Source of the DNA: an uncultured Psychroserpens sp.
GTDB lineage: Bacteria; Bacteroidota; Bacteroidia; Flavobacteriales; Flavobacteriaceae
Assembly: GCF_947500255.1 (NCBI RefSeq)
Contig: NZ_CANMRL010000001.1
Location: 1,240,001 to 1,304,000, forward strand
Direction: 5' to 3'
Length of the DNA stretch: 64,000 nucleotides
The notes beneath the pieces were generated by a model that was not told where the DNA came from, did no database searches, and was given only the letters and a program-made list of their open reading frames with translations. The position numbers and the translations under genes are program-made. Position 1 is the stretch's first letter, and every line of letters begins with the position of its first letter. Shown here piece by piece: positions 1-64,000 of this stretch.

Positions 1-36
1 GGTCAAGCTGTATCTTATATAGAAGAAGCAAAATAA
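1..36 (+). CDS. acpP: Acyl carrier protein, C-terminal end only (…GQAVSYIEEAK*)
   Basis: Open frame from base 1 to taa at 34-36; typical ACP C-terminus (AVxYIEE) directly upstream of fabF. Confidence 0.8.
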   Translation, partial: GQAVSYIEEAK

Positions 37-49
37 GAACTTTATTTTT

Positions 50-1300
50 ATGGAATTAAAGCGAGTAGTAGTTACCGGTTTAGGAGCACTTACACCAATT
101 GGCAATACCAAAGATGAATATTGGGATGCGCTAGTTAGTGGAAAAAGTGGTGCTGCACCAATAACGCATTTTGATGCTGAAAAGTTCAAAACGCAATTCG
201 CTTGTGAAGTAAAAAACTTTGAAGTTACTGACTTTATTGATAGAAAATTAGCAAAGCGAATGGATAAGTTTTCGCAGTATGCAATGGTCGCTTCAGATGA
301 AGCAATTGCAGACTCAAAACTTGATCTAGACGCTGTAAACAAGTTAAGAGTAGGTGTTATTTGGGGAGCTGGTATCGGTGGTTTAGAAACATTTCAAGAA
401 GAAGTGTTAAACTATGCTGCTGGAGATGGTACTCCACGTTTTAACCCATTCTTTATTCCAAAAATGATTGCCGATATAGCGCCAGGAAACATATCTATAA
501 AATATGGTTTTATGGGTCCTAATTATACCACGGTTTCTGCTTGTGCGTCTTCTGCCAATTCAATGATCGATGCTTTAAACAATATTCGTTTAGGTCATTG
601 TGATGTTGTAATTACAGGAGGAAGTGAAGCTGCAGTAACCATTGCTGGTATGGGAGGTTTTAATGCTATGCACGCTATGTCTACTCGTAATGACAATCCA
701 GAATCAGCTTCTAGACCTTTTGACGCTAACCGTGATGGTTTTGTGTTAGGAGAAGGAGCAGGAGCTATTGTTTTAGAAGAGTATGAACATGCAAAAGCTA
801 GAGGTGCTAAAATCTATGCTGAAGTAGTAGGTGGAGGATTATCTTCTGATGCTTACCACATGACAGCACCACATCCGGATGGTATAGGTGTTGTTGCAGT
901 AATGAGGAATTGTTTACAGAATGCTGGTTTAAATCCCGAAGATGTAGATCATATTAATACACACGGAACATCAACACCTTTAGGAGATGTTGCCGAATTG
1001 AAAGCTATATCTGAAGTATTTGGCAGTCACGCTAAAAGCATTAATATTAATTCTACTAAATCTATGACAGGACATTTGTTGGGTGCTGCAGGTGCCATTG
1101 AAGCTATTGCTTCAATAATGGCTATCGAGCATGGTATAATACCTCCTACGATCAATCATGAAACGGTTGACGAAAACATAGATCCAGAATTAAATTTAAC
1201 ACTCAATAAAGCTCAGAAAAGAGATATTAAAGTTGCAATGAGTAATACCTTTGGATTTGGCGGTCATAACGCTTGCGTATTATTCAAAAAAATAGACTAA
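50..1300 (+). CDS. fabF: Beta-ketoacyl-ACP synthase II
   Basis: 416 aa; KAS signature VSACASSANSM, NTHGTSTPLGD, GHLLGAAGAIEA; follows acpP. Confidence 0.97.
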   Translation: MELKRVVVTGLGALTPIGNTKDEYWDALVSGKSGAAPITHFDAEKFKTQFACEVKNFEVTDFIDRKLAKRMDKFSQYAMVASDEAIADSKLDLDAVNKLRVGVIWGAGIGGLETFQEEVLNYAAGDGTPRFNPFFIPKMIADIAPGNISIKYGFMGPNYTTVSACASSANSMIDALNNIRLGHCDVVITGGSEAAVTIAGMGGFNAMHAMSTRNDNPESASRPFDANRDGFVLGEGAGAIVLEEYEHAKARGAKIYAEVVGGGLSSDAYHMTAPHPDGIGVVAVMRNCLQNAGLNPEDVDHINTHGTSTPLGDVAELKAISEVFGSHAKSININSTKSMTGHLLGAAGAIEAIASIMAIEHGIIPPTINHETVDENIDPELNLTLNKAQKRDIKVAMSNTFGFGGHNACVLFKKID

Positions 1301-1307
1301 ATCCCGA

Positions 1308-2051
1308 ATGAGCTTCATTCGTAACATACTAAAAAATTCCCGTTTCCATAAGGACGGGAATTTTTTTTTACAACTCAACGATATTGTTGGTTATAAGGTC
1401 AAGAAAAAATCGTTATACATCAAAGCATTTACGCATCGTTCTATGAATATAAAGGACAAAGACGGCAATGCTATTAATTACGAACGACTGGAATTTGTTG
1501 GAGATGCAATGCTAGGCGCTGTTATTGCATCTTATTTATTTGAGGAAGTGCCTCATGGAGATGAAGGATACCTCACTAAAATGCGTTCTAAGATTGTAAG
1601 TAGAGAACACCTCAATGAATTGGGAAAAGAGCTCAACTTAATTGATTTGGTGGAAAGTAAAATCCCTAAATCAAACTTTGGAAACAATATTCATGGTAAC
1701 CTCTTCGAAGCTATAGTAGGCGCTATTTACCTTGACAAAGGGTATAAATATTGTGAAAAATTCATTCATAAACGTGTGATCAAGCCTCATGTTGATATTG
1801 AAACATTAGAAGGTCGAGTGATTAGTTATAAGAGTTTATTGATTGAATGGTGCCAGAAAGAAAAGAAAACCTTTGATTATAATGTCTATGAAGATACAGG
1901 TAATGATGACTTAAAACATTTCTCTGTAAAGTTATCGATAGACGAAAAAGTTATATCAAAAGCCAGAGCAACTTCAAAAAAGAAAGCTGAAGAAAAAGCG
2001 TCAAAACGCGCCTTTTTTGCTTTTCAAAAAGAAATAAGCAAAGCCTTTTAG
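1308..2051 (+). CDS. rnc: Ribonuclease III
   Basis: NYERLEFVGDAMLGAVIASYLF signature, C-terminal dsRBD (ATSKKKAEEKASKRAF). Confidence 0.95.
   Translation: MSFIRNILKNSRFHKDGNFFLQLNDIVGYKVKKKSLYIKAFTHRSMNIKDKDGNAINYERLEFVGDAMLGAVIASYLFEEVPHGDEGYLTKMRSKIVSREHLNELGKELNLIDLVESKIPKSNFGNNIHGNLFEAIVGAIYLDKGYKYCEKFIHKRVIKPHVDIETLEGRVISYKSLLIEWCQKEKKTFDYNVYEDTGNDDLKHFSVKLSIDEKVISKARATSKKKAEEKASKRAFFAFQKEISKAF
1331..1369 (+). terminator. Intrinsic-terminator-like hairpin inside the 5' end of rnc
   Basis: aaaaaattcccgt-ttccataagg-acgggaatttttt: 13-bp perfect stem (1331-1343/1354-1366), 10-nt loop, T tract to 1369. Confidence 0.6.
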
Positions 2052-2185
2052 ATTTGATTTTAGATTTCGATTTTAAAACCTCGCAACTATAACGTTTTCG
2101 CTGCTATACTTGACATAAGATTAACCAAAACTTCACAATTGTATAGCTTTTATGTGTTATATTTACAACTTGTAGTTGATAAATT

Positions 2186-2668
2186 ATGGCATTACACAAA
2201 TTATTAGTTGACGATTTTTATGATGCTTCTTTTTCGCTTCTAGCTATTCATTGTAGATTAGAAGATTATAGATTAGCTTATCTCCTCAATAAACATTTGG
2301 GACTTAATTTAGAGCGAAAACCACAAGATTTAGACTACAATTATTTTGCAGCTTCTTTTTCTATTTACGAGTGGGAAAACAAAAGGTTTGATACCGTTTG
2401 GAACCTTGTATCTAATATTTGTAAAAAAGAAGAAGCGGCGCTCCAAAGCTCAGGTTCGTTGTTTGAAAGTCCAACAACAGTCACTAGAACCTTTAACCTG
2501 TTACCAGAATTGAAATCAGTAGACTATCTTATTAAAGTATCTAATGAACACAGAAATTTTAATGAGAAGCATATTCTAAATACAATTCAAACGATACCAC
2601 AAGTGATTACCACTTATAGTGTAGATGTCGACCAAATAAAATCTAAAGACCACTTAATTTTTGATTAA
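2186..2668 (+). CDS. IPExxxVDY family protein
   Basis: 160 aa with LLPELKSVDY motif; sits directly before pyk as often seen in Flavobacteriia. Confidence 0.75.
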   Translation: MALHKLLVDDFYDASFSLLAIHCRLEDYRLAYLLNKHLGLNLERKPQDLDYNYFAASFSIYEWENKRFDTVWNLVSNICKKEEAALQSSGSLFESPTTVTRTFNLLPELKSVDYLIKVSNEHRNFNEKHILNTIQTIPQVITTYSVDVDQIKSKDHLIFD

Positions 2669-4110
2669 TGTTAAGAACTAAAAAAACCAAAATAGTAGCT
2701 ACATTAGGTCCAGCGACAAGTAGTAAAGATGTTCTAAAAGGAATGCTTGAAGAAGGCGCAAATGTATTTAGAATTAATTTTTCTCACGCCGATTACAAAG
2801 ATGTAGAAGAGCGTGTAAAAATGATAAGAGACCTCAATAAAGAATTTGGTTACAATGCTGCTATTTTAGCAGATCTTCAAGGGCCTAAATTGCGAGTTGG
2901 TGTAATGAAAGGTGAGGTTATTGTTAATGAAGGCGATGAGATTGTTTTTGCAACGGGTGAACGTTTTGAAGGAACCAAAGAACGTGTTTATATGACCTAT
3001 GACAAGTTCCCTCAAGATGCTAAACCAGGAGAACGTATTCTTTTAGATGATGGAAAACTAATTTTTGAGGTCGTATCTACAGATAAGAAATCTGAAGTCA
3101 AAGCAAAAGTTATTCAAGGTGGACCACTTCGCTCTAAAAAAGGAGTCAACCTTCCTAACACCAATATTTCACAACCAGCTCTAACCGAAAAGGATGTGAA
3201 AGATGCCGTATTTGCTTGCGGATTAAAAGTGGATTGGATGGCATTATCCTTTGTGCGACATGCAGAAGACCTCATGCAGTTAGAAGAATTAATCAAAAAA
3301 CATAGTGATCATAAAATTCCAATCATCGCCAAAATTGAAAAACCCGAAGCAGTAGACAACATTGATAAAATTGTAGCCTATTGTGATGGATTGATGGTAG
3401 CCCGCGGAGATTTAGGTGTTGAAATTCCTGCTGAAGAAGTGCCACTCATTCAGAAAAAATTAGTGTTACGAGCAAAACGCGCTAGAATTCCAGTAATTAT
3501 TGCGACTCAAATGATGGAAACCATGATTACAAGTTTAACACCTACACGTGCCGAAGTTAATGATGTGGCCAATTCTGTGATGGATGGTGCAGATGCTGTA
3601 ATGCTCTCAGGAGAAACGTCTGTAGGGAATTATCCAATACAAGTTATCAAGCAAATGGCTGGTATTATTAGGAGTGTAGAAGACTCCGATTTAATTCAGG
3701 TACCACAATCGCCACCACATATTAAAACCAAGCGTTATATTACAAAATCTATTTGTTTCCATGCGGCCAATATGGCCAATGAGATCAGCGCCAAAGCCAT
3801 CTCAACATTAACTAATAGTGGGTATACAGCGTTTCAAATTTCGGCTTGGCGACCAAGTGCACATATTTTAGTGTTTACATCTAACAAGCGTATTTTAACA
3901 CAACTCAGTTTACTTTGGGGAGTTGAAGCATTTTACTACGATAAGTTTGTGAGTACCGACGAAACTATTGAAGATGTAAATGCCATAGCCTGTAAAAAAG
4001 GTTATCTCGATGTAGGAGACATGCTTATTAGTTTGGCGGCAATGCCAATTCAAGAGAAAGGAATGGTAAACACCTTAAGAGTAACCGAAATCACAAGTTG
4101 TAGTTTTTAA
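2668..4110 (+). CDS. pyk: Pyruvate kinase
   Basis: KTKIVATLGPATSS, IIAKIEKPEAVDNID, MVARGDLGVEIP. Confidence 0.97.
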   Translation: MLRTKKTKIVATLGPATSSKDVLKGMLEEGANVFRINFSHADYKDVEERVKMIRDLNKEFGYNAAILADLQGPKLRVGVMKGEVIVNEGDEIVFATGERFEGTKERVYMTYDKFPQDAKPGERILLDDGKLIFEVVSTDKKSEVKAKVIQGGPLRSKKGVNLPNTNISQPALTEKDVKDAVFACGLKVDWMALSFVRHAEDLMQLEELIKKHSDHKIPIIAKIEKPEAVDNIDKIVAYCDGLMVARGDLGVEIPAEEVPLIQKKLVLRAKRARIPVIIATQMMETMITSLTPTRAEVNDVANSVMDGADAVMLSGETSVGNYPIQVIKQMAGIIRSVEDSDLIQVPQSPPHIKTKRYITKSICFHAANMANEISAKAISTLTNSGYTAFQISAWRPSAHILVFTSNKRILTQLSLLWGVEAFYYDKFVSTDETIEDVNAIACKKGYLDVGDMLISLAAMPIQEKGMVNTLRVTEITSCSF

Positions 4111-4258
4111 GATTTGGACGTTACCCGAGGGTCGCACTTTATTCGTTGGTTTCTATTTTATATTATGGAACTCATGAATATGAACATTTCACTACTCGCT
4201 CTCTTTGAGGAACTCAAACATGTTGTTCAATCGCTAACGCAGAAACTTTATTACACCA

Positions 4259-4498
4259 ATGATTATTTTAAAAGAAGATTGGTCCTATACATTAGAAAAA
4301 ACTAAATCTGAATCGTATATATTAACAGTAGTTTGTGGAAGCATTGGTATTTATGAAATTAAAATAGCACTTAACCCTGACGAAATTCAAAAGTTTATAA
4401 ATCATGGAGAGTCATATATTGTTCAAAGCGTTCGAAACATACAAGAATCACCTTCAAAATATACAGATCGACATATAGATGATACATCTAAGTCGTAA
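4259..4498 (+). CDS. Small hypothetical protein
   Basis: 79-aa ORF with ATG start and balanced composition; no recognised family. Confidence 0.45.
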   Translation: MIILKEDWSYTLEKTKSESYILTVVCGSIGIYEIKIALNPDEIQKFINHGESYIVQSVRNIQESPSKYTDRHIDDTSKS

Positions 4499-4503
4499 TG
4501 CTT

Positions 4504-5502
4504 TTATTTATTTTCAATTATAGTTTTAAAATCAACTTTATAAATCCGGCTTGCACCATTATCATATCTATTAATCTGGTTTAGGAGTTCTTCTGTATCA
4601 GTATATCCAGATTCCTTTTTTTCGACATTGTTTCTACGACTAGTCAAATACAATGTTCTTGTTTTGGTATTCACAAACGGGCAATACTCCATGTCTTTAG
4701 AGTTAATGGTTTCTCCTAAGTTAGTCGCTGTTTGCCATACGCCATTTTCGCGTTTGCTCATATAGATATCGCCACTTCCAAGGCCATCTGGTCTGCGCCA
4801 ACCACCAAATAGGATATATGATTCGTCAGGTGCTACAAAAGCATTGTATTCGGCACCTTTAGTATTTACACCTTCGCCTAACACAACGGGTTCAGAATAG
4901 GCTCCATTTTTCCATTCGCACATAAAAATATCGTCCTGAGATTCTAACTCCTTTTTAACCGTTGTAAAATAAATGTTGTTTGATGAGGTTACCGATGGGT
5001 AAAATTCATCCAACGCAGAGTTTACTGGAGCACCAAGATTGATGGGCTGCGACCATTCCAGATCCAATTGATCTCGCTGCACATACCAGATGTCAAAATC
5101 CTTAACGTTAGTGCTATCTTTTGAAACAGGTCTGTTAGACGCAAAGTAAAGTTTTAAACCATCAGGAGACAGAAAAGGTTCTAAGTCTGTATACTGACCA
5201 GAGAAACTAGCAATTTTTGGGTCACTCCATGTGTCATTTTCCTTTTGTATATGCATGACAACAGACAGTTCTCTGGCTGGACTTAATAAGGTAAAATAAG
5301 CTTCATTTTCTTCAGGATCTATTGTGAAATCTCTAACATTAATAAACTGAGAAAATATGCTTGGAGCAAAGGGAGTTACAGCACCTTCTTTGTATGTGAT
5401 TTGTGGTGGTTTCTCTAGGTCTACTTCATTCGTTTCGGAAGACTGTCTTTCATTACAATTAAATAGTAATACGCACAGTACTAATAGGCTTATTGATTTC
5501 AT
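4504..5502 (-). CDS. PD40/TolB-like beta-propeller lipoprotein
   Basis: Lipobox LLFNC; repeated FLSPDGLKLYFASNRP / DIWYVQR motifs. Confidence 0.8.
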   Translation of the reverse strand: MKSISLLVLCVLLFNCNERQSSETNEVDLEKPPQITYKEGAVTPFAPSIFSQFINVRDFTIDPEENEAYFTLLSPARELSVVMHIQKENDTWSDPKIASFSGQYTDLEPFLSPDGLKLYFASNRPVSKDSTNVKDFDIWYVQRDQLDLEWSQPINLGAPVNSALDEFYPSVTSSNNIYFTTVKKELESQDDIFMCEWKNGAYSEPVVLGEGVNTKGAEYNAFVAPDESYILFGGWRRPDGLGSGDIYMSKRENGVWQTATNLGETINSKDMEYCPFVNTKTRTLYLTSRRNNVEKKESGYTDTEELLNQINRYDNGASRIYKVDFKTIIENK

Positions 5503-5583
5503 AAGGATTGGTTTTATACTACAATTTAGAAACTATCTGATTTAATGCGTAAAAGATTAACAGTATTTAGCATTTGAGACTTG

Positions 5584-6696
5584 TTAAAAATCAAATTTCA
5601 ATTGTACACTAACTGGTTTTTCTTTGACTTTAGGTGTTTTGGCTTTTGAAGTTTCGGTATTTAAATTAGATAATGAAATCCCTAATAATCGCACCGAGTT
5701 ATTTAATTTATCTTGATATAATAAATCTTTAGCAGTTTCTAGAATGATACTTTTATCGCTAATAAAATAAGGCAAGGTTTTACTTCGAGTTTGCAATGTA
5801 AAATCACTATACTTTATTTTTAAAGTGACTGTCTTTCCAGCAACATTACTTTTGGCAAGACGTTTAGCGACCTCTTCAGCAATATGATCTAGTTTTTCGA
5901 GCATAAAGATTTCCGAAGATAAATTCTCGCTAAAGGTACGTTCGGCAGCGAGCGATTTTCGAATGCGGTTTGGTTTTACCTCACTGTTTTGGATACCACG
6001 AACAATGTAGTAATAATAGCGTCCCGATTTTCCGAAGTTCTCATCGAGATATTCCAGTGATTTCGCTTTTAAATCCTTGCCAGTAAAAATCCCTTTCTGG
6101 TACATTTTTTCGGCAGTAACTTTTCCAACACCATAAAACTTTCTAATATCTAAGTCTTCCAAAAATTGAAGCACCTCTTCTGGGTTTACAGTTTTTTGTC
6201 CGTTAGGTTTGTTATAATCGCTGGCTACTTTAGCAATAAACTTGTTGATGGATATACCTGCAGATGCTGTTAATCCTACTTCATTAAAAATACGTGCTCT
6301 AATCTCTTGAGCAATTAAGGAAGCACTTGGATTCCCTTTTTTATTTTCAGTGACATCAAGATAGGCTTCGTCGAGCGATAAGGGTTCAACGAGATCGGTG
6401 TAATCATAAAAGATATGACGTACTTTTTTAGAGATTTCGGTGTAACGCGCAAAATCGGTTCGTACAAATATCAGTTCAGGGCATAACTTAATTGCTAGTC
6501 GACCAGACATGGCGCTTTTCACGCCAAATTGACGTGCTTCATAACTTGCAGCGCTTATAACACCACGCGTGCCACCACCACCTACAGCAATAGGTTTACC
6601 TTTAAGTTTTGGATTATCCATTTGCGCTACAGAGGCATAAAAGGCGTCCATATCGACATGAATGATCTTTCGTATTGGTAAATCGTTTGACATCAT
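5584..6696 (-). CDS. dinB: DNA polymerase IV (Y family)
   Basis: IIHVDMDAFYASVAQ, SLDEAYLDVTEN, FYGVGKVTAEKM. Confidence 0.96.
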   Translation of the reverse strand: MMSNDLPIRKIIHVDMDAFYASVAQMDNPKLKGKPIAVGGGGTRGVISAASYEARQFGVKSAMSGRLAIKLCPELIFVRTDFARYTEISKKVRHIFYDYTDLVEPLSLDEAYLDVTENKKGNPSASLIAQEIRARIFNEVGLTASAGISINKFIAKVASDYNKPNGQKTVNPEEVLQFLEDLDIRKFYGVGKVTAEKMYQKGIFTGKDLKAKSLEYLDENFGKSGRYYYYIVRGIQNSEVKPNRIRKSLAAERTFSENLSSEIFMLEKLDHIAEEVAKRLAKSNVAGKTVTLKIKYSDFTLQTRSKTLPYFISDKSIILETAKDLLYQDKLNNSVRLLGISLSNLNTETSKAKTPKVKEKPVSVQLKFDF

Positions 6697-6713
6697 GTAA
6701 ATTTAGACATTAA

Positions 6714-7199
6714 ATGTCTTTTTTCATGATAGAAATAGAACGTAAATTTTTAGTGACTTCTAAAGCTTTTAAAGACGAAGCACATAAACAAATTCGGATT
6801 GTTCAGGGCTTTTTAAACACAGATCCTGAGCGAACAGTTAGAGTGCGGCTAGAAGGTGATAAAGGGATTTTAACCGTTAAGGGAAAATCTACTAATGACG
6901 GATTATCCCGTTTTGAATGGGAAAAGGAAATTTCGAAAACCGATGCGAAAGCACTTTTAGAGTTATGCGAAAAAGATGTTATTGATAAGTTGAGATATGA
7001 GGTAGATGTTGGACAACATACCTATGAAATTGACGAATTCTATAAAGACAATGAAGGTCTTATTATTGCTGAGGTAGAATTGAGTCACGAGGATGAAGCT
7101 TTTGAAAAACCAGCATGGTTAGGACAAGAGGTGACAGGAGATATTCGCTATTACAACTCGCAATTAAGTAAGGATCCATTTAAGAATTGGACATTATAA
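6714..7199 (+). CDS. CYTH domain protein
   Basis: IEIERKFLV, RVRLEGDKGILTVKG, RYEVD…YEIDEF. Confidence 0.92.
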   Translation: MSFFMIEIERKFLVTSKAFKDEAHKQIRIVQGFLNTDPERTVRVRLEGDKGILTVKGKSTNDGLSRFEWEKEISKTDAKALLELCEKDVIDKLRYEVDVGQHTYEIDEFYKDNEGLIIAEVELSHEDEAFEKPAWLGQEVTGDIRYYNSQLSKDPFKNWTL

Positions 7200-7210
7200 A
7201 TTTTAATATT

Positions 7211-7720
7211 ATGAACATAAAAGTTTTATATTTTTTATCGGCTTTGCTGCTATTGTCGTGCAATAAAGATGCAAAAGACACCGAAATTGCTGGCGATAAT
7301 ATGGCAAACGACATTGCAAAAGAAGAAAAGCGATCTATTAAAGAGCTTAAAGAAGAACTCAAAGCAAAGGGCTATCAAACATTTGATTATATAGATGAAA
7401 AAACGCAAGATACTATTGTGATGCAGCAGTATTTCATTGCGTTTTTAAAACGGGGAAACAATAGGTCGCAGTCAAAAGCAGAGGCCGATAGTCTTCAAAA
7501 ATTACATTTGGCACATTTAGGTAAAATGTATGAGATGGGCTATGCGGATATTTCTGGTCCGTTTGGAGATGATGGTGATATAAGAGGTATTACAATTTAT
7601 AATGTACCAACACTAGCTATGGCAGATAGTTTGGCTAATGCTGATCCCATGGTAAAATTTGGACGTTTGGAGATTGAAATTCACCCTTGGTGGGCAGGAA
7701 AGGGACTTCCTTTACGATAA
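7211..7720 (+). CDS. Lipoprotein with YciI-like domain
   Basis: Signal/lipobox ALLLLSCNK from ATG 7211; YciI-like AHLGKMYEMGYADISGPFGDDGDIRGITIYNV. Confidence 0.75.
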   Translation: MNIKVLYFLSALLLLSCNKDAKDTEIAGDNMANDIAKEEKRSIKELKEELKAKGYQTFDYIDEKTQDTIVMQQYFIAFLKRGNNRSQSKAEADSLQKLHLAHLGKMYEMGYADISGPFGDDGDIRGITIYNVPTLAMADSLANADPMVKFGRLEIEIHPWWAGKGLPLR

Positions 7721-7721
7721 C

Positions 7722-7752
7722 AAAAAACCCACTCGAACGAGTGGGTTTTTAA
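7722..7752. terminator. Bidirectional intrinsic terminator
   Basis: aaaaaacccactcg-aa-cgagtgggttttt between convergent genes. Confidence 0.85.
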
Positions 7753-7770
7753 ATATCTTAAAAGTTTTGA

Positions 7771-8283
7771 TTATGCTTTCTTTTCTGCACAACAATCTTT
7801 TTTACAATCTTCAGCACAAGCCATTTTTTCTTTAGCGCTTTTATTAGCACAAGCAGCTTTTTCTGCAGCCGTACATTCATGCTTTTTTTCTGAAGAGAAA
7901 GAATTAACAGTTTTCATGTCTTTTACTTTGTAGGTATCTCCTGCTTTTGCAACTGCTTCTTCTAGAGAGTTTGGTGTTACCATAGCTTCATCATACTCAA
8001 CCATAGCGATTTCTTTTTCAAAATCTACTTTTGCAGATTTCACACCATCCATTTTTGCAATTTTCTTTTCGATAGTTTTAGCACAACCCATTGCACAAGT
8101 CATACCTTCAATTCCGAATTCTGCTTTAGCATAAGTTGCATTTGGATCTAACTTCTTAGCCGCATTCGTATTAATTTCTGTTTTAGATTCTACCGTCTTT
8201 ACTTCAGGTGATGTTTCACTCTTACAAGCAATCATTGATGCTGAAATGAATGCGATAGCTAAAATATTTCTTAATGTTTTCAT
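7771..8283 (-). CDS. Heavy-metal-associated (HMA) domain lipoprotein
   Basis: Lipobox SMIAC; GMTCAMGCAKTIEKKI motif; Cys/Lys-rich C-terminus. Start placed at MKTLRN. Confidence 0.85.
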   Translation of the reverse strand: MKTLRNILAIAFISASMIACKSETSPEVKTVESKTEINTNAAKKLDPNATYAKAEFGIEGMTCAMGCAKTIEKKIAKMDGVKSAKVDFEKEIAMVEYDEAMVTPNSLEEAVAKAGDTYKVKDMKTVNSFSSEKKHECTAAEKAACANKSAKEKMACAEDCKKDCCAEKKA

Positions 8284-8376
8284 AGTTAAATTTAATAGTA
8301 ATTCGAACAAACTTAATAAATATTGATGTTCCTTGCATGAAAATTAACGAATTTTGTGAATTACTTAAGAAAACCT

Positions 8377-9255
8377 ATGCAAAACACAAACGTCAAATGG
8401 CTATATCTACTGGTTTTATCATTAATTTGGGGAAGTTCTTTCATTTTAATAAAAAAATCTCTTCTTGGTCTAACACCATTTCAATTGGGTGCATTGCGAA
8501 CACTTATCACAGGTGTCTTTTTGTTTGCAGTTGGGTTGAAAAGTATTAAATCGATTAAAAAGCAAGAATGGAAATGGGTTATTATTTCTGGTTTTCTTGG
8601 GTCGTTTATTCCAGCATTTTTGTTTGCCATCGCCGAAACCGAAATTGATAGTGCGATTACGTCAATTTTAAATTCGTTGGTGCCATTAAATGCTATCTTA
8701 TTGGGTTTCGCAATTTTCAAAATAGGATTTACTAGACGCCAATTTCTTGGAGTGATTATCGGTTTTATAGGCACAAGTATTTTGATTTTAAGAGGTGCAG
8801 ATTTGAATCCGAATCAGAATTACTTATATGCTGGGTTTGTTATTATTTCAACTGTAATGTATGCCCTCAATGTAAATATTATTAAAAAATACCTTCAAAA
8901 TGTAAAACCCTTGAGTATTGCTACAGGAAATTATGTTGCGATTATGATACCAGCTTTAATTATTTTGATGTTTACAGATTTCTTTTCTGAAAGTACTTAT
9001 AAGCATCCAGATTTTAAGATGGCGATGGTGTATGTTGTTATTTTATCTTTATTTGGAACAGCTTTGGCGAAAGTGCTGTTCAATACCTTAGTACAAATTT
9101 CGACACCAGTATTTGCTTCTTCTGTAACGTATTTAATGCCAGTTGTTGCTTTAATTTGGGGCTTATTGGATGGTGAGGAGTTTGGTGTTATTCAAGTTAT
9201 TGCTAGTGCAATTATTCTTTTAGGAGTGTATTTAGCAAATAAGAAAAAGGCATAA
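8377..9255 (+). CDS. EamA/DMT family transporter
   Basis: About 10 hydrophobic segments, SLIWGSSFILIKKSL; ORF extends to a GTG at 8356, ATG at 8377 preferred. Confidence 0.9.
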   Translation: MQNTNVKWLYLLVLSLIWGSSFILIKKSLLGLTPFQLGALRTLITGVFLFAVGLKSIKSIKKQEWKWVIISGFLGSFIPAFLFAIAETEIDSAITSILNSLVPLNAILLGFAIFKIGFTRRQFLGVIIGFIGTSILILRGADLNPNQNYLYAGFVIISTVMYALNVNIIKKYLQNVKPLSIATGNYVAIMIPALIILMFTDFFSESTYKHPDFKMAMVYVVILSLFGTALAKVLFNTLVQISTPVFASSVTYLMPVVALIWGLLDGEEFGVIQVIASAIILLGVYLANKKKA

Positions 9256-9290
9256 AAAAACCCGAAGAACATAAGTGCTTCGGGTTTTTT
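9254..9290. terminator. Bidirectional intrinsic terminator
   Basis: aaaaaaacccgaag…cttcgggtttttt between convergent genes. Confidence 0.85.
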
Positions 9291-9307
9291 GATTTGATAT
9301 TTATACT

Positions 9308-11383
9308 CTAATCTTCAAAATCTGCGTCAGTAACTCCTGTATTAAGAATTGCTTCAACTAATTTTGATTCTACAGTTTGTGGGCCTAAAGCACCAACTTT
9401 AGTATGAGGGAACATGATTCCTTCTACTGCTTTGTAATTAGAAAATTCAGATTCTTGGTTTTGAGTTTGACCTTGGAAATTAATCACAGATACCTCTTTA
9501 ACTTTTAAACCAGATTCTACATCGTAAAACGACGTAATTGCAACTGTACTTCCTGGGATTTCTATTTTGTATGCGTCTTTCCCATTTACTTTTTCAATAC
9601 CTGAAAGTTTAGCTTTTCCAGAAGCCATAAATCCTAACTCAGGAAATACACCTATAGATGGTTTAAGATCATCTAACATCGCTTGAGGCATTGGTATTTT
9701 TTGCCCACCTTGCTTCATATACATTTCAGAATCTTTTGCAACTACAGACATCATTGGAGACCCATTCATTGAAGTCACGTTAGCAAATTTATCAGCTGTT
9801 CTCTTTTCTTCAACCAATACAGTAGCTCCCATTGCAGAAGCTTCGTATTTTAATACAACAGATGTTATTCTACTCACTTTGTCTTTACCACCAATAGCTT
9901 CAATATAATTAGCTAATACAGTGTTAGCATCCATACCCTCTGGCATCTCAACATCATAGTTAGGCTTTTCAGTAGGATTAGCATAAGCATCATAATACTT
10001 GATAGGAATTCCAGTTTTTTCAAGATTTTCTAAGACTTCACTTCCTTTTCCAACAACTATAAAACGAGCGTTTTCAGTTTTGAAATATTTATTTGCCACA
10101 CGATTAACATCATCTGCAGTAACAGCGTTGATTTTTTGTAAGTATGTTGTGTAAAAATCATCTGGAAGATCATTAAGCTTAATATTTAAAGCATAACGCG
10201 CTATGGTTTGCGGACTTTCTAAAGCCAATACAAAATCGCCAACATATTTAGCTTTTGCATTTTTAAGCATGTCTTGAGCTACAGGTTCTTTTTTAATACG
10301 ATTGATCTCCTTTAAGGTTTGAACAACAGCACTATCAGTCACCATGTTTCTCACAGCAGCACCTGCGCTAAAACGAGATGCATACTCATCTACTCCAATT
10401 CTAGAACGAGCACCATACGTATAACCATGTTCTTCACGAAGATTCATGTTTAGGTAACTATTAAACCCACCTCCTAAAATTTTATTGGCAATTAATACAG
10501 AATGGTAATCATCATCTTTCATTTCTAAATCAACGTTATTTGTCAATGAAATGTTAGATTGAACAGCATTTGGCATATCAACAAAGTTGATTTGAGTGTA
10601 CTGTGCATTAGGCGCTTCTTCAGGAACTGTATAATCTACAGCAACTGATTTATCCCATTTGCCAAAATGCTCTGTAATTTGCGTTTTAACAGTTTTAAAA
10701 TCTACATCTCCGACAACAACTAAATAGGCGTTGTTAGGATTGAAATATTGCTCATAGAACGAAACGACATCACCAAAAACAACATTACCTGCAGTTTCTT
10801 TTGTTGTGAACTCTCCATAAGGATGATTTTTACCATAAGATAATGCACCACCAACACGACTAGCAACGGCATCTACACTTTTCTCATTAGTTTTTAAACC
10901 TTCGATAAGTTTTTCTTTTTCTTTCTCGAACTCTTCTTTAGTCAATAGCGGATTAATAGCAGCATCTGCCATTAATTCTAAGATACGATCTGAATATTTA
11001 GATAGAGAACTTGCAAAAGCACCACTAAATCCAAAGTTAATGTTAGCGCCTAAGAAATCTACCTCTTCGTTAAATTCGTCTTTAGTGATATTGGTAGTTC
11101 CGTTCCCCATCATTGCACCAATTAAACTTTCAACACCTGCTTTTTCACCAACAGTCATTGGTTTATTGTCTATAGTTAATGAGTAAGATACTCTAGGCAG
11201 TTTGTGATTTTCAACCACTAAAACTGTTAATCCATTTTTTAATTTGAATTCTTCAGGTTTATCCAAAGAGATTTTTGGAGCAGGTCCTGGTTCAGGCATT
11301 TTAGATCTGTCAACTTGTGCAAATACACCAACAGACATTAAAAATGCTACTATAAATATTGATATTTTAAATTTCATTTTCAT
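9308..11383 (-). CDS. M16-family peptidase-like subunit lacking HxxEH, with extra C-terminal LolA-like domain
   Basis: M16 fold motifs (FKLKNGLTVLVVENHKLPRVS; GGGFNSYLNMNLREEHGYTYGARS); HxxEH position reads GVESLIGAM; about 200-aa C-terminal extension. Confidence 0.88.
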   Translation of the reverse strand: MKMKFKISIFIVAFLMSVGVFAQVDRSKMPEPGPAPKISLDKPEEFKLKNGLTVLVVENHKLPRVSYSLTIDNKPMTVGEKAGVESLIGAMMGNGTTNITKDEFNEEVDFLGANINFGFSGAFASSLSKYSDRILELMADAAINPLLTKEEFEKEKEKLIEGLKTNEKSVDAVASRVGGALSYGKNHPYGEFTTKETAGNVVFGDVVSFYEQYFNPNNAYLVVVGDVDFKTVKTQITEHFGKWDKSVAVDYTVPEEAPNAQYTQINFVDMPNAVQSNISLTNNVDLEMKDDDYHSVLIANKILGGGFNSYLNMNLREEHGYTYGARSRIGVDEYASRFSAGAAVRNMVTDSAVVQTLKEINRIKKEPVAQDMLKNAKAKYVGDFVLALESPQTIARYALNIKLNDLPDDFYTTYLQKINAVTADDVNRVANKYFKTENARFIVVGKGSEVLENLEKTGIPIKYYDAYANPTEKPNYDVEMPEGMDANTVLANYIEAIGGKDKVSRITSVVLKYEASAMGATVLVEEKRTADKFANVTSMNGSPMMSVVAKDSEMYMKQGGQKIPMPQAMLDDLKPSIGVFPELGFMASGKAKLSGIEKVNGKDAYKIEIPGSTVAITSFYDVESGLKVKEVSVINFQGQTQNQESEFSNYKAVEGIMFPHTKVGALGPQTVESKLVEAILNTGVTDADFED

Positions 11384-11391
11384 CTTATTTT

Positions 11392-12726
11392 TTAGTTGTC
11401 AGTTTTTTCTTTTGGTAAGTATTCTAACTCAACACGTTGGTTAGGATTCAAGTATTTTTTTACAACATCTTGAATTTCCTGTCTAGTAATTGATCTGTAG
11501 ATATCAATTTCGTTGTTGATCAAGTTAATATCTCCATATAACATATAATATCTTACCAAAGAATTAGCAATTCCTTGAACACTAGAATTAGAGTTTACAA
11601 ATCTATTTTCAAATTTATTCTGAAGTTTTTGATAGTCTTTTTCTGAAATCAATTCATTTTGCATTTTAACGATTTCTTCGTCAATTTCGGCAAGTAAAGT
11701 ATCTAAAGACGTATCGCCTAACGGAAGCCCATAAATAGCATAGATACTGTAATCCATTTGCTCGACGTTGATAGCTCCGGCTTGAAGCGCCATTTTTTGT
11801 TCATCAACTAATTTTTTATAAAGCTTAGATGTTTTACCATCACTTAAATATGCCGAAACCATATTTAAAACATAAGAATCTCTTGTACCATACCCAGGAG
11901 TTCTGTAAGCGGTTATAATACCTGGAATTTGAATATTTGGATCATAGAATTTTGCTTTGATCGTTTCTGTGATTGGCTCTTCTTTAGGGAAGGCTCTTAC
12001 AGGATCCGTTCCTTTAGGAATATCTTTAAAGTATTTGTTTACTAATTTCTTAGCTTCTTTGCTATCAATGTCACCTGCAATAACTAAAGCAGCATTGTTA
12101 GGGCCATACCATTTTTTGAAATAATTTTGAAACTCTTCTAAAGTAGAGGCGTCTAAATCTGCCATTTCACCAATATTCTTATTCTTATAAGGGTGTACTT
12201 TAAATAAGTTTTCGCTTACGGCGAATAAAAATTGCCCATAAGGCGAATTATCATAACGTAAACGTTTTTCTTCTTTTACAACTTCGTTTTGTGTGTCTAC
12301 ACCTACTTGGTCAATCACAGGGTGGAGCATACGTTCAGATTCCATCCAAAGTCCTAGTTCTAGATTATTTGATGGGAATACTTCATAATAATACGTTCTA
12401 TCAAGTGAGGTGTTAGCATTATTACTTCCTCCATTGGAAGAAACAATAGTAAACCATTCGCCTCTGTCAATATTCTTCGTTCCTTCAAATAAAAGGTGCT
12501 CAAAAAAGTGAGCAAATCCTGTACGTGGTGCTTCGGGCTTTCCTCCTAAGTCTTTTCCTCCAACATCATACATTACACCAACAGTAACTACTGGAGCGGT
12601 ATTATCTTGGTGTAAGATAACATGAAGTCCGTTATCTAAATCAAATTCTTCAAATTCAACTTTTTGAGCATTGGCAGAAAAACCAACAAGCATCAAAGAA
12701 GCTAAAAATAATAGGCATTTTTTCAT
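11392..12726 (-). CDS. M16 family zinc metallopeptidase (catalytic)
   Basis: HFFEHLLFEGT (HxxEH) active site; LDNGLHVILHQDNTAPVV. Confidence 0.93.
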   Translation of the reverse strand: MKKCLLFLASLMLVGFSANAQKVEFEEFDLDNGLHVILHQDNTAPVVTVGVMYDVGGKDLGGKPEAPRTGFAHFFEHLLFEGTKNIDRGEWFTIVSSNGGSNNANTSLDRTYYYEVFPSNNLELGLWMESERMLHPVIDQVGVDTQNEVVKEEKRLRYDNSPYGQFLFAVSENLFKVHPYKNKNIGEMADLDASTLEEFQNYFKKWYGPNNAALVIAGDIDSKEAKKLVNKYFKDIPKGTDPVRAFPKEEPITETIKAKFYDPNIQIPGIITAYRTPGYGTRDSYVLNMVSAYLSDGKTSKLYKKLVDEQKMALQAGAINVEQMDYSIYAIYGLPLGDTSLDTLLAEIDEEIVKMQNELISEKDYQKLQNKFENRFVNSNSSVQGIANSLVRYYMLYGDINLINNEIDIYRSITRQEIQDVVKKYLNPNQRVELEYLPKEKTDN

Positions 12727-12921
12727 TGTGAGTTTGTTTTAATTTTTTTTATACGTGTGATAAGTGTCTCATTTAAAAAAAATGTTACACAGTTTCCACA
12801 AAAATAGCGAATAGCAATGCTTTTTCAGTAGTTTTTGATGCAAAAAAAATCATAAAAACACCCATTTTAATCATTTTTTTTACGAACTTTAGTAATCCTA
12901 CGATTTAAAAACCAGATAGTT

Positions 12922-13377
12922 ATGAATACTTCATTCAAAGTAGCTTTACGGTATGGCATATTTATTACCATAAGTTTGATCGCTTATTTTTTAATTTTAA
13001 AGTTGTTTAACCTCCACGAAAATCCATGGTTGAGATTATTTAATGGTATAGTCATGTCTTTAGGTATTTACTATGCCATAAAGCATTATAAGTTAATTTC
13101 TAAAGATGAGTTCTCTTATATTAATGGGGCAAAAACGGGCTTAGTTACAGGGTTTGTGGCAACCGTAATATTTACTGTGTTTATGGCGATATATATGTTT
13201 CATTTGGATTTACCTTTTACTGAAAAATTGCTTGGCGACTGGTTTAATGATTATGAAGTAGGCGCTAATATTTTACTCTTTATCATCTTCATTGAAGGTT
13301 TAGCCTCGACTGTTGTATTATCTTTAGGATTTATGCAACTCTTCAAAAAAAGCTATAATATCTCTCAAAATCTATAA
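12922..13377 (+). CDS. DUF4199-type membrane protein
   Basis: 4-TM profile with YKLISKDEFSYINGAKTGLVTGF, typical of this Bacteroidota family. Confidence 0.7.
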   Translation: MNTSFKVALRYGIFITISLIAYFLILKLFNLHENPWLRLFNGIVMSLGIYYAIKHYKLISKDEFSYINGAKTGLVTGFVATVIFTVFMAIYMFHLDLPFTEKLLGDWFNDYEVGANILLFIIFIEGLASTVVLSLGFMQLFKKSYNISQNL

Positions 13378-13381
13378 AACG

Positions 13382-13412
13382 TTTGTAGATTAAGAATTTA
13401 GACGTATATTTG
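13382..13412 (+). promoter_or_regulatory. Bacteroidota-type promoter for rplU (TTTG-N19-TATATTTG)
   Basis: TTTG 13382-13385, TATATTTG 13405-13412, 43 bp before the ATG. Confidence 0.75.
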
Positions 13413-13454
13413 CACTCATTTTTTGAACAAATTAATTAATAAAAACGTTACGCT

Positions 13455-14144
13455 ATGTACGCAATTGTAGAGATAGCAGGGCATCAATTTAAAGTTGAAA
13501 AAGACCAAAAAGTTTTTGTTAACCGTTTAGCAACAGAAGAAGGTAAGAAAGTTTCTTTCGATAACGTTCTTTTAATAGGAGATGGTAACAATGTAACTTT
13601 AGGCGCCCCAGCTATAGACGGAGCACAAGTAAGTGCAAAAGTCTTAAAGCACCTTAAAGGTGATAAAGTGATAGTTTTCAAAAAGAAAAGAAGAAAAGGT
13701 TACCGTGTAAAAAATGGACACAGACAATCTTTATCTGAAATCGTAATCGAAAGCATCGTAGCTTCTGGAGCTAAAAAAGCCGCTCCAAAGAAAGAAACTA
13801 AAAAAGCTGAACCGAAAAAAGTAGAAGCAAAAGCTGCTGCTCCAAAAACAGAAGCTAAGAAAGCTGCACCAAAGGCTGCTGCTAAAAAAGCAACGGGAAA
13901 AGCTGACGATTTAAAGAAAATCGAAGGTATTGGACCAAAGATTGCTTCAACTTTAGTTGAAGGAGGAATCGCAACTTTCGCAGATTTAGCTAAAGCTAAA
14001 CCAGCTCAAATTTCTGAAATCATCGCAGGTGTTCGTGGAAACCACGTTACTGATACTTGGCCAAAGCAAGCTAAATTAGCTGCAGATGGTAAGTGGGATG
14101 AATTAAAAGCATTACAAGACGAATTAGATGGTGGTAAAGCCTAA
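13455..14144 (+). CDS. rplU: Ribosomal protein bL21 with Ala/Lys linker and C-terminal helix-hairpin-helix domain
   Basis: MYAIVEIAGHQFKVEKDQ, KRRKGYRVKNGHRQ (bL21); KKIEGIGPKIASTLVEGGIATFADLAKA (HhH). Confidence 0.95.
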   Translation: MYAIVEIAGHQFKVEKDQKVFVNRLATEEGKKVSFDNVLLIGDGNNVTLGAPAIDGAQVSAKVLKHLKGDKVIVFKKKRRKGYRVKNGHRQSLSEIVIESIVASGAKKAAPKKETKKAEPKKVEAKAAAPKTEAKKAAPKAAAKKATGKADDLKKIEGIGPKIASTLVEGGIATFADLAKAKPAQISEIIAGVRGNHVTDTWPKQAKLAADGKWDELKALQDELDGGKA

Positions 14145-14184
14145 GGCAAACCACTTAAGTATAACAATATAAAACCTTAAGACA

Positions 14185-14445
14185 ATGGCTCATAAAAAAG
14201 GAGTAGGTAGTTCTAAAAACGGTAGAGAATCAGAATCGAAACGCTTAGGTGTTAAGATTTTTGGTGGACAAGCTGCAATAGCTGGTAACATTATCGTAAG
14301 ACAAAGAGGAAATACACATCACCCAGGTGAAAATGTGTATGGCGGAAAAGACCACACTTTACATGCTAAAGTTGATGGTGTCGTAAAATTCACAAAGAAA
14401 AAAGATGGTAAGTCTTTTGTTTCTATTGAGCCGTTTGAAGCTTAA
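14185..14445 (+). CDS. rpmA: 50S ribosomal protein bL27
   Basis: [24 protein letters not shown]. Confidence 0.98.
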
Positions 14446-14466
14446 TTTGAATTTTATTTAATACTA

Positions 14467-14501
14467 TAAAAAACCCATTCTCATTGAGAATGGGTTTTTT
14501 G
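14467..14501. terminator. Intrinsic terminator after rpmA
   Basis: aaaaaacccattctca-ttgagaatgggtttttt. Confidence 0.85.
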
Positions 14502-14587
14502 TTTTTGCAATCTTAAGATGCTTATGGTTATATGAAATCTCAACCGGTCTGTAAAGTTTCACCAATTATTATTGAAGTTATAGAAGA

Positions 14588-16360
14588 CTAATCCACAATC
14601 TTCATTTTCTTCAGTAAAAAACTCGCATTCATATTTTGGCAAATCCCTTTTTTGAATTTGTAGTCAAAATAGAGCTCATCGTTCACGATTTCTGCATCAA
14701 AATAATAGTTCTTAACGTCGTCTAATTCTTCGGAAATTTCACAAAGACTTAAATCGTGCGTGGCAATAATACCTGTCGCATTTCCAGCAACTAATTTTTC
14801 AACGAATTTTCTTGAACCAATAGCTTTATCGGTACTGTTTGTTCCTTTTAAAATTTCATCTAGAATAATGAAGTAAGGTTCTTTATCAATAGCATCTACG
14901 ATAAACTTTAAACGTGTTAATTCTGAAAAAAAGTAGCTACTGTCATCTGTAAGAGAATCACTTGTTCGCATACTCGTAATGAGTTTTACAGGTGAGTATT
15001 CACTGGACTCCGCACATACTGGTAAACCTACATTAGCCATGACAATATGTAAAGATACAGTTCGTAAAAACGTGCTCTTTCCTGCCATATTTGCTCCAGT
15101 CACAATAAAAAACTCTTGATCTTTAATAATGACATCACTACTAACACGTTTAGACCTATTTAATAATGGGTGACCAAGTTGAGTCGCTTTAATCACAGAC
15201 TGCTCTTGAGTTATTTTTGGAAATACATGTTCAGGGTGATTAAAAGCGTAGCTTCCCAAGCTGTTATAGGCGTCAAAAAATGAAACGACTTCAAACCAAT
15301 CTTCTACTTTATGAGCATATGTTGAAATCCATCGTTCGACCTTATAGGCATTTTTAATATCAGATAGGAGGTAGCCATTCCCAAAAATTGCCGAAATAAG
15401 GTTATTTCTATTATCAAGTGCATCTAAGTGTTTTGAGAATTCTGAGAAAATGACAGAAGCTTTTTTGTTTTCAGATTGAATCTTTTTTTGTTTCTCCTGA
15501 AGTAACTCTGAGGTAAACGTTTTATTTTCTATCTGAAGTAATAATGAAGCATATTGTTTAAATGTATCTTTTGTTTTATCAGAATTAGAAGCAAGACTAT
15601 TGATGTTTTTTAAATACCTTCCTGTTACTACTAGACCAACAAAAATCCAATAGCCAAACACACTAATATCTAAAATCTTTAATATGGCTAGAGCCAATAA
15701 TACTATGGAAATAGACGCAAACACCCATGGAATCCATTTCATTTGCTTTGGGATATAAGTCTTATGCGTTTTTAACCAATTAATAATTGTTGATGCAGGT
15801 GTTTCGGTTATAATTAAACTTGAAGTGGCTGCATATAGTTGAATCCATTCGGGATTTTGAGACAGTTCTTTTATGGCGTCTTGGCGTTTTTCAATATTGG
15901 TAATAGTATTGGCTTTAAGGCTTTTAGCTAATTGTTGTTCGCCTTCTGAAGAACTCGTTCTATTAAGGTATTGAAAAAAAGAGCCTTTTCCGAAGAGATC
16001 AATATCTAAACTATAAAAATGCTTTGGTTCTTGAAATGTCAAACCCGGATCTCTATGATGAAAATCCCCTGATGCAATTTTTAACTCTTCTTCGTTTATT
16101 GAAACTAGTGATCTATGGAGCTGACGCTTTGCTTTTGTATCAGTATATCTAGACAAGAAAAAGATAAAAATTCCTAGTCCGATAAGACCAAAAACAGTAG
16201 CCATCTGCCAATTTGGAAACGCTATATAAACGGCACTTACAGATACAATAAAGGTTAATAAACGCAAGGTGCTCAATAAGATGATTCGCTTTTGAAGTAA
16301 AGCAGCTTCGGCCTTATGTTTTTCTAATTGAGATGTATAAAATGATGTTGGACTATTCAT
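14588..16360 (-). CDS. Membrane-anchored MutS-family ATPase
   Basis: Walker A VTGANMAGKSTFLRT, FIILDEILKGTNS, plus two pairs of predicted TM segments and no N-terminal mismatch-recognition region. Confidence 0.88.
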   Translation of the reverse strand: MNSPTSFYTSQLEKHKAEAALLQKRIILLSTLRLLTFIVSVSAVYIAFPNWQMATVFGLIGLGIFIFFLSRYTDTKAKRQLHRSLVSINEEELKIASGDFHHRDPGLTFQEPKHFYSLDIDLFGKGSFFQYLNRTSSSEGEQQLAKSLKANTITNIEKRQDAIKELSQNPEWIQLYAATSSLIITETPASTIINWLKTHKTYIPKQMKWIPWVFASISIVLLALAILKILDISVFGYWIFVGLVVTGRYLKNINSLASNSDKTKDTFKQYASLLLQIENKTFTSELLQEKQKKIQSENKKASVIFSEFSKHLDALDNRNNLISAIFGNGYLLSDIKNAYKVERWISTYAHKVEDWFEVVSFFDAYNSLGSYAFNHPEHVFPKITQEQSVIKATQLGHPLLNRSKRVSSDVIIKDQEFFIVTGANMAGKSTFLRTVSLHIVMANVGLPVCAESSEYSPVKLITSMRTSDSLTDDSSYFFSELTRLKFIVDAIDKEPYFIILDEILKGTNSTDKAIGSRKFVEKLVAGNATGIIATHDLSLCEISEELDDVKNYYFDAEIVNDELYFDYKFKKGICQNMNASFLLKKMKIVD

Positions 16361-16384
16361 AGTTTAATTTGAGGTATAAAGAAA

Positions 16385-16416
16385 CAAAAAAACCCAAGTC
16401 GTTACAACTTGGGCTA
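16385..16416 (-). terminator. Intrinsic terminator of the sdh operon
   Basis: On minus strand: gcccaagttgtaacgacttgggttttttt. Confidence 0.75.
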
Positions 16417-16444
16417 AAATATATTTAGAATTTGGTTGGTTAGT

Positions 16445-17191
16445 TTAACCTTTAAGCGATGCTTTTAAATATTCTTGGTTCATACGTGCAATATTTTCTA
16501 AAGAAATTCCTTTAGGACACTCTACTTCGCAAGCTCCAGTATTAGTACAGTTACCAAAACCTTCTTCATCCATTTGTTTTACCATATTTAATACACGATC
16601 GGTTGCTTCAACTTGACCTTGAGGTAATAAGGCAAATTGAGACACTTTTGCACCAACAAATAGCATAGCACTCGAGTTTTTACAGGTTGCTACACATGCA
16701 CCACAACCAATGCAAGTTGCTGCACTAAAGGCGTCATCTGCATCGTGTTTGTTTATAGGAATTGCATTGGCATCAATTGTATTTCCAGAGGTGTTTACAG
16801 AAATGAATCCTCCTGCATGTTGGATGCGATCAAAAGAACTTCTATCAACAATTAAATCTTTGATTACAGGAAAGGCTTTTGCTCTAAATGGTTCAATGTA
16901 AATAGTATCACCATCTTTAAATTTTCTCATGTGCAATTGACATGTTGTAATGCCTCTATCTGGTCCGTGAGCTTCTCCATTGATATATAGAGAACACATA
17001 CCACAAATTCCTTCACGACAATCGTGGTCAAAAGCCACAGGTTCATCATCTTTGGCAACCAGACTTTCATTTAAAACGTCCAGCATTTCCAAAAAAGACA
17101 TATCTGGAGAGACATCACTAATTTGATAGTCTACCATTTTCCCTTTGTCGTTGGCGTTTTTTTGACGCCATATTTTTAATGTTAAATTCAT
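16445..17191 (-). CDS. sdhB: Succinate dehydrogenase/fumarate reductase iron-sulfur subunit
   Basis: [37 protein letters not shown]. Confidence 0.96.
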
Positions 17192-17203
17192 AACAAGTGT
17201 TTT

Positions 17204-17566
17204 TTATTGTTCTATTCTGTGGTCTTTACCTATTTGAGAAATCTCTAAACCAGTTTTCTCAAAATCGATATCTATGCCACCAGTTTTCTTTAAGATAAAA
17301 TTTAAAAGAGAACACGCTATTATAGTAATTATAAAAACGAATATTCCCATGATAACTAACATGAAAATAATACCTAAAATTCCGCCGCCTAACATTGCTG
17401 CACCTGCTGCTAAATCATTTGAGCCACCAATTAATGATCCCAATAAAATAAAAGGAACATATATTATTAAAAGAATCAGTAGATATACTAATGTAACAAC
17501 TACTGCATATTTTACTGGATCTATTCTTTTTAATTTTAATCTTAAGGTATTAATATTGGTATTCAT
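17204..17566 (-). CDS. Small 2-TM membrane protein, DUF3566-like
   Basis: RLKLKRIDPVKYA + two long hydrophobic segments + LLNFILKKTGGIDIDFE; lies between sdhA and sdhB. Confidence 0.65.
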   Translation of the reverse strand: MNTNINTLRLKLKRIDPVKYAVVVTLVYLLILLIIYVPFILLGSLIGGSNDLAAGAAMLGGGILGIIFMLVIMGIFVFIITIIACSLLNFILKKTGGIDIDFEKTGLEISQIGKDHRIEQ

Positions 17567-17602
17567 TATTTATAGTTTAGTTGGTTAGTGTTTGATTACG
17601 TT

Positions 17603-19600
17603 TTATTTGTAACTTCTTTCTTTTACTTCAATATTTTCGTATACAAGGTCTTCTTTGTGAAGTACAGCATCTTTTGGTTCTCCTTTATATTCCCAAGCAG
17701 ACACATATTGAAATTCTTTACGACGCATGGCTTCACCTTCACCTGTTTGGTATTCTTCTCTAAAGTGCCCACCAGCAGACTCTTCTCTTAGTAAAGCATC
17801 TTTAGCAAATAACTCACCTAATTCTAAGAAATCTGCAACGCGTAATGCTTTTGCTAACTCTTCATTATATTCTTGATCTGTACCTGGTACTTTTACATTT
17901 TTCCAGAATTCAGCTCTTAACTCAGCGATTTCTGTAATGGCAGATTTTAGATCTTCGGCATTACGAGCCATTCCACATTTATTCCACATAATTTTTCCTA
18001 AACGTTTGTGGAAATGATCTACAGAATGCGTTCCGTTATTATTGATTAAATGGCTAATATTATCAATAACATTCTTTTCGGCTTCATCAAATTCTTTTGT
18101 ATCCGTAGAAATTTTCCCTGTACGAATATCATCAGCAAGATAATCACCAATAGTATAAGGCAATACAAAATAACCATCGGCTAGACCTTGCATTAATGCT
18201 GAGGCTCCAAGACGGTTAGCACCATGATCTGAGAAATTAGCTTCTCCAATGCAGTATAACCCTGGAACAGTAGTTTGTAAATTATAATCTACCCAAACAC
18301 CTCCCATAGTATAATGTACAGCAGGATAAATCATCATTGGCGTTTCGTAAGGATTTTGATCTACAATTTTTTCGTACATCTGGAATAAGTTTCCATACTT
18401 GTTCTTTACGATTTCCTGTCCTAATTTTTTAACAAGTGCCTCATCATTTTCGTCTAGACCTTTAACATGAGCTTGCTCTTTTCCGTAGCGCATAAATGCC
18501 GAAGCAAAATCCAAGTAAACAGCTTCACCAGTAGCATTTACACCATAACCAGCATCGCATCGTTCTTTAGCAGCTCTTGAGGCAACATCACGAGGCACTA
18601 AATTTCCGAAGGCAGGATAACGACGTTCTAAGTAATAATCTCTATCCTCTTCAGCTAATTGTGTCGGTTTTAATGTTCCTTCACGAATTGCCTCTACATC
18701 TTTTTTATGTTTAGGAACCCAGATCCGTCCATCATTACGTAATGACTCAGACATCAAGGTTAATTTTGATTGGTGATCTCCAGATACAGGAATGCATGTT
18801 GGGTGAATTTGAGTGTAACATGGATTAGCAAAATAAGCACCACGTTTGTGTGCTTTCCATGCGGCAGTCACATTACTTCCCATAGCATTGGTAGATAAGA
18901 AAAACACATTACCATAGCCTCCAGTACCTAATACAACAGCATGAGCCGAATGTCTTTCAATTTCTCCAGTGACTAGATTACGAGCAATAATACCTCTAGC
19001 TTTTCCATCTACAATGACCACGTCTAACATTTCATGGCGATTGTACATTTTTATTTTACCGCGACCAATTTGACGGTTCATAGCGGAATAAGCACCTAAT
19101 AATAATTGCTGCCCAGTTTGACCAGCAGCATAAAACGTTCTTGATACTAATACACCACCAAATGAGCGGTTGTCTAATAAACCACCATATTCACGAGCAA
19201 ATGGTACACCTTGTGCTACGCACTGGTCAATAATATTTGCAGATACTTCAGCTAAACGATAGACATTGGCTTCACGTGAGCGGTAATCACCACCTTTAAC
19301 AGTATCGTAAAATAGACGATAGGTAGAATCACCATCCCCTTGATAGTTTTTTGCTGCATTAATTCCTCCTTGGGCTGCAATAGAATGGGCACGTCTTGGA
19401 GAATCTTGAAAACAAAATGCTTTTACATTATAACCAAGTTCGGCAAGCGTTGCAGCAGCAGAACCTCCTGCTAAACCTGTTCCAACAACAATAACATCGA
19501 TGTTACGTTTGTTTGCTGGATTAACAAGGTCAATTGTATTTTTATGATTGGTCCACTTGTCTGCAAGTGGTCCTTTAGGTATTTTAGAATCTAAAGCCAT
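17603..19600 (-). CDS. sdhA: Succinate dehydrogenase/fumarate reductase flavoprotein subunit
   Basis: [64 protein letters not shown]. Confidence 0.97.
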
Positions 19601-19602
19601 AA

Positions 19603-20298
19603 TTATGATAATACATATTTAAGATGATGGTAAACAGCAATAAAAACAAATCCTAAAGGGACTAGTATAGCATAAGCTTTTCCAAATCCTTTTAATCCTT
19701 TAGTGTATTTGTTATTTGCGCCAACCGATTGAAACGCCGAATTAAAACCATGTAAAAGGTGTAGTGCTAAAAAGATAAAAGCAATAACGTATAATATCGT
19801 TCTTACATGACTGTAAAATTTATGTTGTAATTCTTCGTAGTATCTAAAACCACTATCAGCAACTTCAGGATTAATTAAACCAGACATGTCGCCATTAATA
19901 AATTTTGTGTTTATTTCTGGAAACCAGAAATCATAAAAGTGTAGTCCAATAAAAGCTAATATCGCTAACCCGCTCCAAATCATATTTCTACTCATCCAAG
20001 TTGAATTAGCAGCACCATTGTTTTTAGCATAGCTAATATTTCTAGCTTTAGTATTTTTAATTTCTAATACAAATCCCATAACAAAATGGAAAATCACACC
20101 TAAAATTAATACAGGTTGTAATGCATATTGCACTAAAGGATTGGTACCCATAAAATGTGACACTTCGTTAAATGTATCGGGATTGAATACTGAAAGAATA
20201 TTTATTGCAAAATGTTGTAAAAGGAAAAACATTAGGAAGAGTGCCGAAAGTGCCATAGCAAATTTTCTTCCAATCGACGAATTTAAAATTCCGCTCAT
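19603..20298 (-). CDS. sdhC: Succinate dehydrogenase cytochrome b558 subunit
   Basis: 5-TM protein with conserved His; first gene of the sdh operon. Confidence 0.93.
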
Positions 20299-20325
20299 TA
20301 TAATTGTAGTTAATTATTTGTACTA

Positions 20326-20357
20326 CAAAGATAAGGTTCACAGGTATGTGCTACAAA
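20326..20357 (-). promoter_or_regulatory. Promoter for sdh operon (minus strand TTTG-N20-TATCTTTG)
   Basis: CAAAGATA 20326-20333 and CAAA 20354-20357 on + strand. Confidence 0.6.
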
Positions 20358-20394
20358 TTTTAGCTTCTATTTTAGTTATTTAGAATGGGTTTAA

Positions 20395-21630
20395 TTAAAA
20401 GTTGAATCTCGGATTGACAATAGAATTGTAAATCGATCCAAATTGATAACTAAAGCCTAGACTTACAAAGTAGTTGTAACCTGATTGTAGTTGTTGTTGT
20501 TGAAGTAATAGTTCTTCAAGCGATACATCACCTGCAGGAAGATTGATTTGGTCTCTTGTAATTCTGTAACTACCACTTACATTAAAATTAAATCCTTTAA
20601 ATACACGAATGTTCGCGCCTAAAAAGAATCCGAATGAATGTAATTCTGTATCGTGTAGATATTGATTAAATGAGGCCTCTCCATTTATATTTCCCCATTC
20701 TTGACGAAAACTTCCTCCTAATAAAAAAGAATGTTGAAACAAGAGCTCTTTGTCTTCTGCAAATATGGATCTTTCAATATAATTATTGAATACTAGTCCG
20801 TTTCTATACGACAAAATTAGTTGCTTTTTTGCAGATTCAGCATATCTAAAAAAGTTATATTCTATGGCTGGTCTTAATCGCCAAAATAGGTCATAGTTAC
20901 TAAATGTTGAGGTTCCAATATTTCCGAAGAGACCATAAGACCAATGGTCATTAATGCTTATGACATCACTAACATTTAAAGATTTGTTGTTGTTTATTGC
21001 TACAATATCTTCGCCGTCAAATGTGAATGTTGATTTGTTCTCACCAAAATTTGCACGAAATGAAAACTTGTTTTTTTCTGTCACACGTCTTGCCGACAGG
21101 TTAAAATTTAATCGACTGAACTTATTAGACTCTTGACCATCAAAAAAACCATTAGCTCCAACTCTAAACACCCAATAATTCCATGGATCTACCTCAGGCT
21201 TATCTTCTGTTTCGGTTTCAGGACCAGGAACAGAAACACTAACGCTTGATATATTGTCATTAGCAATCCAGAATCGGACTAACCCTAATTTTATGTATTC
21301 TAAAGTACGTCGTCTAACATCATCACGTGTCATATTAGAATCTGTAGAGAACTCTAATTTATAATTGATGTTTTCAAACTCATTTTTCCCAATAAAGTCA
21401 ATTTCGTATAAACGTCCTCCACTTCCATTTCTTTGAGTGACAAAAAATAAGTGTACATCACTAAGATCTTGATCTCTAACAAACTGTACGTTACCTAGAT
21501 TTTGTCTCATGTAGGTATTATCACAAACATTACAATCGAGAAATATTTTTAGGTCATCGTTCAACTCATCTTGCGAAAAGGCAATAGAAGAGATAAACAA
21601 TGCTAGTAGTAAAAAGGCGGACTTTAGCAT
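20395..21630 (-). CDS. Secreted protein: N-terminal FlgO/TolB-like region plus C-terminal outer-membrane beta-barrel
   Basis: Signal peptide; LKIFLDC..CDNTYMRQNLGNVQFVRDQDLSDVHLFF; amphipathic strands ending in NPRFNF. Confidence 0.65.
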   Translation of the reverse strand: MLKSAFLLLALFISSIAFSQDELNDDLKIFLDCNVCDNTYMRQNLGNVQFVRDQDLSDVHLFFVTQRNGSGGRLYEIDFIGKNEFENINYKLEFSTDSNMTRDDVRRRTLEYIKLGLVRFWIANDNISSVSVSVPGPETETEDKPEVDPWNYWVFRVGANGFFDGQESNKFSRLNFNLSARRVTEKNKFSFRANFGENKSTFTFDGEDIVAINNNKSLNVSDVISINDHWSYGLFGNIGTSTFSNYDLFWRLRPAIEYNFFRYAESAKKQLILSYRNGLVFNNYIERSIFAEDKELLFQHSFLLGGSFRQEWGNINGEASFNQYLHDTELHSFGFFLGANIRVFKGFNFNVSGSYRITRDQINLPAGDVSLEELLLQQQQLQSGYNYFVSLGFSYQFGSIYNSIVNPRFNF

Positions 21631-21836
21631 AATTTGTGATAGTTAGGTTGCAAATATTGAATATTAAAATTTAATAGTGTGGTAGTGTTGCTATTTTATG
21701 TTTTTTTTATGATTGTTATATTTTGAATGTAAAACTAGACAGCTTTTAATTAAATAATGTCAAAATACTGCAAAAGAAATGTCAATCTTTCTAAAATACT
21801 TAGTCTTTTAGGTCATATTGAAGACAGGCTCTTTAT

Positions 21837-22709
21837 TTAATTCTCTACACTAGGAATTAATCCTCTTAATCCCATATCGACAACTTGTTCTCCTGCTCCG
21901 GGTTCGTACTTTCCATCTGCATTCACTTCGGTCCACTCAAAACTATTATTAATTGAGAAGGATAATGTAACTACAACATCTTCAGTTTCATTTCCAGAAA
22001 TAGTTAATCCATTTTCAAATTCACCTGTAACTACACATGAACCTTGCGGAATTGGAGACGAGCTAAATAATGGGTTTGGAACTGTCGTTGCACCTTCAGG
22101 AGCTTGACCTTGAGAGGTAAAACCTAAGGCTTCAAATGCCCAAAACCCTTGTGCTCGATTTCCGTTAACGTCAATCGCAGAACCATTAAGATCAAAAGAG
22201 GTGATGTATGAATTGTAACCAACAAAACTGGCTAAGGTTCCCGAAATATCTTGACCATTTACCAATACATCTATGGAGCCTTCTTGATAAGCCAGAGATA
22301 CTCTAACCCATTCGTAGTTACCTACAGAAATACTGTTTAATGGAATGGTTAAAAAGACCTCGTTGTCTCCTGCAAAAAGTGCATTTTGGAAATCAATAGC
22401 CTGAGAACCGCCTGCTAAAGTTTCAAAACCTTCAAAAATGATTTCACCAGCACCTAAAGCTGTTGTAGACGTTTGAGCAAATTCAATATAATTGGCATTC
22501 ATTTGGTTTATTGTTGGCGATTGTGCGGCATTACCATTAGCCACAGATACAGGTTGTCCAAGATTACCTAATCGTTCTTGTGTTGAATCAAATTTTAATT
22601 TGACAATGAGATTAGGCGTTGTAGATTGGCTTGTATCATCCTGGTCATTACTACATGAAAGCATCAAGGATAACATCAAAACACAAATAAATTTGAGTGA
22701 TTTCATCAA
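21837..22709 (-). CDS. Hypothetical lipoprotein
   Basis: Lipobox LMLSCSND; no recognised domain. Confidence 0.7.
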   Translation of the reverse strand: MMKSLKFICVLMLSLMLSCSNDQDDTSQSTTPNLIVKLKFDSTQERLGNLGQPVSVANGNAAQSPTINQMNANYIEFAQTSTTALGAGEIIFEGFETLAGGSQAIDFQNALFAGDNEVFLTIPLNSISVGNYEWVRVSLAYQEGSIDVLVNGQDISGTLASFVGYNSYITSFDLNGSAIDVNGNRAQGFWAFEALGFTSQGQAPEGATTVPNPLFSSSPIPQGSCVVTGEFENGLTISGNETEDVVVTLSFSINNSFEWTEVNADGKYEPGAGEQVVDMGLRGLIPSVEN

Positions 22710-22744
22710 TTTAGAGTTTTTAGTATAACTCCCAACCCAATAAT

Positions 22745-25588
22745 TTATTTTACTTCGAACATTCTTTTTTCATTTCCAATTTGAATAGTGTACTTCCCTT
22801 TTGGGATATAGTATTTACCATTTTGTGCTTTGTTGATATCGATGCTAGAGTTTTCTTTTAGTAATGCTTTTCGCCCTTTTTCGGTAAGTGTCAAATCGTA
22901 AGTTGTATAATTAAAACCTTTATCGGCATTAATTTTCATCTCGTTCAGCAAAGTACCATTTTCTGAAAGCACTTTAATTGTTTTTCCTCCTGTACTATTA
23001 GTGAAGAAACTTATGTCGATTGATGGTTCATATGGATCAGACCATTGGCTAAAAGAACTTCCCCAACGTGATGAAAATCTGATGTCGTTAATCTTAAACA
23101 AGGTCTCAGCTTTAGACATCATCTTATCATTCATTTGTTGCAGAGGAGAAATATCAGTTTTGTAAATACTTCTTCCATGCGTTCCTAAAAGTAAATGCTT
23201 AGCGTCTGGTTGCACTACAATATCATGAATGGCCACGTTTGGAAATCCGTTACTAAATGCTTCCCAGCTCACACCTTGATTAAATGAAACATAAGCACCA
23301 TTATCGGTTCCTAGATACAACACATTATCATTTTCAGAATCTTCTCTAATCACATTTACAGGAGAAGCAGGAATATTAGAACTTATATCTTTCCATGTGT
23401 TTCCATAGTCATTACTCATATATACATAGACTTTAAAATCGTCCCAACGATACCCATTAAGCGTCACATAAACACGTTCTTTTTTATGCTGAGAAGCAAC
23501 GATTCGACTTACCCAAAGATCTTTAGGAAAGGTATTGGAAATATTTTCCCAGCTTCCACCAGCATCTTTAGTAAGATGAACTAATCCGTCATCACTTCCA
23601 GTATAAATTAATCCAAACTGAAATGGCGATTCACTTATTGAAGTTAAGGTTCCGTAGGCCACATTGCCTTTTTTTCCACCATTAGTAAGATCGTCACTAA
23701 TGGCTGTCCAATTAGTTCCTTGATTCATTGAGCGCATAAGTTTATTGCCACCTAGATATAAAATATCTTGATTGTGTGGCGACAATAAAATAGGAGTTTG
23801 CCAATTGAAGCGGTATGGATTTTCGCCTAATTCATGCTTTGGTTGAATATAAGTTTGTTCATCGGTTTCTAAATTAAGTCTGAAATAGTTTCCAAATTGG
23901 AATCCTGTATACACAACATTGTGATTTCTACTATCAATTTGAATTTGCATTCCATCGCCACCCATAATACTTTTCCATGGATATTGGCCACTTTGATGCC
24001 ACCTTTTATTTTCTCTTGAGCCATAAGCACCAACCCAAACGCCGTTATCTTGTAAACCTCCATAGACATTATATGGTTGAGCATTGTCAACATTTATAGC
24101 ATAAAACTGACCAACTGAAGGTGAATTATTTTTAATCCAGTTTTCACCATCATCATAGGTAATATTAACACCACCATCATTACCATTGATAAGATGATTA
24201 GGATTTTTAGGATTAATCCAAAGCGCATGATGATCGGCATGAACATTTTCGGCGTTTATAGATTTGAATGTTTTTCCACCATCTTTAGATTTTACAATAG
24301 GCACGCCATAGATGTAGATGTTATCAGAATTATTTGGAGCCACATAAATATGTCCAAAATAGTAGCCATAACTATAATAGATACCATCTAAATAGTTGTC
24401 ATGTGTTTTTTTCCAAGTCATTCCACCATCAGTACTTTTGTAAACTTCGGTACCAATTACTGGAGTATCAAACAGCAGTGAGTTCGCATTTTCTAAGTAT
24501 TTAGCTAGGTCGATAGGTTTAACATTTCCACTACGTACCATTTGTTTGACATTATCTGCTCGATATTTTTCTTGAAACCCATTCATTTTTAAATAGGCAT
24601 TAAGCTTTTTATTGTCTAGGGCTAAAAATGTTTCGGTTGACATGGTTTTGAAATCGTCTTTAGACAACATTTTTGAGGTTTCTTTTTTTGTTTCAGAGGG
24701 TCTACGAAACTGACTGTCGTGAATGGCATAAACAATATTATCATCAAAAACTGCTAGGCCAATTCGCCCAACACCTTGACCAGTTGGGAAGCCACTTTTT
24801 TCGGTAGAGACTTTGGTCCATGTATTTCCTGCATCTGTACTTTTAAAGATGGCAGAATTATTTCCACTACCATCAAAATTCCATGCTTTTCGATCTTTGG
24901 TCCACGAAGAAGCAAACATCAAATTAAAATTATTTGGATCACGTTGTACGTCTATAATCCCACTCATATCATCAATAAATAATTTTTGAGACCATGTGTT
25001 TCCACCATCTGTAGTCTTATAAATACCACGTTCTTGGTTAGGAGAATATAAGTGACCTGTAACACCAACAACGACATGGTCTGGATTGTTTGGGTTTATT
25101 AAAATACGACCGATATGATGAGAATCTTTGAGGCCCATATTTTGCCATGTTTTTCCATTATCTGTAGATTTTAAAATTCCAATTCCAGCATAACTTGATC
25201 TGGATGAATTGTTTTCTCCTGTACCAACCCAAATTGTTCCATTTTTCCAATCAACAGCAATATCTCCAACATTTTGAGTATTTGATGTGTCGAGTATTGG
25301 ATTAAATGTTGTTCCGTTATTGTTTGTATACCATACACCTCCAGAAGCATAGCCCACATAAAATTCGGTTGGGTTGTCTGGGTTAACATCTAGATCTGTT
25401 ACTCGACCACTCATTACTGTAGGGCCTATATTGTCAAAAACAACGTTTTTTACTAATGATGTTTTAGTGAGTTGTTCTTTTTGAGCGAGCGCTTTATCTA
25501 CAATTTGAGATGAAGTCGAAGGTTGTTGTGCAGCTACTGTAATTGCACTTAAAATAAGTGTAAGCGAAAGAAATCGTGAATAAAACAT
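22745..25588 (-). CDS. Secreted VPS10/sortilin-like (BNR-repeat) beta-propeller protein
   Basis: Many STDGGxTW / KSTDNGKTWQNMG repeats over 947 aa; signal peptide. Confidence 0.9.
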   Translation of the reverse strand: MFYSRFLSLTLILSAITVAAQQPSTSSQIVDKALAQKEQLTKTSLVKNVVFDNIGPTVMSGRVTDLDVNPDNPTEFYVGYASGGVWYTNNNGTTFNPILDTSNTQNVGDIAVDWKNGTIWVGTGENNSSRSSYAGIGILKSTDNGKTWQNMGLKDSHHIGRILINPNNPDHVVVGVTGHLYSPNQERGIYKTTDGGNTWSQKLFIDDMSGIIDVQRDPNNFNLMFASSWTKDRKAWNFDGSGNNSAIFKSTDAGNTWTKVSTEKSGFPTGQGVGRIGLAVFDDNIVYAIHDSQFRRPSETKKETSKMLSKDDFKTMSTETFLALDNKKLNAYLKMNGFQEKYRADNVKQMVRSGNVKPIDLAKYLENANSLLFDTPVIGTEVYKSTDGGMTWKKTHDNYLDGIYYSYGYYFGHIYVAPNNSDNIYIYGVPIVKSKDGGKTFKSINAENVHADHHALWINPKNPNHLINGNDGGVNITYDDGENWIKNNSPSVGQFYAINVDNAQPYNVYGGLQDNGVWVGAYGSRENKRWHQSGQYPWKSIMGGDGMQIQIDSRNHNVVYTGFQFGNYFRLNLETDEQTYIQPKHELGENPYRFNWQTPILLSPHNQDILYLGGNKLMRSMNQGTNWTAISDDLTNGGKKGNVAYGTLTSISESPFQFGLIYTGSDDGLVHLTKDAGGSWENISNTFPKDLWVSRIVASQHKKERVYVTLNGYRWDDFKVYVYMSNDYGNTWKDISSNIPASPVNVIREDSENDNVLYLGTDNGAYVSFNQGVSWEAFSNGFPNVAIHDIVVQPDAKHLLLGTHGRSIYKTDISPLQQMNDKMMSKAETLFKINDIRFSSRWGSSFSQWSDPYEPSIDISFFTNSTGGKTIKVLSENGTLLNEMKINADKGFNYTTYDLTLTEKGRKALLKENSSIDINKAQNGKYYIPKGKYTIQIGNEKRMFEVK

Positions 25589-25690
25589 ATTGGTTAGAAT
25601 TTTATTGGCATGAAATTACCATTTTTTTAAATAATAATGATAGTTTTCAACTGTATTTAACGCTTTAATACGGGGTATGATTAAAGAATT

Positions 25691-26404
25691 TTAGAGTTGT
25701 CTTTTATTAATGGCATCAAAGAATTTTTTACGATAAGTATTACCAATAGGCAATTGCTTTTCATGTATCCAAACAGTGTCATTATCGATCTTGTTTATAT
25801 GTGATAAGGCAATAATATAGGACTTATGAATTTGGATGAACTGTGCATTAGGCAATCTTTCAGATAAGTGTTTGAGTGTGCTGTAAGTTATAATTTGTTC
25901 ATTATTTAGTTGTACTGAAACATAGTTTTTTAAACCTTCTATAAATAGTATTTCTTCAATGAACACACGATTGAAATTATGTTTCCCATCGGTTTTAATA
26001 AAAATAAAAGCATCTTCATTTTCTTCTGTTTTGAAAGGTTTTGCATATTGTTTTTGCGCTTTTAAAACAGCTTTATAAAAGCGTTCAAAAGCAAATGGTT
26101 TCAGTAGGTAATCAGCTGTTGCTACTTCATAACTATCTAGTGCAAATTCAGAATAAGCTGTTGTGAATATGATTTGAGTATGAGATGCAATAATTTTTGA
26201 TAGTTGAATCCCTGTAATTTGAGGCATCTGGACATCTAGGAATACTAAGTCTATGGGATTGGACTCTAAAAATGCTAGAGCTTCTAATGGTTTAGTGAAG
26301 GTCTTTTGTAATTTTAAAAAGGCCACATCAAGCACATACCGTTCGAGCAATCTCACAGCTGCAGGTTCATCATCTACAATAATACATTTTAACTGTTGCA
26401 TCAA
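25691..26404 (-). CDS. LytTR family response regulator
   Basis: Receiver (CIIVDDEPAAVRLLERY, DLVFLDVQMPQITG) plus LytTR domain (IQIHKSYIIALSHINKI). Confidence 0.95.
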   Translation of the reverse strand: MMQQLKCIIVDDEPAAVRLLERYVLDVAFLKLQKTFTKPLEALAFLESNPIDLVFLDVQMPQITGIQLSKIIASHTQIIFTTAYSEFALDSYEVATADYLLKPFAFERFYKAVLKAQKQYAKPFKTEENEDAFIFIKTDGKHNFNRVFIEEILFIEGLKNYVSVQLNNEQIITYSTLKHLSERLPNAQFIQIHKSYIIALSHINKIDNDTVWIHEKQLPIGNTYRKKFFDAINKRQL

Positions 26405-27447
26405 ATGGGAATTTTTAGATAAGCTAGATATGTGTTGTTCTTTTGTTTGGTATTCAATATGTAGTTTTTATCAAATAATAGCTTTAAACGTTTTTTAATA
26501 TTGTTAGAACCAATGCCTTTGTCCATATAGTTTTCAGAAGGGTTTACTTCATTTTTTGTTTGAATTTCCAAATACTCATCGCTAACATTAATTTTAATAA
26601 TCGCTCGTTGCTCTGAATCGTTAATAATACCATGTTTACATAGATTTTCGATAAAATGGATGAGCATTAGAGATGGAACTTTTTGACTACTTACTTTTCC
26701 TTCTATTGATAAATCTACAAAAAACTCGTCCTCATATCTCCTTTTAAAAAAATAAAGATAATCTTCAATGAAAGAGATTTCTTTAGACAAAGGCATATAA
26801 TTGTCTTTAGCATCATAAGTGACATATCTCAATAATTTAGAAAGTTTTAGAATGTCATTGGCTGTTTCTGGTTGTTTATCATATAGCTCTGAGTAAAACC
26901 CATTTAAGGTATTGAATAAGAAATGTGGACTTATTTGAGATTTTAGCATTGCCATTTGTGCTTCTTGATGTTGTAGTTCTAATTGATGTATTCTGAATTT
27001 GTTTTCTGTGAATCTAAAAAACAAAAACATAAGGCTGCTAAACAAACATGGTCTTGAGGCGTATAATGCACTATCTGTTAGGTAAATGGCTACAATATTT
27101 GGCCTGTTTAGATTGTAATTATGAAAATTGAAGAGTTCTAAAATTAAAATTTCTTCTAAAAAAAATCTAACGATAGCAAAACATAAAGTCATTATGACAA
27201 ATGAAAATAAGTACTGTACTATTTTGTTAGGTTTTAAAAAACGAGGCGCAAAGACCAAATAGTTTAAAAGATAAACGGAAAAGTAAGCAATATTATAAGT
27301 AAAGAATAGTATAACAGCTCCAGGTTTAAACCAAGACGTCCTACCTTGGTTAAAAATTAAATCATTAGAATATTCCCAAGTTTGTCCTATTAAGATGAGT
27401 AAAAACCCAAAAATGATGTTGTATTTAAGTTCTTTAGATAATCGCAT
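26401..27447 (-). CDS. LytS-type sensor histidine kinase (His_kinase family)
   Basis: LKSQISPHFLFNTLNGFYSEL; 4-bp overlap with the response regulator. Confidence 0.94.
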   Translation of the reverse strand: MRLSKELKYNIIFGFLLILIGQTWEYSNDLIFNQGRTSWFKPGAVILFFTYNIAYFSVYLLNYLVFAPRFLKPNKIVQYLFSFVIMTLCFAIVRFFLEEILILELFNFHNYNLNRPNIVAIYLTDSALYASRPCLFSSLMFLFFRFTENKFRIHQLELQHQEAQMAMLKSQISPHFLFNTLNGFYSELYDKQPETANDILKLSKLLRYVTYDAKDNYMPLSKEISFIEDYLYFFKRRYEDEFFVDLSIEGKVSSQKVPSLMLIHFIENLCKHGIINDSEQRAIIKINVSDEYLEIQTKNEVNPSENYMDKGIGSNNIKKRLKLLFDKNYILNTKQKNNTYLAYLKIPI

Positions 27448-27658
27448 ACTACGAATTTAAGACCATTCTGTACAGTAGTTTGTATAATTATATGAACGGT
27501 GTATTTTCTTATACCTACATATGTTTTTACAAGACATTTTCAAAAATAGAATAAAACAAGGCATTGGCATAATTTATACCTTAGGATATCAGATTATAAA
27601 CTTCCTGAATGCATATTGCAATAATATTACGGTAAAGTTTAACTTAAAATTTTATCTC

Positions 27659-28924
27659 ATGAAAAGAATAATCATACTATTACTTATTGTATGCATAGGT
27701 CATACAGCAAAAGCGCAAAAAGAAGTACCTATACTAGATACCGAGTTTTTAAGGTTGCATACTTCTTATTTTACAATTAAAAACAATACAATTTCTGGTG
27801 AAGGCAAATCTGTATTAAAAGATATTGCAAGTCAATCTCAGTTTGTAGTTTATGGCGAAATGCATGGTTCAGAACAAACATCAATATTTAATAAGGCATT
27901 TATTCCTTTACTATTTGATTCTGGATTTAAATATTTTGCTATTGAAGTTGGCCCTCATTCGGCCGTTAAGCTTACCGAATTGTCTAGTCCAGCATCCAAA
28001 ACTGTTGAAAATCTAAAAGCATTTTATTCTAAGTATACAGTGGTGCAAGGCGAAGAAGTAGCCGAACCAATTCCTTTTTTTACAAGTATTTCTGATGCTG
28101 AATTTCTAAAGGAAGCACGTAGTCGCAATATGCAACTTTGGGGTTTAGATCAGGAGTTCTATTTTTCAGCTTTTTTCTTAATGGATGAGTTAACTAAAAC
28201 AGCGAAAGGGAGCTCAAAATATGATAATATACGATCTCTAGAAAATCAAGCAAAAACTATTATGTATAAACATTTTCTAGCTGAATTTAAAAACGAAATT
28301 GATAGCGCTTATGATTTAATTAAAAAAGAAACAACAGTTGTAAACTATTTTAATGCATTTGATGAGTCAAATGAAAAAGCGCAAGCACTTATTAAAGATT
28401 TAAAAATTAGCTGGGATATTTATATAAATTGGAGAAATGATTCTCATGTTGACCGTATAAGCTATATGCGTAATAATTTCATGAATCATTATAACGAAGT
28501 ATTAAAAACAGAAGAGCGACCAAAAGTTTTTACAAAGATAGGTAGTCTCCATGCTAAAAAGACATTCTCTAATGGCGCTTATGATGTAGGTGAATTAGTA
28601 GAGTCATTAGCACAAAAAAATGGAACTGTTGCAACTGTTATTAATTCATGGAGACCTTATGAAAAAGGTAAAGACGGAAAGATTGTCAATAATTTTGAAA
28701 GATATAAAAGAGGGTTTAAACGCTATCAAGTATTTTTTCCATTAGCTAAACAAGATACTTGGGCCATTGTTGATTTGAAAGCTATAAGAAAAGCAATAGA
28801 TAATAATGAAATCCAATTACCAAAAACAGGAGAGTATCACAAATTAAAAAATTTAATCTATGGTTATGATTATCAGCTTTTATTGCCTGCAGATGAAGAT
28901 CCTATACCAAATAGATCAAAATAA
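27659..28924 (+). CDS. Secreted erythromycin-esterase-like / TIKI-ChaN-like protein
   Basis: Signal peptide from ATG 27659; VVYGEMHGSEQTSIFNKAFIPLLFDSGFKYFAIEVGPHSA, KVFTKIGSLHAKK. Confidence 0.6.
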   Translation: MKRIIILLLIVCIGHTAKAQKEVPILDTEFLRLHTSYFTIKNNTISGEGKSVLKDIASQSQFVVYGEMHGSEQTSIFNKAFIPLLFDSGFKYFAIEVGPHSAVKLTELSSPASKTVENLKAFYSKYTVVQGEEVAEPIPFFTSISDAEFLKEARSRNMQLWGLDQEFYFSAFFLMDELTKTAKGSSKYDNIRSLENQAKTIMYKHFLAEFKNEIDSAYDLIKKETTVVNYFNAFDESNEKAQALIKDLKISWDIYINWRNDSHVDRISYMRNNFMNHYNEVLKTEERPKVFTKIGSLHAKKTFSNGAYDVGELVESLAQKNGTVATVINSWRPYEKGKDGKIVNNFERYKRGFKRYQVFFPLAKQDTWAIVDLKAIRKAIDNNEIQLPKTGEYHKLKNLIYGYDYQLLLPADEDPIPNRSK

Positions 28925-29061
28925 TATTTAAAACACTCTAGTAAAAACCATTTTAAATTACTTGATTTTTAAAAAAAATGTTAATTAAATAAAATATAAT
29001 TCAATTTTTTAACTAAAAAAATTGTTATTTTTCAAAATATTAACTAATAACTTTATTTAAA

Positions 29062-29364
29062 ATGGAAGAGTATTTACCCTTAATTATCCAACTAGTCAGT
29101 GGTGCAGTTGGCGGAAACCTTGCAGGATCACTAATGAAAAAGTTTTCTTTAGGAACGCTTGGTAACTCAATTTTAGGACTTCTTGGAGGAGGACTTGGTG
29201 GTCAACTTTTAGGAATGTTAGGACTAGGAGGCGCAGAAGCTGCAGAGGCTTCAGCCAGTATGGATTTACCTAGTATACTTGGTAGCGTTGCTGGTGGTGG
29301 TGTTGGAGGAGGCGTTCTCATGGCAATAGTGGGAATGATAAAGAATGCTATGGGTAGTAAATAG
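29062..29364 (+). CDS. Glycine-zipper-rich small membrane protein
   Basis: GGGLGGQLLGMLGLGGAEAAEA, GSVAGGGVGGGVLMAIVGMI. Confidence 0.7.
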   Translation: MEEYLPLIIQLVSGAVGGNLAGSLMKKFSLGTLGNSILGLLGGGLGGQLLGMLGLGGAEAAEASASMDLPSILGSVAGGGVGGGVLMAIVGMIKNAMGSK

Positions 29365-29378
29365 CTTTGTGAGCATAA

Positions 29379-29418
29379 TAAAAAAGGCGTTCAATAAATT
29401 ATTGAACGCCTTTTTTAT
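29379..29418. terminator. Bidirectional intrinsic terminator
   Basis: aaaaaaggcgttcaat-aaatt-attgaacgccttttttattt. Confidence 0.88.
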
Positions 29419-29432
29419 TTTATAAAATTGTT

Positions 29433-31241
29433 TTATTCAACAATAAACTTTTTACTAATAGTAGTATTGTCTACTTTTAATTTAATAAAGTAAACACCAG
29501 ATTGAAGTTCACTTACATTTATAGTACTTAAAGTGTTTGAAGTACTTAAACTTTCAGAAAGAACACGTCTTCCTCTAACATCATATATCGTTGCATGCTC
29601 TAATTCAATACTAGGAGCATTGCGAATATTCAAATTATGCTTTACTGGATTTGGATAGATTGAAATGTTTTCTGCTATTTCGTTTTCGTCAACACCTAAT
29701 GTTGAACATGCAGAATAGGTCATTAAAGTTTGAGAGCACACAGGTGTTGCGACATTTCGGTCCATAACATCTGTTCCACCAGCAAGATCACTAGCACCAA
29801 GGTCTCTACTGTTCTGTCCATTTGCAATAGAGTAATGCATCACTTCTCCTGCGTCGATAATATGAGCTAATTGATGACCATGTCCCAATTCGTGCACAGC
29901 AACACTTTCAAAATCTACTTCAAAACCTGTAGCAGTATCTGGGCCAAATTCCCATGAAAGTACAGATAAACTTCCTGTAAACACATCGTTAAAAACTATA
30001 TCAAGTTCTGTAACAACAGCTTCAAATCCACCACATGATCCAAATCGAGATGTACAACGACCTAAAACACCTTCTGGCAATTCGGTCCCATTGTCAAAAC
30101 GAATGATATTTATACCATCGGCTGCAATCTCATCTGTTGTTGTAACCGCTCCAATTTCCCAATTCACACCAGTAGTACAAACCCAAGTATCAAAAGCTCT
30201 TAAGAATGACGCTTTGGCATCGGCATCGGCATCAAAATCTGTGAACATTTGCCAAGTGTATCCACCATTTCCATTCGTGTCAAAATGCTGAGACGAAAAG
30301 GCATTGGTTCCATTAGATGGGTTTATTTGCGAATAAAATACCGTTAATGTTTGGCTAGACACGTCAGATGACCCACCACCATTTGTAGTTACTCTAATAT
30401 CTCCAGTTCCTGCTCTAGAAGGAACCTCTACAACAATTTCAGTATTTGACCAGCTTATAATTTGAGTAGAAAGAGCAGCAAAATAAACAGGTGTTCCCAT
30501 ATTATCTTCACCACCAGCATTTGCATCTCTAAACTCTACAGTGCCTTCTGTAGCTCCAAAGCCAGCACCAGTAATAGTTAGTTGATCTTTTACACCTCCA
30601 TTTAAAGTTGTAGGAGAAAAGCTTGTTATTGATGTCGTACCATTTACATTTCTGTTGGCGGTATTATTCTCTAGAATAGTATCAACATTAAAATCTGAAA
30701 CTTCAACAATTGCAGTATTATTAGTTAAACTTCTAATTTGATTATAAAAGATATCTGTAATACCTTCTTTTGCTTGGAAAGGATTGTGTACAGTATTTTC
30801 TTTAAGATTGTATTTGTAAAATCCTTGAGATGATGCAAAAGGCTTAAATTTATTTTGAGTAGTTCCGTTGGTTATTGCAATATCATTATTATGAAGCATA
30901 AAAACACCAATATCACCTACTTCAAGACTTAAACTAGGTGTCACGACCTCAGATTCTGAACCAACAGTTCCACCAGGAGTAATAACTTCTATGATTTGAG
31001 TAATCGTTTGTCCTTTGAATATTTTGTAGACTTCTACAGTATTAACCGTAAAAATATTTTTTTGATTATCATCCCAAAATGATGTTTTTGAGATGACTTT
31101 TCCTTCAATAATATCTGAAGAAGATTGCACCTGTGTGTTTAGCGGAACTTCATATAAAAGTTCTTGAGCAAGTGATGTGTTTACCATAGTTAATGATAAA
31201 CATACTGTTAATAACACAGTAGTTAGTGTAGTTTTTTTCAT
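29433..31241 (-). CDS. T9SS type-A sorted metzincin-like metalloprotease with IPT/TIG domain
   Basis: VHELGHGHQLAHIIDAGEVMHYSI (HExxHxxxxxH + Met turn); SFSPTTLNGGVKDQLTITGAGFG (IPT/TIG); C-term ISIYPNPVKHNLNI…GVYFIKL. Confidence 0.88.
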   Translation of the reverse strand: MKKTTLTTVLLTVCLSLTMVNTSLAQELLYEVPLNTQVQSSSDIIEGKVISKTSFWDDNQKNIFTVNTVEVYKIFKGQTITQIIEVITPGGTVGSESEVVTPSLSLEVGDIGVFMLHNNDIAITNGTTQNKFKPFASSQGFYKYNLKENTVHNPFQAKEGITDIFYNQIRSLTNNTAIVEVSDFNVDTILENNTANRNVNGTTSITSFSPTTLNGGVKDQLTITGAGFGATEGTVEFRDANAGGEDNMGTPVYFAALSTQIISWSNTEIVVEVPSRAGTGDIRVTTNGGGSSDVSSQTLTVFYSQINPSNGTNAFSSQHFDTNGNGGYTWQMFTDFDADADAKASFLRAFDTWVCTTGVNWEIGAVTTTDEIAADGINIIRFDNGTELPEGVLGRCTSRFGSCGGFEAVVTELDIVFNDVFTGSLSVLSWEFGPDTATGFEVDFESVAVHELGHGHQLAHIIDAGEVMHYSIANGQNSRDLGASDLAGGTDVMDRNVATPVCSQTLMTYSACSTLGVDENEIAENISIYPNPVKHNLNIRNAPSIELEHATIYDVRGRRVLSESLSTSNTLSTINVSELQSGVYFIKLKVDNTTISKKFIVE

Positions 31242-31376
31242 GTCGTAGATTTAGGTTTATTCAGTTGAAAATATGTATTTCAACGGACAAATATAACAAT
31301 TTGTCGATAAAATGAAAATATTATTTAATCTATTTACTTTTACAACACCTAAGATTTATCATATCAATACAATAGT

Positions 31377-31961
31377 ATGTGTGTTTCCAAAACAAATTTT
31401 GAAGCTTATTTAAGATCTATAATAAACAATGATGTTTTTGATGTGTCTATTTCAGAAATTTTGAAATCTTTTCAAAAGTTCACATTGAATAAAAACGAAT
31501 TTTTTGTCAAGGAAGGTGAAGTTTGTGATTATTTCTGTTTTGTAGAAGCAGGTGTTTTGCAGCATTCAATTGATGTTGAAGGCGAAGAAAAAACAACCTA
31601 TTTGGCCATGAAAAACTCATGTACTTCGGCTCTAAAAAGTTTTATAGATGGAATCCCGTCTAGAAAAAATATTAAGGCTATTAGTGATTGTGATCTTTGG
31701 GTAATTAAAGTTAATACCTTCAAATATTTACTTAGAAACAATGACGCTTTTAATAAGTTTTATTATAACCTTATTGAGAATCAAATATATCTCATAGATG
31801 ATTATCGTATTGATCTACTAACACTTTCTCCTGAAGAGCGCTATAAAAAATTACTGAGTAATGATCCAGAATTGTTGTTACAGGTACCACTGCATTATCT
31901 CGCTTCATTCTTAGGCATATCTTCTAGACACATGAGCAGAATACGGAAAAATATAAATTAA
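31377..31961 (+). CDS. Crp/Fnr-family transcriptional regulator
   Basis: cNMP-binding-like N-terminus and HTH region VPLHYLASFLGISSRHMSRIRKN. Confidence 0.9.
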   Translation: MCVSKTNFEAYLRSIINNDVFDVSISEILKSFQKFTLNKNEFFVKEGEVCDYFCFVEAGVLQHSIDVEGEEKTTYLAMKNSCTSALKSFIDGIPSRKNIKAISDCDLWVIKVNTFKYLLRNNDAFNKFYYNLIENQIYLIDDYRIDLLTLSPEERYKKLLSNDPELLLQVPLHYLASFLGISSRHMSRIRKNIN

Positions 31962-32058
31962 CGCCATTTGGCTGGGTAAATACATTTTTGTTTAATTATT
32001 TTTGGAAAAACAAGTATTCATTGTTCCTAAAGCTTAGGAATACAAAACATACAATCTT

Positions 32059-33348
32059 ATGAAATATCATAAAATAGATAGTCAACTCTTTATCAAAAAT
32101 CGAAAAAATTTCATGACAAAAATGAAGCCTAGCAGTCTAGCGGTTTTTAATTCAAATGATATTTACCCTATAAGTGCCGACAGTACAATGCCTTTTGAAC
32201 AGCATCGCGATATTTTCTATTTAAGTGGTGTAGATCAAGAAGAAAGTATTTTAGTGTTATTTCCAGATTGCCCAAAAGAAAAACATCGAGAAATTTTATT
32301 TTTAAAGGAAACTAATGAGCATATAGCAGTTTGGGAAGGTGAAAAACTAACAAAGGATGCTGCTTTTAAAACTAGCGGAATTAAGACTGTGTACTGGCTT
32401 CAAGATATGGAGAAAATCATGTTTGAACTCATGACTCAATGTGATACGGTTTATATTAATACCAATGAGCATTATAGAGCATCTGTTGAAACTGAAACGC
32501 GCGAAGATCGCTACACAAAATGGTTAAAAGATAAATATCCAGCGCATACAGTAGCTAAGAGCAACCCAATATTACAACGCTTACGTTCGGTAAAGGATCA
32601 AATTGAATTAGACCTGTTACAGCAAGCCTGTGATATTACTGAAAAGGGATTTCGTCGTGTGTTGAATTTTGTAAAACCTGATGTTTGGGAGTTCGACATT
32701 GAAGCTGAATTTATGCATGAATTTCTAAGAAATCGCTCAAAAAAATTCGCATATACACCAATTATTGCTTCAGGTAACAACGCTAATGTGTTACATTATA
32801 TTGAAAACAATCAGCAATGTAAAGCAGGTGACTTAATTTTAATGGATGTTGGAGCAGAATACGCAAACTACAGTAGTGACATGTCACGTACAATTCCTGT
32901 TTCTGGTCGTTTTACCGAAAGACAAAAAGCGGTTTATAACGCTGTGAATCGTGTTAAGAACGATGCCACAAAATTATTAGTACCTGGAACGCTTTGGGCT
33001 GAATATCATGTTGAGGTTGGAAAATTAATGACTTCAGAATTACTAGGTCTTGGATTGCTTGATAAAGCTGATGTTCAGAATGAAAATAAAGATTGGCCAG
33101 CATACAAAAAGTATTTTATGCATGGCACATCTCATCATATGGGATTAGACACACATGACTATGGTATTTTAACAGAGCCAATGCAGGCAAATATGGTGTT
33201 TACAGTTGAACCTGGTATCTATATTCCAGATGAAGGCTTTGGTATTCGTTTAGAAGATGATGTTGTGATTCAAGAGGAAGGTGAGCCATTTAACCTTATG
33301 CGAAATATCCCAATTGAAGCTGATGAGATAGAAGAGTTGATGAATTAA
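32059..33348 (+). CDS. pepP: Xaa-Pro aminopeptidase (aminopeptidase P, M24)
   Basis: LILMDVGAEYANYSSDMSRTIPVSG, HGTSHHMGLDTHDYG, VFTVEPGIYIP. Confidence 0.94.
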   Translation: MKYHKIDSQLFIKNRKNFMTKMKPSSLAVFNSNDIYPISADSTMPFEQHRDIFYLSGVDQEESILVLFPDCPKEKHREILFLKETNEHIAVWEGEKLTKDAAFKTSGIKTVYWLQDMEKIMFELMTQCDTVYINTNEHYRASVETETREDRYTKWLKDKYPAHTVAKSNPILQRLRSVKDQIELDLLQQACDITEKGFRRVLNFVKPDVWEFDIEAEFMHEFLRNRSKKFAYTPIIASGNNANVLHYIENNQQCKAGDLILMDVGAEYANYSSDMSRTIPVSGRFTERQKAVYNAVNRVKNDATKLLVPGTLWAEYHVEVGKLMTSELLGLGLLDKADVQNENKDWPAYKKYFMHGTSHHMGLDTHDYGILTEPMQANMVFTVEPGIYIPDEGFGIRLEDDVVIQEEGEPFNLMRNIPIEADEIEELMN

Positions 33349-33368
33349 TACTCTTTAAAACTAAGCGC

Positions 33369-34190
33369 ATGCTATTAGGGCAAAGACATAAATTGAAAAT
33401 TCTTTTAGTAATTTCCTTTGTGATTACTACACTTGCCGCCTGCATTTACTTGGGTCAAGCCTACATGCATTTTAAAGATCAAAGTGTCGAATTTCCCTTA
33501 GGGAGTATGTTAGTGTCTGTTTTTGGAAGTTATTATTGTTTTTTGCTTTTCGTTCCAATGGTTTACTATTTAAAAAACCGATTTGACCTTATAAGAAATT
33601 GGAAATTAGTTTTTATTCATTCTTTTTTTGCGGCAATAATGGCTTCAGCTCATATTATTATAGCATCAGTCTTTAATCACTTTTATATTGCTAATGAAAT
33701 ATCTTTATTTACTAGGATAAAATATGGTTTACAGAATGACTTTTTAATGATATTTATAGGGTATTGTGGTTTATTAGTTACGGCTTATTTTATTGACTAT
33801 TACTTTAAATTTAAACAAAAAGAAACAGAACTAATAGAACTAAAACTATCTAAAACTGAACCTTTAAAACATATTGTTCTCAGAGATAAAGGAAAACTTT
33901 TTAAGGTCGTTCTTGGGGACATCAAATACTTTGAAGCCTTTGATAATTACCTAAAAGTGTTTACCGTTGATAGATTATTTGTTGTAAGAAAAACACTTAA
34001 GGATCTAAATAACGAACTTAAAGATTTTGGGTTTATACGTATTCATAGGTCTTATATTGTGAATGCCTTTCATGTAAAGAGTATAAAAAAACAAAAGTCT
34101 GGAGGAGCAGATATTTTGTTAAAAACAGACGAGACCTTAAAAATGAGTAGATCTTATAAGAAAAATCTTGAGCAGCTCATGAAGTCATAA
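33369..34190 (+). CDS. Membrane-bound LytTR-domain transcriptional regulator
   Basis: Four hydrophobic segments then LytTR domain (IKYFEAFDNYLKVFTVD…FIRIHRSYIVNAFHVKSIKK). Confidence 0.9.
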   Translation: MLLGQRHKLKILLVISFVITTLAACIYLGQAYMHFKDQSVEFPLGSMLVSVFGSYYCFLLFVPMVYYLKNRFDLIRNWKLVFIHSFFAAIMASAHIIIASVFNHFYIANEISLFTRIKYGLQNDFLMIFIGYCGLLVTAYFIDYYFKFKQKETELIELKLSKTEPLKHIVLRDKGKLFKVVLGDIKYFEAFDNYLKVFTVDRLFVVRKTLKDLNNELKDFGFIRIHRSYIVNAFHVKSIKKQKSGGADILLKTDETLKMSRSYKKNLEQLMKS

Positions 34191-34301
34191 CCATATAATT
34201 AACGGCTTACCACAAATTATCTTCCACTTGCCACATAAGTCTTGCATATAGTGCATAAACGAATGAATATTTGCTTTCAATCAATTTAAAACAAAAACTT
34301 C

Positions 34302-35066
34302 ATGAAAGCATTAAATTATACTTTTTCATTACTAGCCTTTTTTATTTTTATGTCATGTTCGAATGCTCAAAAACAAAATATTGAAGGGAAAAAAGTAACT
34401 CCAAATTCACCAGAAATTAAAACAGGCTTTTTTGAGCCTTTTACAGTAGATGGTGTTATCAATATTGAAACTAAAAAGGGAAAGACTTCTGTTTTTAGAT
34501 ATGTCAATAAACAAATGAATTTTGATCTGCTTAATAATCAAAAGGTGATTAAACAGGTTTTATCATATTTTGATAACAAGAAAAAACTAACAGGTGTTCA
34601 CACAACGATTTACGATCCAACTACATTTCATGTTTTATACTGGAGGTATGACAACAAAACTAATAACTCATCTTTTGCCTTTAAAACAGAAGGAACCACA
34701 ATTAAAGGTACGCAAGATGTGAGTTTGCCAGACAATGAATGGAAAGGAATAGATATTGGGACCAAAGTATTTCAGAATGAAAGTCGAGAACTATTTTTTA
34801 GAGCTGTAAATGTTCCAATTGGTACCGTAGTTTCGTTTCCAATAATTGGGATGCAATCTCCATTTCATGGTTGGGTTAATTACAAGTATTCAAAAAACCG
34901 AAAAGTGCTGTTTGAAGGTAAATCTTATGATGCCAAGATATGGGAAGCTGCTAACGATTCAAATACGTTTTATGTTGTAATTGACAAAGCTCCGTATGTC
35001 ATTAAACGGGAAGTTTCCACAGGAAAAGAGAAACATGTGTTTAGTTATAGAGATGTAAAAAACTAA
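34302..35066 (+). CDS. Hypothetical lipoprotein
   Basis: Lipobox FIFMSCSNAQ; no recognised domain. Confidence 0.7.
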   Translation: MKALNYTFSLLAFFIFMSCSNAQKQNIEGKKVTPNSPEIKTGFFEPFTVDGVINIETKKGKTSVFRYVNKQMNFDLLNNQKVIKQVLSYFDNKKKLTGVHTTIYDPTTFHVLYWRYDNKTNNSSFAFKTEGTTIKGTQDVSLPDNEWKGIDIGTKVFQNESRELFFRAVNVPIGTVVSFPIIGMQSPFHGWVNYKYSKNRKVLFEGKSYDAKIWEAANDSNTFYVVIDKAPYVIKREVSTGKEKHVFSYRDVKN

Positions 35067-35067
35067 A

Positions 35068-35589
35068 TTAAGTTTTATTAAAAAAATCACCGTTGCTTAT
35101 AATCTCTATATCTGAAGTAGGCTGTTTTAAAATAATATCTTCTTCAGTTGAAAATTTGAGAGAAAAAAACAAAATAAATATAGCAGCAGAAACATATAAA
35201 AATGCTGAAGATCTTGATTTGATTATCGGTATAATATTACGAGAATTAGATGGTTGAACAATTAACTTATATCCTTTTTTTGGTACAGTTGTGATACTTA
35301 ATTCATCTTCTAGATTATTGTTTTTTATCAGGAAACGTAGCTTGTAAATATTTTTTCTCAATGCGGATTGTCCAACATAGATGTTGTCTTTCCATATTGA
35401 TTTAATTAAGTAATCTTTTGAAACTAATTCATTTTTTGAATACAATAATTCAAGGAAAAGAAGTGTGAGTTGAGGTTCTATTTTTAACGTAACAACCGCC
35501 TTTTTTTTATGAACAATAACAATATTTTCATTCGCTAATAAAGAAACAGATTGAGATATTTCAATTTGACTTTTCATAAAAAGAGACAT
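35068..35589 (-). CDS. ToxR/CadC-like winged-helix regulator with single C-terminal TM segment
   Basis: OmpR-type wHTH (LTLLFLELLYSKNELVSKDYLIKSIWKDNIYVGQSALRKNIYKLRFLI…ITTVPKKGYKL) followed by SAFLYVSAAIFILFFSLKF. Confidence 0.85.
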   Translation of the reverse strand: MSLFMKSQIEISQSVSLLANENIVIVHKKKAVVTLKIEPQLTLLFLELLYSKNELVSKDYLIKSIWKDNIYVGQSALRKNIYKLRFLIKNNNLEDELSITTVPKKGYKLIVQPSNSRNIIPIIKSRSSAFLYVSAAIFILFFSLKFSTEEDIILKQPTSDIEIISNGDFFNKT

Positions 35590-35666
35590 TAATAGGACAT
35601 TAAATATATATTAAAAATAACGATCCCGGATTAAATTTAAAAATTATTAACAAAATCAGAATAAAC

Positions 35667-37151
35667 ATGAAGCATTCATCAATCATCATCTTATTTTTAA
35701 TGGCATTCATCTCAAGTTGTGGACAATCACCTAATAAAGATGTAGCTCTAACAGAATCAAAAAGTAATTTAGAAGTGTTAGATAATTATATGAATAACCT
35801 TGAAAAAGAGGGAGTTTATGGTAGTTTTCTTTTTATGGAAAATGATAAGATTCTTTTCGAAAAAAGTATCGGGTATGCCAACAAAGAAAAAGGAATTAAA
35901 AGCCATAAATTAATTATATATCCTTTTGGTTCTATAGTAAAAGATTATACTAGAACGGTAATTTTATTATTGGCAGCAGAAGAGTTGTTTAATTTAGATG
36001 ACCCTTTGAGTAAGTTCTATTATAACATACCAGAAGATAAAAAGAAAATCACTATCGCGCAACTTTTACAACACCGTTCAGGGTTGCTAGCTTATCACGA
36101 TAATATTCCTGAACTAAGGGAAAAGTATAAAGGAATTCCCGCAGATTTATATCCTGGGACCAAAGAAGAAGCTTTGGGCTATATTTTTAATCAAAAATTG
36201 AAGTTTGAACCAGGAGCAGATGAGTCTTATTCAAACTCAGGTTATACTTTGCTCGCTTATTTAATTGAAGATCTAACCAAGAAAAACTTTGATACAGTCG
36301 TTAGAGAAAAAATATTTGAACCTGCAAATATGACTTCAACAGATTTTTATCAAAGCCCTTTATGGAAACCAGAAGATGTTGCTATTGGTTATGGTCGTTC
36401 AAAATTCGGTAAAGAAAATAGCGCTTATTATTGGCCAAGAAATCCAAATCAACTTATTGGAAATGGAGGTGTTTCGGGAACACTAGACGACCTTTATAAA
36501 GGCGTTAAGTATTTAATGTATTTGGAAAACAATCATAAAAAATTTAATGAATTATCAAAAAAGTATCCCTATATAGAAGGCATGCCTAACGATATTGTTG
36601 GTTCATCTGGAGGAGGAAACTTAGGCAACGTTACCACTTACTTCGGGATTGTATCAAAAAATCAATACTTACTTTTTGCTTCAAATAATGATGATGATGG
36701 TATGGAAGATGTTGCAATGTTACGCGATGTTACCAAAATGGCATTTAATTTTGATATCGCTTCACTTGCTCCAGAAGAATTTCAAAACAACAATGGAGAA
36801 GAAGAAAGTGAGCTTAGTCAATTAAGTACAGATACGAAGAAATCAAAATGGGGACTTCCAGATAAGCTTAAGTATAAACGACTTGGAGCATTATTAGATG
36901 TAGTTTCAAACCAAATGAGTATAGACACATTTACAAATGAGAACTGCACAAGTAAATTTTCTAAAAAGGTTAAAAAATTTCACCAGTCTTGGCCTAAATC
37001 AAATTCGATAACATTTGACGAAGTGGCATCTTATGGCGCAGAGATGGACCTTATTGTCAAAGATACTCTAACAGACAAAACATTCAAGTTTGAAGTTAAA
37101 ATGGATAGAGGAGAGAATTACAAGTTTAAATCTATTAAACTCAAAAAATAA
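35667..37151 (+). CDS. Serine beta-lactamase-like hydrolase (class C / PBP4*-like)
   Basis: Lipobox ISSCG; SIVK (SxxK), YSNSGYTLL (YxN), GNGGVSGTLDDL. Confidence 0.9.
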   Translation: MKHSSIIILFLMAFISSCGQSPNKDVALTESKSNLEVLDNYMNNLEKEGVYGSFLFMENDKILFEKSIGYANKEKGIKSHKLIIYPFGSIVKDYTRTVILLLAAEELFNLDDPLSKFYYNIPEDKKKITIAQLLQHRSGLLAYHDNIPELREKYKGIPADLYPGTKEEALGYIFNQKLKFEPGADESYSNSGYTLLAYLIEDLTKKNFDTVVREKIFEPANMTSTDFYQSPLWKPEDVAIGYGRSKFGKENSAYYWPRNPNQLIGNGGVSGTLDDLYKGVKYLMYLENNHKKFNELSKKYPYIEGMPNDIVGSSGGGNLGNVTTYFGIVSKNQYLLFASNNDDDGMEDVAMLRDVTKMAFNFDIASLAPEEFQNNNGEEESELSQLSTDTKKSKWGLPDKLKYKRLGALLDVVSNQMSIDTFTNENCTSKFSKKVKKFHQSWPKSNSITFDEVASYGAEMDLIVKDTLTDKTFKFEVKMDRGENYKFKSIKLKK

Positions 37152-38224
37152 TGAGAAGTTTAGTCTATATCTTTGGTCTTTTTCTTTTTGTAGGACCGAC
37201 TAGTCTAGAATCTCAAAATGATACGGTCAAATTTGAAAAGGAAGACATTAGTATCACTACACGTGATGTAATTAATATACCTGGAGTTATAGAGTATTCT
37301 AACACAGGCAAACGAATGCCTGCAGCCATCCTAATATGGGGAAATGGGCCGCACACGAGAGATCAAGAAATTTCTAAGACACCAATGTTTAAGATTATCT
37401 CAAGACACTTGGTTAATAATGGATTTTTGGTAATGAGATTAGATAAAAGAGGATTTGGCAAGTCGTCTATAAAATATCCGTCCTCAGAAAGTGACTATAC
37501 TACAATAGACCTTAAAAACGACATTGACACAGCAATTAATTATTTGAAGACACATTCAAAGGTAGATACTACAAAAATTGGTCTTATTGGTCATAGTGAA
37601 GGGGCTATGATTGCTGCAATGTTGGCCTCTGAAAACAAGGTGAGTTGGAACATACAAATTGGTTCAGTAGGAGTGTCAGGTAAAGAGATTTTTTTAGAAC
37701 AACGTAAACGAAATATAAAAAGACTAGGAATTCCAGATTCGACCTCGGTTAATATAAGGAGGGTTTTTAGTAAATATGTTGATTTTATTAATAGAGACTT
37801 TACCAACGATTCTATCCATTACACGCTCGGGAAAGAGTTTTTAATAGCGCATGGTTTAAATGAAGATGATAAGCGCATAACACCAAAGTTTATTGATCAA
37901 CTTCTTGATGGTTTTAGAAATAAATGGAACCAATGTTTTTTTGGATTAGATATGAGAACATATCAATCTAAAATTACCATTCCCACACTAATTGTTATGG
38001 GTAATTACGATAATCAAGTAACTGTAGATCAAAATATAACTGAACTCAATAAATCTCTTTTAGAAGCGGGAAATAAAAACTATGAGATAAAAATATTGTC
38101 AGAATCAGATCACTTTTTTTTAACTCATAACAATCTAAGGTTAGAAAAACACAAACCAGAAGAAATGAATGTATCAAGATCATTATTGAATAGCATCATA
38201 GATTTTTTAAAAAACTATAATTAA
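37151..38224 (+). CDS. Secreted alpha/beta hydrolase
   Basis: Signal peptide; GHSEGAMIAAMLAS nucleophile elbow; MGNYDNQVT and SDHFF acid/His region. Confidence 0.88.
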   Translation: MRSLVYIFGLFLFVGPTSLESQNDTVKFEKEDISITTRDVINIPGVIEYSNTGKRMPAAILIWGNGPHTRDQEISKTPMFKIISRHLVNNGFLVMRLDKRGFGKSSIKYPSSESDYTTIDLKNDIDTAINYLKTHSKVDTTKIGLIGHSEGAMIAAMLASENKVSWNIQIGSVGVSGKEIFLEQRKRNIKRLGIPDSTSVNIRRVFSKYVDFINRDFTNDSIHYTLGKEFLIAHGLNEDDKRITPKFIDQLLDGFRNKWNQCFFGLDMRTYQSKITIPTLIVMGNYDNQVTVDQNITELNKSLLEAGNKNYEIKILSESDHFFLTHNNLRLEKHKPEEMNVSRSLLNSIIDFLKNYN

Positions 38225-38230
38225 ACACAC

Positions 38231-39700
38231 ATGAGACGATTGTTATTTATTTTATTTTTTTCTTCTTTTTTTATATCAAGTTGTGGACAAGAGGGCAAAC
38301 TTCCTGAGGTAGTTGATGAAAATGACTTGAGTGTTTTGGATAATTATACTAATGGTTTGGAAGAAAAAGGGGTTTACGGAAGTTTCTTGGTCATTGAAAA
38401 AGATGTTGTGATATTTAAAAAAAGTATTGGTTTTTCTAATCGAGAAAAAAAAATAAAGGCAAATAAAAACACTATTTATCCATATGGATCTATAACAAAA
38501 GAATATACATCATCTGTAGTATTTCAATTGATAATAGAAGGGATGTTAAAAGAAACAGATGATTTAACTCAATTCTTTGATGGAGTCCCGAACGATAAAA
38601 AAGCAATCACAATTGAACAGCTATTAAAACATCGTTCGGGATTACAAGAATATCATGGTTTAAATTTAAGTCATAAATATCCGAACGTTCCTGCCGATTT
38701 TTACCCTATAACAAAAAACGAAGCCTTAGAAAGAATTCTGTCTCAGGAGCTAAAATATGCACCAGGCACAAGTCAAAACTATTCAAATTCCGGGTATACA
38801 TTATTAGCATTGATAATAGAAAAAGTGACAGGAAAATCTTTTGAAGACGTAATTTATAATTACATTCTAAAGCCTGCCAATACAAAACATGCAGACTTTT
38901 ACAGTAGTAAGTTATGGCAACCAAATCAAGTTGCGATAGGTTATAATAATCAAACGTATGGAAAGGAAAACAGTGCTTATTATTGGCCTAGACATACCAT
39001 GACTTTGTTTGGTAATGGGGGTATGGCTGGATCTCTTGATGATCTTTATAAAGGATTGCGGTTTATGATTAAAAACCAAGATGAGAACCCTAAGTATGGA
39101 GATTTGGGCAAAGCGTTTAGATATCTAGAAAACTTACCTGAAGAATACATTACTTATGGAGGTGGTGATGATTTAGGTTTTGTCGCTGGTTATTTCGTCG
39201 AAAAACAGAAGGACAAATATTTTTTGTTTGCCTTAAATAATAATATAGGAAATGATCACGCCTACATGTTACGAGATATAATACTATTACTTTTTGACTT
39301 TGATTTTGCGCGTTTAGCTCCTGATGTTTTTGAACAGTCAGATTATTCTAAAAATGAAGAAAAGCATTTGACTAAAAATGACTTAAAAGGAAAATGGAGA
39401 CTGCCTCCTGGGAATAAATTTCAAAAAATAGGAATATTTCTTGACCTTATCACCGCAAGCGATAGGAGTACTATTGATGCTTTTATAAATGAACAATGTA
39501 CACATAGTTATGCGAAAAAAGCAAAAAAAGCTAGTATAGAATGGCCGTTTTCAGAAACTATAGATTATAAAAAAATATCCGAGTCTGGAAATACTTTAAA
39601 GGTGACATTAGTAGATTCCAAAACGAAAAAAAGCTACCTATTTATATTTAGCTTTGATAAAAACAATAGATTCAAAAATATAAAGTTCAACGAATTTTAA
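38231..39700 (+). CDS. Serine beta-lactamase-like hydrolase, paralog of 35667..37151
   Basis: Lipobox ISSCG; SITK, YSNSGYTLLALI, FGNGGMAGSLDDLYKG. Confidence 0.9.
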   Translation: MRRLLFILFFSSFFISSCGQEGKLPEVVDENDLSVLDNYTNGLEEKGVYGSFLVIEKDVVIFKKSIGFSNREKKIKANKNTIYPYGSITKEYTSSVVFQLIIEGMLKETDDLTQFFDGVPNDKKAITIEQLLKHRSGLQEYHGLNLSHKYPNVPADFYPITKNEALERILSQELKYAPGTSQNYSNSGYTLLALIIEKVTGKSFEDVIYNYILKPANTKHADFYSSKLWQPNQVAIGYNNQTYGKENSAYYWPRHTMTLFGNGGMAGSLDDLYKGLRFMIKNQDENPKYGDLGKAFRYLENLPEEYITYGGGDDLGFVAGYFVEKQKDKYFLFALNNNIGNDHAYMLRDIILLLFDFDFARLAPDVFEQSDYSKNEEKHLTKNDLKGKWRLPPGNKFQKIGIFLDLITASDRSTIDAFINEQCTHSYAKKAKKASIEWPFSETIDYKKISESGNTLKVTLVDSKTKKSYLFIFSFDKNNRFKNIKFNEF

Positions 39701-39731
39701 ATTATTCTTCAATTCGCATAACACAAACATC

Positions 39732-41048
39732 TTATGCTACTTTATTAGTTTTAGATAACAAGCCTATACCCAAACAAGTTAGCAATGCTGGTAATACCCA
39801 TCCTAATTGATGTTTGGCGAAGGGAATATAATGGATAAGTGTATTCAAAACCTCCGAAGGGCTTTCATAACCAATAGCATTACGTATAAAGCCAATAGCA
39901 TCTGGAATGGTAAACAAGAACGTGACTATCACAACAGCTCTAAACATTAAAGGCGACGACCATCGTTTTGAAAGTACATTGAGAATAATAAGAACAATGG
40001 TAATAGGATAAACAAAAAGTAATATTGGAAAAGCAATAACAATAATAGAATGAAAATCTAATTGACCAACAACGACACCAAGGACACAGCTAATAATTGA
40101 TGTTGCAACATAAACAGAATGTGAATTACCAAGTAAACCTTTAAAATAATCTGCAGTTCCAGCGATAATACCTACAGCCGTTGTAAAACATGCCAATGAA
40201 ATTAAAATACTTAAAACGGTATTCCCAAAGGTGCCTAAAGCAGCAATACTAACTCCTCTTAGCAAATTAGCACGTTGCATATCATCACTTAATTCTGAAT
40301 TTATAATGATCTCAGAACCATAATAGGCACCAACCGAAATTAAACCAGCATAAATCATAAACAATCCAAATCCAGCAACCCAACCTGATTTAGCAATGAG
40401 TGCTCTCTTCTCTTCAAAACTCCCTTTGTGTCTAATATTGACAGATATAATTATAAAAGCTCCAACAACTGCGGCACCAATAGCATCAAAAGTTTGATAG
40501 CCTTCTAAGACTCCAGTTACAATGGGTGTTTTAAATTGAGACACGTTTGTAGTCATTTCCGAAGAGAACAAACCTATACCAATTACCATTAATAGCATTA
40601 TTACAATTAACGGTGTTAAAAATTTACCTACAAAACTTAATATTTTTGATCTATTAAGAACAAAAACTAAGACGAGTGTAAAATAGATAGAGCTTGTTAA
40701 TAATGGACTCGTACCAAATGCTGGATGAATAGCAATTTCATGTGTAGCTGAAGCTGTTCTTGGCGACGGAATTGCAATAGATATAACATAAATAAGTATG
40801 CAATAAATGAGGCTAAATTGTGGTGAGACCTTCTTCCCAAAGTCGTATAGTGTTCCTTGTAGCTTTGCATGAGCCAAAATTCCAATTATAGGAATTACGA
40901 CACCTGTGATCATAAAACCAATAGCGACCCAAATCCAATTTTCTCCTGCGTTATAACCTAAAAGAGGAGGAAGCAATAAGTTAGCAGCACCAAAAAAAAG
41001 TGAGAATAAGGCAAAGCTTGTGATGAAAAGTTCTTTTCTAGAATTCAA
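39732..41048 (-). CDS. brnQ: Branched-chain amino acid transport system carrier
   Basis: FALFSLFFGAANLLLPPLLGYNAGENW; about 12 TM. ORF track starts at a TTG (41099); a TTG at 41048 (NSRKELFITSFALF) is more plausible because a -7 element lies at 41073-41080. Confidence 0.88.
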   Translation of the reverse strand: MNSRKELFITSFALFSLFFGAANLLLPPLLGYNAGENWIWVAIGFMITGVVIPIIGILAHAKLQGTLYDFGKKVSPQFSLIYCILIYVISIAIPSPRTASATHEIAIHPAFGTSPLLTSSIYFTLVLVFVLNRSKILSFVGKFLTPLIVIMLLMVIGIGLFSSEMTTNVSQFKTPIVTGVLEGYQTFDAIGAAVVGAFIIISVNIRHKGSFEEKRALIAKSGWVAGFGLFMIYAGLISVGAYYGSEIIINSELSDDMQRANLLRGVSIAALGTFGNTVLSILISLACFTTAVGIIAGTADYFKGLLGNSHSVYVATSIISCVLGVVVGQLDFHSIIVIAFPILLFVYPITIVLIILNVLSKRWSSPLMFRAVVIVTFLFTIPDAIGFIRNAIGYESPSEVLNTLIHYIPFAKHQLGWVLPALLTCLGIGLLSKTNKVA

Positions 41049-41114
41049 TGAAATTATTTTTGAGGTTGCTGTCAAATATAATAAATACTTAGTATGCAAA
41101 ATCTATTCAAGTAG

Positions 41115-41122
41115 TATCTTTG
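41115..41122 (+). promoter_or_regulatory. -7 element TATCTTTG, 6 nt before the likely ATG
   Basis: TATCTTTG-tattct-ATG. Confidence 0.5.
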
Positions 41123-41128
41123 TATTCT

Positions 41129-41902
41129 ATGGTTTTAAAGTATAAAAATGCTCCAGTTTTTTATGAGGATGTAGGCGAGGGAGAACCAATTGTCCTACTA
41201 CATGGTTTTCTTGAGAATGTATCAATGTGGCATGATATTAAAAAGGGTCTTATACAAACCAATAGAGTTATAAGTGTTGATTTATTAGGTCATGGTCAAA
41301 CAGGATGTATTGGATACATTCACAAGATGTCAGATATGGCCAACGCTGTGTTATCGGTCTTGGATCATTTAGATGTTAATGAGTACAACTTAATTGGTCA
41401 TTCTATGGGAGGTTACGTCGCCTTAGACATGGCTGAACGCTATCCTAAAGCTGTCAATCGATTGTGTTTAATTAATTCGACATATAAAGCAGATGATGAA
41501 GAGCGCAGGATGTTAAGGCAAAGAGCCAATAAGATGGTGCAGTCCAATTATGAAGCTGTTGTTAAAATGTCATTTATAAATTTATTTTCTTCAGAAAGCA
41601 GAAAAACACATGCTAATGAACTTGATAGGGCATTATTTCAAGCATTAAAAACACCACTTCAAGGTTATATAGCAGCTCAAGAGGGAATGATGGTTCGAAC
41701 AGATAAATATGAGCTTTTAAAGGCTTTAAATGCAAAAAAAATAATTATTGTTGGTAAAAAAGATCCAGTTGTTGATGCCGATCGTATATTGAAAGAGACC
41801 AAAGGTACCGATATTGTTTGTAAGCAATTACCAGATGGACACATGAGTCATATAGAAAATAAATCAGAATTATCTTACATAATAAAACATTTTATCGAAT
41901 AA
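41129..41902 (+). CDS. Alpha/beta fold hydrolase
   Basis: VLLHGFLENVSMWHDI, GHSMGGYVALDMAERYP; ATG at 41129 preferred over the TTG at 41120. Confidence 0.92.
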   Translation: MVLKYKNAPVFYEDVGEGEPIVLLHGFLENVSMWHDIKKGLIQTNRVISVDLLGHGQTGCIGYIHKMSDMANAVLSVLDHLDVNEYNLIGHSMGGYVALDMAERYPKAVNRLCLINSTYKADDEERRMLRQRANKMVQSNYEAVVKMSFINLFSSESRKTHANELDRALFQALKTPLQGYIAAQEGMMVRTDKYELLKALNAKKIIIVGKKDPVVDADRILKETKGTDIVCKQLPDGHMSHIENKSELSYIIKHFIE

Positions 41903-41966
41903 AAATACTTTTAGACGTTTTTAATAACTTTTTTTTCTAAGTTTACTGTCCCCAAATCTAACAGCC

Positions 41967-42236
41967 ATGAAAAAAACAACACCTACTAAGACTTCAAGTC
42001 CGTTAAAAATCTACTGTGACATATTTGGTCATAACTATGAGATGACAAAAAAAGTCACCTCTCATGTTAAAGAATATACTTGCAAATGCTGTAAACGTCA
42101 ATTGACGACCAATGGCAATGGAAAGTTAACAGAACTTACACCTAAGTACAAAGAAATAAATGCTATTCTAGAGCAGATATATACACGCAGAATGATGCGT
42201 TTAAAGAAGAAAACACTCAGTTCATCGATATATTAG
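41967..42236 (+). CDS. Small Cys/His protein, putative zinc ribbon (copy 1)
   Basis: IYCDIFGHNYEM…HVKEYTCKCCKRQLTTNGNGKLTELTPKYKEINAILEQIYTRRMMRLKKK. Confidence 0.75.
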   Translation: MKKTTPTKTSSPLKIYCDIFGHNYEMTKKVTSHVKEYTCKCCKRQLTTNGNGKLTELTPKYKEINAILEQIYTRRMMRLKKKTLSSSIY

Positions 42237-42253
42237 TGTAAAATCTCACGTTA

Positions 42254-42583
42254 TTGTGTGGTTTTCATATATTTAGTAATCCTCTAAAATTAATAACTAA
42301 ATATCACAATAAGGTGAAAAGTCTCTACTGCTCGTTATTTGGACATCAATACGAAGTCTCTAAAAACATCACGTATCACGTTAAAGAATATAAATGTTGC
42401 CATTGCAATACCCAAGTCACTACAAATGGGAAAGGTGGTCTAACATTACTAACGCCTAAGTATAAAGAAATCAATTCGGTGTTAGAACGTATTCATAACA
42501 GAAGAATTTCTCGAATAAAACAGAAAGCGTCCAATCCAATTGAAGAGAATTCAGTTTTGGATTTTACGCCTCATTTTTCATAG
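42254..42583 (+). CDS. Small Cys/His protein, putative zinc ribbon (copy 2); start codon uncertain (TTG 42254 or GTG 42314)
   Basis: LYCSLFGHQYEV…HVKEYKCCHCNTQVTTNGKGGLTLLTPKYKEINSVLERIHNRRISRIKQK; close paralog of copy 1. Confidence 0.7.
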   Translation: MCGFHIFSNPLKLITKYHNKVKSLYCSLFGHQYEVSKNITYHVKEYKCCHCNTQVTTNGKGGLTLLTPKYKEINSVLERIHNRRISRIKQKASNPIEENSVLDFTPHFS

Positions 42584-43616
42584 CATTCCAACCCTTTGCG
42601 ATAATTGGTATTGCTTGCTCACCTCTGGTGATTAAGTGCATACCTCTTGCCTTTTCAGTAATATAACCAATAACAGTTAAATTTGGATTGCCTTTTATCT
42701 TAGTGAAGTCCTCTTGAGCTACAGTCATTAGTAATTCATAGTCCTCACCTCCATTTAATGCTATAGTTGTACTGTCTATTTTAAATTCTTCGCAAGTTGA
42801 GATAACTTGTGGATCCAACGGAATTTTATTCTCATAGATTTCTACACCAACATCACTTTGTTTACAGATATGCATTATTTCCGAAGATAGTCCGTCACTA
42901 ATATCAATCATTGCTGTTGGTTTTACATCTAACTGTTTAAGGAGTTCAATAATGTCTTTTCGAGCTTCTGGCTTTAATTGACGCTCGATGATGTAAGTGT
43001 AAGGATCTAAATCTGGCTGATTTTGTGGGTTCACTTTAAACACTTCTTTCTCACGCTCTAAAACTTGAAGACCCATATATGCCGCACCAATATCTCCAGT
43101 AACAACAACTAAGTCATTTGGTTGTGCACCATTTCTTAATACAACATCATCCTTATTTACATTACCAATAGCGGTAACTGAGATAATAAGTCCAGTTGTA
43201 GAAGACGTCGTATCGCCACCAACCACATCAATATTATAAATTTTTGCCGCAGTTTCAATACCTGCATATAATTCTTCAAGAGCTTCTAGAGGAAATCGAT
43301 TGGAAACAGCTATAGATATAGTAATTTGAGCAGCATGAGCATTCATAGCATATATGTCGCTCAAATTAACAATTACAGCTTTGTAACCCAAATGTTTAAG
43401 AGGAACATAGCTAAGATCAAAATGAACATTCTCAACTAGCAAATCTGTAGTGACAACGATTTGGTTTGATTTATGATCTAGAACTGCAGCATCATCTCCT
43501 ATACTTTTTACGGTTGAAGTATGTTTCACATCAAAATTTTTGGTTAAATGTTCTATAAGACCAAATTCTCCAAGTTGTTCTAATGAGGTGCGTTGTGGGT
43601 TTTTATCTTCTATCAT
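42564..43616 (-). CDS. thiL: Thiamine-monophosphate kinase
   Basis: TVKSIGDDAAVL, IVVTTDLLVENVHF, VVGGDTTSS, IDISDGLSSEI. Confidence 0.95.
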   Translation of the reverse strand: MIEDKNPQRTSLEQLGEFGLIEHLTKNFDVKHTSTVKSIGDDAAVLDHKSNQIVVTTDLLVENVHFDLSYVPLKHLGYKAVIVNLSDIYAMNAHAAQITISIAVSNRFPLEALEELYAGIETAAKIYNIDVVGGDTTSSTTGLIISVTAIGNVNKDDVVLRNGAQPNDLVVVTGDIGAAYMGLQVLEREKEVFKVNPQNQPDLDPYTYIIERQLKPEARKDIIELLKQLDVKPTAMIDISDGLSSEIMHICKQSDVGVEIYENKIPLDPQVISTCEEFKIDSTTIALNGGEDYELLMTVAQEDFTKIKGNPNLTVIGYITEKARGMHLITRGEQAIPIIAKGWNAMKNEA

Positions 43617-43778
43617 GATGCAAAAATAAGTAGCTTTTTCAGAAGAACATGACTGCTAAAGCTATTTTTATGACTTTCGAGAATAAGAAAACATGCATTT
43701 CAACGAAAAAACCAGTATTTCATCGGTTAAATGAATAAAAATTGTTATGTTAGCTTCCCCAAATCTTATTAACCTACT

Positions 43779-44018
43779 ATGCAAACCACTTCTAACAACG
43801 AATTGTCGTGTTCGGTATTTGGACACAATTTAGAGCGTTCGTCATTGATATCTAAAGATACTCATGAGCTCACTTGTAAAACATGCCATTCAAAAGTAAT
43901 CATAGGTGATCAAGGTGAATTTAATGCGCTTCCTTACAAAAATAGAGATATCAATACAACCATGAGACAACTTTTTCTGTTGAAAAACAGACGTTTTCAT
44001 CGTCCAATTTCGGCTTAG
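43779..44018 (+). CDS. Small Cys/His protein, putative zinc ribbon (copy 3, divergent)
   Basis: LSCSVFGHNLERS…DTHELTCKTCHSKVIIGDQGEFNALPYKNRDIN. Confidence 0.7.
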   Translation: MQTTSNNELSCSVFGHNLERSSLISKDTHELTCKTCHSKVIIGDQGEFNALPYKNRDINTTMRQLFLLKNRRFHRPISA

Positions 44019-44117
44019 AACAATGACTACTTTTCTCATTGGAATTACTTTCTAGATCTCAGGTCTTTGCATTAATTATACTTATGTAATCATTTGCTAA
44101 TATAATGTTAGGTTCTA

Positions 44118-44147
44118 TTGAAAAAATAGACTTATGTCGTATATTTG
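44118..44147 (+). promoter_or_regulatory. Promoter of the suf cluster (TTG-N19-TATATTTG)
   Basis: TTG 44118-44120; TATATTTG 44140-44147. Confidence 0.65.
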
Positions 44148-44270
44148 CAATCTATTTAGATAAAACATTCAAACAAAGTTTTTTTGTTAAAGGTGTTAGG
44201 TATTTAGATAGATGTTCAATCTAATATTTGAAAAAGGATATTATGAACAGATTAAATCTATAAATAAGAC

Positions 44271-44600
44271 ATGATCAAAGTATCTGAAACAGCAAAAAAG
44301 AAAGTCATTCAGTTAATGAATGATGATGGCTTTAACTCTGCTACCGATTTTATACGAGTTGGTGTAAAAAGTGGTGGATGCTCAGGTTTATCATATGACT
44401 TAAAATTTGATAAAGAACAAAAAGAAGATGATAAGGTCTTTGAAGACAATGGTGTAAAAATCATCGTTGATAAAAAGAGTTTTTTATATTTAATAGGAAC
44501 AACCCTAGAATATTCAGGAGGTTTAAATGGTGCTGGATTTGTATTTAATAATCCAAATGCCAATAGAACTTGTGGTTGTGGAGAGTCATTCTCACTTTAA
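44271..44600 (+). CDS. HesB/IscA/SufA-type Fe-S assembly protein
   Basis: GVKSGGCSGLSYDL and CGCGESF Cys residues. Confidence 0.95.
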   Translation: MIKVSETAKKKVIQLMNDDGFNSATDFIRVGVKSGGCSGLSYDLKFDKEQKEDDKVFEDNGVKIIVDKKSFLYLIGTTLEYSGGLNGAGFVFNNPNANRTCGCGESFSL

Positions 44601-44609
44601 AAAAGATGT

Positions 44610-46061
44610 ATGAGCAATAAATATACAGAAGATGATCTTCGCGAAGAACTGAAGACTAAGGAATACGAATACGGTTTCTACACAGATATTGAATCGGAAA
44701 CATTTCCTGTTGGTTTAAATGAAGACATTGTTAGAGCAATTTCTAAAAAGAAAGAAGAGCCAGAATGGATGACCCAGTGGCGTCTTGAAGCCTTTAAAAT
44801 CTGGAAAGAAATGACTGAGCCTGAATGGGCAAATGTGCATTATGAAAAACCAGATTTTCAGGCTATCTCTTACTACTCTGCACCAAATAGCAAGCCAAAA
44901 TACGATAGTATAGATGAGGTTGATCCAGAGCTTTTAGCGACGTTTGAAAAATTAGGAATTTCATTGGACGAACAAAAGAAGCTAGCTGGAGTTGCAATGG
45001 ACGTTGTAGTCGATTCTGTTTCGGTAGCAACAACATTTAAAAAGACCTTGGCCGAAAAAGGAATCATCTTCATGAGTATTTCTGAAGCGATACAAGAACA
45101 TCCAGAATTGGTAAAGAAATATATTGGAACTGTAGTACCTCAAAAAGACAACTTTTATGCGGCATTAAATAGCGCAGTTTTTAGTGATGGTAGCTTTTGT
45201 TATATACCAAAAGGTGTTCGCTGTCCAATGGAATTATCAACTTACTTCAGAATTAATCAGGCTGGAACAGGTCAATTCGAACGTACCTTGGTCATCGCAG
45301 ATGAAGGTAGTTATGTAAGTTATTTAGAAGGTTGTACGGCACCTAGTCGTGACGAAAATCAATTACACGCAGCTGTAGTAGAATTAATCGCCTTAGATGA
45401 TGCCGAAATAAAATATTCTACTGTTCAAAATTGGTATCCAGGAAATGCAGAAGGAAAAGGCGGTGTATACAATTTCGTGACTAAAAGAGGCTTATGTGAA
45501 ACTAATTCTAAAATATCTTGGACGCAAGTTGAAACTGGTAGTGCCGTCACATGGAAATACCCTTCATGTGTTTTAAAAGGAGATAATTCTGTAGGTGAAT
45601 TTTATTCTATTGCAGTAACTAATAATTATCAGCAGGCCGATACAGGAACTAAGATGATCCATCTTGGTAAAAACACCAAGTCAACTATTATCTCTAAAGG
45701 GATTTCGGCAGGAAAATCTCAAAACTCTTATAGAGGATTGGTTCAAATTAGCTCTAGAGCAGAAAACGCGCGAAACTTTTCACAATGTGATAGTTTGTTA
45801 ATGGGTAATGATTGTGGCGCACACACATTTCCATATATAGAAGTCAAAAATAAATCAGCTCAAATAGAGCATGAAGCTACAACCAGTAAAATTGGAGAAG
45901 ATCAAATTTTCTACTGTAATCAACGTGGAATTGATACTGAAAAAGCTATTGCATTAATTGTTAACGGATTTAGTAAAGAAGTACTCAATAAGTTACCAAT
46001 GGAATTTGCTGTTGAAGCACAAAAACTATTAGAAATTAGTTTAGAAGGATCGGTTGGATAA
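44610..46061 (+). CDS. sufB: Fe-S cluster assembly scaffold SufB
   Basis: [56 protein letters not shown]. Confidence 0.97.
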
Positions 46062-46081
46062 TAAAACCAAGAATTAAAGTC

Positions 46082-46516
46082 ATGAAAAAAGTATTTGTAT
46101 TACTCATAACACTGGTAGTGTTTGTTAGTTGTAAAGACGACAAGACAGCAGAAACTGAGATGTCTTCAGAAGAGAAAACAACGGTTACCGAACCAGGCAA
46201 AACCTTAAAACAAAGTGATGGCTTAATCGCTATACAAGGTGATTTTCTATATGTAGATGCAGATAAGGCAGCAGTCTTTAAAACACCAACACAAATGTAT
46301 GGTGTTGTCATAGATGACAAGATGAATGAGTTAAATGAACAGGTTAAGCAATATAAAGCAGATCAATACACTATGGTGCCTGTGACTTTGAGAGTCCGTA
46401 TGATTGAAAATGATGTTGAGAATCAATGGAAACAAAAAATTGAGATTAAAGAAATTCTAAAGGTATCTAAACCAAGTCCTGAAGAAAACGACGTTATAAA
46501 ACTAGGAAGTAAGTAA
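46082..46516 (+). CDS. Hypothetical lipoprotein inserted between sufB and sufC
   Basis: [20 protein letters not shown] lipobox; no recognised domain. Confidence 0.8.
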
Positions 46517-46517
46517 T

Positions 46518-47270
46518 ATGTTAAAGATAAAAAATTTACACGCAAGTGTTGAAGATAAAGCCATTTTAAGAGGTATCGATTTAGAGGTGAAACCTGGAGA
46601 AGTACACGCTATCATGGGACCTAATGGTTCAGGAAAAAGTACTTTGGCCTCGGTTGTTGCTGGAAAAGAAGAATATGAAGTTGATAAAGGAGAAATTAGT
46701 CTTGATGGTGAAGATATTGAAGAGTTATCAGCTGAAGAACGTGCACATAAAGGTGTGTTCATGTCATTTCAATATCCTGTGGAAATCCCTGGTGTTAGTG
46801 TGACTAATTTCATGAAAACAGCTATTAATGAAACTAGAAAAGCCAAAGGCTTAGACGATATGCCAGCAAATGAAATGCTGAAAATGATTCGCGAAAAATC
46901 AGAGCTTTTAGAAATTGATAGAAAGTTTTTATCACGCTCTCTTAATGAAGGGTTTTCTGGAGGTGAGAAAAAACGAAATGAGATTTTCCAAATGGCCATG
47001 CTTGAACCTAAGTTAGCCATATTAGATGAAACAGATTCTGGTTTGGATATCGATGCATTACGTATTGTTGCCAATGGTGTCAATAAATTAAAAAGTAAGG
47101 ATAATGCTGTAATCGTTATTACACATTACCAACGTTTATTAGATTATATTGTTCCAGATTATGTACATGTATTGTATGATGGTAGAATTGTAAAATCGGG
47201 AACAAAAGAACTAGCGCATGAGCTAGAAGAAAAAGGTTACGATTGGATAAAAGAGGAAGTAAATGCTTAA
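46518..47270 (+). CDS. sufC: Fe-S cluster assembly ATPase SufC
   Basis: [45 protein letters not shown]. Confidence 0.98.
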
Positions 47271-47314
47271 TTGAAGTTATTGGTAAATTTTACAAATAAC
47301 CGAAGACACAACAC

Positions 47315-48628
47315 ATGGATTTAAAAGATAAATTAGTATCGTCATTTATGGCATTTGAGAACACGGTAGATATAGATGCTCCTGTTCATGATGTTCGAAG
47401 TGAAGCAATTAAAACGTTTGAAGATGAAGGTTTTCCTTCTAAGCGAGATGAAGCTTGGAAATACACCTCTTTAAACAGTGTTTTAAAACATGATTACAGC
47501 GTATTTCCAAAGCAAGAAAATGCTATAGAATATAGTGATGTTAAGAAGTATTTTATTTATGATATAGATACATATAAAATTGTGTTTATTGATGGTAAAT
47601 ATTCGTCTCATTTGTCTCAAACCACTCATGATGGTATAGATGTATGCTTGATGTCTGCTGCACTATCAAAACCAAAGTATCGACTTATTATTGAGAATTA
47701 CTTCAATAAAGCGGCTACTAAAGATGGGTTGTCATCTTTAAATACAGCCTTTTCTCAAGAAGGTGCTTATATTCATATTCCGAAGAATAAATTGGTAGAG
47801 AAACCAATTCAAATCATACATTTTTCAACAGGAAATGAGTCTGCATTAATGTTGCAGCCACGTAATTTGATTGTTGTAGATGAAAATTCTCATGTTCAAA
47901 TTATTGAACGTCATCAAAGTCTTACTGAAAACCCAGTATTAACTAATAGTGTTACTGAAATATTTACCAATAAAAGAGCTATTATTGATTATTATAAAAT
48001 TCAAAATGATAAACAAAGTGCCTCTTTAATTGATAATACGTTTATCAAACAAAAACGTGAAAGTCATGCCTCTGTTCATACCTTTTCTTTTGGAGGACAA
48101 TTAACGCGTAATAATCTTAATTTTTATCAAAACGGAGAACGTATTGATTCTACATTAAAAGGTGTTACAATTATTGGTGATAAACAGCATGTAGATCATA
48201 ATACATTAGTACATCATATCGAACCAAACTGTGAAAGCCATCAAGATTATAAAGGTATTTTTGGTGATAAGTCTACAGGTGTGTTCAACGGGAAAGTTGT
48301 CGTAGATAAGATCGCTCAAAAGACGAATGCATTTCAGGCAAACAATAATATCTTATTAAGTGATAAAGCGTCTATCAATACTAAACCTCAATTAGAGATT
48401 TTTGCCGATGATGTGAAATGTTCTCATGGATGTACCATTGGTCAGCTAGATGACAGCGCTATGTTTTATATGCGCTCTCGTGGAATTCCAGAAAAAGAAG
48501 CAAAAGCTTTATTGATGTTTGCTTTTAGTAACAATGTATTAGACTCTGTAAAAATCCCTGAGATCAAACAACGTATTACAAAACTTATTGCCAATAAATT
48601 AGGCGTTAGTATCGGATTTGATTTGTAA
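47315..48628 (+). CDS. sufD: Fe-S cluster assembly protein SufD
   Basis: KRDEAWKYTSLNSVL, HVDHNTLVHHIEPNCESHQDYKGI, DVKCSHGCTIGQLDDSAMFYMRSRGI. Confidence 0.96.
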   Translation: MDLKDKLVSSFMAFENTVDIDAPVHDVRSEAIKTFEDEGFPSKRDEAWKYTSLNSVLKHDYSVFPKQENAIEYSDVKKYFIYDIDTYKIVFIDGKYSSHLSQTTHDGIDVCLMSAALSKPKYRLIIENYFNKAATKDGLSSLNTAFSQEGAYIHIPKNKLVEKPIQIIHFSTGNESALMLQPRNLIVVDENSHVQIIERHQSLTENPVLTNSVTEIFTNKRAIIDYYKIQNDKQSASLIDNTFIKQKRESHASVHTFSFGGQLTRNNLNFYQNGERIDSTLKGVTIIGDKQHVDHNTLVHHIEPNCESHQDYKGIFGDKSTGVFNGKVVVDKIAQKTNAFQANNNILLSDKASINTKPQLEIFADDVKCSHGCTIGQLDDSAMFYMRSRGIPEKEAKALLMFAFSNNVLDSVKIPEIKQRITKLIANKLGVSIGFDL

Positions 48629-49866
48629 TGAGTAACACAGTGAGTCATATCAATCTTGATGTCGATGAAATCAGAAAAGATTTTCCAATCTTAAATCGTG
48701 AGATTAACGGAAAACCCTTAATATATTTTGATAACGCCGCGACCTCACAAACACCTAAACAGGTGATTGATGTGATCGTAGATTATTATTCAAATTACAA
48801 CGCTAATATTCATAGAGGTGTACATACCTTAAGCCAAGAAGCAACCGATCTCTATGAGGCAGCACGACTAAAGATCCAGCATCATTTTAATGCTAAACAT
48901 AATTATGAAGTGATTTTAACATCAGGGACAACACATGGGATTAACATGGTGGCTAATGGATTTTCAACATTACTTAAAAAGAATGATGAGGTTTTGGTAT
49001 CAGCCTTAGAACACCACAGTAATATTGTGCCATGGCAAATGTTATGTGAACGTACTGGTGCAACGTTGAAAGTTATTCCTATGAATGAACACGGTGAATT
49101 GATCATGAGCGATTATGAAGCCTTGTTATCCGAACGCACGAAACTTGTGTTTGTTAATCATATTTCAAATGCTTTAGGAACGATTAATCCTATTGAGCAG
49201 ATCATCAAAAAAGCACATGATGTTGATGCAGCAGTGCTCATTGATGGTGCACAATCTTGTCCGCATATCAAACCAGATGTACAAGCATTAGATGTTGATT
49301 TTTACGTGACTTCAGCTCATAAAATGTGTGGACCAACTGGTATTGGAATGCTCTACGGAAAAGAAGAATGGCTTAATAAACTACCACCTTACCAAGGCGG
49401 AGGAGAAATGATCGATGAGGTGACTTTCGAAAAAACCACTTATGCAGGACTACCACATAAGTTTGAAGCTGGTACACCTAATATTTGTGGTGGCATTGCT
49501 TTTGGTGCTGCTGTAGATTACATGAATGCTATTGGCTTTGATTCAATTGCAGCATATGAACATGAGCTATTAAACTACGCCACAAATAAGTTAACACAAA
49601 TAGAAGGCTTAAAGATCTACGGAACGGCTAAAGAAAAGACCTCTGTGATCTCATTTAATATTGAAGGTATACATCCTTATGATATAGGAACTATCCTGGA
49701 CAAAATGGGAATTGCTGTTCGAACTGGTCATCACTGTGCACAGCCTATAATGGACTTCTTCAAAATTCCAGGAACCGTTCGAGCATCGTTTGCATTTTAT
49801 AACACAAAAGCTGAAATTGATGCTTTAGTTGAAGGTGTTGTGAAGGCAAAAATTATGTTGAGCTAA
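48628..49866 (+). CDS. sufS: Cysteine desulfurase SufS
   Basis: YFDNAATSQTP, ALEHHSNIVPWQ, YVTSAHKMCGPTGIGMLYGK, RTGHHCAQP. Confidence 0.97.
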   Translation: MSNTVSHINLDVDEIRKDFPILNREINGKPLIYFDNAATSQTPKQVIDVIVDYYSNYNANIHRGVHTLSQEATDLYEAARLKIQHHFNAKHNYEVILTSGTTHGINMVANGFSTLLKKNDEVLVSALEHHSNIVPWQMLCERTGATLKVIPMNEHGELIMSDYEALLSERTKLVFVNHISNALGTINPIEQIIKKAHDVDAAVLIDGAQSCPHIKPDVQALDVDFYVTSAHKMCGPTGIGMLYGKEEWLNKLPPYQGGGEMIDEVTFEKTTYAGLPHKFEAGTPNICGGIAFGAAVDYMNAIGFDSIAAYEHELLNYATNKLTQIEGLKIYGTAKEKTSVISFNIEGIHPYDIGTILDKMGIAVRTGHHCAQPIMDFFKIPGTVRASFAFYNTKAEIDALVEGVVKAKIMLS

Positions 49867-50063
49867 ATTTAATTTCTATACCTCTTTTTCAATTAATTGT
49901 TTTTTGAAGACAGATTTTTCTGTCTTAGAATTACGGGTTTTCCGTAGTTTATTTACTTATAAACAGATTTTTTGAAAATCTTAATATTTTTTTAACATTT
50001 TGTTGAATTTTATATATAAATAATTATATATTCAGCAAAATTTTAACCAAAATATATATAAAA

Positions 50064-51119
50064 ATGAAAAAAATGTTTTTGAGCCTTGCTGCTCTAGCCC
50101 TAATTTTTACATCATGTGAAAATGACAAAAATGAAATTTCTCAGGAACAAAACAAAGTAGACATGAGTGACTTCTTTGTACATACTGAAACTGACGAAAA
50201 TGATGAAAAAGAAAGAAATGGTGTAACACAATGCTATTCGATGACTAACTTGAACAGACTTTTAGAAGAAGATCCACAGCTGTACAAAAAAATGTATGAC
50301 ATTGAATACCAAACAAGAGCTAATATTCTACTAAGACCAGGAAATGGAAATGGCAACGGTAACAATGGCGGCGGCGGTGACGGCGGTGGAGACGGTGGTA
50401 CAGATAACTTAGGGGTTATCGATATTCCTGTATATGTTCATGTTATCTATAGTAACTCACAACAAAATATTAGTGCTGGACAAATTCAATCTCAAATAGA
50501 TGTGTTAAACGAAGATTTTAGAGCAACTAATGGTGACGCGAGTCAAGTGCCTGGAGAGTTTTCTGGTTTAGTAGCAGATAGTGAAATTCAATTTACTTTA
50601 GCGGGTACATTTAGACATGCAGACTCAAGAACATCTTGGGGAACTAATGACGCTATGAAAGTAGCATATCCACCTGTGACACCAGCAACACATTTAAATA
50701 TTTGGGTATGTAATATCGGAGGCGGAATTTTAGGATATGCACAATTCCCTGGTGGACCTTCATCTACTGATGGTGTTGTAGTATCACCACAATATTTTGG
50801 AAATACTGGGTTTGTATCTGCACCTTTTAATGGAGGAAGAACAACAACTCACGAGGTTGGACACTACTTAAATTTACGCCATATTTGGGGAGATGGAAGA
50901 TGTAATAGAGATGATTTTGTTTCTGACACGCCTAAATCTGATGCACCAAACTATGGTTGCCCATCATACCCAACGGTAAATTGTAGATCAAATGATATGA
51001 CGATGAATTATATGGACTATGTTGATGATGCGTGTATGTATATGTTCTCTGAAGGACAAAAAACACGTATGAGAACTGTGTTCCAAGCTGGAGGACCAAG
51101 AGCAGCAATGGCTAACTAA
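50064..51119 (+). CDS. M43-type zinc metalloprotease lipoprotein with Gly/Asn-rich linker
   Basis: Lipobox FTSCEN; THEVGHYLNLRHIWGDGRC; NPMDY-like MNYMDYVDDACMYMFSEGQKTRM; GNGNGNGNNGGGGDGGGDGG. Confidence 0.93.
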   Translation: MKKMFLSLAALALIFTSCENDKNEISQEQNKVDMSDFFVHTETDENDEKERNGVTQCYSMTNLNRLLEEDPQLYKKMYDIEYQTRANILLRPGNGNGNGNNGGGGDGGGDGGTDNLGVIDIPVYVHVIYSNSQQNISAGQIQSQIDVLNEDFRATNGDASQVPGEFSGLVADSEIQFTLAGTFRHADSRTSWGTNDAMKVAYPPVTPATHLNIWVCNIGGGILGYAQFPGGPSSTDGVVVSPQYFGNTGFVSAPFNGGRTTTHEVGHYLNLRHIWGDGRCNRDDFVSDTPKSDAPNYGCPSYPTVNCRSNDMTMNYMDYVDDACMYMFSEGQKTRMRTVFQAGGPRAAMAN

Positions 51120-51141
51120 TTTTTCAGTTTTATACTATATA

Positions 51142-51174
51142 AAGAAAGGATGTCTACTAAGACATCCTTTTTTA
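51142..51174. terminator. Bidirectional intrinsic terminator
   Basis: aaagaaaggatgtct-actaa-gacatccttttttatt between convergent genes. Confidence 0.85.
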
Positions 51175-51630
51175 TTAATTGTATTTTAATTCTATCTCAG
51201 TTCCGTCAATGACCAATGTTTTTATAAGCTCCTTTTTTGGAAGTGGTGGAATAAACTGAGCTATTATCTTTCGTTTTTTATTGGCTTTTAATTTTTGTTG
51301 AAACTTCTTTATTGAAGAGGTTAACTTCATTGACATAACCACCAAATCTACTTGATGTAGATTTCCATCTTTATCCTTAATGAATATCTTTTCAAAATCT
51401 ATAATTTGAGCCTCCGAGCTATTATTTTTAAACTCAAATACAATGGTAAAAAAACGCTGACCTTTTTCAGCAACAAAAATTTCTTGATTTCTATCAGCAG
51501 TTCTGCTTTTTTGAATAGCATAAATTCTAAACTCAACGTCATTAGAATAGTTATATATTTGTTTTCGGTCAAGTTTTTGCGCAGATGCAGTAAAAGAGAT
51601 AAGCAGAAAAAGAGATAGTAATGTTTTCAT
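51175..51630 (-). CDS. Hypothetical secreted protein
   Basis: Signal peptide LLSLFLLISFTASAQ; no family recognised. Confidence 0.65.
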   Translation of the reverse strand: MKTLLSLFLLISFTASAQKLDRKQIYNYSNDVEFRIYAIQKSRTADRNQEIFVAEKGQRFFTIVFEFKNNSSEAQIIDFEKIFIKDKDGNLHQVDLVVMSMKLTSSIKKFQQKLKANKKRKIIAQFIPPLPKKELIKTLVIDGTEIELKYN

Positions 51631-51784
51631 TATTAGTGTTTAAGATTAATGTATGGTACTAAAAGTATTATTTTTTTCTTAGTTCTAAAGAATTTGTTTT
51701 TAAATAATTCTGAAAAGTGACACCAATCATAAACTTTGGCTTCTTTTTTGTAATATTACTACTAACAACAAAAAGCTCACAATT

Positions 51785-52279
51785 ATGAAACTAGTTATAT
51801 GTTTGGTATTCATGCTGATTTCAGCTAAAGAATGCGATAAAAATAAAGCACAAACGACCAATGATACGTCTTCGCAAGTCACTACCGAAATGACCGAAGC
51901 ACGATTGCAAGAAGAGGCGATGAAAATTAATTATAAAGCACATACCAGAGGATTTTTTCTGCAAATATGGATTGAAGGCGATTCTATGTCTGTAACTAAT
52001 GACTATAATCTCAAAGATATTCGTAAATATCAAATCCCTAAAGAAGAAAAAGAGGCATTAATGGCACTCATTAGTGAAACCGATGAAAAAACACTACCAG
52101 GGCTAGAACCACCTTCAAGAGCATTTCGATATGATGGTGCTCCTATGGCACATTTAGAGATCTCAAAAGGTGAAGACACCTATAAGACTGAAAACTTTGA
52201 TCACGGAACACCTCCAGTAGCTATTAAAAGCGTTGTTGAGAAAATCTTATCGATTAAAACATTGTTTGAGAAACAATAG
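51785..52279 (+). CDS. Hypothetical secreted protein
   Basis: 164-aa ORF with N-terminal hydrophobic segment; ATG start. Confidence 0.65.
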   Translation: MKLVICLVFMLISAKECDKNKAQTTNDTSSQVTTEMTEARLQEEAMKINYKAHTRGFFLQIWIEGDSMSVTNDYNLKDIRKYQIPKEEKEALMALISETDEKTLPGLEPPSRAFRYDGAPMAHLEISKGEDTYKTENFDHGTPPVAIKSVVEKILSIKTLFEKQ

Positions 52280-52294
52280 AGATGCGTATCTTTG
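52265..52294 (+). promoter_or_regulatory. Promoter for sufE (TTTG-N18/19-TATCTTTG)
   Basis: TTTG 52265-52268; TATCTTTG 52287-52294, overlapping the end of the upstream CDS. Confidence 0.65.
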
Positions 52295-52333
52295 CATTAT
52301 AAAAATGAATGCTAAAACGAAAAAGAATTTTAG

Positions 52334-52756
52334 ATGACAATTGCTGAGATACAAGATGAGATTATTGATGAATTTTCGATGTTTGAAGATTGGGAAGAAC
52401 GCTACCAATATATGATAGATTTAGGTAAGACCTTACCTTTAATAGATGAGCAATATAAAACCGATGATCATATTATTAAAGGGTGTCAAAGTAAAGTTTG
52501 GGTTCATGCCGAAATGACCAATGATAAAGTAGAGTTTACGGCAGACAGCGATGCTATTATTACTAAAGGAATTATTGCCATATTGATAAGAGTATTCTCA
52601 AATCAACACCCTAAAGATATCATTGAAAGTAATACAGATTTTATCGACAAAATTGGTCTAAAAGAACATTTGTCTCCAACACGTGCTAACGGATTGGTAA
52701 GTATGATCAAACAAATTAAAATGTATGCAATTGCATATCAAACACAGTTAAATTAG
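52334..52756 (+). CDS. sufE: SufE family cysteine desulfuration protein
   Basis: DWEERYQYMIDLGKTLP, IIKGCQSKVWV. Confidence 0.96.
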   Translation: MTIAEIQDEIIDEFSMFEDWEERYQYMIDLGKTLPLIDEQYKTDDHIIKGCQSKVWVHAEMTNDKVEFTADSDAIITKGIIAILIRVFSNQHPKDIIESNTDFIDKIGLKEHLSPTRANGLVSMIKQIKMYAIAYQTQLN

Positions 52757-52763
52757 TTCGAAA

Positions 52764-53090
52764 ATGAGCGATACAACAATAGATACAAACCTATTAGGAG
52801 AAAAGATAGTAAGAGTTTTAAAAACCATTTATGATCCAGAAATTCCTGTAGATATATATGAATTAGGACTTATTTATGATGTTTTTGTAAATGAAGATTA
52901 TGATGTTAAGATCTTAATGACCTTAACCACGCCTAATTGTCCCGTTGCAGAAACGCTTCCATTAGAAGTTGAAGAAAAAGTAAAGTCATTGAATGATGTA
53001 AAAACAGCTGAGGTTGAAATTACATTCGATCCACCATGGAGTCAAGATCTTATGAGTGAAGAAGCCAAATTAGAATTAGGAATGCTTTAA
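52764..53090 (+). CDS. DUF59/MIP18-type SUF system protein
   Basis: IYDPEIPVDIYELGLIYDV, TLTTPNCPVAETLP, ITFDPPWSQDLMS. Confidence 0.95.
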   Translation: MSDTTIDTNLLGEKIVRVLKTIYDPEIPVDIYELGLIYDVFVNEDYDVKILMTLTTPNCPVAETLPLEVEEKVKSLNDVKTAEVEITFDPPWSQDLMSEEAKLELGML

Positions 53091-53091
53091 T

Positions 53092-53601
53092 ATGGCCGAG
53101 GAAATTGTAAATAGAGTTGCGCAAAGTAAATTGATGGTAGTCGACTTAGAAGACTACTATCCAGATGGAGAGCGCCATGTTTTTGATATCAAAAATTGGC
53201 TTTATGAAGGTTTTGTGTTGAGAGAAAAAGAGTTTAGGCAATATGTAAAAGATTATGATTGGTCTCAACATCAAAATCAATATGTAGCATTAACCTGTTC
53301 TACAGATGCCATAATTCCTGCTTGGTCCTTTATGTTGCTCACTCTAGAATTACAACCCTATGCTAAAAAAGTGTGTGTAGGAGATCTCGAAACACTAGAG
53401 ACATCACTCTTTCAAGATGTTATAAATACATTGGATGTCGAATCTTACAAGGATAAACCAATCATTATTAAAGGTTGTGCTAATAAACCTGTTCCAACCA
53501 ATGCTTACCTCATGTTGTCTAGCAAATTAAAACCTGTTGCTAAATCTATAATGTATGGTGAAGCTTGCTCATCTGTACCACTTTTCAAAAGAAAAAAATA
53601 A
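53092..53601 (+). CDS. DUF2480 family protein
   Basis: 169 aa; DLEDYYPDGERHVFDIKNWLYEGFVLREKEFR; position after sufE-DUF59 typical for Bacteroidota. Confidence 0.75.
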   Translation: MAEEIVNRVAQSKLMVVDLEDYYPDGERHVFDIKNWLYEGFVLREKEFRQYVKDYDWSQHQNQYVALTCSTDAIIPAWSFMLLTLELQPYAKKVCVGDLETLETSLFQDVINTLDVESYKDKPIIIKGCANKPVPTNAYLMLSSKLKPVAKSIMYGEACSSVPLFKRKK

Positions 53602-53764
53602 AACCACCCTTCTTGTGACTTTAATGAAAAAATAGAGTCAAATACTACAGATACGAATTACTAAATTTTCATTTTCAGCTAAATTGTTGGCATTCAAATA
53701 GCTAATGATTTATATTTGCATTCTAATTAACAATTTGAAAACTATTAAAACTAAAACAAGAACT

Positions 53765-54706
53765 ATGACAAAAAAATTACTTTTTACAGCAGTATTGATG
53801 TTATCAATGTCTTTCGGTTTCTCACAAACTAAAGAGGAATTACAAGCTCAAAAAGCAGAAAAACAAGCAGAAGCTGATGCTGCTCAAGCAGAAGCAAACG
53901 CATTACAAGCACAAATAGATGCGTTACCTGGTTGGAGAGTTGGAGCCTTTGGTGTAATTGGAGGAAGTTTGTCTAACTTTAATAACTGGTATGCGCAAGG
54001 TGCTCCTAATAATTCATCGGGAAATATTGGGTTTACAGTAAATGGATATGCGAACCTAATTCAAGAGAAATTTTTCTGGAGAAATGCCTTAACAACTAAT
54101 TTAAATTGGACGAAGTTAGATAACAAAGACATAGATACCGATAGCGATGATTTCGAACCAACAACAGACGTGTTTAATATTTCTTCTTTATACGGAAGAA
54201 AATTGAGCGAAAAATTTGCCATTTCTGGATTGATGGAATACAGAACAACGATTTTAAATAACTTCAATGATCCTGGATATTTAGATGTTGGTGTTGGTGC
54301 AACATGGACGCCACTTGAGAACTTGATTGTTGTAATCCACCCATTAAACTACAATTTTGTTTTTGCTGATAATGATACCGTTTTCGAATCATCTTTAGGT
54401 GCAAAAATTGTTGCAGATTATACGCGTCAAATTGGAGCAATAGCATTTAAATCAAACCTATCAATGTTTCAGAGTTATAAAAGTGGTGATTTGTCTAATT
54501 GGACATGGACCAACTCGTTTAGCTATACACTATGGAAAAGTATTGGTGTAGGATTTGATTTTGGTTTAAGAAATAACAAGCAAGAGGCTTTAAATTTTGC
54601 TTTAAGTCAGTTTGATCCAATGGGAACAGCAGCAGAACCAACGTTTGATAATGTTGATAACGACTTACAAAGCTACTACACATTAGGATTAACTTACAAG
54701 TTCTAA
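53765..54706 (+). CDS. DUF3078-type outer-membrane protein
   Basis: Signal peptide, coiled-coil EELQAQKAEKQAEADAAQAEANALQAQIDALPGW, then GGSLSNFNNWYAQGAPNNSSGNIGFTVNGYANL beta-barrel-like. Confidence 0.8.
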   Translation: MTKKLLFTAVLMLSMSFGFSQTKEELQAQKAEKQAEADAAQAEANALQAQIDALPGWRVGAFGVIGGSLSNFNNWYAQGAPNNSSGNIGFTVNGYANLIQEKFFWRNALTTNLNWTKLDNKDIDTDSDDFEPTTDVFNISSLYGRKLSEKFAISGLMEYRTTILNNFNDPGYLDVGVGATWTPLENLIVVIHPLNYNFVFADNDTVFESSLGAKIVADYTRQIGAIAFKSNLSMFQSYKSGDLSNWTWTNSFSYTLWKSIGVGFDFGLRNNKQEALNFALSQFDPMGTAAEPTFDNVDNDLQSYYTLGLTYKF

Positions 54707-54725
54707 TTCTAACAATAGATACTAT

Positions 54726-54765
54726 AAAAAAAGCATCCTGAGATTAACAGGATGCTTTTTTTGTT
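54726..54765. terminator. Bidirectional intrinsic terminator
   Basis: aaaaaaagcatcctg-agattaa-caggatgcttttttt. Confidence 0.88.
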
Positions 54766-54780
54766 TCTATAAAACGTGTC

Positions 54781-55992
54781 TTATGTTTCTTCGGTATAAT
54801 CAGGATACAAAAAATGATTGTATGGGAATCGTGTGATATGAATTTCTCTTACTTCATCATAGACTCGTTTTTTAAATGTATCGAGATTCTTTTTGTTTAA
54901 TGCGGAAATAAACAAGGCATTATTACCTACTCGATTCATCCACGTGTTTTTCCATTCATCCAATGAATAATGTGATGATGTTCTCTCGGTGATAAGATCA
55001 TCATCATCAAAAGGTTCAGCTTCATAAGCATCAATCTTATTAAATACCATAATCGTTGGTTTGTCTGAACTGTCAATCTCACCAAGAATCTTATTTACAG
55101 ATTCAATATGCTCTTCAAAATTTCGGTGTGAGATATCAACAACATGAAGCAACAAATCTGCTTCTCTAACTTCATCAAGTGTACTTTTAAAAGATTCGAC
55201 TAATTGCGTAGGTAATTTTCTAATAAATCCAACAGTGTCAGTGAGTAAAAAAGGAAGATTTTGAATCACCACTTTTCTTACAGTGGTATCTAAAGTTGCA
55301 AATAATTTGTTTTCAGCAAACACATCACTTTTACTAACTACATTCATTAATGTTGATTTACCAACATTGGTATAACCAACCAAAGCTACGCGAACCATTT
55401 TTCCACGATTACCACGTTGAACCGCCATTTGTTTGTCAATCGTTTTAATCTTTGCTTTGAGTAAAGCAATCTTGTCGCGTACAATACGTCTATCGGTTTC
55501 AATTTCTGTTTCACCAGGACCACGCATACCAATACCACCTTTTTGACGTTCAAGGTGAGTCCACATTCCTTTTAATCGTGGTAATAAGTATTCACACTGA
55601 GCCAATTCAACTTGGGTTCGTGCATAACTTGTTTGAGCGCGTTGAGCAAAAATATCAAGAATAAGATTTGTTCTGTCTAATACTTTGCATCCTAAAATCT
55701 TACTTATGTTACGTTCTTGAGCAGCAGAAAGTTCATCATCAAAAATCGCTGTACCAACATTATGGTCTTCAATATAGTGTTGCACTTCATTCATTTTACC
55801 AGAACCAATAAATGTCTTTGGATTTGGCATATCCATTTTCTGGGTAAAACGTTTTAAAACTTCACCTCCAGCTGTGTAGGTCAAAAATTCTAGCTCATCT
55901 AAGTACTCTTTAGATTGCTCTTCATTTTGATCTCTAGTGACCACGCCTATAAGTATTGTTTTTTCTAGTGCTATATTCTTTTTTTCAATCAT
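54781..55992 (-). CDS. hflX: GTPase HflX
   Basis: GPGETEIETDRR, ALVGYTNVGKSTLMN, LFATLDTTVRK, DTVGFIRKLP. Confidence 0.97.
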   Translation of the reverse strand: MIEKKNIALEKTILIGVVTRDQNEEQSKEYLDELEFLTYTAGGEVLKRFTQKMDMPNPKTFIGSGKMNEVQHYIEDHNVGTAIFDDELSAAQERNISKILGCKVLDRTNLILDIFAQRAQTSYARTQVELAQCEYLLPRLKGMWTHLERQKGGIGMRGPGETEIETDRRIVRDKIALLKAKIKTIDKQMAVQRGNRGKMVRVALVGYTNVGKSTLMNVVSKSDVFAENKLFATLDTTVRKVVIQNLPFLLTDTVGFIRKLPTQLVESFKSTLDEVREADLLLHVVDISHRNFEEHIESVNKILGEIDSSDKPTIMVFNKIDAYEAEPFDDDDLITERTSSHYSLDEWKNTWMNRVGNNALFISALNKKNLDTFKKRVYDEVREIHITRFPYNHFLYPDYTEET

Positions 55993-56063
55993 ATATTAAA
56001 ATAAAAGACAAAGTTACATAATTGAATCTTCGTCTATTGCATTTTAAAACCTAAATTTGTAAT

Positions 56064-57029
56064 GTGAATTCCCAAGACGAAAAAACAATTACTTATACAG
56101 TTGCGTTCTATAATCTCGAAAATCTGTTCGACATATATAATGATGCATCAAAACACGATGACGACTTTTTACCAAATTCTGATAAACGTTGGACTCAAAA
56201 GCGTTACGATCGAAAGCTTTTTAAATTAGCACAAGTGATTTCCAAAATTGGTGTCGAAAACGCCCAAAAGCCACCCTCGATTGTAGGCTTGGCTGAAGTT
56301 GAAAATAAAAACGTGCTCCGTGATCTTATTGAGAGCAAGGATCTGGAATCATATAACTATGGTATTGTTCATTATAATTCTCAGGACGAAAGAGGTATTG
56401 ATGTTGCCATGATTTATGATAAAACAGTTTTTACTGTCCAACATTCTAAAACCTATTCTATATACCTTGAAGATGAAATTGGCGAGCAAGATTACACTCG
56501 AGATATTTTATTAGTATCAGGAATTCTTCATTCAGAAAAAGTACATTGTATAATCAATCACTGGCCATCACGAAGAGAGGGAGAGCAAGAATCGATGCCT
56601 AAGCGTTTAAAAGCGGCTCAAAAAGTTGTAGAGATAATTGATACTATCAAAGCAAAAGATCCCAATGCTAAACTTTTGGTAATGGGAGATTTTAATGATA
56701 ACCCAAGTAATGAGAGTATAAAATTTCTTTCTGCAAATGGTGATCTTTACAATCCAATGGAAACTATGTTATCCTATAGCAGAGGAAGTTTGAACCATAA
56801 TTTTAAATGGAATTTATTTGATCAAATATTATTTTCAACTAATTTTTTCGAAACTCAAAAGAATAAATTAAAGTTTGATGAAGCCGATATTTTTGATGAA
56901 AAATTTCTTACTCAATATAAGGGTAAATTTAAAGGACAACCATTTAGAACTTTTGTTGGTAAAAAATACAAAGGAGGCTACAGTGATCACTTTCCAGTTT
57001 TTGTACAATTAAATGTCTCTGAAACATAA
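56064..57029 (+). CDS. Endonuclease/exonuclease/phosphatase family protein (GTG start)
   Basis: AFYNLENLFDIY, VGLAEVENKNVL, INHWPSRREGE, VMGDFNDNPSNE, SDHFPVFVQ. Confidence 0.93.
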   Translation: MNSQDEKTITYTVAFYNLENLFDIYNDASKHDDDFLPNSDKRWTQKRYDRKLFKLAQVISKIGVENAQKPPSIVGLAEVENKNVLRDLIESKDLESYNYGIVHYNSQDERGIDVAMIYDKTVFTVQHSKTYSIYLEDEIGEQDYTRDILLVSGILHSEKVHCIINHWPSRREGEQESMPKRLKAAQKVVEIIDTIKAKDPNAKLLVMGDFNDNPSNESIKFLSANGDLYNPMETMLSYSRGSLNHNFKWNLFDQILFSTNFFETQKNKLKFDEADIFDEKFLTQYKGKFKGQPFRTFVGKKYKGGYSDHFPVFVQLNVSET

Positions 57030-57247
57030 GTTCTTAACGTCTTTTTCTTTTTGTCGATAATAACTGCTTTTTATCTATTATAACAATGTTAACAGTTCGT
57101 TAACTACCATTTTTTTTATCTTCGGATACTTATTTAGGTCTTATAGAGAGACTTAGTAATGTCTTAATTATTCGGTCCTGCCCCTTTGGATTAAAATTAA
57201 GACACTAACTATCAATTAATTAAAATAATTTAATAGCATTCATTGAT

Positions 57248-60200
57248 ATGAAAAAAGTTTTACTCTCGTTATCATTTTTACTTGCTTTTTCAATTTGGTG
57301 TGCCTCTGCTCAGGTAACATCATATCCGTATCTAGAAGATTTTGAATCTGGAGACGGAGGTTGGGTTGCAGATAATACTACAGCAGGAACATGGGCTCTA
57401 GGAGCTCCTGCAAATACAATAATTAATAGTGCTGATTCTGGCGTTAATGCTTGGGTGACCAATTTAACTGGTGATTATAACGTAAGTGAATCATCAACAG
57501 TTCAAAGCCCTGTTTTTGATTTTACAAGCTTAACTGCACCATCAATTGAATTTAGTATTTGGTGGAATTCAGAATTTAGCTGGGATGGAATGGTTTTACA
57601 ATCATCTATAGATGATGGAACGACATGGCAAAATGTTGGTGCCGTTGGTGATCCAAACAATTGGTTTACCGATGGAACTATAGGAGGAAACCCAGGAGGC
57701 CAGCAAGAAGGTTGGACAGGTAGAGGTGCAGCAAATGGATCTCAAGGATGGGTTATCGCTCGTCATGCATTAGTTGGACTAGCAGGAGAAGCAAGTGTGA
57801 TCTTAAGATTTGCATTTGGGTCTGATACTTCTGTTCAAGATGAAGGTGTCGCTTTCGATACTGTATCTGTTTTTGACGTAAGTTGTCCTGAGCCAACAGG
57901 AATTACAGTGAGCAATATTACTGCAACGTCAGTAGATGTTAACTGGACAGCAGGTGGAGCTGAAACAAACTGGGAAGTTGTAGTTCAACCTATAGGAACT
58001 GGTGTTCCAACAGGAGCAGGAACAGCCACAACAAATAACCCTTACACTGAAAATGGGTTAACAGCTGTAACAGATTATGAAGTCTATGTAAGAGCAGATT
58101 GTGGAGGTGACGGTCTTAGTAATTGGGTTGGTCCAGTAAACTTTTTGTCAGCTTGTGATGTATTTGTTCCTGATTATTTAGAAGGCTTCGCCACAATAAT
58201 ACCAAATTGTTGGGATGAAGCTTCTGATGGAGATGCGACAACAGGTCCTACAGGACTTGGCGCTGGAGATTGGGGACCGGATGGATTTTTGAATAATGGT
58301 TTTGATGGAGCATATAAAATAAATTTATGGCAAGCAGCCAAAAGCGATTGGATTTTATCACCTCAGTTTGATTTAACAGGTGGGCCATTTCAAGTAGATT
58401 TTGATTTTGGGATCATGCAATTCGCAAGTAGCACTACAGCAGGAACTTTAGGTTCTGATGATACTGTACAATTATTGATTAGTACAGATAATGGTGCAAC
58501 ATGGACGAGTTTAATAACTTTTGATAATACTACTGTGGTTCCTGTTACTGGAACTCAAGTTGTATTTGATTTAACAGCATATTCAGGTCAGATTGTACAG
58601 TTTGGTATTTTAGGGTCTGAAGGAACTGTTGATGATGCAGAAGATAATGATGTTTTTGTAGATAACTTTAGAGTACGTGCTATCCCTTCATGTCAAGAAT
58701 TGACAGGTGTGGTGGTAGATAATGTTACTGATACATCGGCTGATATAAGTTGGACGCCTGGTGGAACTGAGACGTCTTGGGAAGTAGCGATACAGCCTCA
58801 AGGAACAGGCGTTCCTGCAGGAGCTGGGACAGCAACAACAGATAACCCTTACACAGCAACACCATTAAACCCAAGTACAGCTTATGAAGTATGGGTAAGA
58901 AGTGATTGCGGTGTTGATGGTTTAAGTAGTTGGGTTGGACCAATTAATTTTACAACATTAAATACACCACCACCACCACCAGTTGGAGTGACTTGTGTAA
59001 CAGGTTCGTCTTCATTCATTTTTACTGAAAACTTTGAACAAGATCCACCATCAGGTTGGACAGGAACAGGTTTTGATGGTTCTAATGGTAACTGGGATAT
59101 CACAGCAGCTGGAGCCAATTCTTTTGGTACTGGTCCTGCAAATGCTTTTGATGGCGGCGGAGGAAACCATTTAGAATATGAAGCAACAGGTGATGCTACA
59201 GATATTGCATCGGCTATAAGTCCAGCAATTGATATGTCAACGGCTGTTGATGGCGCTGAATTGTCATTCTTCTTCCATGCTTTTGGAGATGATATGGGAA
59301 CATTAAATGTTGGTGTAGGTACAGATGCAGCAGGTCCGTTTACTAATGTATTTACATGGGTAGGAGATTTACAAATCTCAGACGACGAAGCTTGGGTACC
59401 AGTAGGAATTAATCTTGATGCTTATCTAGGTCAAGTGATTTATTTAGAATTTAGCTATGGTGGAGCCGGAACAGGTTTTGAAGGCGATATGTCTATAGAT
59501 TTTGTAAGAGTAGAGTCTTGTGGAAACTTCTGTATTCCTCCAAGTGGGATTACAGTAGCTAATATTACAGGAACTACTGCAGATATAAGTTGGACACCTA
59601 ACAATGGAGAAACATCATGGGAATATGTAGTTGTTCCTTCTGGAACAGGCGAACCAACAGGTCCTGGTACTACTGTAGGAACACCTTCAGCAAGTATTTC
59701 TGGTTTAGATTTTGAAACCGAATATGAAGTTTGGGTAAGAGCCGATTGTGGTAGCGAATTTAGTATATGGTCTGGACCGGTGATTTTTACGACAACAATA
59801 CAAACCAATTTTGATGTAGATTGTGCAGTAGGCCCAGTGAATAGCTTCCTTTGTTATGGAAATAATGATTCTGAAATATTTACATACACAAGTTCAGATG
59901 GTTCACTCCTTAATCTTACTATTAATGTAGGAGAAATAGAAGGGGCTCCTTTTGATTTCTTACTTGTAACTGATGGAGATGGCACTGTACTATATAATGA
60001 CGAAGGTAATGATGGTGTACTTGATGGATTAACATTTCAGTCTTTAACAGATACAATTACCATCCAGATTTTATCAGATCCGTCAGTAAGCTGTCAGTCT
60101 GGTAGTGGATGTTGTTTAGATGGGATTGACTTTACTGTAGCTTGTGCTACATGTGTAAACCCAGTAGCCACATATCAAGTTATTGACGATTGTGATAATG

Positions 60201-62662
60201 GCGATCAGTTCTTAATTGACGTTAATGTTACTAGCTTAGGTGATGCTACATCACTAACAATTTCAAATAATATAGATGCTACTACAGTACCTGTGACAGC
60301 AGTTGGAACTTATCAAATTGGGCCATTTCCATTCTTGGTTGATGTCGTTGTATCTGTAAGTAATGATCAGGATGTTAACTGTATTATTAATAGTAGTCCT
60401 ATTCAATTACTGGCATGTCCACCCGAAAATGACAATCCGTGTGACGCCACTGTTGCTGCGGTTAATGATGACGATTCTTGTGATTTGACAACTCCAGGAA
60501 CAATAATTGAAGCAACACCATCGGGAGTACCAGATGGTACATGTACTGGTAATCCAGACGATGATGTATGGTTCGAATTTACGGCATTAAGTGAAGTTCA
60601 ATTAATCTCGTTAGTAAATATTGCTGGAGGAACTTTTAACTTAGATCATGCATTGTACGAAGGAACTTGTGATGGTTTAGTAGAGATTGATTGTACTGAT
60701 GGTACAGCGAGCGTAACACCTCAATTAGTTATAGGAAACACTTACTTTATTAGAGTGTTCTCAGGCGGAAATGATTCGGAAACATCAACCTTCGATCTTT
60801 GTATCAAAGAAGCACCTACAAATATCATTTGTGAAAATGCTGAAAACTTCTGTGCTGAACCAGGCGGAGCTTTAACGACACCTAATATTATTGGGATTCC
60901 TGATCCTTCAGATATTGCTTGTCTATTCTCTGCACCAAACCCAACTTGGAATATCATTCAAATTGGAGACCCTGGATTGATTGAAATAGAAATCTCTCAA
61001 GTTGATGATGCTGGAAATGGATTAGACGTTGATTTCGTTCTATGGGGTCCTTTTGATTCTGTAGAAAATGCTTGTGGGAATTTAGACCTTGGATGTCCTA
61101 ATCCAGGTGGAGATTGTCCTAACAACACAGCAGATCCAGACTTTTATCCTTTTGGAAATATAGTTGATTGTAGTTATTCTTTTATTTCTACTGAAACACT
61201 TACAATTGATAATGCTCTATCGGGAGAAATCTACCTTTTATTAGTAACCAATTTCTCTGATGATCCAGGAACCATTTCAATTAGTCAAACGAATGCAGGT
61301 GGTGAAGATGATGGTGATATTACAGCCGAAATAGAAGTAGATTTAGGACCAGATCAAGAGTTTTGTGGATTTGATTCTTATGAAATAATTGCTGATTCAC
61401 CTTTCGCTGATACTTGGGAATGGTATTGTGATGGTTTTATTATTGATGGCGAAACATCGTCTTCATTGATAGTTACAGAATCATGTACTTATACAGTTAT
61501 AGTTTATGATGAACAATGTGATGCTCAGGCTCAAGATTCGGTGACAATAACTTTTGGAGACGAACCAGTTGCAAATACAGTAGCAGATATTGTTACTTGT
61601 GATGACATATCAGCAGATGAGATTGAAGACTTTGATTTAGGGATTCAAACAGCAGGTATTTTAGGTACACAATCAGAAACAGAGTTTAATGTAACTTACC
61701 ACTTAACTTTGGCTGATGCTCAATCTGGTGCGAATCCGTTACCATTAAACTACACCAATACATCTAATCCTCAAACAATCTATGTTAGAGTTGAAGATGC
61801 TAATGCAACATTTTGTTCTGCTACAACATCGTTCCAGTTAATCATATCTGGACCAACTCCAGATGCAACTAGTGTACCAATTGAAGAATGTGATGATGAT
61901 ACAGACGGAGCTACTTTATTTGACTTAGCAGCGCATGACGCGAATATACTCAATGGTCAGAGTGCTACAGACTTTTCGGTCTCTTATTATGAAACTGAGG
62001 CAGATGCTGAGGCAGGAACTAATGCCATAGATACATCTGTACTATACAGTAGCGCTTCTCAAACAATCTATGCTAGAGTGGAAAGTAATATTGCTTTTGA
62101 TTGCTTCTCTACAACACCATTTGACCTAATAGTTAAGCCATTGCCTAGTACATCATTCACTACAGATTTTGATTACGAGGTGTGTCCTAATGCAACAGTA
62201 CCAATTTTAATTACTGCAACAGCCAATAACTATTCAGAATCTGAAGTAACAATTGTATGGTACCAAGATGGAGGCGTTATTGCTGGAGAAAACAGTTTAA
62301 CCCTACCAGTATTAGAAGCAGGACTTTATGAAATAGAAGTGACTTTTAACGATGCAACACAATGTTCTAGTATTACATCACAAAATGTAATTGAATTAGA
62401 AAGTTGTGTGATTCCTCAAGGGATTTCTCCAAATGGAGATGGGATGAATGATACTTTTGATTTAAGTAGTTATGATGTAAGTAAGCTTGAAATCTTTAAT
62501 CGTAATGGAACTTTAGTATACTCTAAAGCGAACTATACAAACGAATGGTATGGTCAAACCAACGATGGTGATGAACTACCTGTGGGAACATATTTCTATA
62601 CAATGGAGTACGAAGATGGTAAGCAACGAAGTGCATGGGTTTACATACAACGACTCAACTAA
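57248..62662 (+). CDS. Giant T9SS type-B secreted adhesin-like protein with FN3 and MAM/jelly-roll-like modules
   Basis: Signal peptide; three FN3 modules (…ATSVDVNWTAGGAETNWEV; …DTSADISWTPGGTETSWEV; …TTADISWTPNNGETSWEY); C-term GISPNGDGMNDTFDLSSYDVSKLEIFNRNGTLVYSK…. Confidence 0.93.
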   Translation: MKKVLLSLSFLLAFSIWCASAQVTSYPYLEDFESGDGGWVADNTTAGTWALGAPANTIINSADSGVNAWVTNLTGDYNVSESSTVQSPVFDFTSLTAPSIEFSIWWNSEFSWDGMVLQSSIDDGTTWQNVGAVGDPNNWFTDGTIGGNPGGQQEGWTGRGAANGSQGWVIARHALVGLAGEASVILRFAFGSDTSVQDEGVAFDTVSVFDVSCPEPTGITVSNITATSVDVNWTAGGAETNWEVVVQPIGTGVPTGAGTATTNNPYTENGLTAVTDYEVYVRADCGGDGLSNWVGPVNFLSACDVFVPDYLEGFATIIPNCWDEASDGDATTGPTGLGAGDWGPDGFLNNGFDGAYKINLWQAAKSDWILSPQFDLTGGPFQVDFDFGIMQFASSTTAGTLGSDDTVQLLISTDNGATWTSLITFDNTTVVPVTGTQVVFDLTAYSGQIVQFGILGSEGTVDDAEDNDVFVDNFRVRAIPSCQELTGVVVDNVTDTSADISWTPGGTETSWEVAIQPQGTGVPAGAGTATTDNPYTATPLNPSTAYEVWVRSDCGVDGLSSWVGPINFTTLNTPPPPPVGVTCVTGSSSFIFTENFEQDPPSGWTGTGFDGSNGNWDITAAGANSFGTGPANAFDGGGGNHLEYEATGDATDIASAISPAIDMSTAVDGAELSFFFHAFGDDMGTLNVGVGTDAAGPFTNVFTWVGDLQISDDEAWVPVGINLDAYLGQVIYLEFSYGGAGTGFEGDMSIDFVRVESCGNFCIPPSGITVANITGTTADISWTPNNGETSWEYVVVPSGTGEPTGPGTTVGTPSASISGLDFETEYEVWVRADCGSEFSIWSGPVIFTTTIQTNFDVDCAVGPVNSFLCYGNNDSEIFTYTSSDGSLLNLTINVGEIEGAPFDFLLVTDGDGTVLYNDEGNDGVLDGLTFQSLTDTITIQILSDPSVSCQSGSGCCLDGIDFTVACATCVNPVATYQVIDDCDNGDQFLIDVNVTSLGDATSLTISNNIDATTVPVTAVGTYQIGPFPFLVDVVVSVSNDQDVNCIINSSPIQLLACPPENDNPCDATVAAVNDDDSCDLTTPGTIIEATPSGVPDGTCTGNPDDDVWFEFTALSEVQLISLVNIAGGTFNLDHALYEGTCDGLVEIDCTDGTASVTPQLVIGNTYFIRVFSGGNDSETSTFDLCIKEAPTNIICENAENFCAEPGGALTTPNIIGIPDPSDIACLFSAPNPTWNIIQIGDPGLIEIEISQVDDAGNGLDVDFVLWGPFDSVENACGNLDLGCPNPGGDCPNNTADPDFYPFGNIVDCSYSFISTETLTIDNALSGEIYLLLVTNFSDDPGTISISQTNAGGEDDGDITAEIEVDLGPDQEFCGFDSYEIIADSPFADTWEWYCDGFIIDGETSSSLIVTESCTYTVIVYDEQCDAQAQDSVTITFGDEPVANTVADIVTCDDISADEIEDFDLGIQTAGILGTQSETEFNVTYHLTLADAQSGANPLPLNYTNTSNPQTIYVRVEDANATFCSATTSFQLIISGPTPDATSVPIEECDDDTDGATLFDLAAHDANILNGQSATDFSVSYYETEADAEAGTNAIDTSVLYSSASQTIYARVESNIAFDCFSTTPFDLIVKPLPSTSFTTDFDYEVCPNATVPILITATANNYSESEVTIVWYQDGGVIAGENSLTLPVLEAGLYEIEVTFNDATQCSSITSQNVIELESCVIPQGISPNGDGMNDTFDLSSYDVSKLEIFNRNGTLVYSKANYTNEWYGQTNDGDELPVGTYFYTMEYEDGKQRSAWVYIQRLN

Positions 62663-62733
62663 GTAACCAATTAAAATCTTAAATAGAATTCTAAGAATTC
62701 AACCAAACAAACTAAAATCAAACAAACTAACAA

Positions 62734-63636
62734 ATGAAAAAATTTTATATCATTATTGTATTGCTCATCGCAACACAGGTGTATGGACAGCAAGATCCAC
62801 AATACACACAGTACATGTATAATATGAATGTCATCAATCCAGCATATGCAGGTTCTAAGGAGAATTTGTCATTTGGATTACTTTACCGTACACAATGGAC
62901 TGGTATTGATGGCGCTCCAAAAACAGGAACATTTTTCGGACATCTTCCAGTTGGAGATAAAGTAGGGTTAGGCCTATCTGTTATTTCTGATGAAGTTGGG
63001 CCAATTAAAGAAACAAATGTGTATGCTGACTTCTCATACACATTGCAATTAGGTGGAGTGCACAGGTTAGCTTTCGGAGTTAAAGCTGGAGCAACGTTTC
63101 ACGATATTGGATTAGCAGGAATAGATTTAATTGATCCAAATGATCCGTTTTTTCAAAATATAAATACAACGACACCAAATATTGGAGCTGGTGCCTTTTA
63201 TTATTCAGACAATTATTATTTAGCACTTTCTGTACCAAATATTTTAAATTCTGTTCATTTAGATGCTAACGGAAATAAATTAGGTTCTGAAGAAGCGCAT
63301 TACTTCCTTACTGGTGGATATGTTTTTCAATTATCACCAAATGCTAAGTTAAAGCCTTCGTTTTTAGTGAAATCTGCATTTAGTGCACCAACGTCATTCG
63401 ATGTTAACCTTAACGCATTATTTTACGAGAAATTCGAAATAGGTGCTTCGTATAGATTGGACGATTCTTTCTCAGGGCTAGTCAATTTTGCAATTACGCC
63501 TTCTTTAAGAATTGGATATGCATATGACAATGTAACTTCTGATATTAGAAGATATGCACCTGCATCTCACGAATTTATGTTATTATTTGATTTAAACTTT
63601 CCGAAGAAAGTTTCACGTTCACCAAGATATTTCTAA
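62734..63636 (+). CDS. PorP/SprF family type IX secretion membrane protein
   Basis: QQDPQYTQYMYNMNVINPAYAGSKENLSFGLLYRTQW. Confidence 0.95.
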   Translation: MKKFYIIIVLLIATQVYGQQDPQYTQYMYNMNVINPAYAGSKENLSFGLLYRTQWTGIDGAPKTGTFFGHLPVGDKVGLGLSVISDEVGPIKETNVYADFSYTLQLGGVHRLAFGVKAGATFHDIGLAGIDLIDPNDPFFQNINTTTPNIGAGAFYYSDNYYLALSVPNILNSVHLDANGNKLGSEEAHYFLTGGYVFQLSPNAKLKPSFLVKSAFSAPTSFDVNLNALFYEKFEIGASYRLDDSFSGLVNFAITPSLRIGYAYDNVTSDIRRYAPASHEFMLLFDLNFPKKVSRSPRYF

Positions 63637-63655
63637 TCAATTAAGCTAAACAATC

Positions 63656-64000
63656 ATGAAAAAATTATTGACACTTTTTACAATAGCAGCATTAAGTAGT
63701 TTCAGCTTAATAGCTCAAGATAAATCCACAAAAAGAGCAGACAAACATTTCAATAGATTTGAATTTGTTGAAGCTGCTGAAGACTATGCCAAATTAGTTG
63801 AAGACGGAAAAGGTAGCCCTTATGTTTATAGCCAGCTTGCAGAATCATATTACAATGTATTTAATACTCAAGAAGCAGAACGTTGGTATGCAAAAGCTTT
63901 AGAAACTTCTGATAGTCCAGAAATGGTTTTTAAATATTCTCAAATGTTAAAAGCTAATGGAAAGTATGAAGAATCAAATACTCAAATGGCAAAATTTGCT
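63656..64000 (+). CDS. TPR-containing (PorE/OmpA-type) cell envelope protein, truncated by window end
   Basis: Open frame to window end: MKKLLTLFTIAALSSFSLIAQDKSTKRADKHFNRFEFVEAAEDYAKLVEDGKG…; follows PorP/SprF. Confidence 0.75.
   Translation, partial: MKKLLTLFTIAALSSFSLIAQDKSTKRADKHFNRFEFVEAAEDYAKLVEDGKGSPYVYSQLAESYYNVFNTQEAERWYAKALETSDSPEMVFKYSQMLKANGKYEESNTQMAKFA

Follow-up and report, generated by a model that had tools for sequence, protein, structure and literature searches.

A short ToxR/CadC-like membrane regulator divergent from exported hydrolase genes in a Psychroserpens accessory insertion and in other Bacteroidota

Analysis of a 64,000-nucleotide stretch of the genome of an uncultured Psychroserpens sp. 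(the window) identified a gene for a small ToxR/CadC-like membrane regulator that is divergent from a tight operon encoding two lipoproteins of the beta-lactamase/S12 fold (S12-1 and S12-2) and, between them, an exported alpha/beta hydrolase (ABH). The pairing of such a regulator with one divergent exported hydrolase recurs in three other genera, with direct repeats at fixed spacing in the DNA between the two genes, and in the window's strain the genes lie on a small accessory insertion. We propose, with a probability of roughly 0.6, that these genes constitute a local, self-contained one-component circuit: the regulator, anchored in the membrane, would most likely act as an activator of the exported hydrolase gene or genes next to it.

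Results

Gene layout and relation to described systems

An ORF check and domain search of the window established the four ORFs of the cassette as real, with the coordinates that an earlier note had assigned to them (Table 1); the ORFs and their domain matches also bear out the note's description of a winged-helix regulator with one transmembrane segment (TM) and a tiny outer tail, divergent from exported hydrolases. The ATG of the ABH gene and the TAA of S12-1 have one base in common (37151), an overlap that had been recognised from the start, and the gap between ABH and S12-2 is 6 bp, correcting the 7 bp first reported. The cassette had not been recognised as a described system, and it matched no named system in the present analysis: a literature search found no description of a regulator and divergent hydrolase in this arrangement, and PADLOC models gave no match to the cassette proteins at E <= 0.01. 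A role in anti-phage defence was considered and set aside, given the lack of a PADLOC match and the location of an AbiH-like gene (see below) in the insertion of a relative, not in that of the window.

Table 1. Positions of the cassette genes, candidate regulatory elements and surrounding insertion within the window
Feature	Coordinates	Strand	Remarks
Accessory insertion holding the cassette, a LytTR regulator gene and a lipoprotein gene	33349..39731	.	6.4 kb; flanks adjacent in 15/20 same-genus genomes
Regulator, ToxR/CadC-type winged helix (Trans_reg_C), one TM, 26-aa outer tail	35068..35577	-	longer ORF reading to 35589
Candidate operator, 11-bp-spaced direct repeats GAGACAT-N4-AGGACAT	35583..35600	+	7-mers 35583-35589 and 35594-35600; 12/14 vs AGGACAT-N4-AGGACAT
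Candidate -7 promoter box TAAATTTA (TAnnTTTR) of the hydrolase operon	35632..35639	+	spacing from repeats; flavobacterial consensus
S12-1, lipoprotein, beta-lactamase/S12 fold and ~100-aa C-terminal domain	35667..37151	+	SxxK at S89, YSN at 188-190
ABH, exported alpha/beta hydrolase	37151..38224	+	GHSEG (S149), D287, H321
S12-2, S12 lipoprotein paralogous to S12-1	38231..39700	+	44-45% identity to S12-1; third motif YGG

The regulator

The regulator matches Trans_reg_C above cut-off (Pfam, E 6e-9), indicating a winged-helix DNA-binding domain of the OmpR/PhoB type, and the only solved structures with sequence similarity to it are those of the CadC and ToxR DNA-binding domains. The second Met (35577), where its relatives also begin, is the probable translation start and gives a protein of 169 aa; counted from this residue, a single TM is predicted at residues 125-143, a hydropathy peak that is kept in relatives. 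A folded periplasmic sensor domain of the kind present in CadC and ToxR is absent from the outer tail, which comprises 26 aa (19-47 aa in close relatives). This shortness argues against a folded ligand-binding domain, and is still compatible with signalling through the membrane or through a partner. We therefore assign the protein to the wider class of transmembrane regulators rather than treating it as an orthologue of CadC or ToxR. Its own genome contains six Trans_reg_C matches; the open frames of the other five are longer (229-330 aa).

The hydrolases

Both S12-1 and S12-2 match the Beta-lactamase/S12 family (Pfam, E 4e-41 and 7e-41), and they are 44% identical over 477 aa, nearly their full length and inclusive of the ~100-aa C-terminal domain, in keeping with the previous description of two paralogous lipoproteins that share an extra C-terminal domain. 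S12-2 is about equally distant (42-45%) from S12-1 and from the S12 proteins of Leptobacterium and a member of the Saprospiraceae described below, and is therefore not a recent duplicate of S12-1. The SxxK and YxN motifs are kept in both proteins (S89 and K92, Y188 and N190 in S12-1). The third motif reads S-S-G or S-A-G in S12-1 and its orthologues, Y-G-G in S12-2, and H-N-G or H-G-G in other S12 relatives; the H/K-x-G of DD-peptidases and class C beta-lactamases is absent from S12-1, its orthologues and S12-2, and because of this deviation neither DD-peptidase nor beta-lactamase activity should be assumed for the two proteins. Both score below the curated cut-offs of named families (best NCBIfam scores of 70.8 bits against a cut-off of 266, and 79.5 bits against 443). 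An AlphaFold2 model of S12-1 (pLDDT 77) matches S12 enzymes, including D-peptidases, DltE, FmtA and the R61 DD-peptidase, and the substrates are probably D-amino-acid peptides, amides or esters. The C-terminal domain has no Pfam match above cut-off; an NTF2/cystatin-like shape, suggested by its helix-helix-helix-four-strand order, was not adopted, the model being weak (pLDDT 66) and the fold search yielding no significant match.

ABH matches alpha/beta hydrolase families (Pfam, E about 5e-11), and its GxSxG nucleophile, Asp and His are conserved in both members of the subfamily. The nearest named model is the esterase EstD, far under its cut-off (88.6 vs 600 bits), and ABH is probably an esterase. 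The packing of the operon suggests that the three enzymes, found as a trio in one genome only, may act together.

An accessory insertion at a variable site

The cassette is part of a strain-specific accessory insertion at a variable site of the genus. It lies between an aminopeptidase P gene ending at 33348 and brnQ, which begins at 39732. Twenty other genomes of the genus have a brnQ match: in 15 the two flanking genes are side by side, about 9-136 bp apart, three carry other cargo, and the remaining two have no aminopeptidase P gene in the stretch examined. In the closest relative (G004), whose flanking proteins are 93-99% identical, the site is occupied by the AbiH-like gene (L143:12062-13282; Pfam E 7e-27), and two further genomes of the genus have other ORFs there. 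G+C content is lower in the insertion (30.7%) than in the remainder of the window (34.3%), and no end repeats, integrase, IS element or mobility gene were seen at the insertion.

A second regulator/lipoprotein pair occupies the same insertion beside the cassette (33369-35066), in which the gene for a membrane LytTR regulator (273 aa) precedes one for a lipoprotein (254 aa) with no assigned family. Elsewhere in the window, at 41967-42583, two adjoining small paralogous ORFs (89 and 109 aa; ~59% identical in their common part) carry CxxC motifs and are well conserved in the genus; the first of these has no Pfam match.

Recurrence of a two-gene unit

Homologues of the regulator are divergent from an S12 gene in Leptobacterium flavescens (G160; L084/L090) and in a Saprospiraceae metagenome-assembled genome (MAG; L091), the S12 proteins being 69% and 59% identical, respectively. 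In another genus of the family (G240), a regulator homologue is divergent from an ABH gene (47% identical) that no S12 gene adjoins. A search of 149 relatives, 24 of which belong to the same genus, returned no S12-1 orthologue (best match 36%), and the whole three-hydrolase cassette was found neither in 149 relatives (S12-1 query), 400 genomes of the family (ABH query), 356 genomes of the phylum (S12 subfamily profile) or plasmids (S12-2 query), nor in a non-exhaustive scan of genome contigs with two short peptide patterns. Because pairs, and never the full trio, were found in Leptobacterium, the Saprospiraceae MAG and G240, a regulator with one hydrolase is the recurring unit, and the trio in the window looks like an expansion of it. 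The earlier note had proposed co-conservation outside the strain as a test of the cassette; such conservation was found for the regulator with one hydrolase (S12 in two genera, ABH in one), and the three-hydrolase arrangement was found in the window only.

A candidate operator and promoter

Direct repeats resembling AGGACAT, spaced by 11 bp, occur in all four divergent intergenic regions (window, Leptobacterium, G240 and the Saprospiraceae MAG). The repeat was first noted from the former three; the Saprospiraceae locus, fetched later as an out-of-sample check, carries an exact AGGACAT-N4-AGGACAT (14/14 matches; 0/5000 shuffles). The copy in the window is imperfect (12/14; shuffle p 0.0016), and that in G240 has 11/14 matches (p 0.0046). 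Scored without reference to the motif, tandem repetition in the window alone does not reach significance (p 0.71); support for an operator is the shared motif and spacing, and not the window's repeat score by itself. The intergenic DNA of the window can be aligned with that of Leptobacterium, so that their repeats are not independent. Similarity between the Saprospiraceae DNA and the window starts only within the S12 gene, and the hydrolase of G240 is a different one.

In each of the four loci, the last repeat starts 37-38 bp upstream of a TAnnTTTR box; the spacing is unchanged in G240, which has three repeats. The flavobacterial -7 consensus is TAnnTTTG, with the box at -12 to -5 (PMC9723704). 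Relative to a start site predicted from the box, the 7-mers of the window occupy approximately -61 to -55 and -50 to -44, near the position of the direct repeats bound by ToxR at ompU (-51 to -37; PMC7496328), a resemblance that favours activation without proving it. In genome pattern searches the exact motif occurred once in Leptobacterium, at the regulator/S12 intergenic site, and the count at two mismatches in the window's genome was at chance level. The regulon is therefore probably local, and a wider one in the window's genome, where matches were no more frequent than chance, was rejected.

Short winged-helix membrane regulators more broadly

Nine short regulators of this type (148-185 aa) were compared, comprising the four close loci and a further five, more distant, that were retrieved by their similarity to the window regulator. 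Eight are divergent from an exported hydrolase and the ninth faces a 132-aa membrane protein. The partner is an S12 protein in the window, Leptobacterium and the Saprospiraceae MAG, an ABH in G240 and G165, and an aspartyl-protease-like lipoprotein in G004, G083 and a second G240 locus (with a Pfam run for this last locus only). The groups share ancestry, which reduces the tally to about 4/5 independent pairings, a raw count rather than an enrichment. Intergenic regions of the aspartyl-protease group contain GTTAAC-type repeats with 10-bp spacing, clear in two of the three.

Short regulators divergent from aspartyl-protease-like lipoproteins are located at L087:5115-6965, L088:6640-8473 and L110:5554-7344. 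Four S12 hydrolase genes are clustered within about 17 kb (L062:2050-19280) in G083, a member of the Flavobacteriaceae.

Discussion

In the circuit we propose, the regulator would bind the tandem 11-bp-spaced repeats of the divergent intergenic region, which lie some 44-61 bp ahead of the predicted operon start site, and a signal from the envelope reaching the regulator would most likely activate transcription of the exported hydrolases, with two S12 lipoproteins and one exported alpha/beta hydrolase as output. The conserved core is the regulator and one hydrolase, expanded to three hydrolases in the window's strain on the small accessory insertion.

The position of the repeats bears on whether the regulator might instead repress the operon and itself, the hydrolases being off by default until an envelope signal or proteolysis of the regulator releases them. 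The repeats directly adjoin the start codon of the regulator, making autoregulation likely, and ToxR is reported to be able to activate or repress (PMC6733452); they are nevertheless upstream of the hydrolase -7 box rather than over it, at a fixed distance typical of activators, and we regard repression as unlikely. We give similarly limited credence to a cocomponent system, in which a regulator nearly devoid of a sensory part would receive its signal, at the TM and tail, from the hydrolase (perhaps from its extra C-terminal domain) or from the reaction product, in the manner of ToxS or VtrC. Partner proteins of other transmembrane regulators work in this way (PMC10269533), and both the short tails of the close relatives and the strict pairing with one exported protein would fit, but the partner is exchangeable (S12 or ABH), no common domain that might touch the regulator was found, and the C-terminal domain is absent from ABH. 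The earlier note had suggested an export or processing unit whose regulator perhaps senses the enzyme product, a proposal that is borne out here for the regulator and hydrolase pairing and is otherwise conjectural.

Chance assembly of unrelated accessory genes under no common regulation would be in keeping with an insertion site that takes unrelated cargo and with a genome containing eight S12 matches at E <= 1e-20. It is made very improbable by the same divergent pairing, repeats and spacing in three other genera with different surroundings. A generalization that we consider unlikely is that, throughout Bacteroidota, short winged-helix membrane regulators make up a recurring class of two-gene units, each regulator having its own divergent exported hydrolase (S12, alpha/beta hydrolase or aspartyl protease), and that the hydrolase or its product might supply the sensing that the regulator lacks.

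The regulator, its layout and the S12 proteins have parallels among known systems. With E. coli CadC and V. cholerae ToxR the regulator shares an N-terminal winged helix, a single TM and a DNA-binding domain matching their structures, and with ToxR at ompU it shares a direct-repeat operator, here a candidate, upstream of the target promoter; it differs in having a 26-aa tail where CadC and ToxR have a folded periplasmic sensor domain, in its target, an adjoining exported hydrolase gene, and in its host, a member of the Bacteroidota. The layout also resembles that of ampR-ampC, in which a regulator gene is divergent from the gene for a class-C-fold enzyme; the likeness is one of layout only. 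AmpR is a soluble LysR-type regulator, that of the window a membrane regulator. The S12 proteins share the fold, SxxK and YxN with D-peptidases, DltE, FmtA, DD-peptidases and class C beta-lactamases, and differ from them in a third motif of SxG or YGG in place of H/K-x-G and in the extra ~100-aa C-terminal domain.

Transmembrane regulators are a known and widespread class, about 57% of which have no further recognised domain (PMC10269533). The regulator resembles these in combining a winged helix and TM with no other recognisable domain; for the present one, the pairing with a target, the candidate operator and the recurrence across genera are described as well. Most known transmembrane regulators lack a sensor domain (PMC10269533). 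For the question of how signals reach such proteins, the unit described here offers a minimal natural example: a regulator of 169 aa with a candidate operator and a single adjoining target, conserved across two families. The same type of regulator and operator occurs with either of two targets, S12 or ABH, and the unit suggests a rule by which orphan exported hydrolases of Bacteroidota might be paired with regulators.
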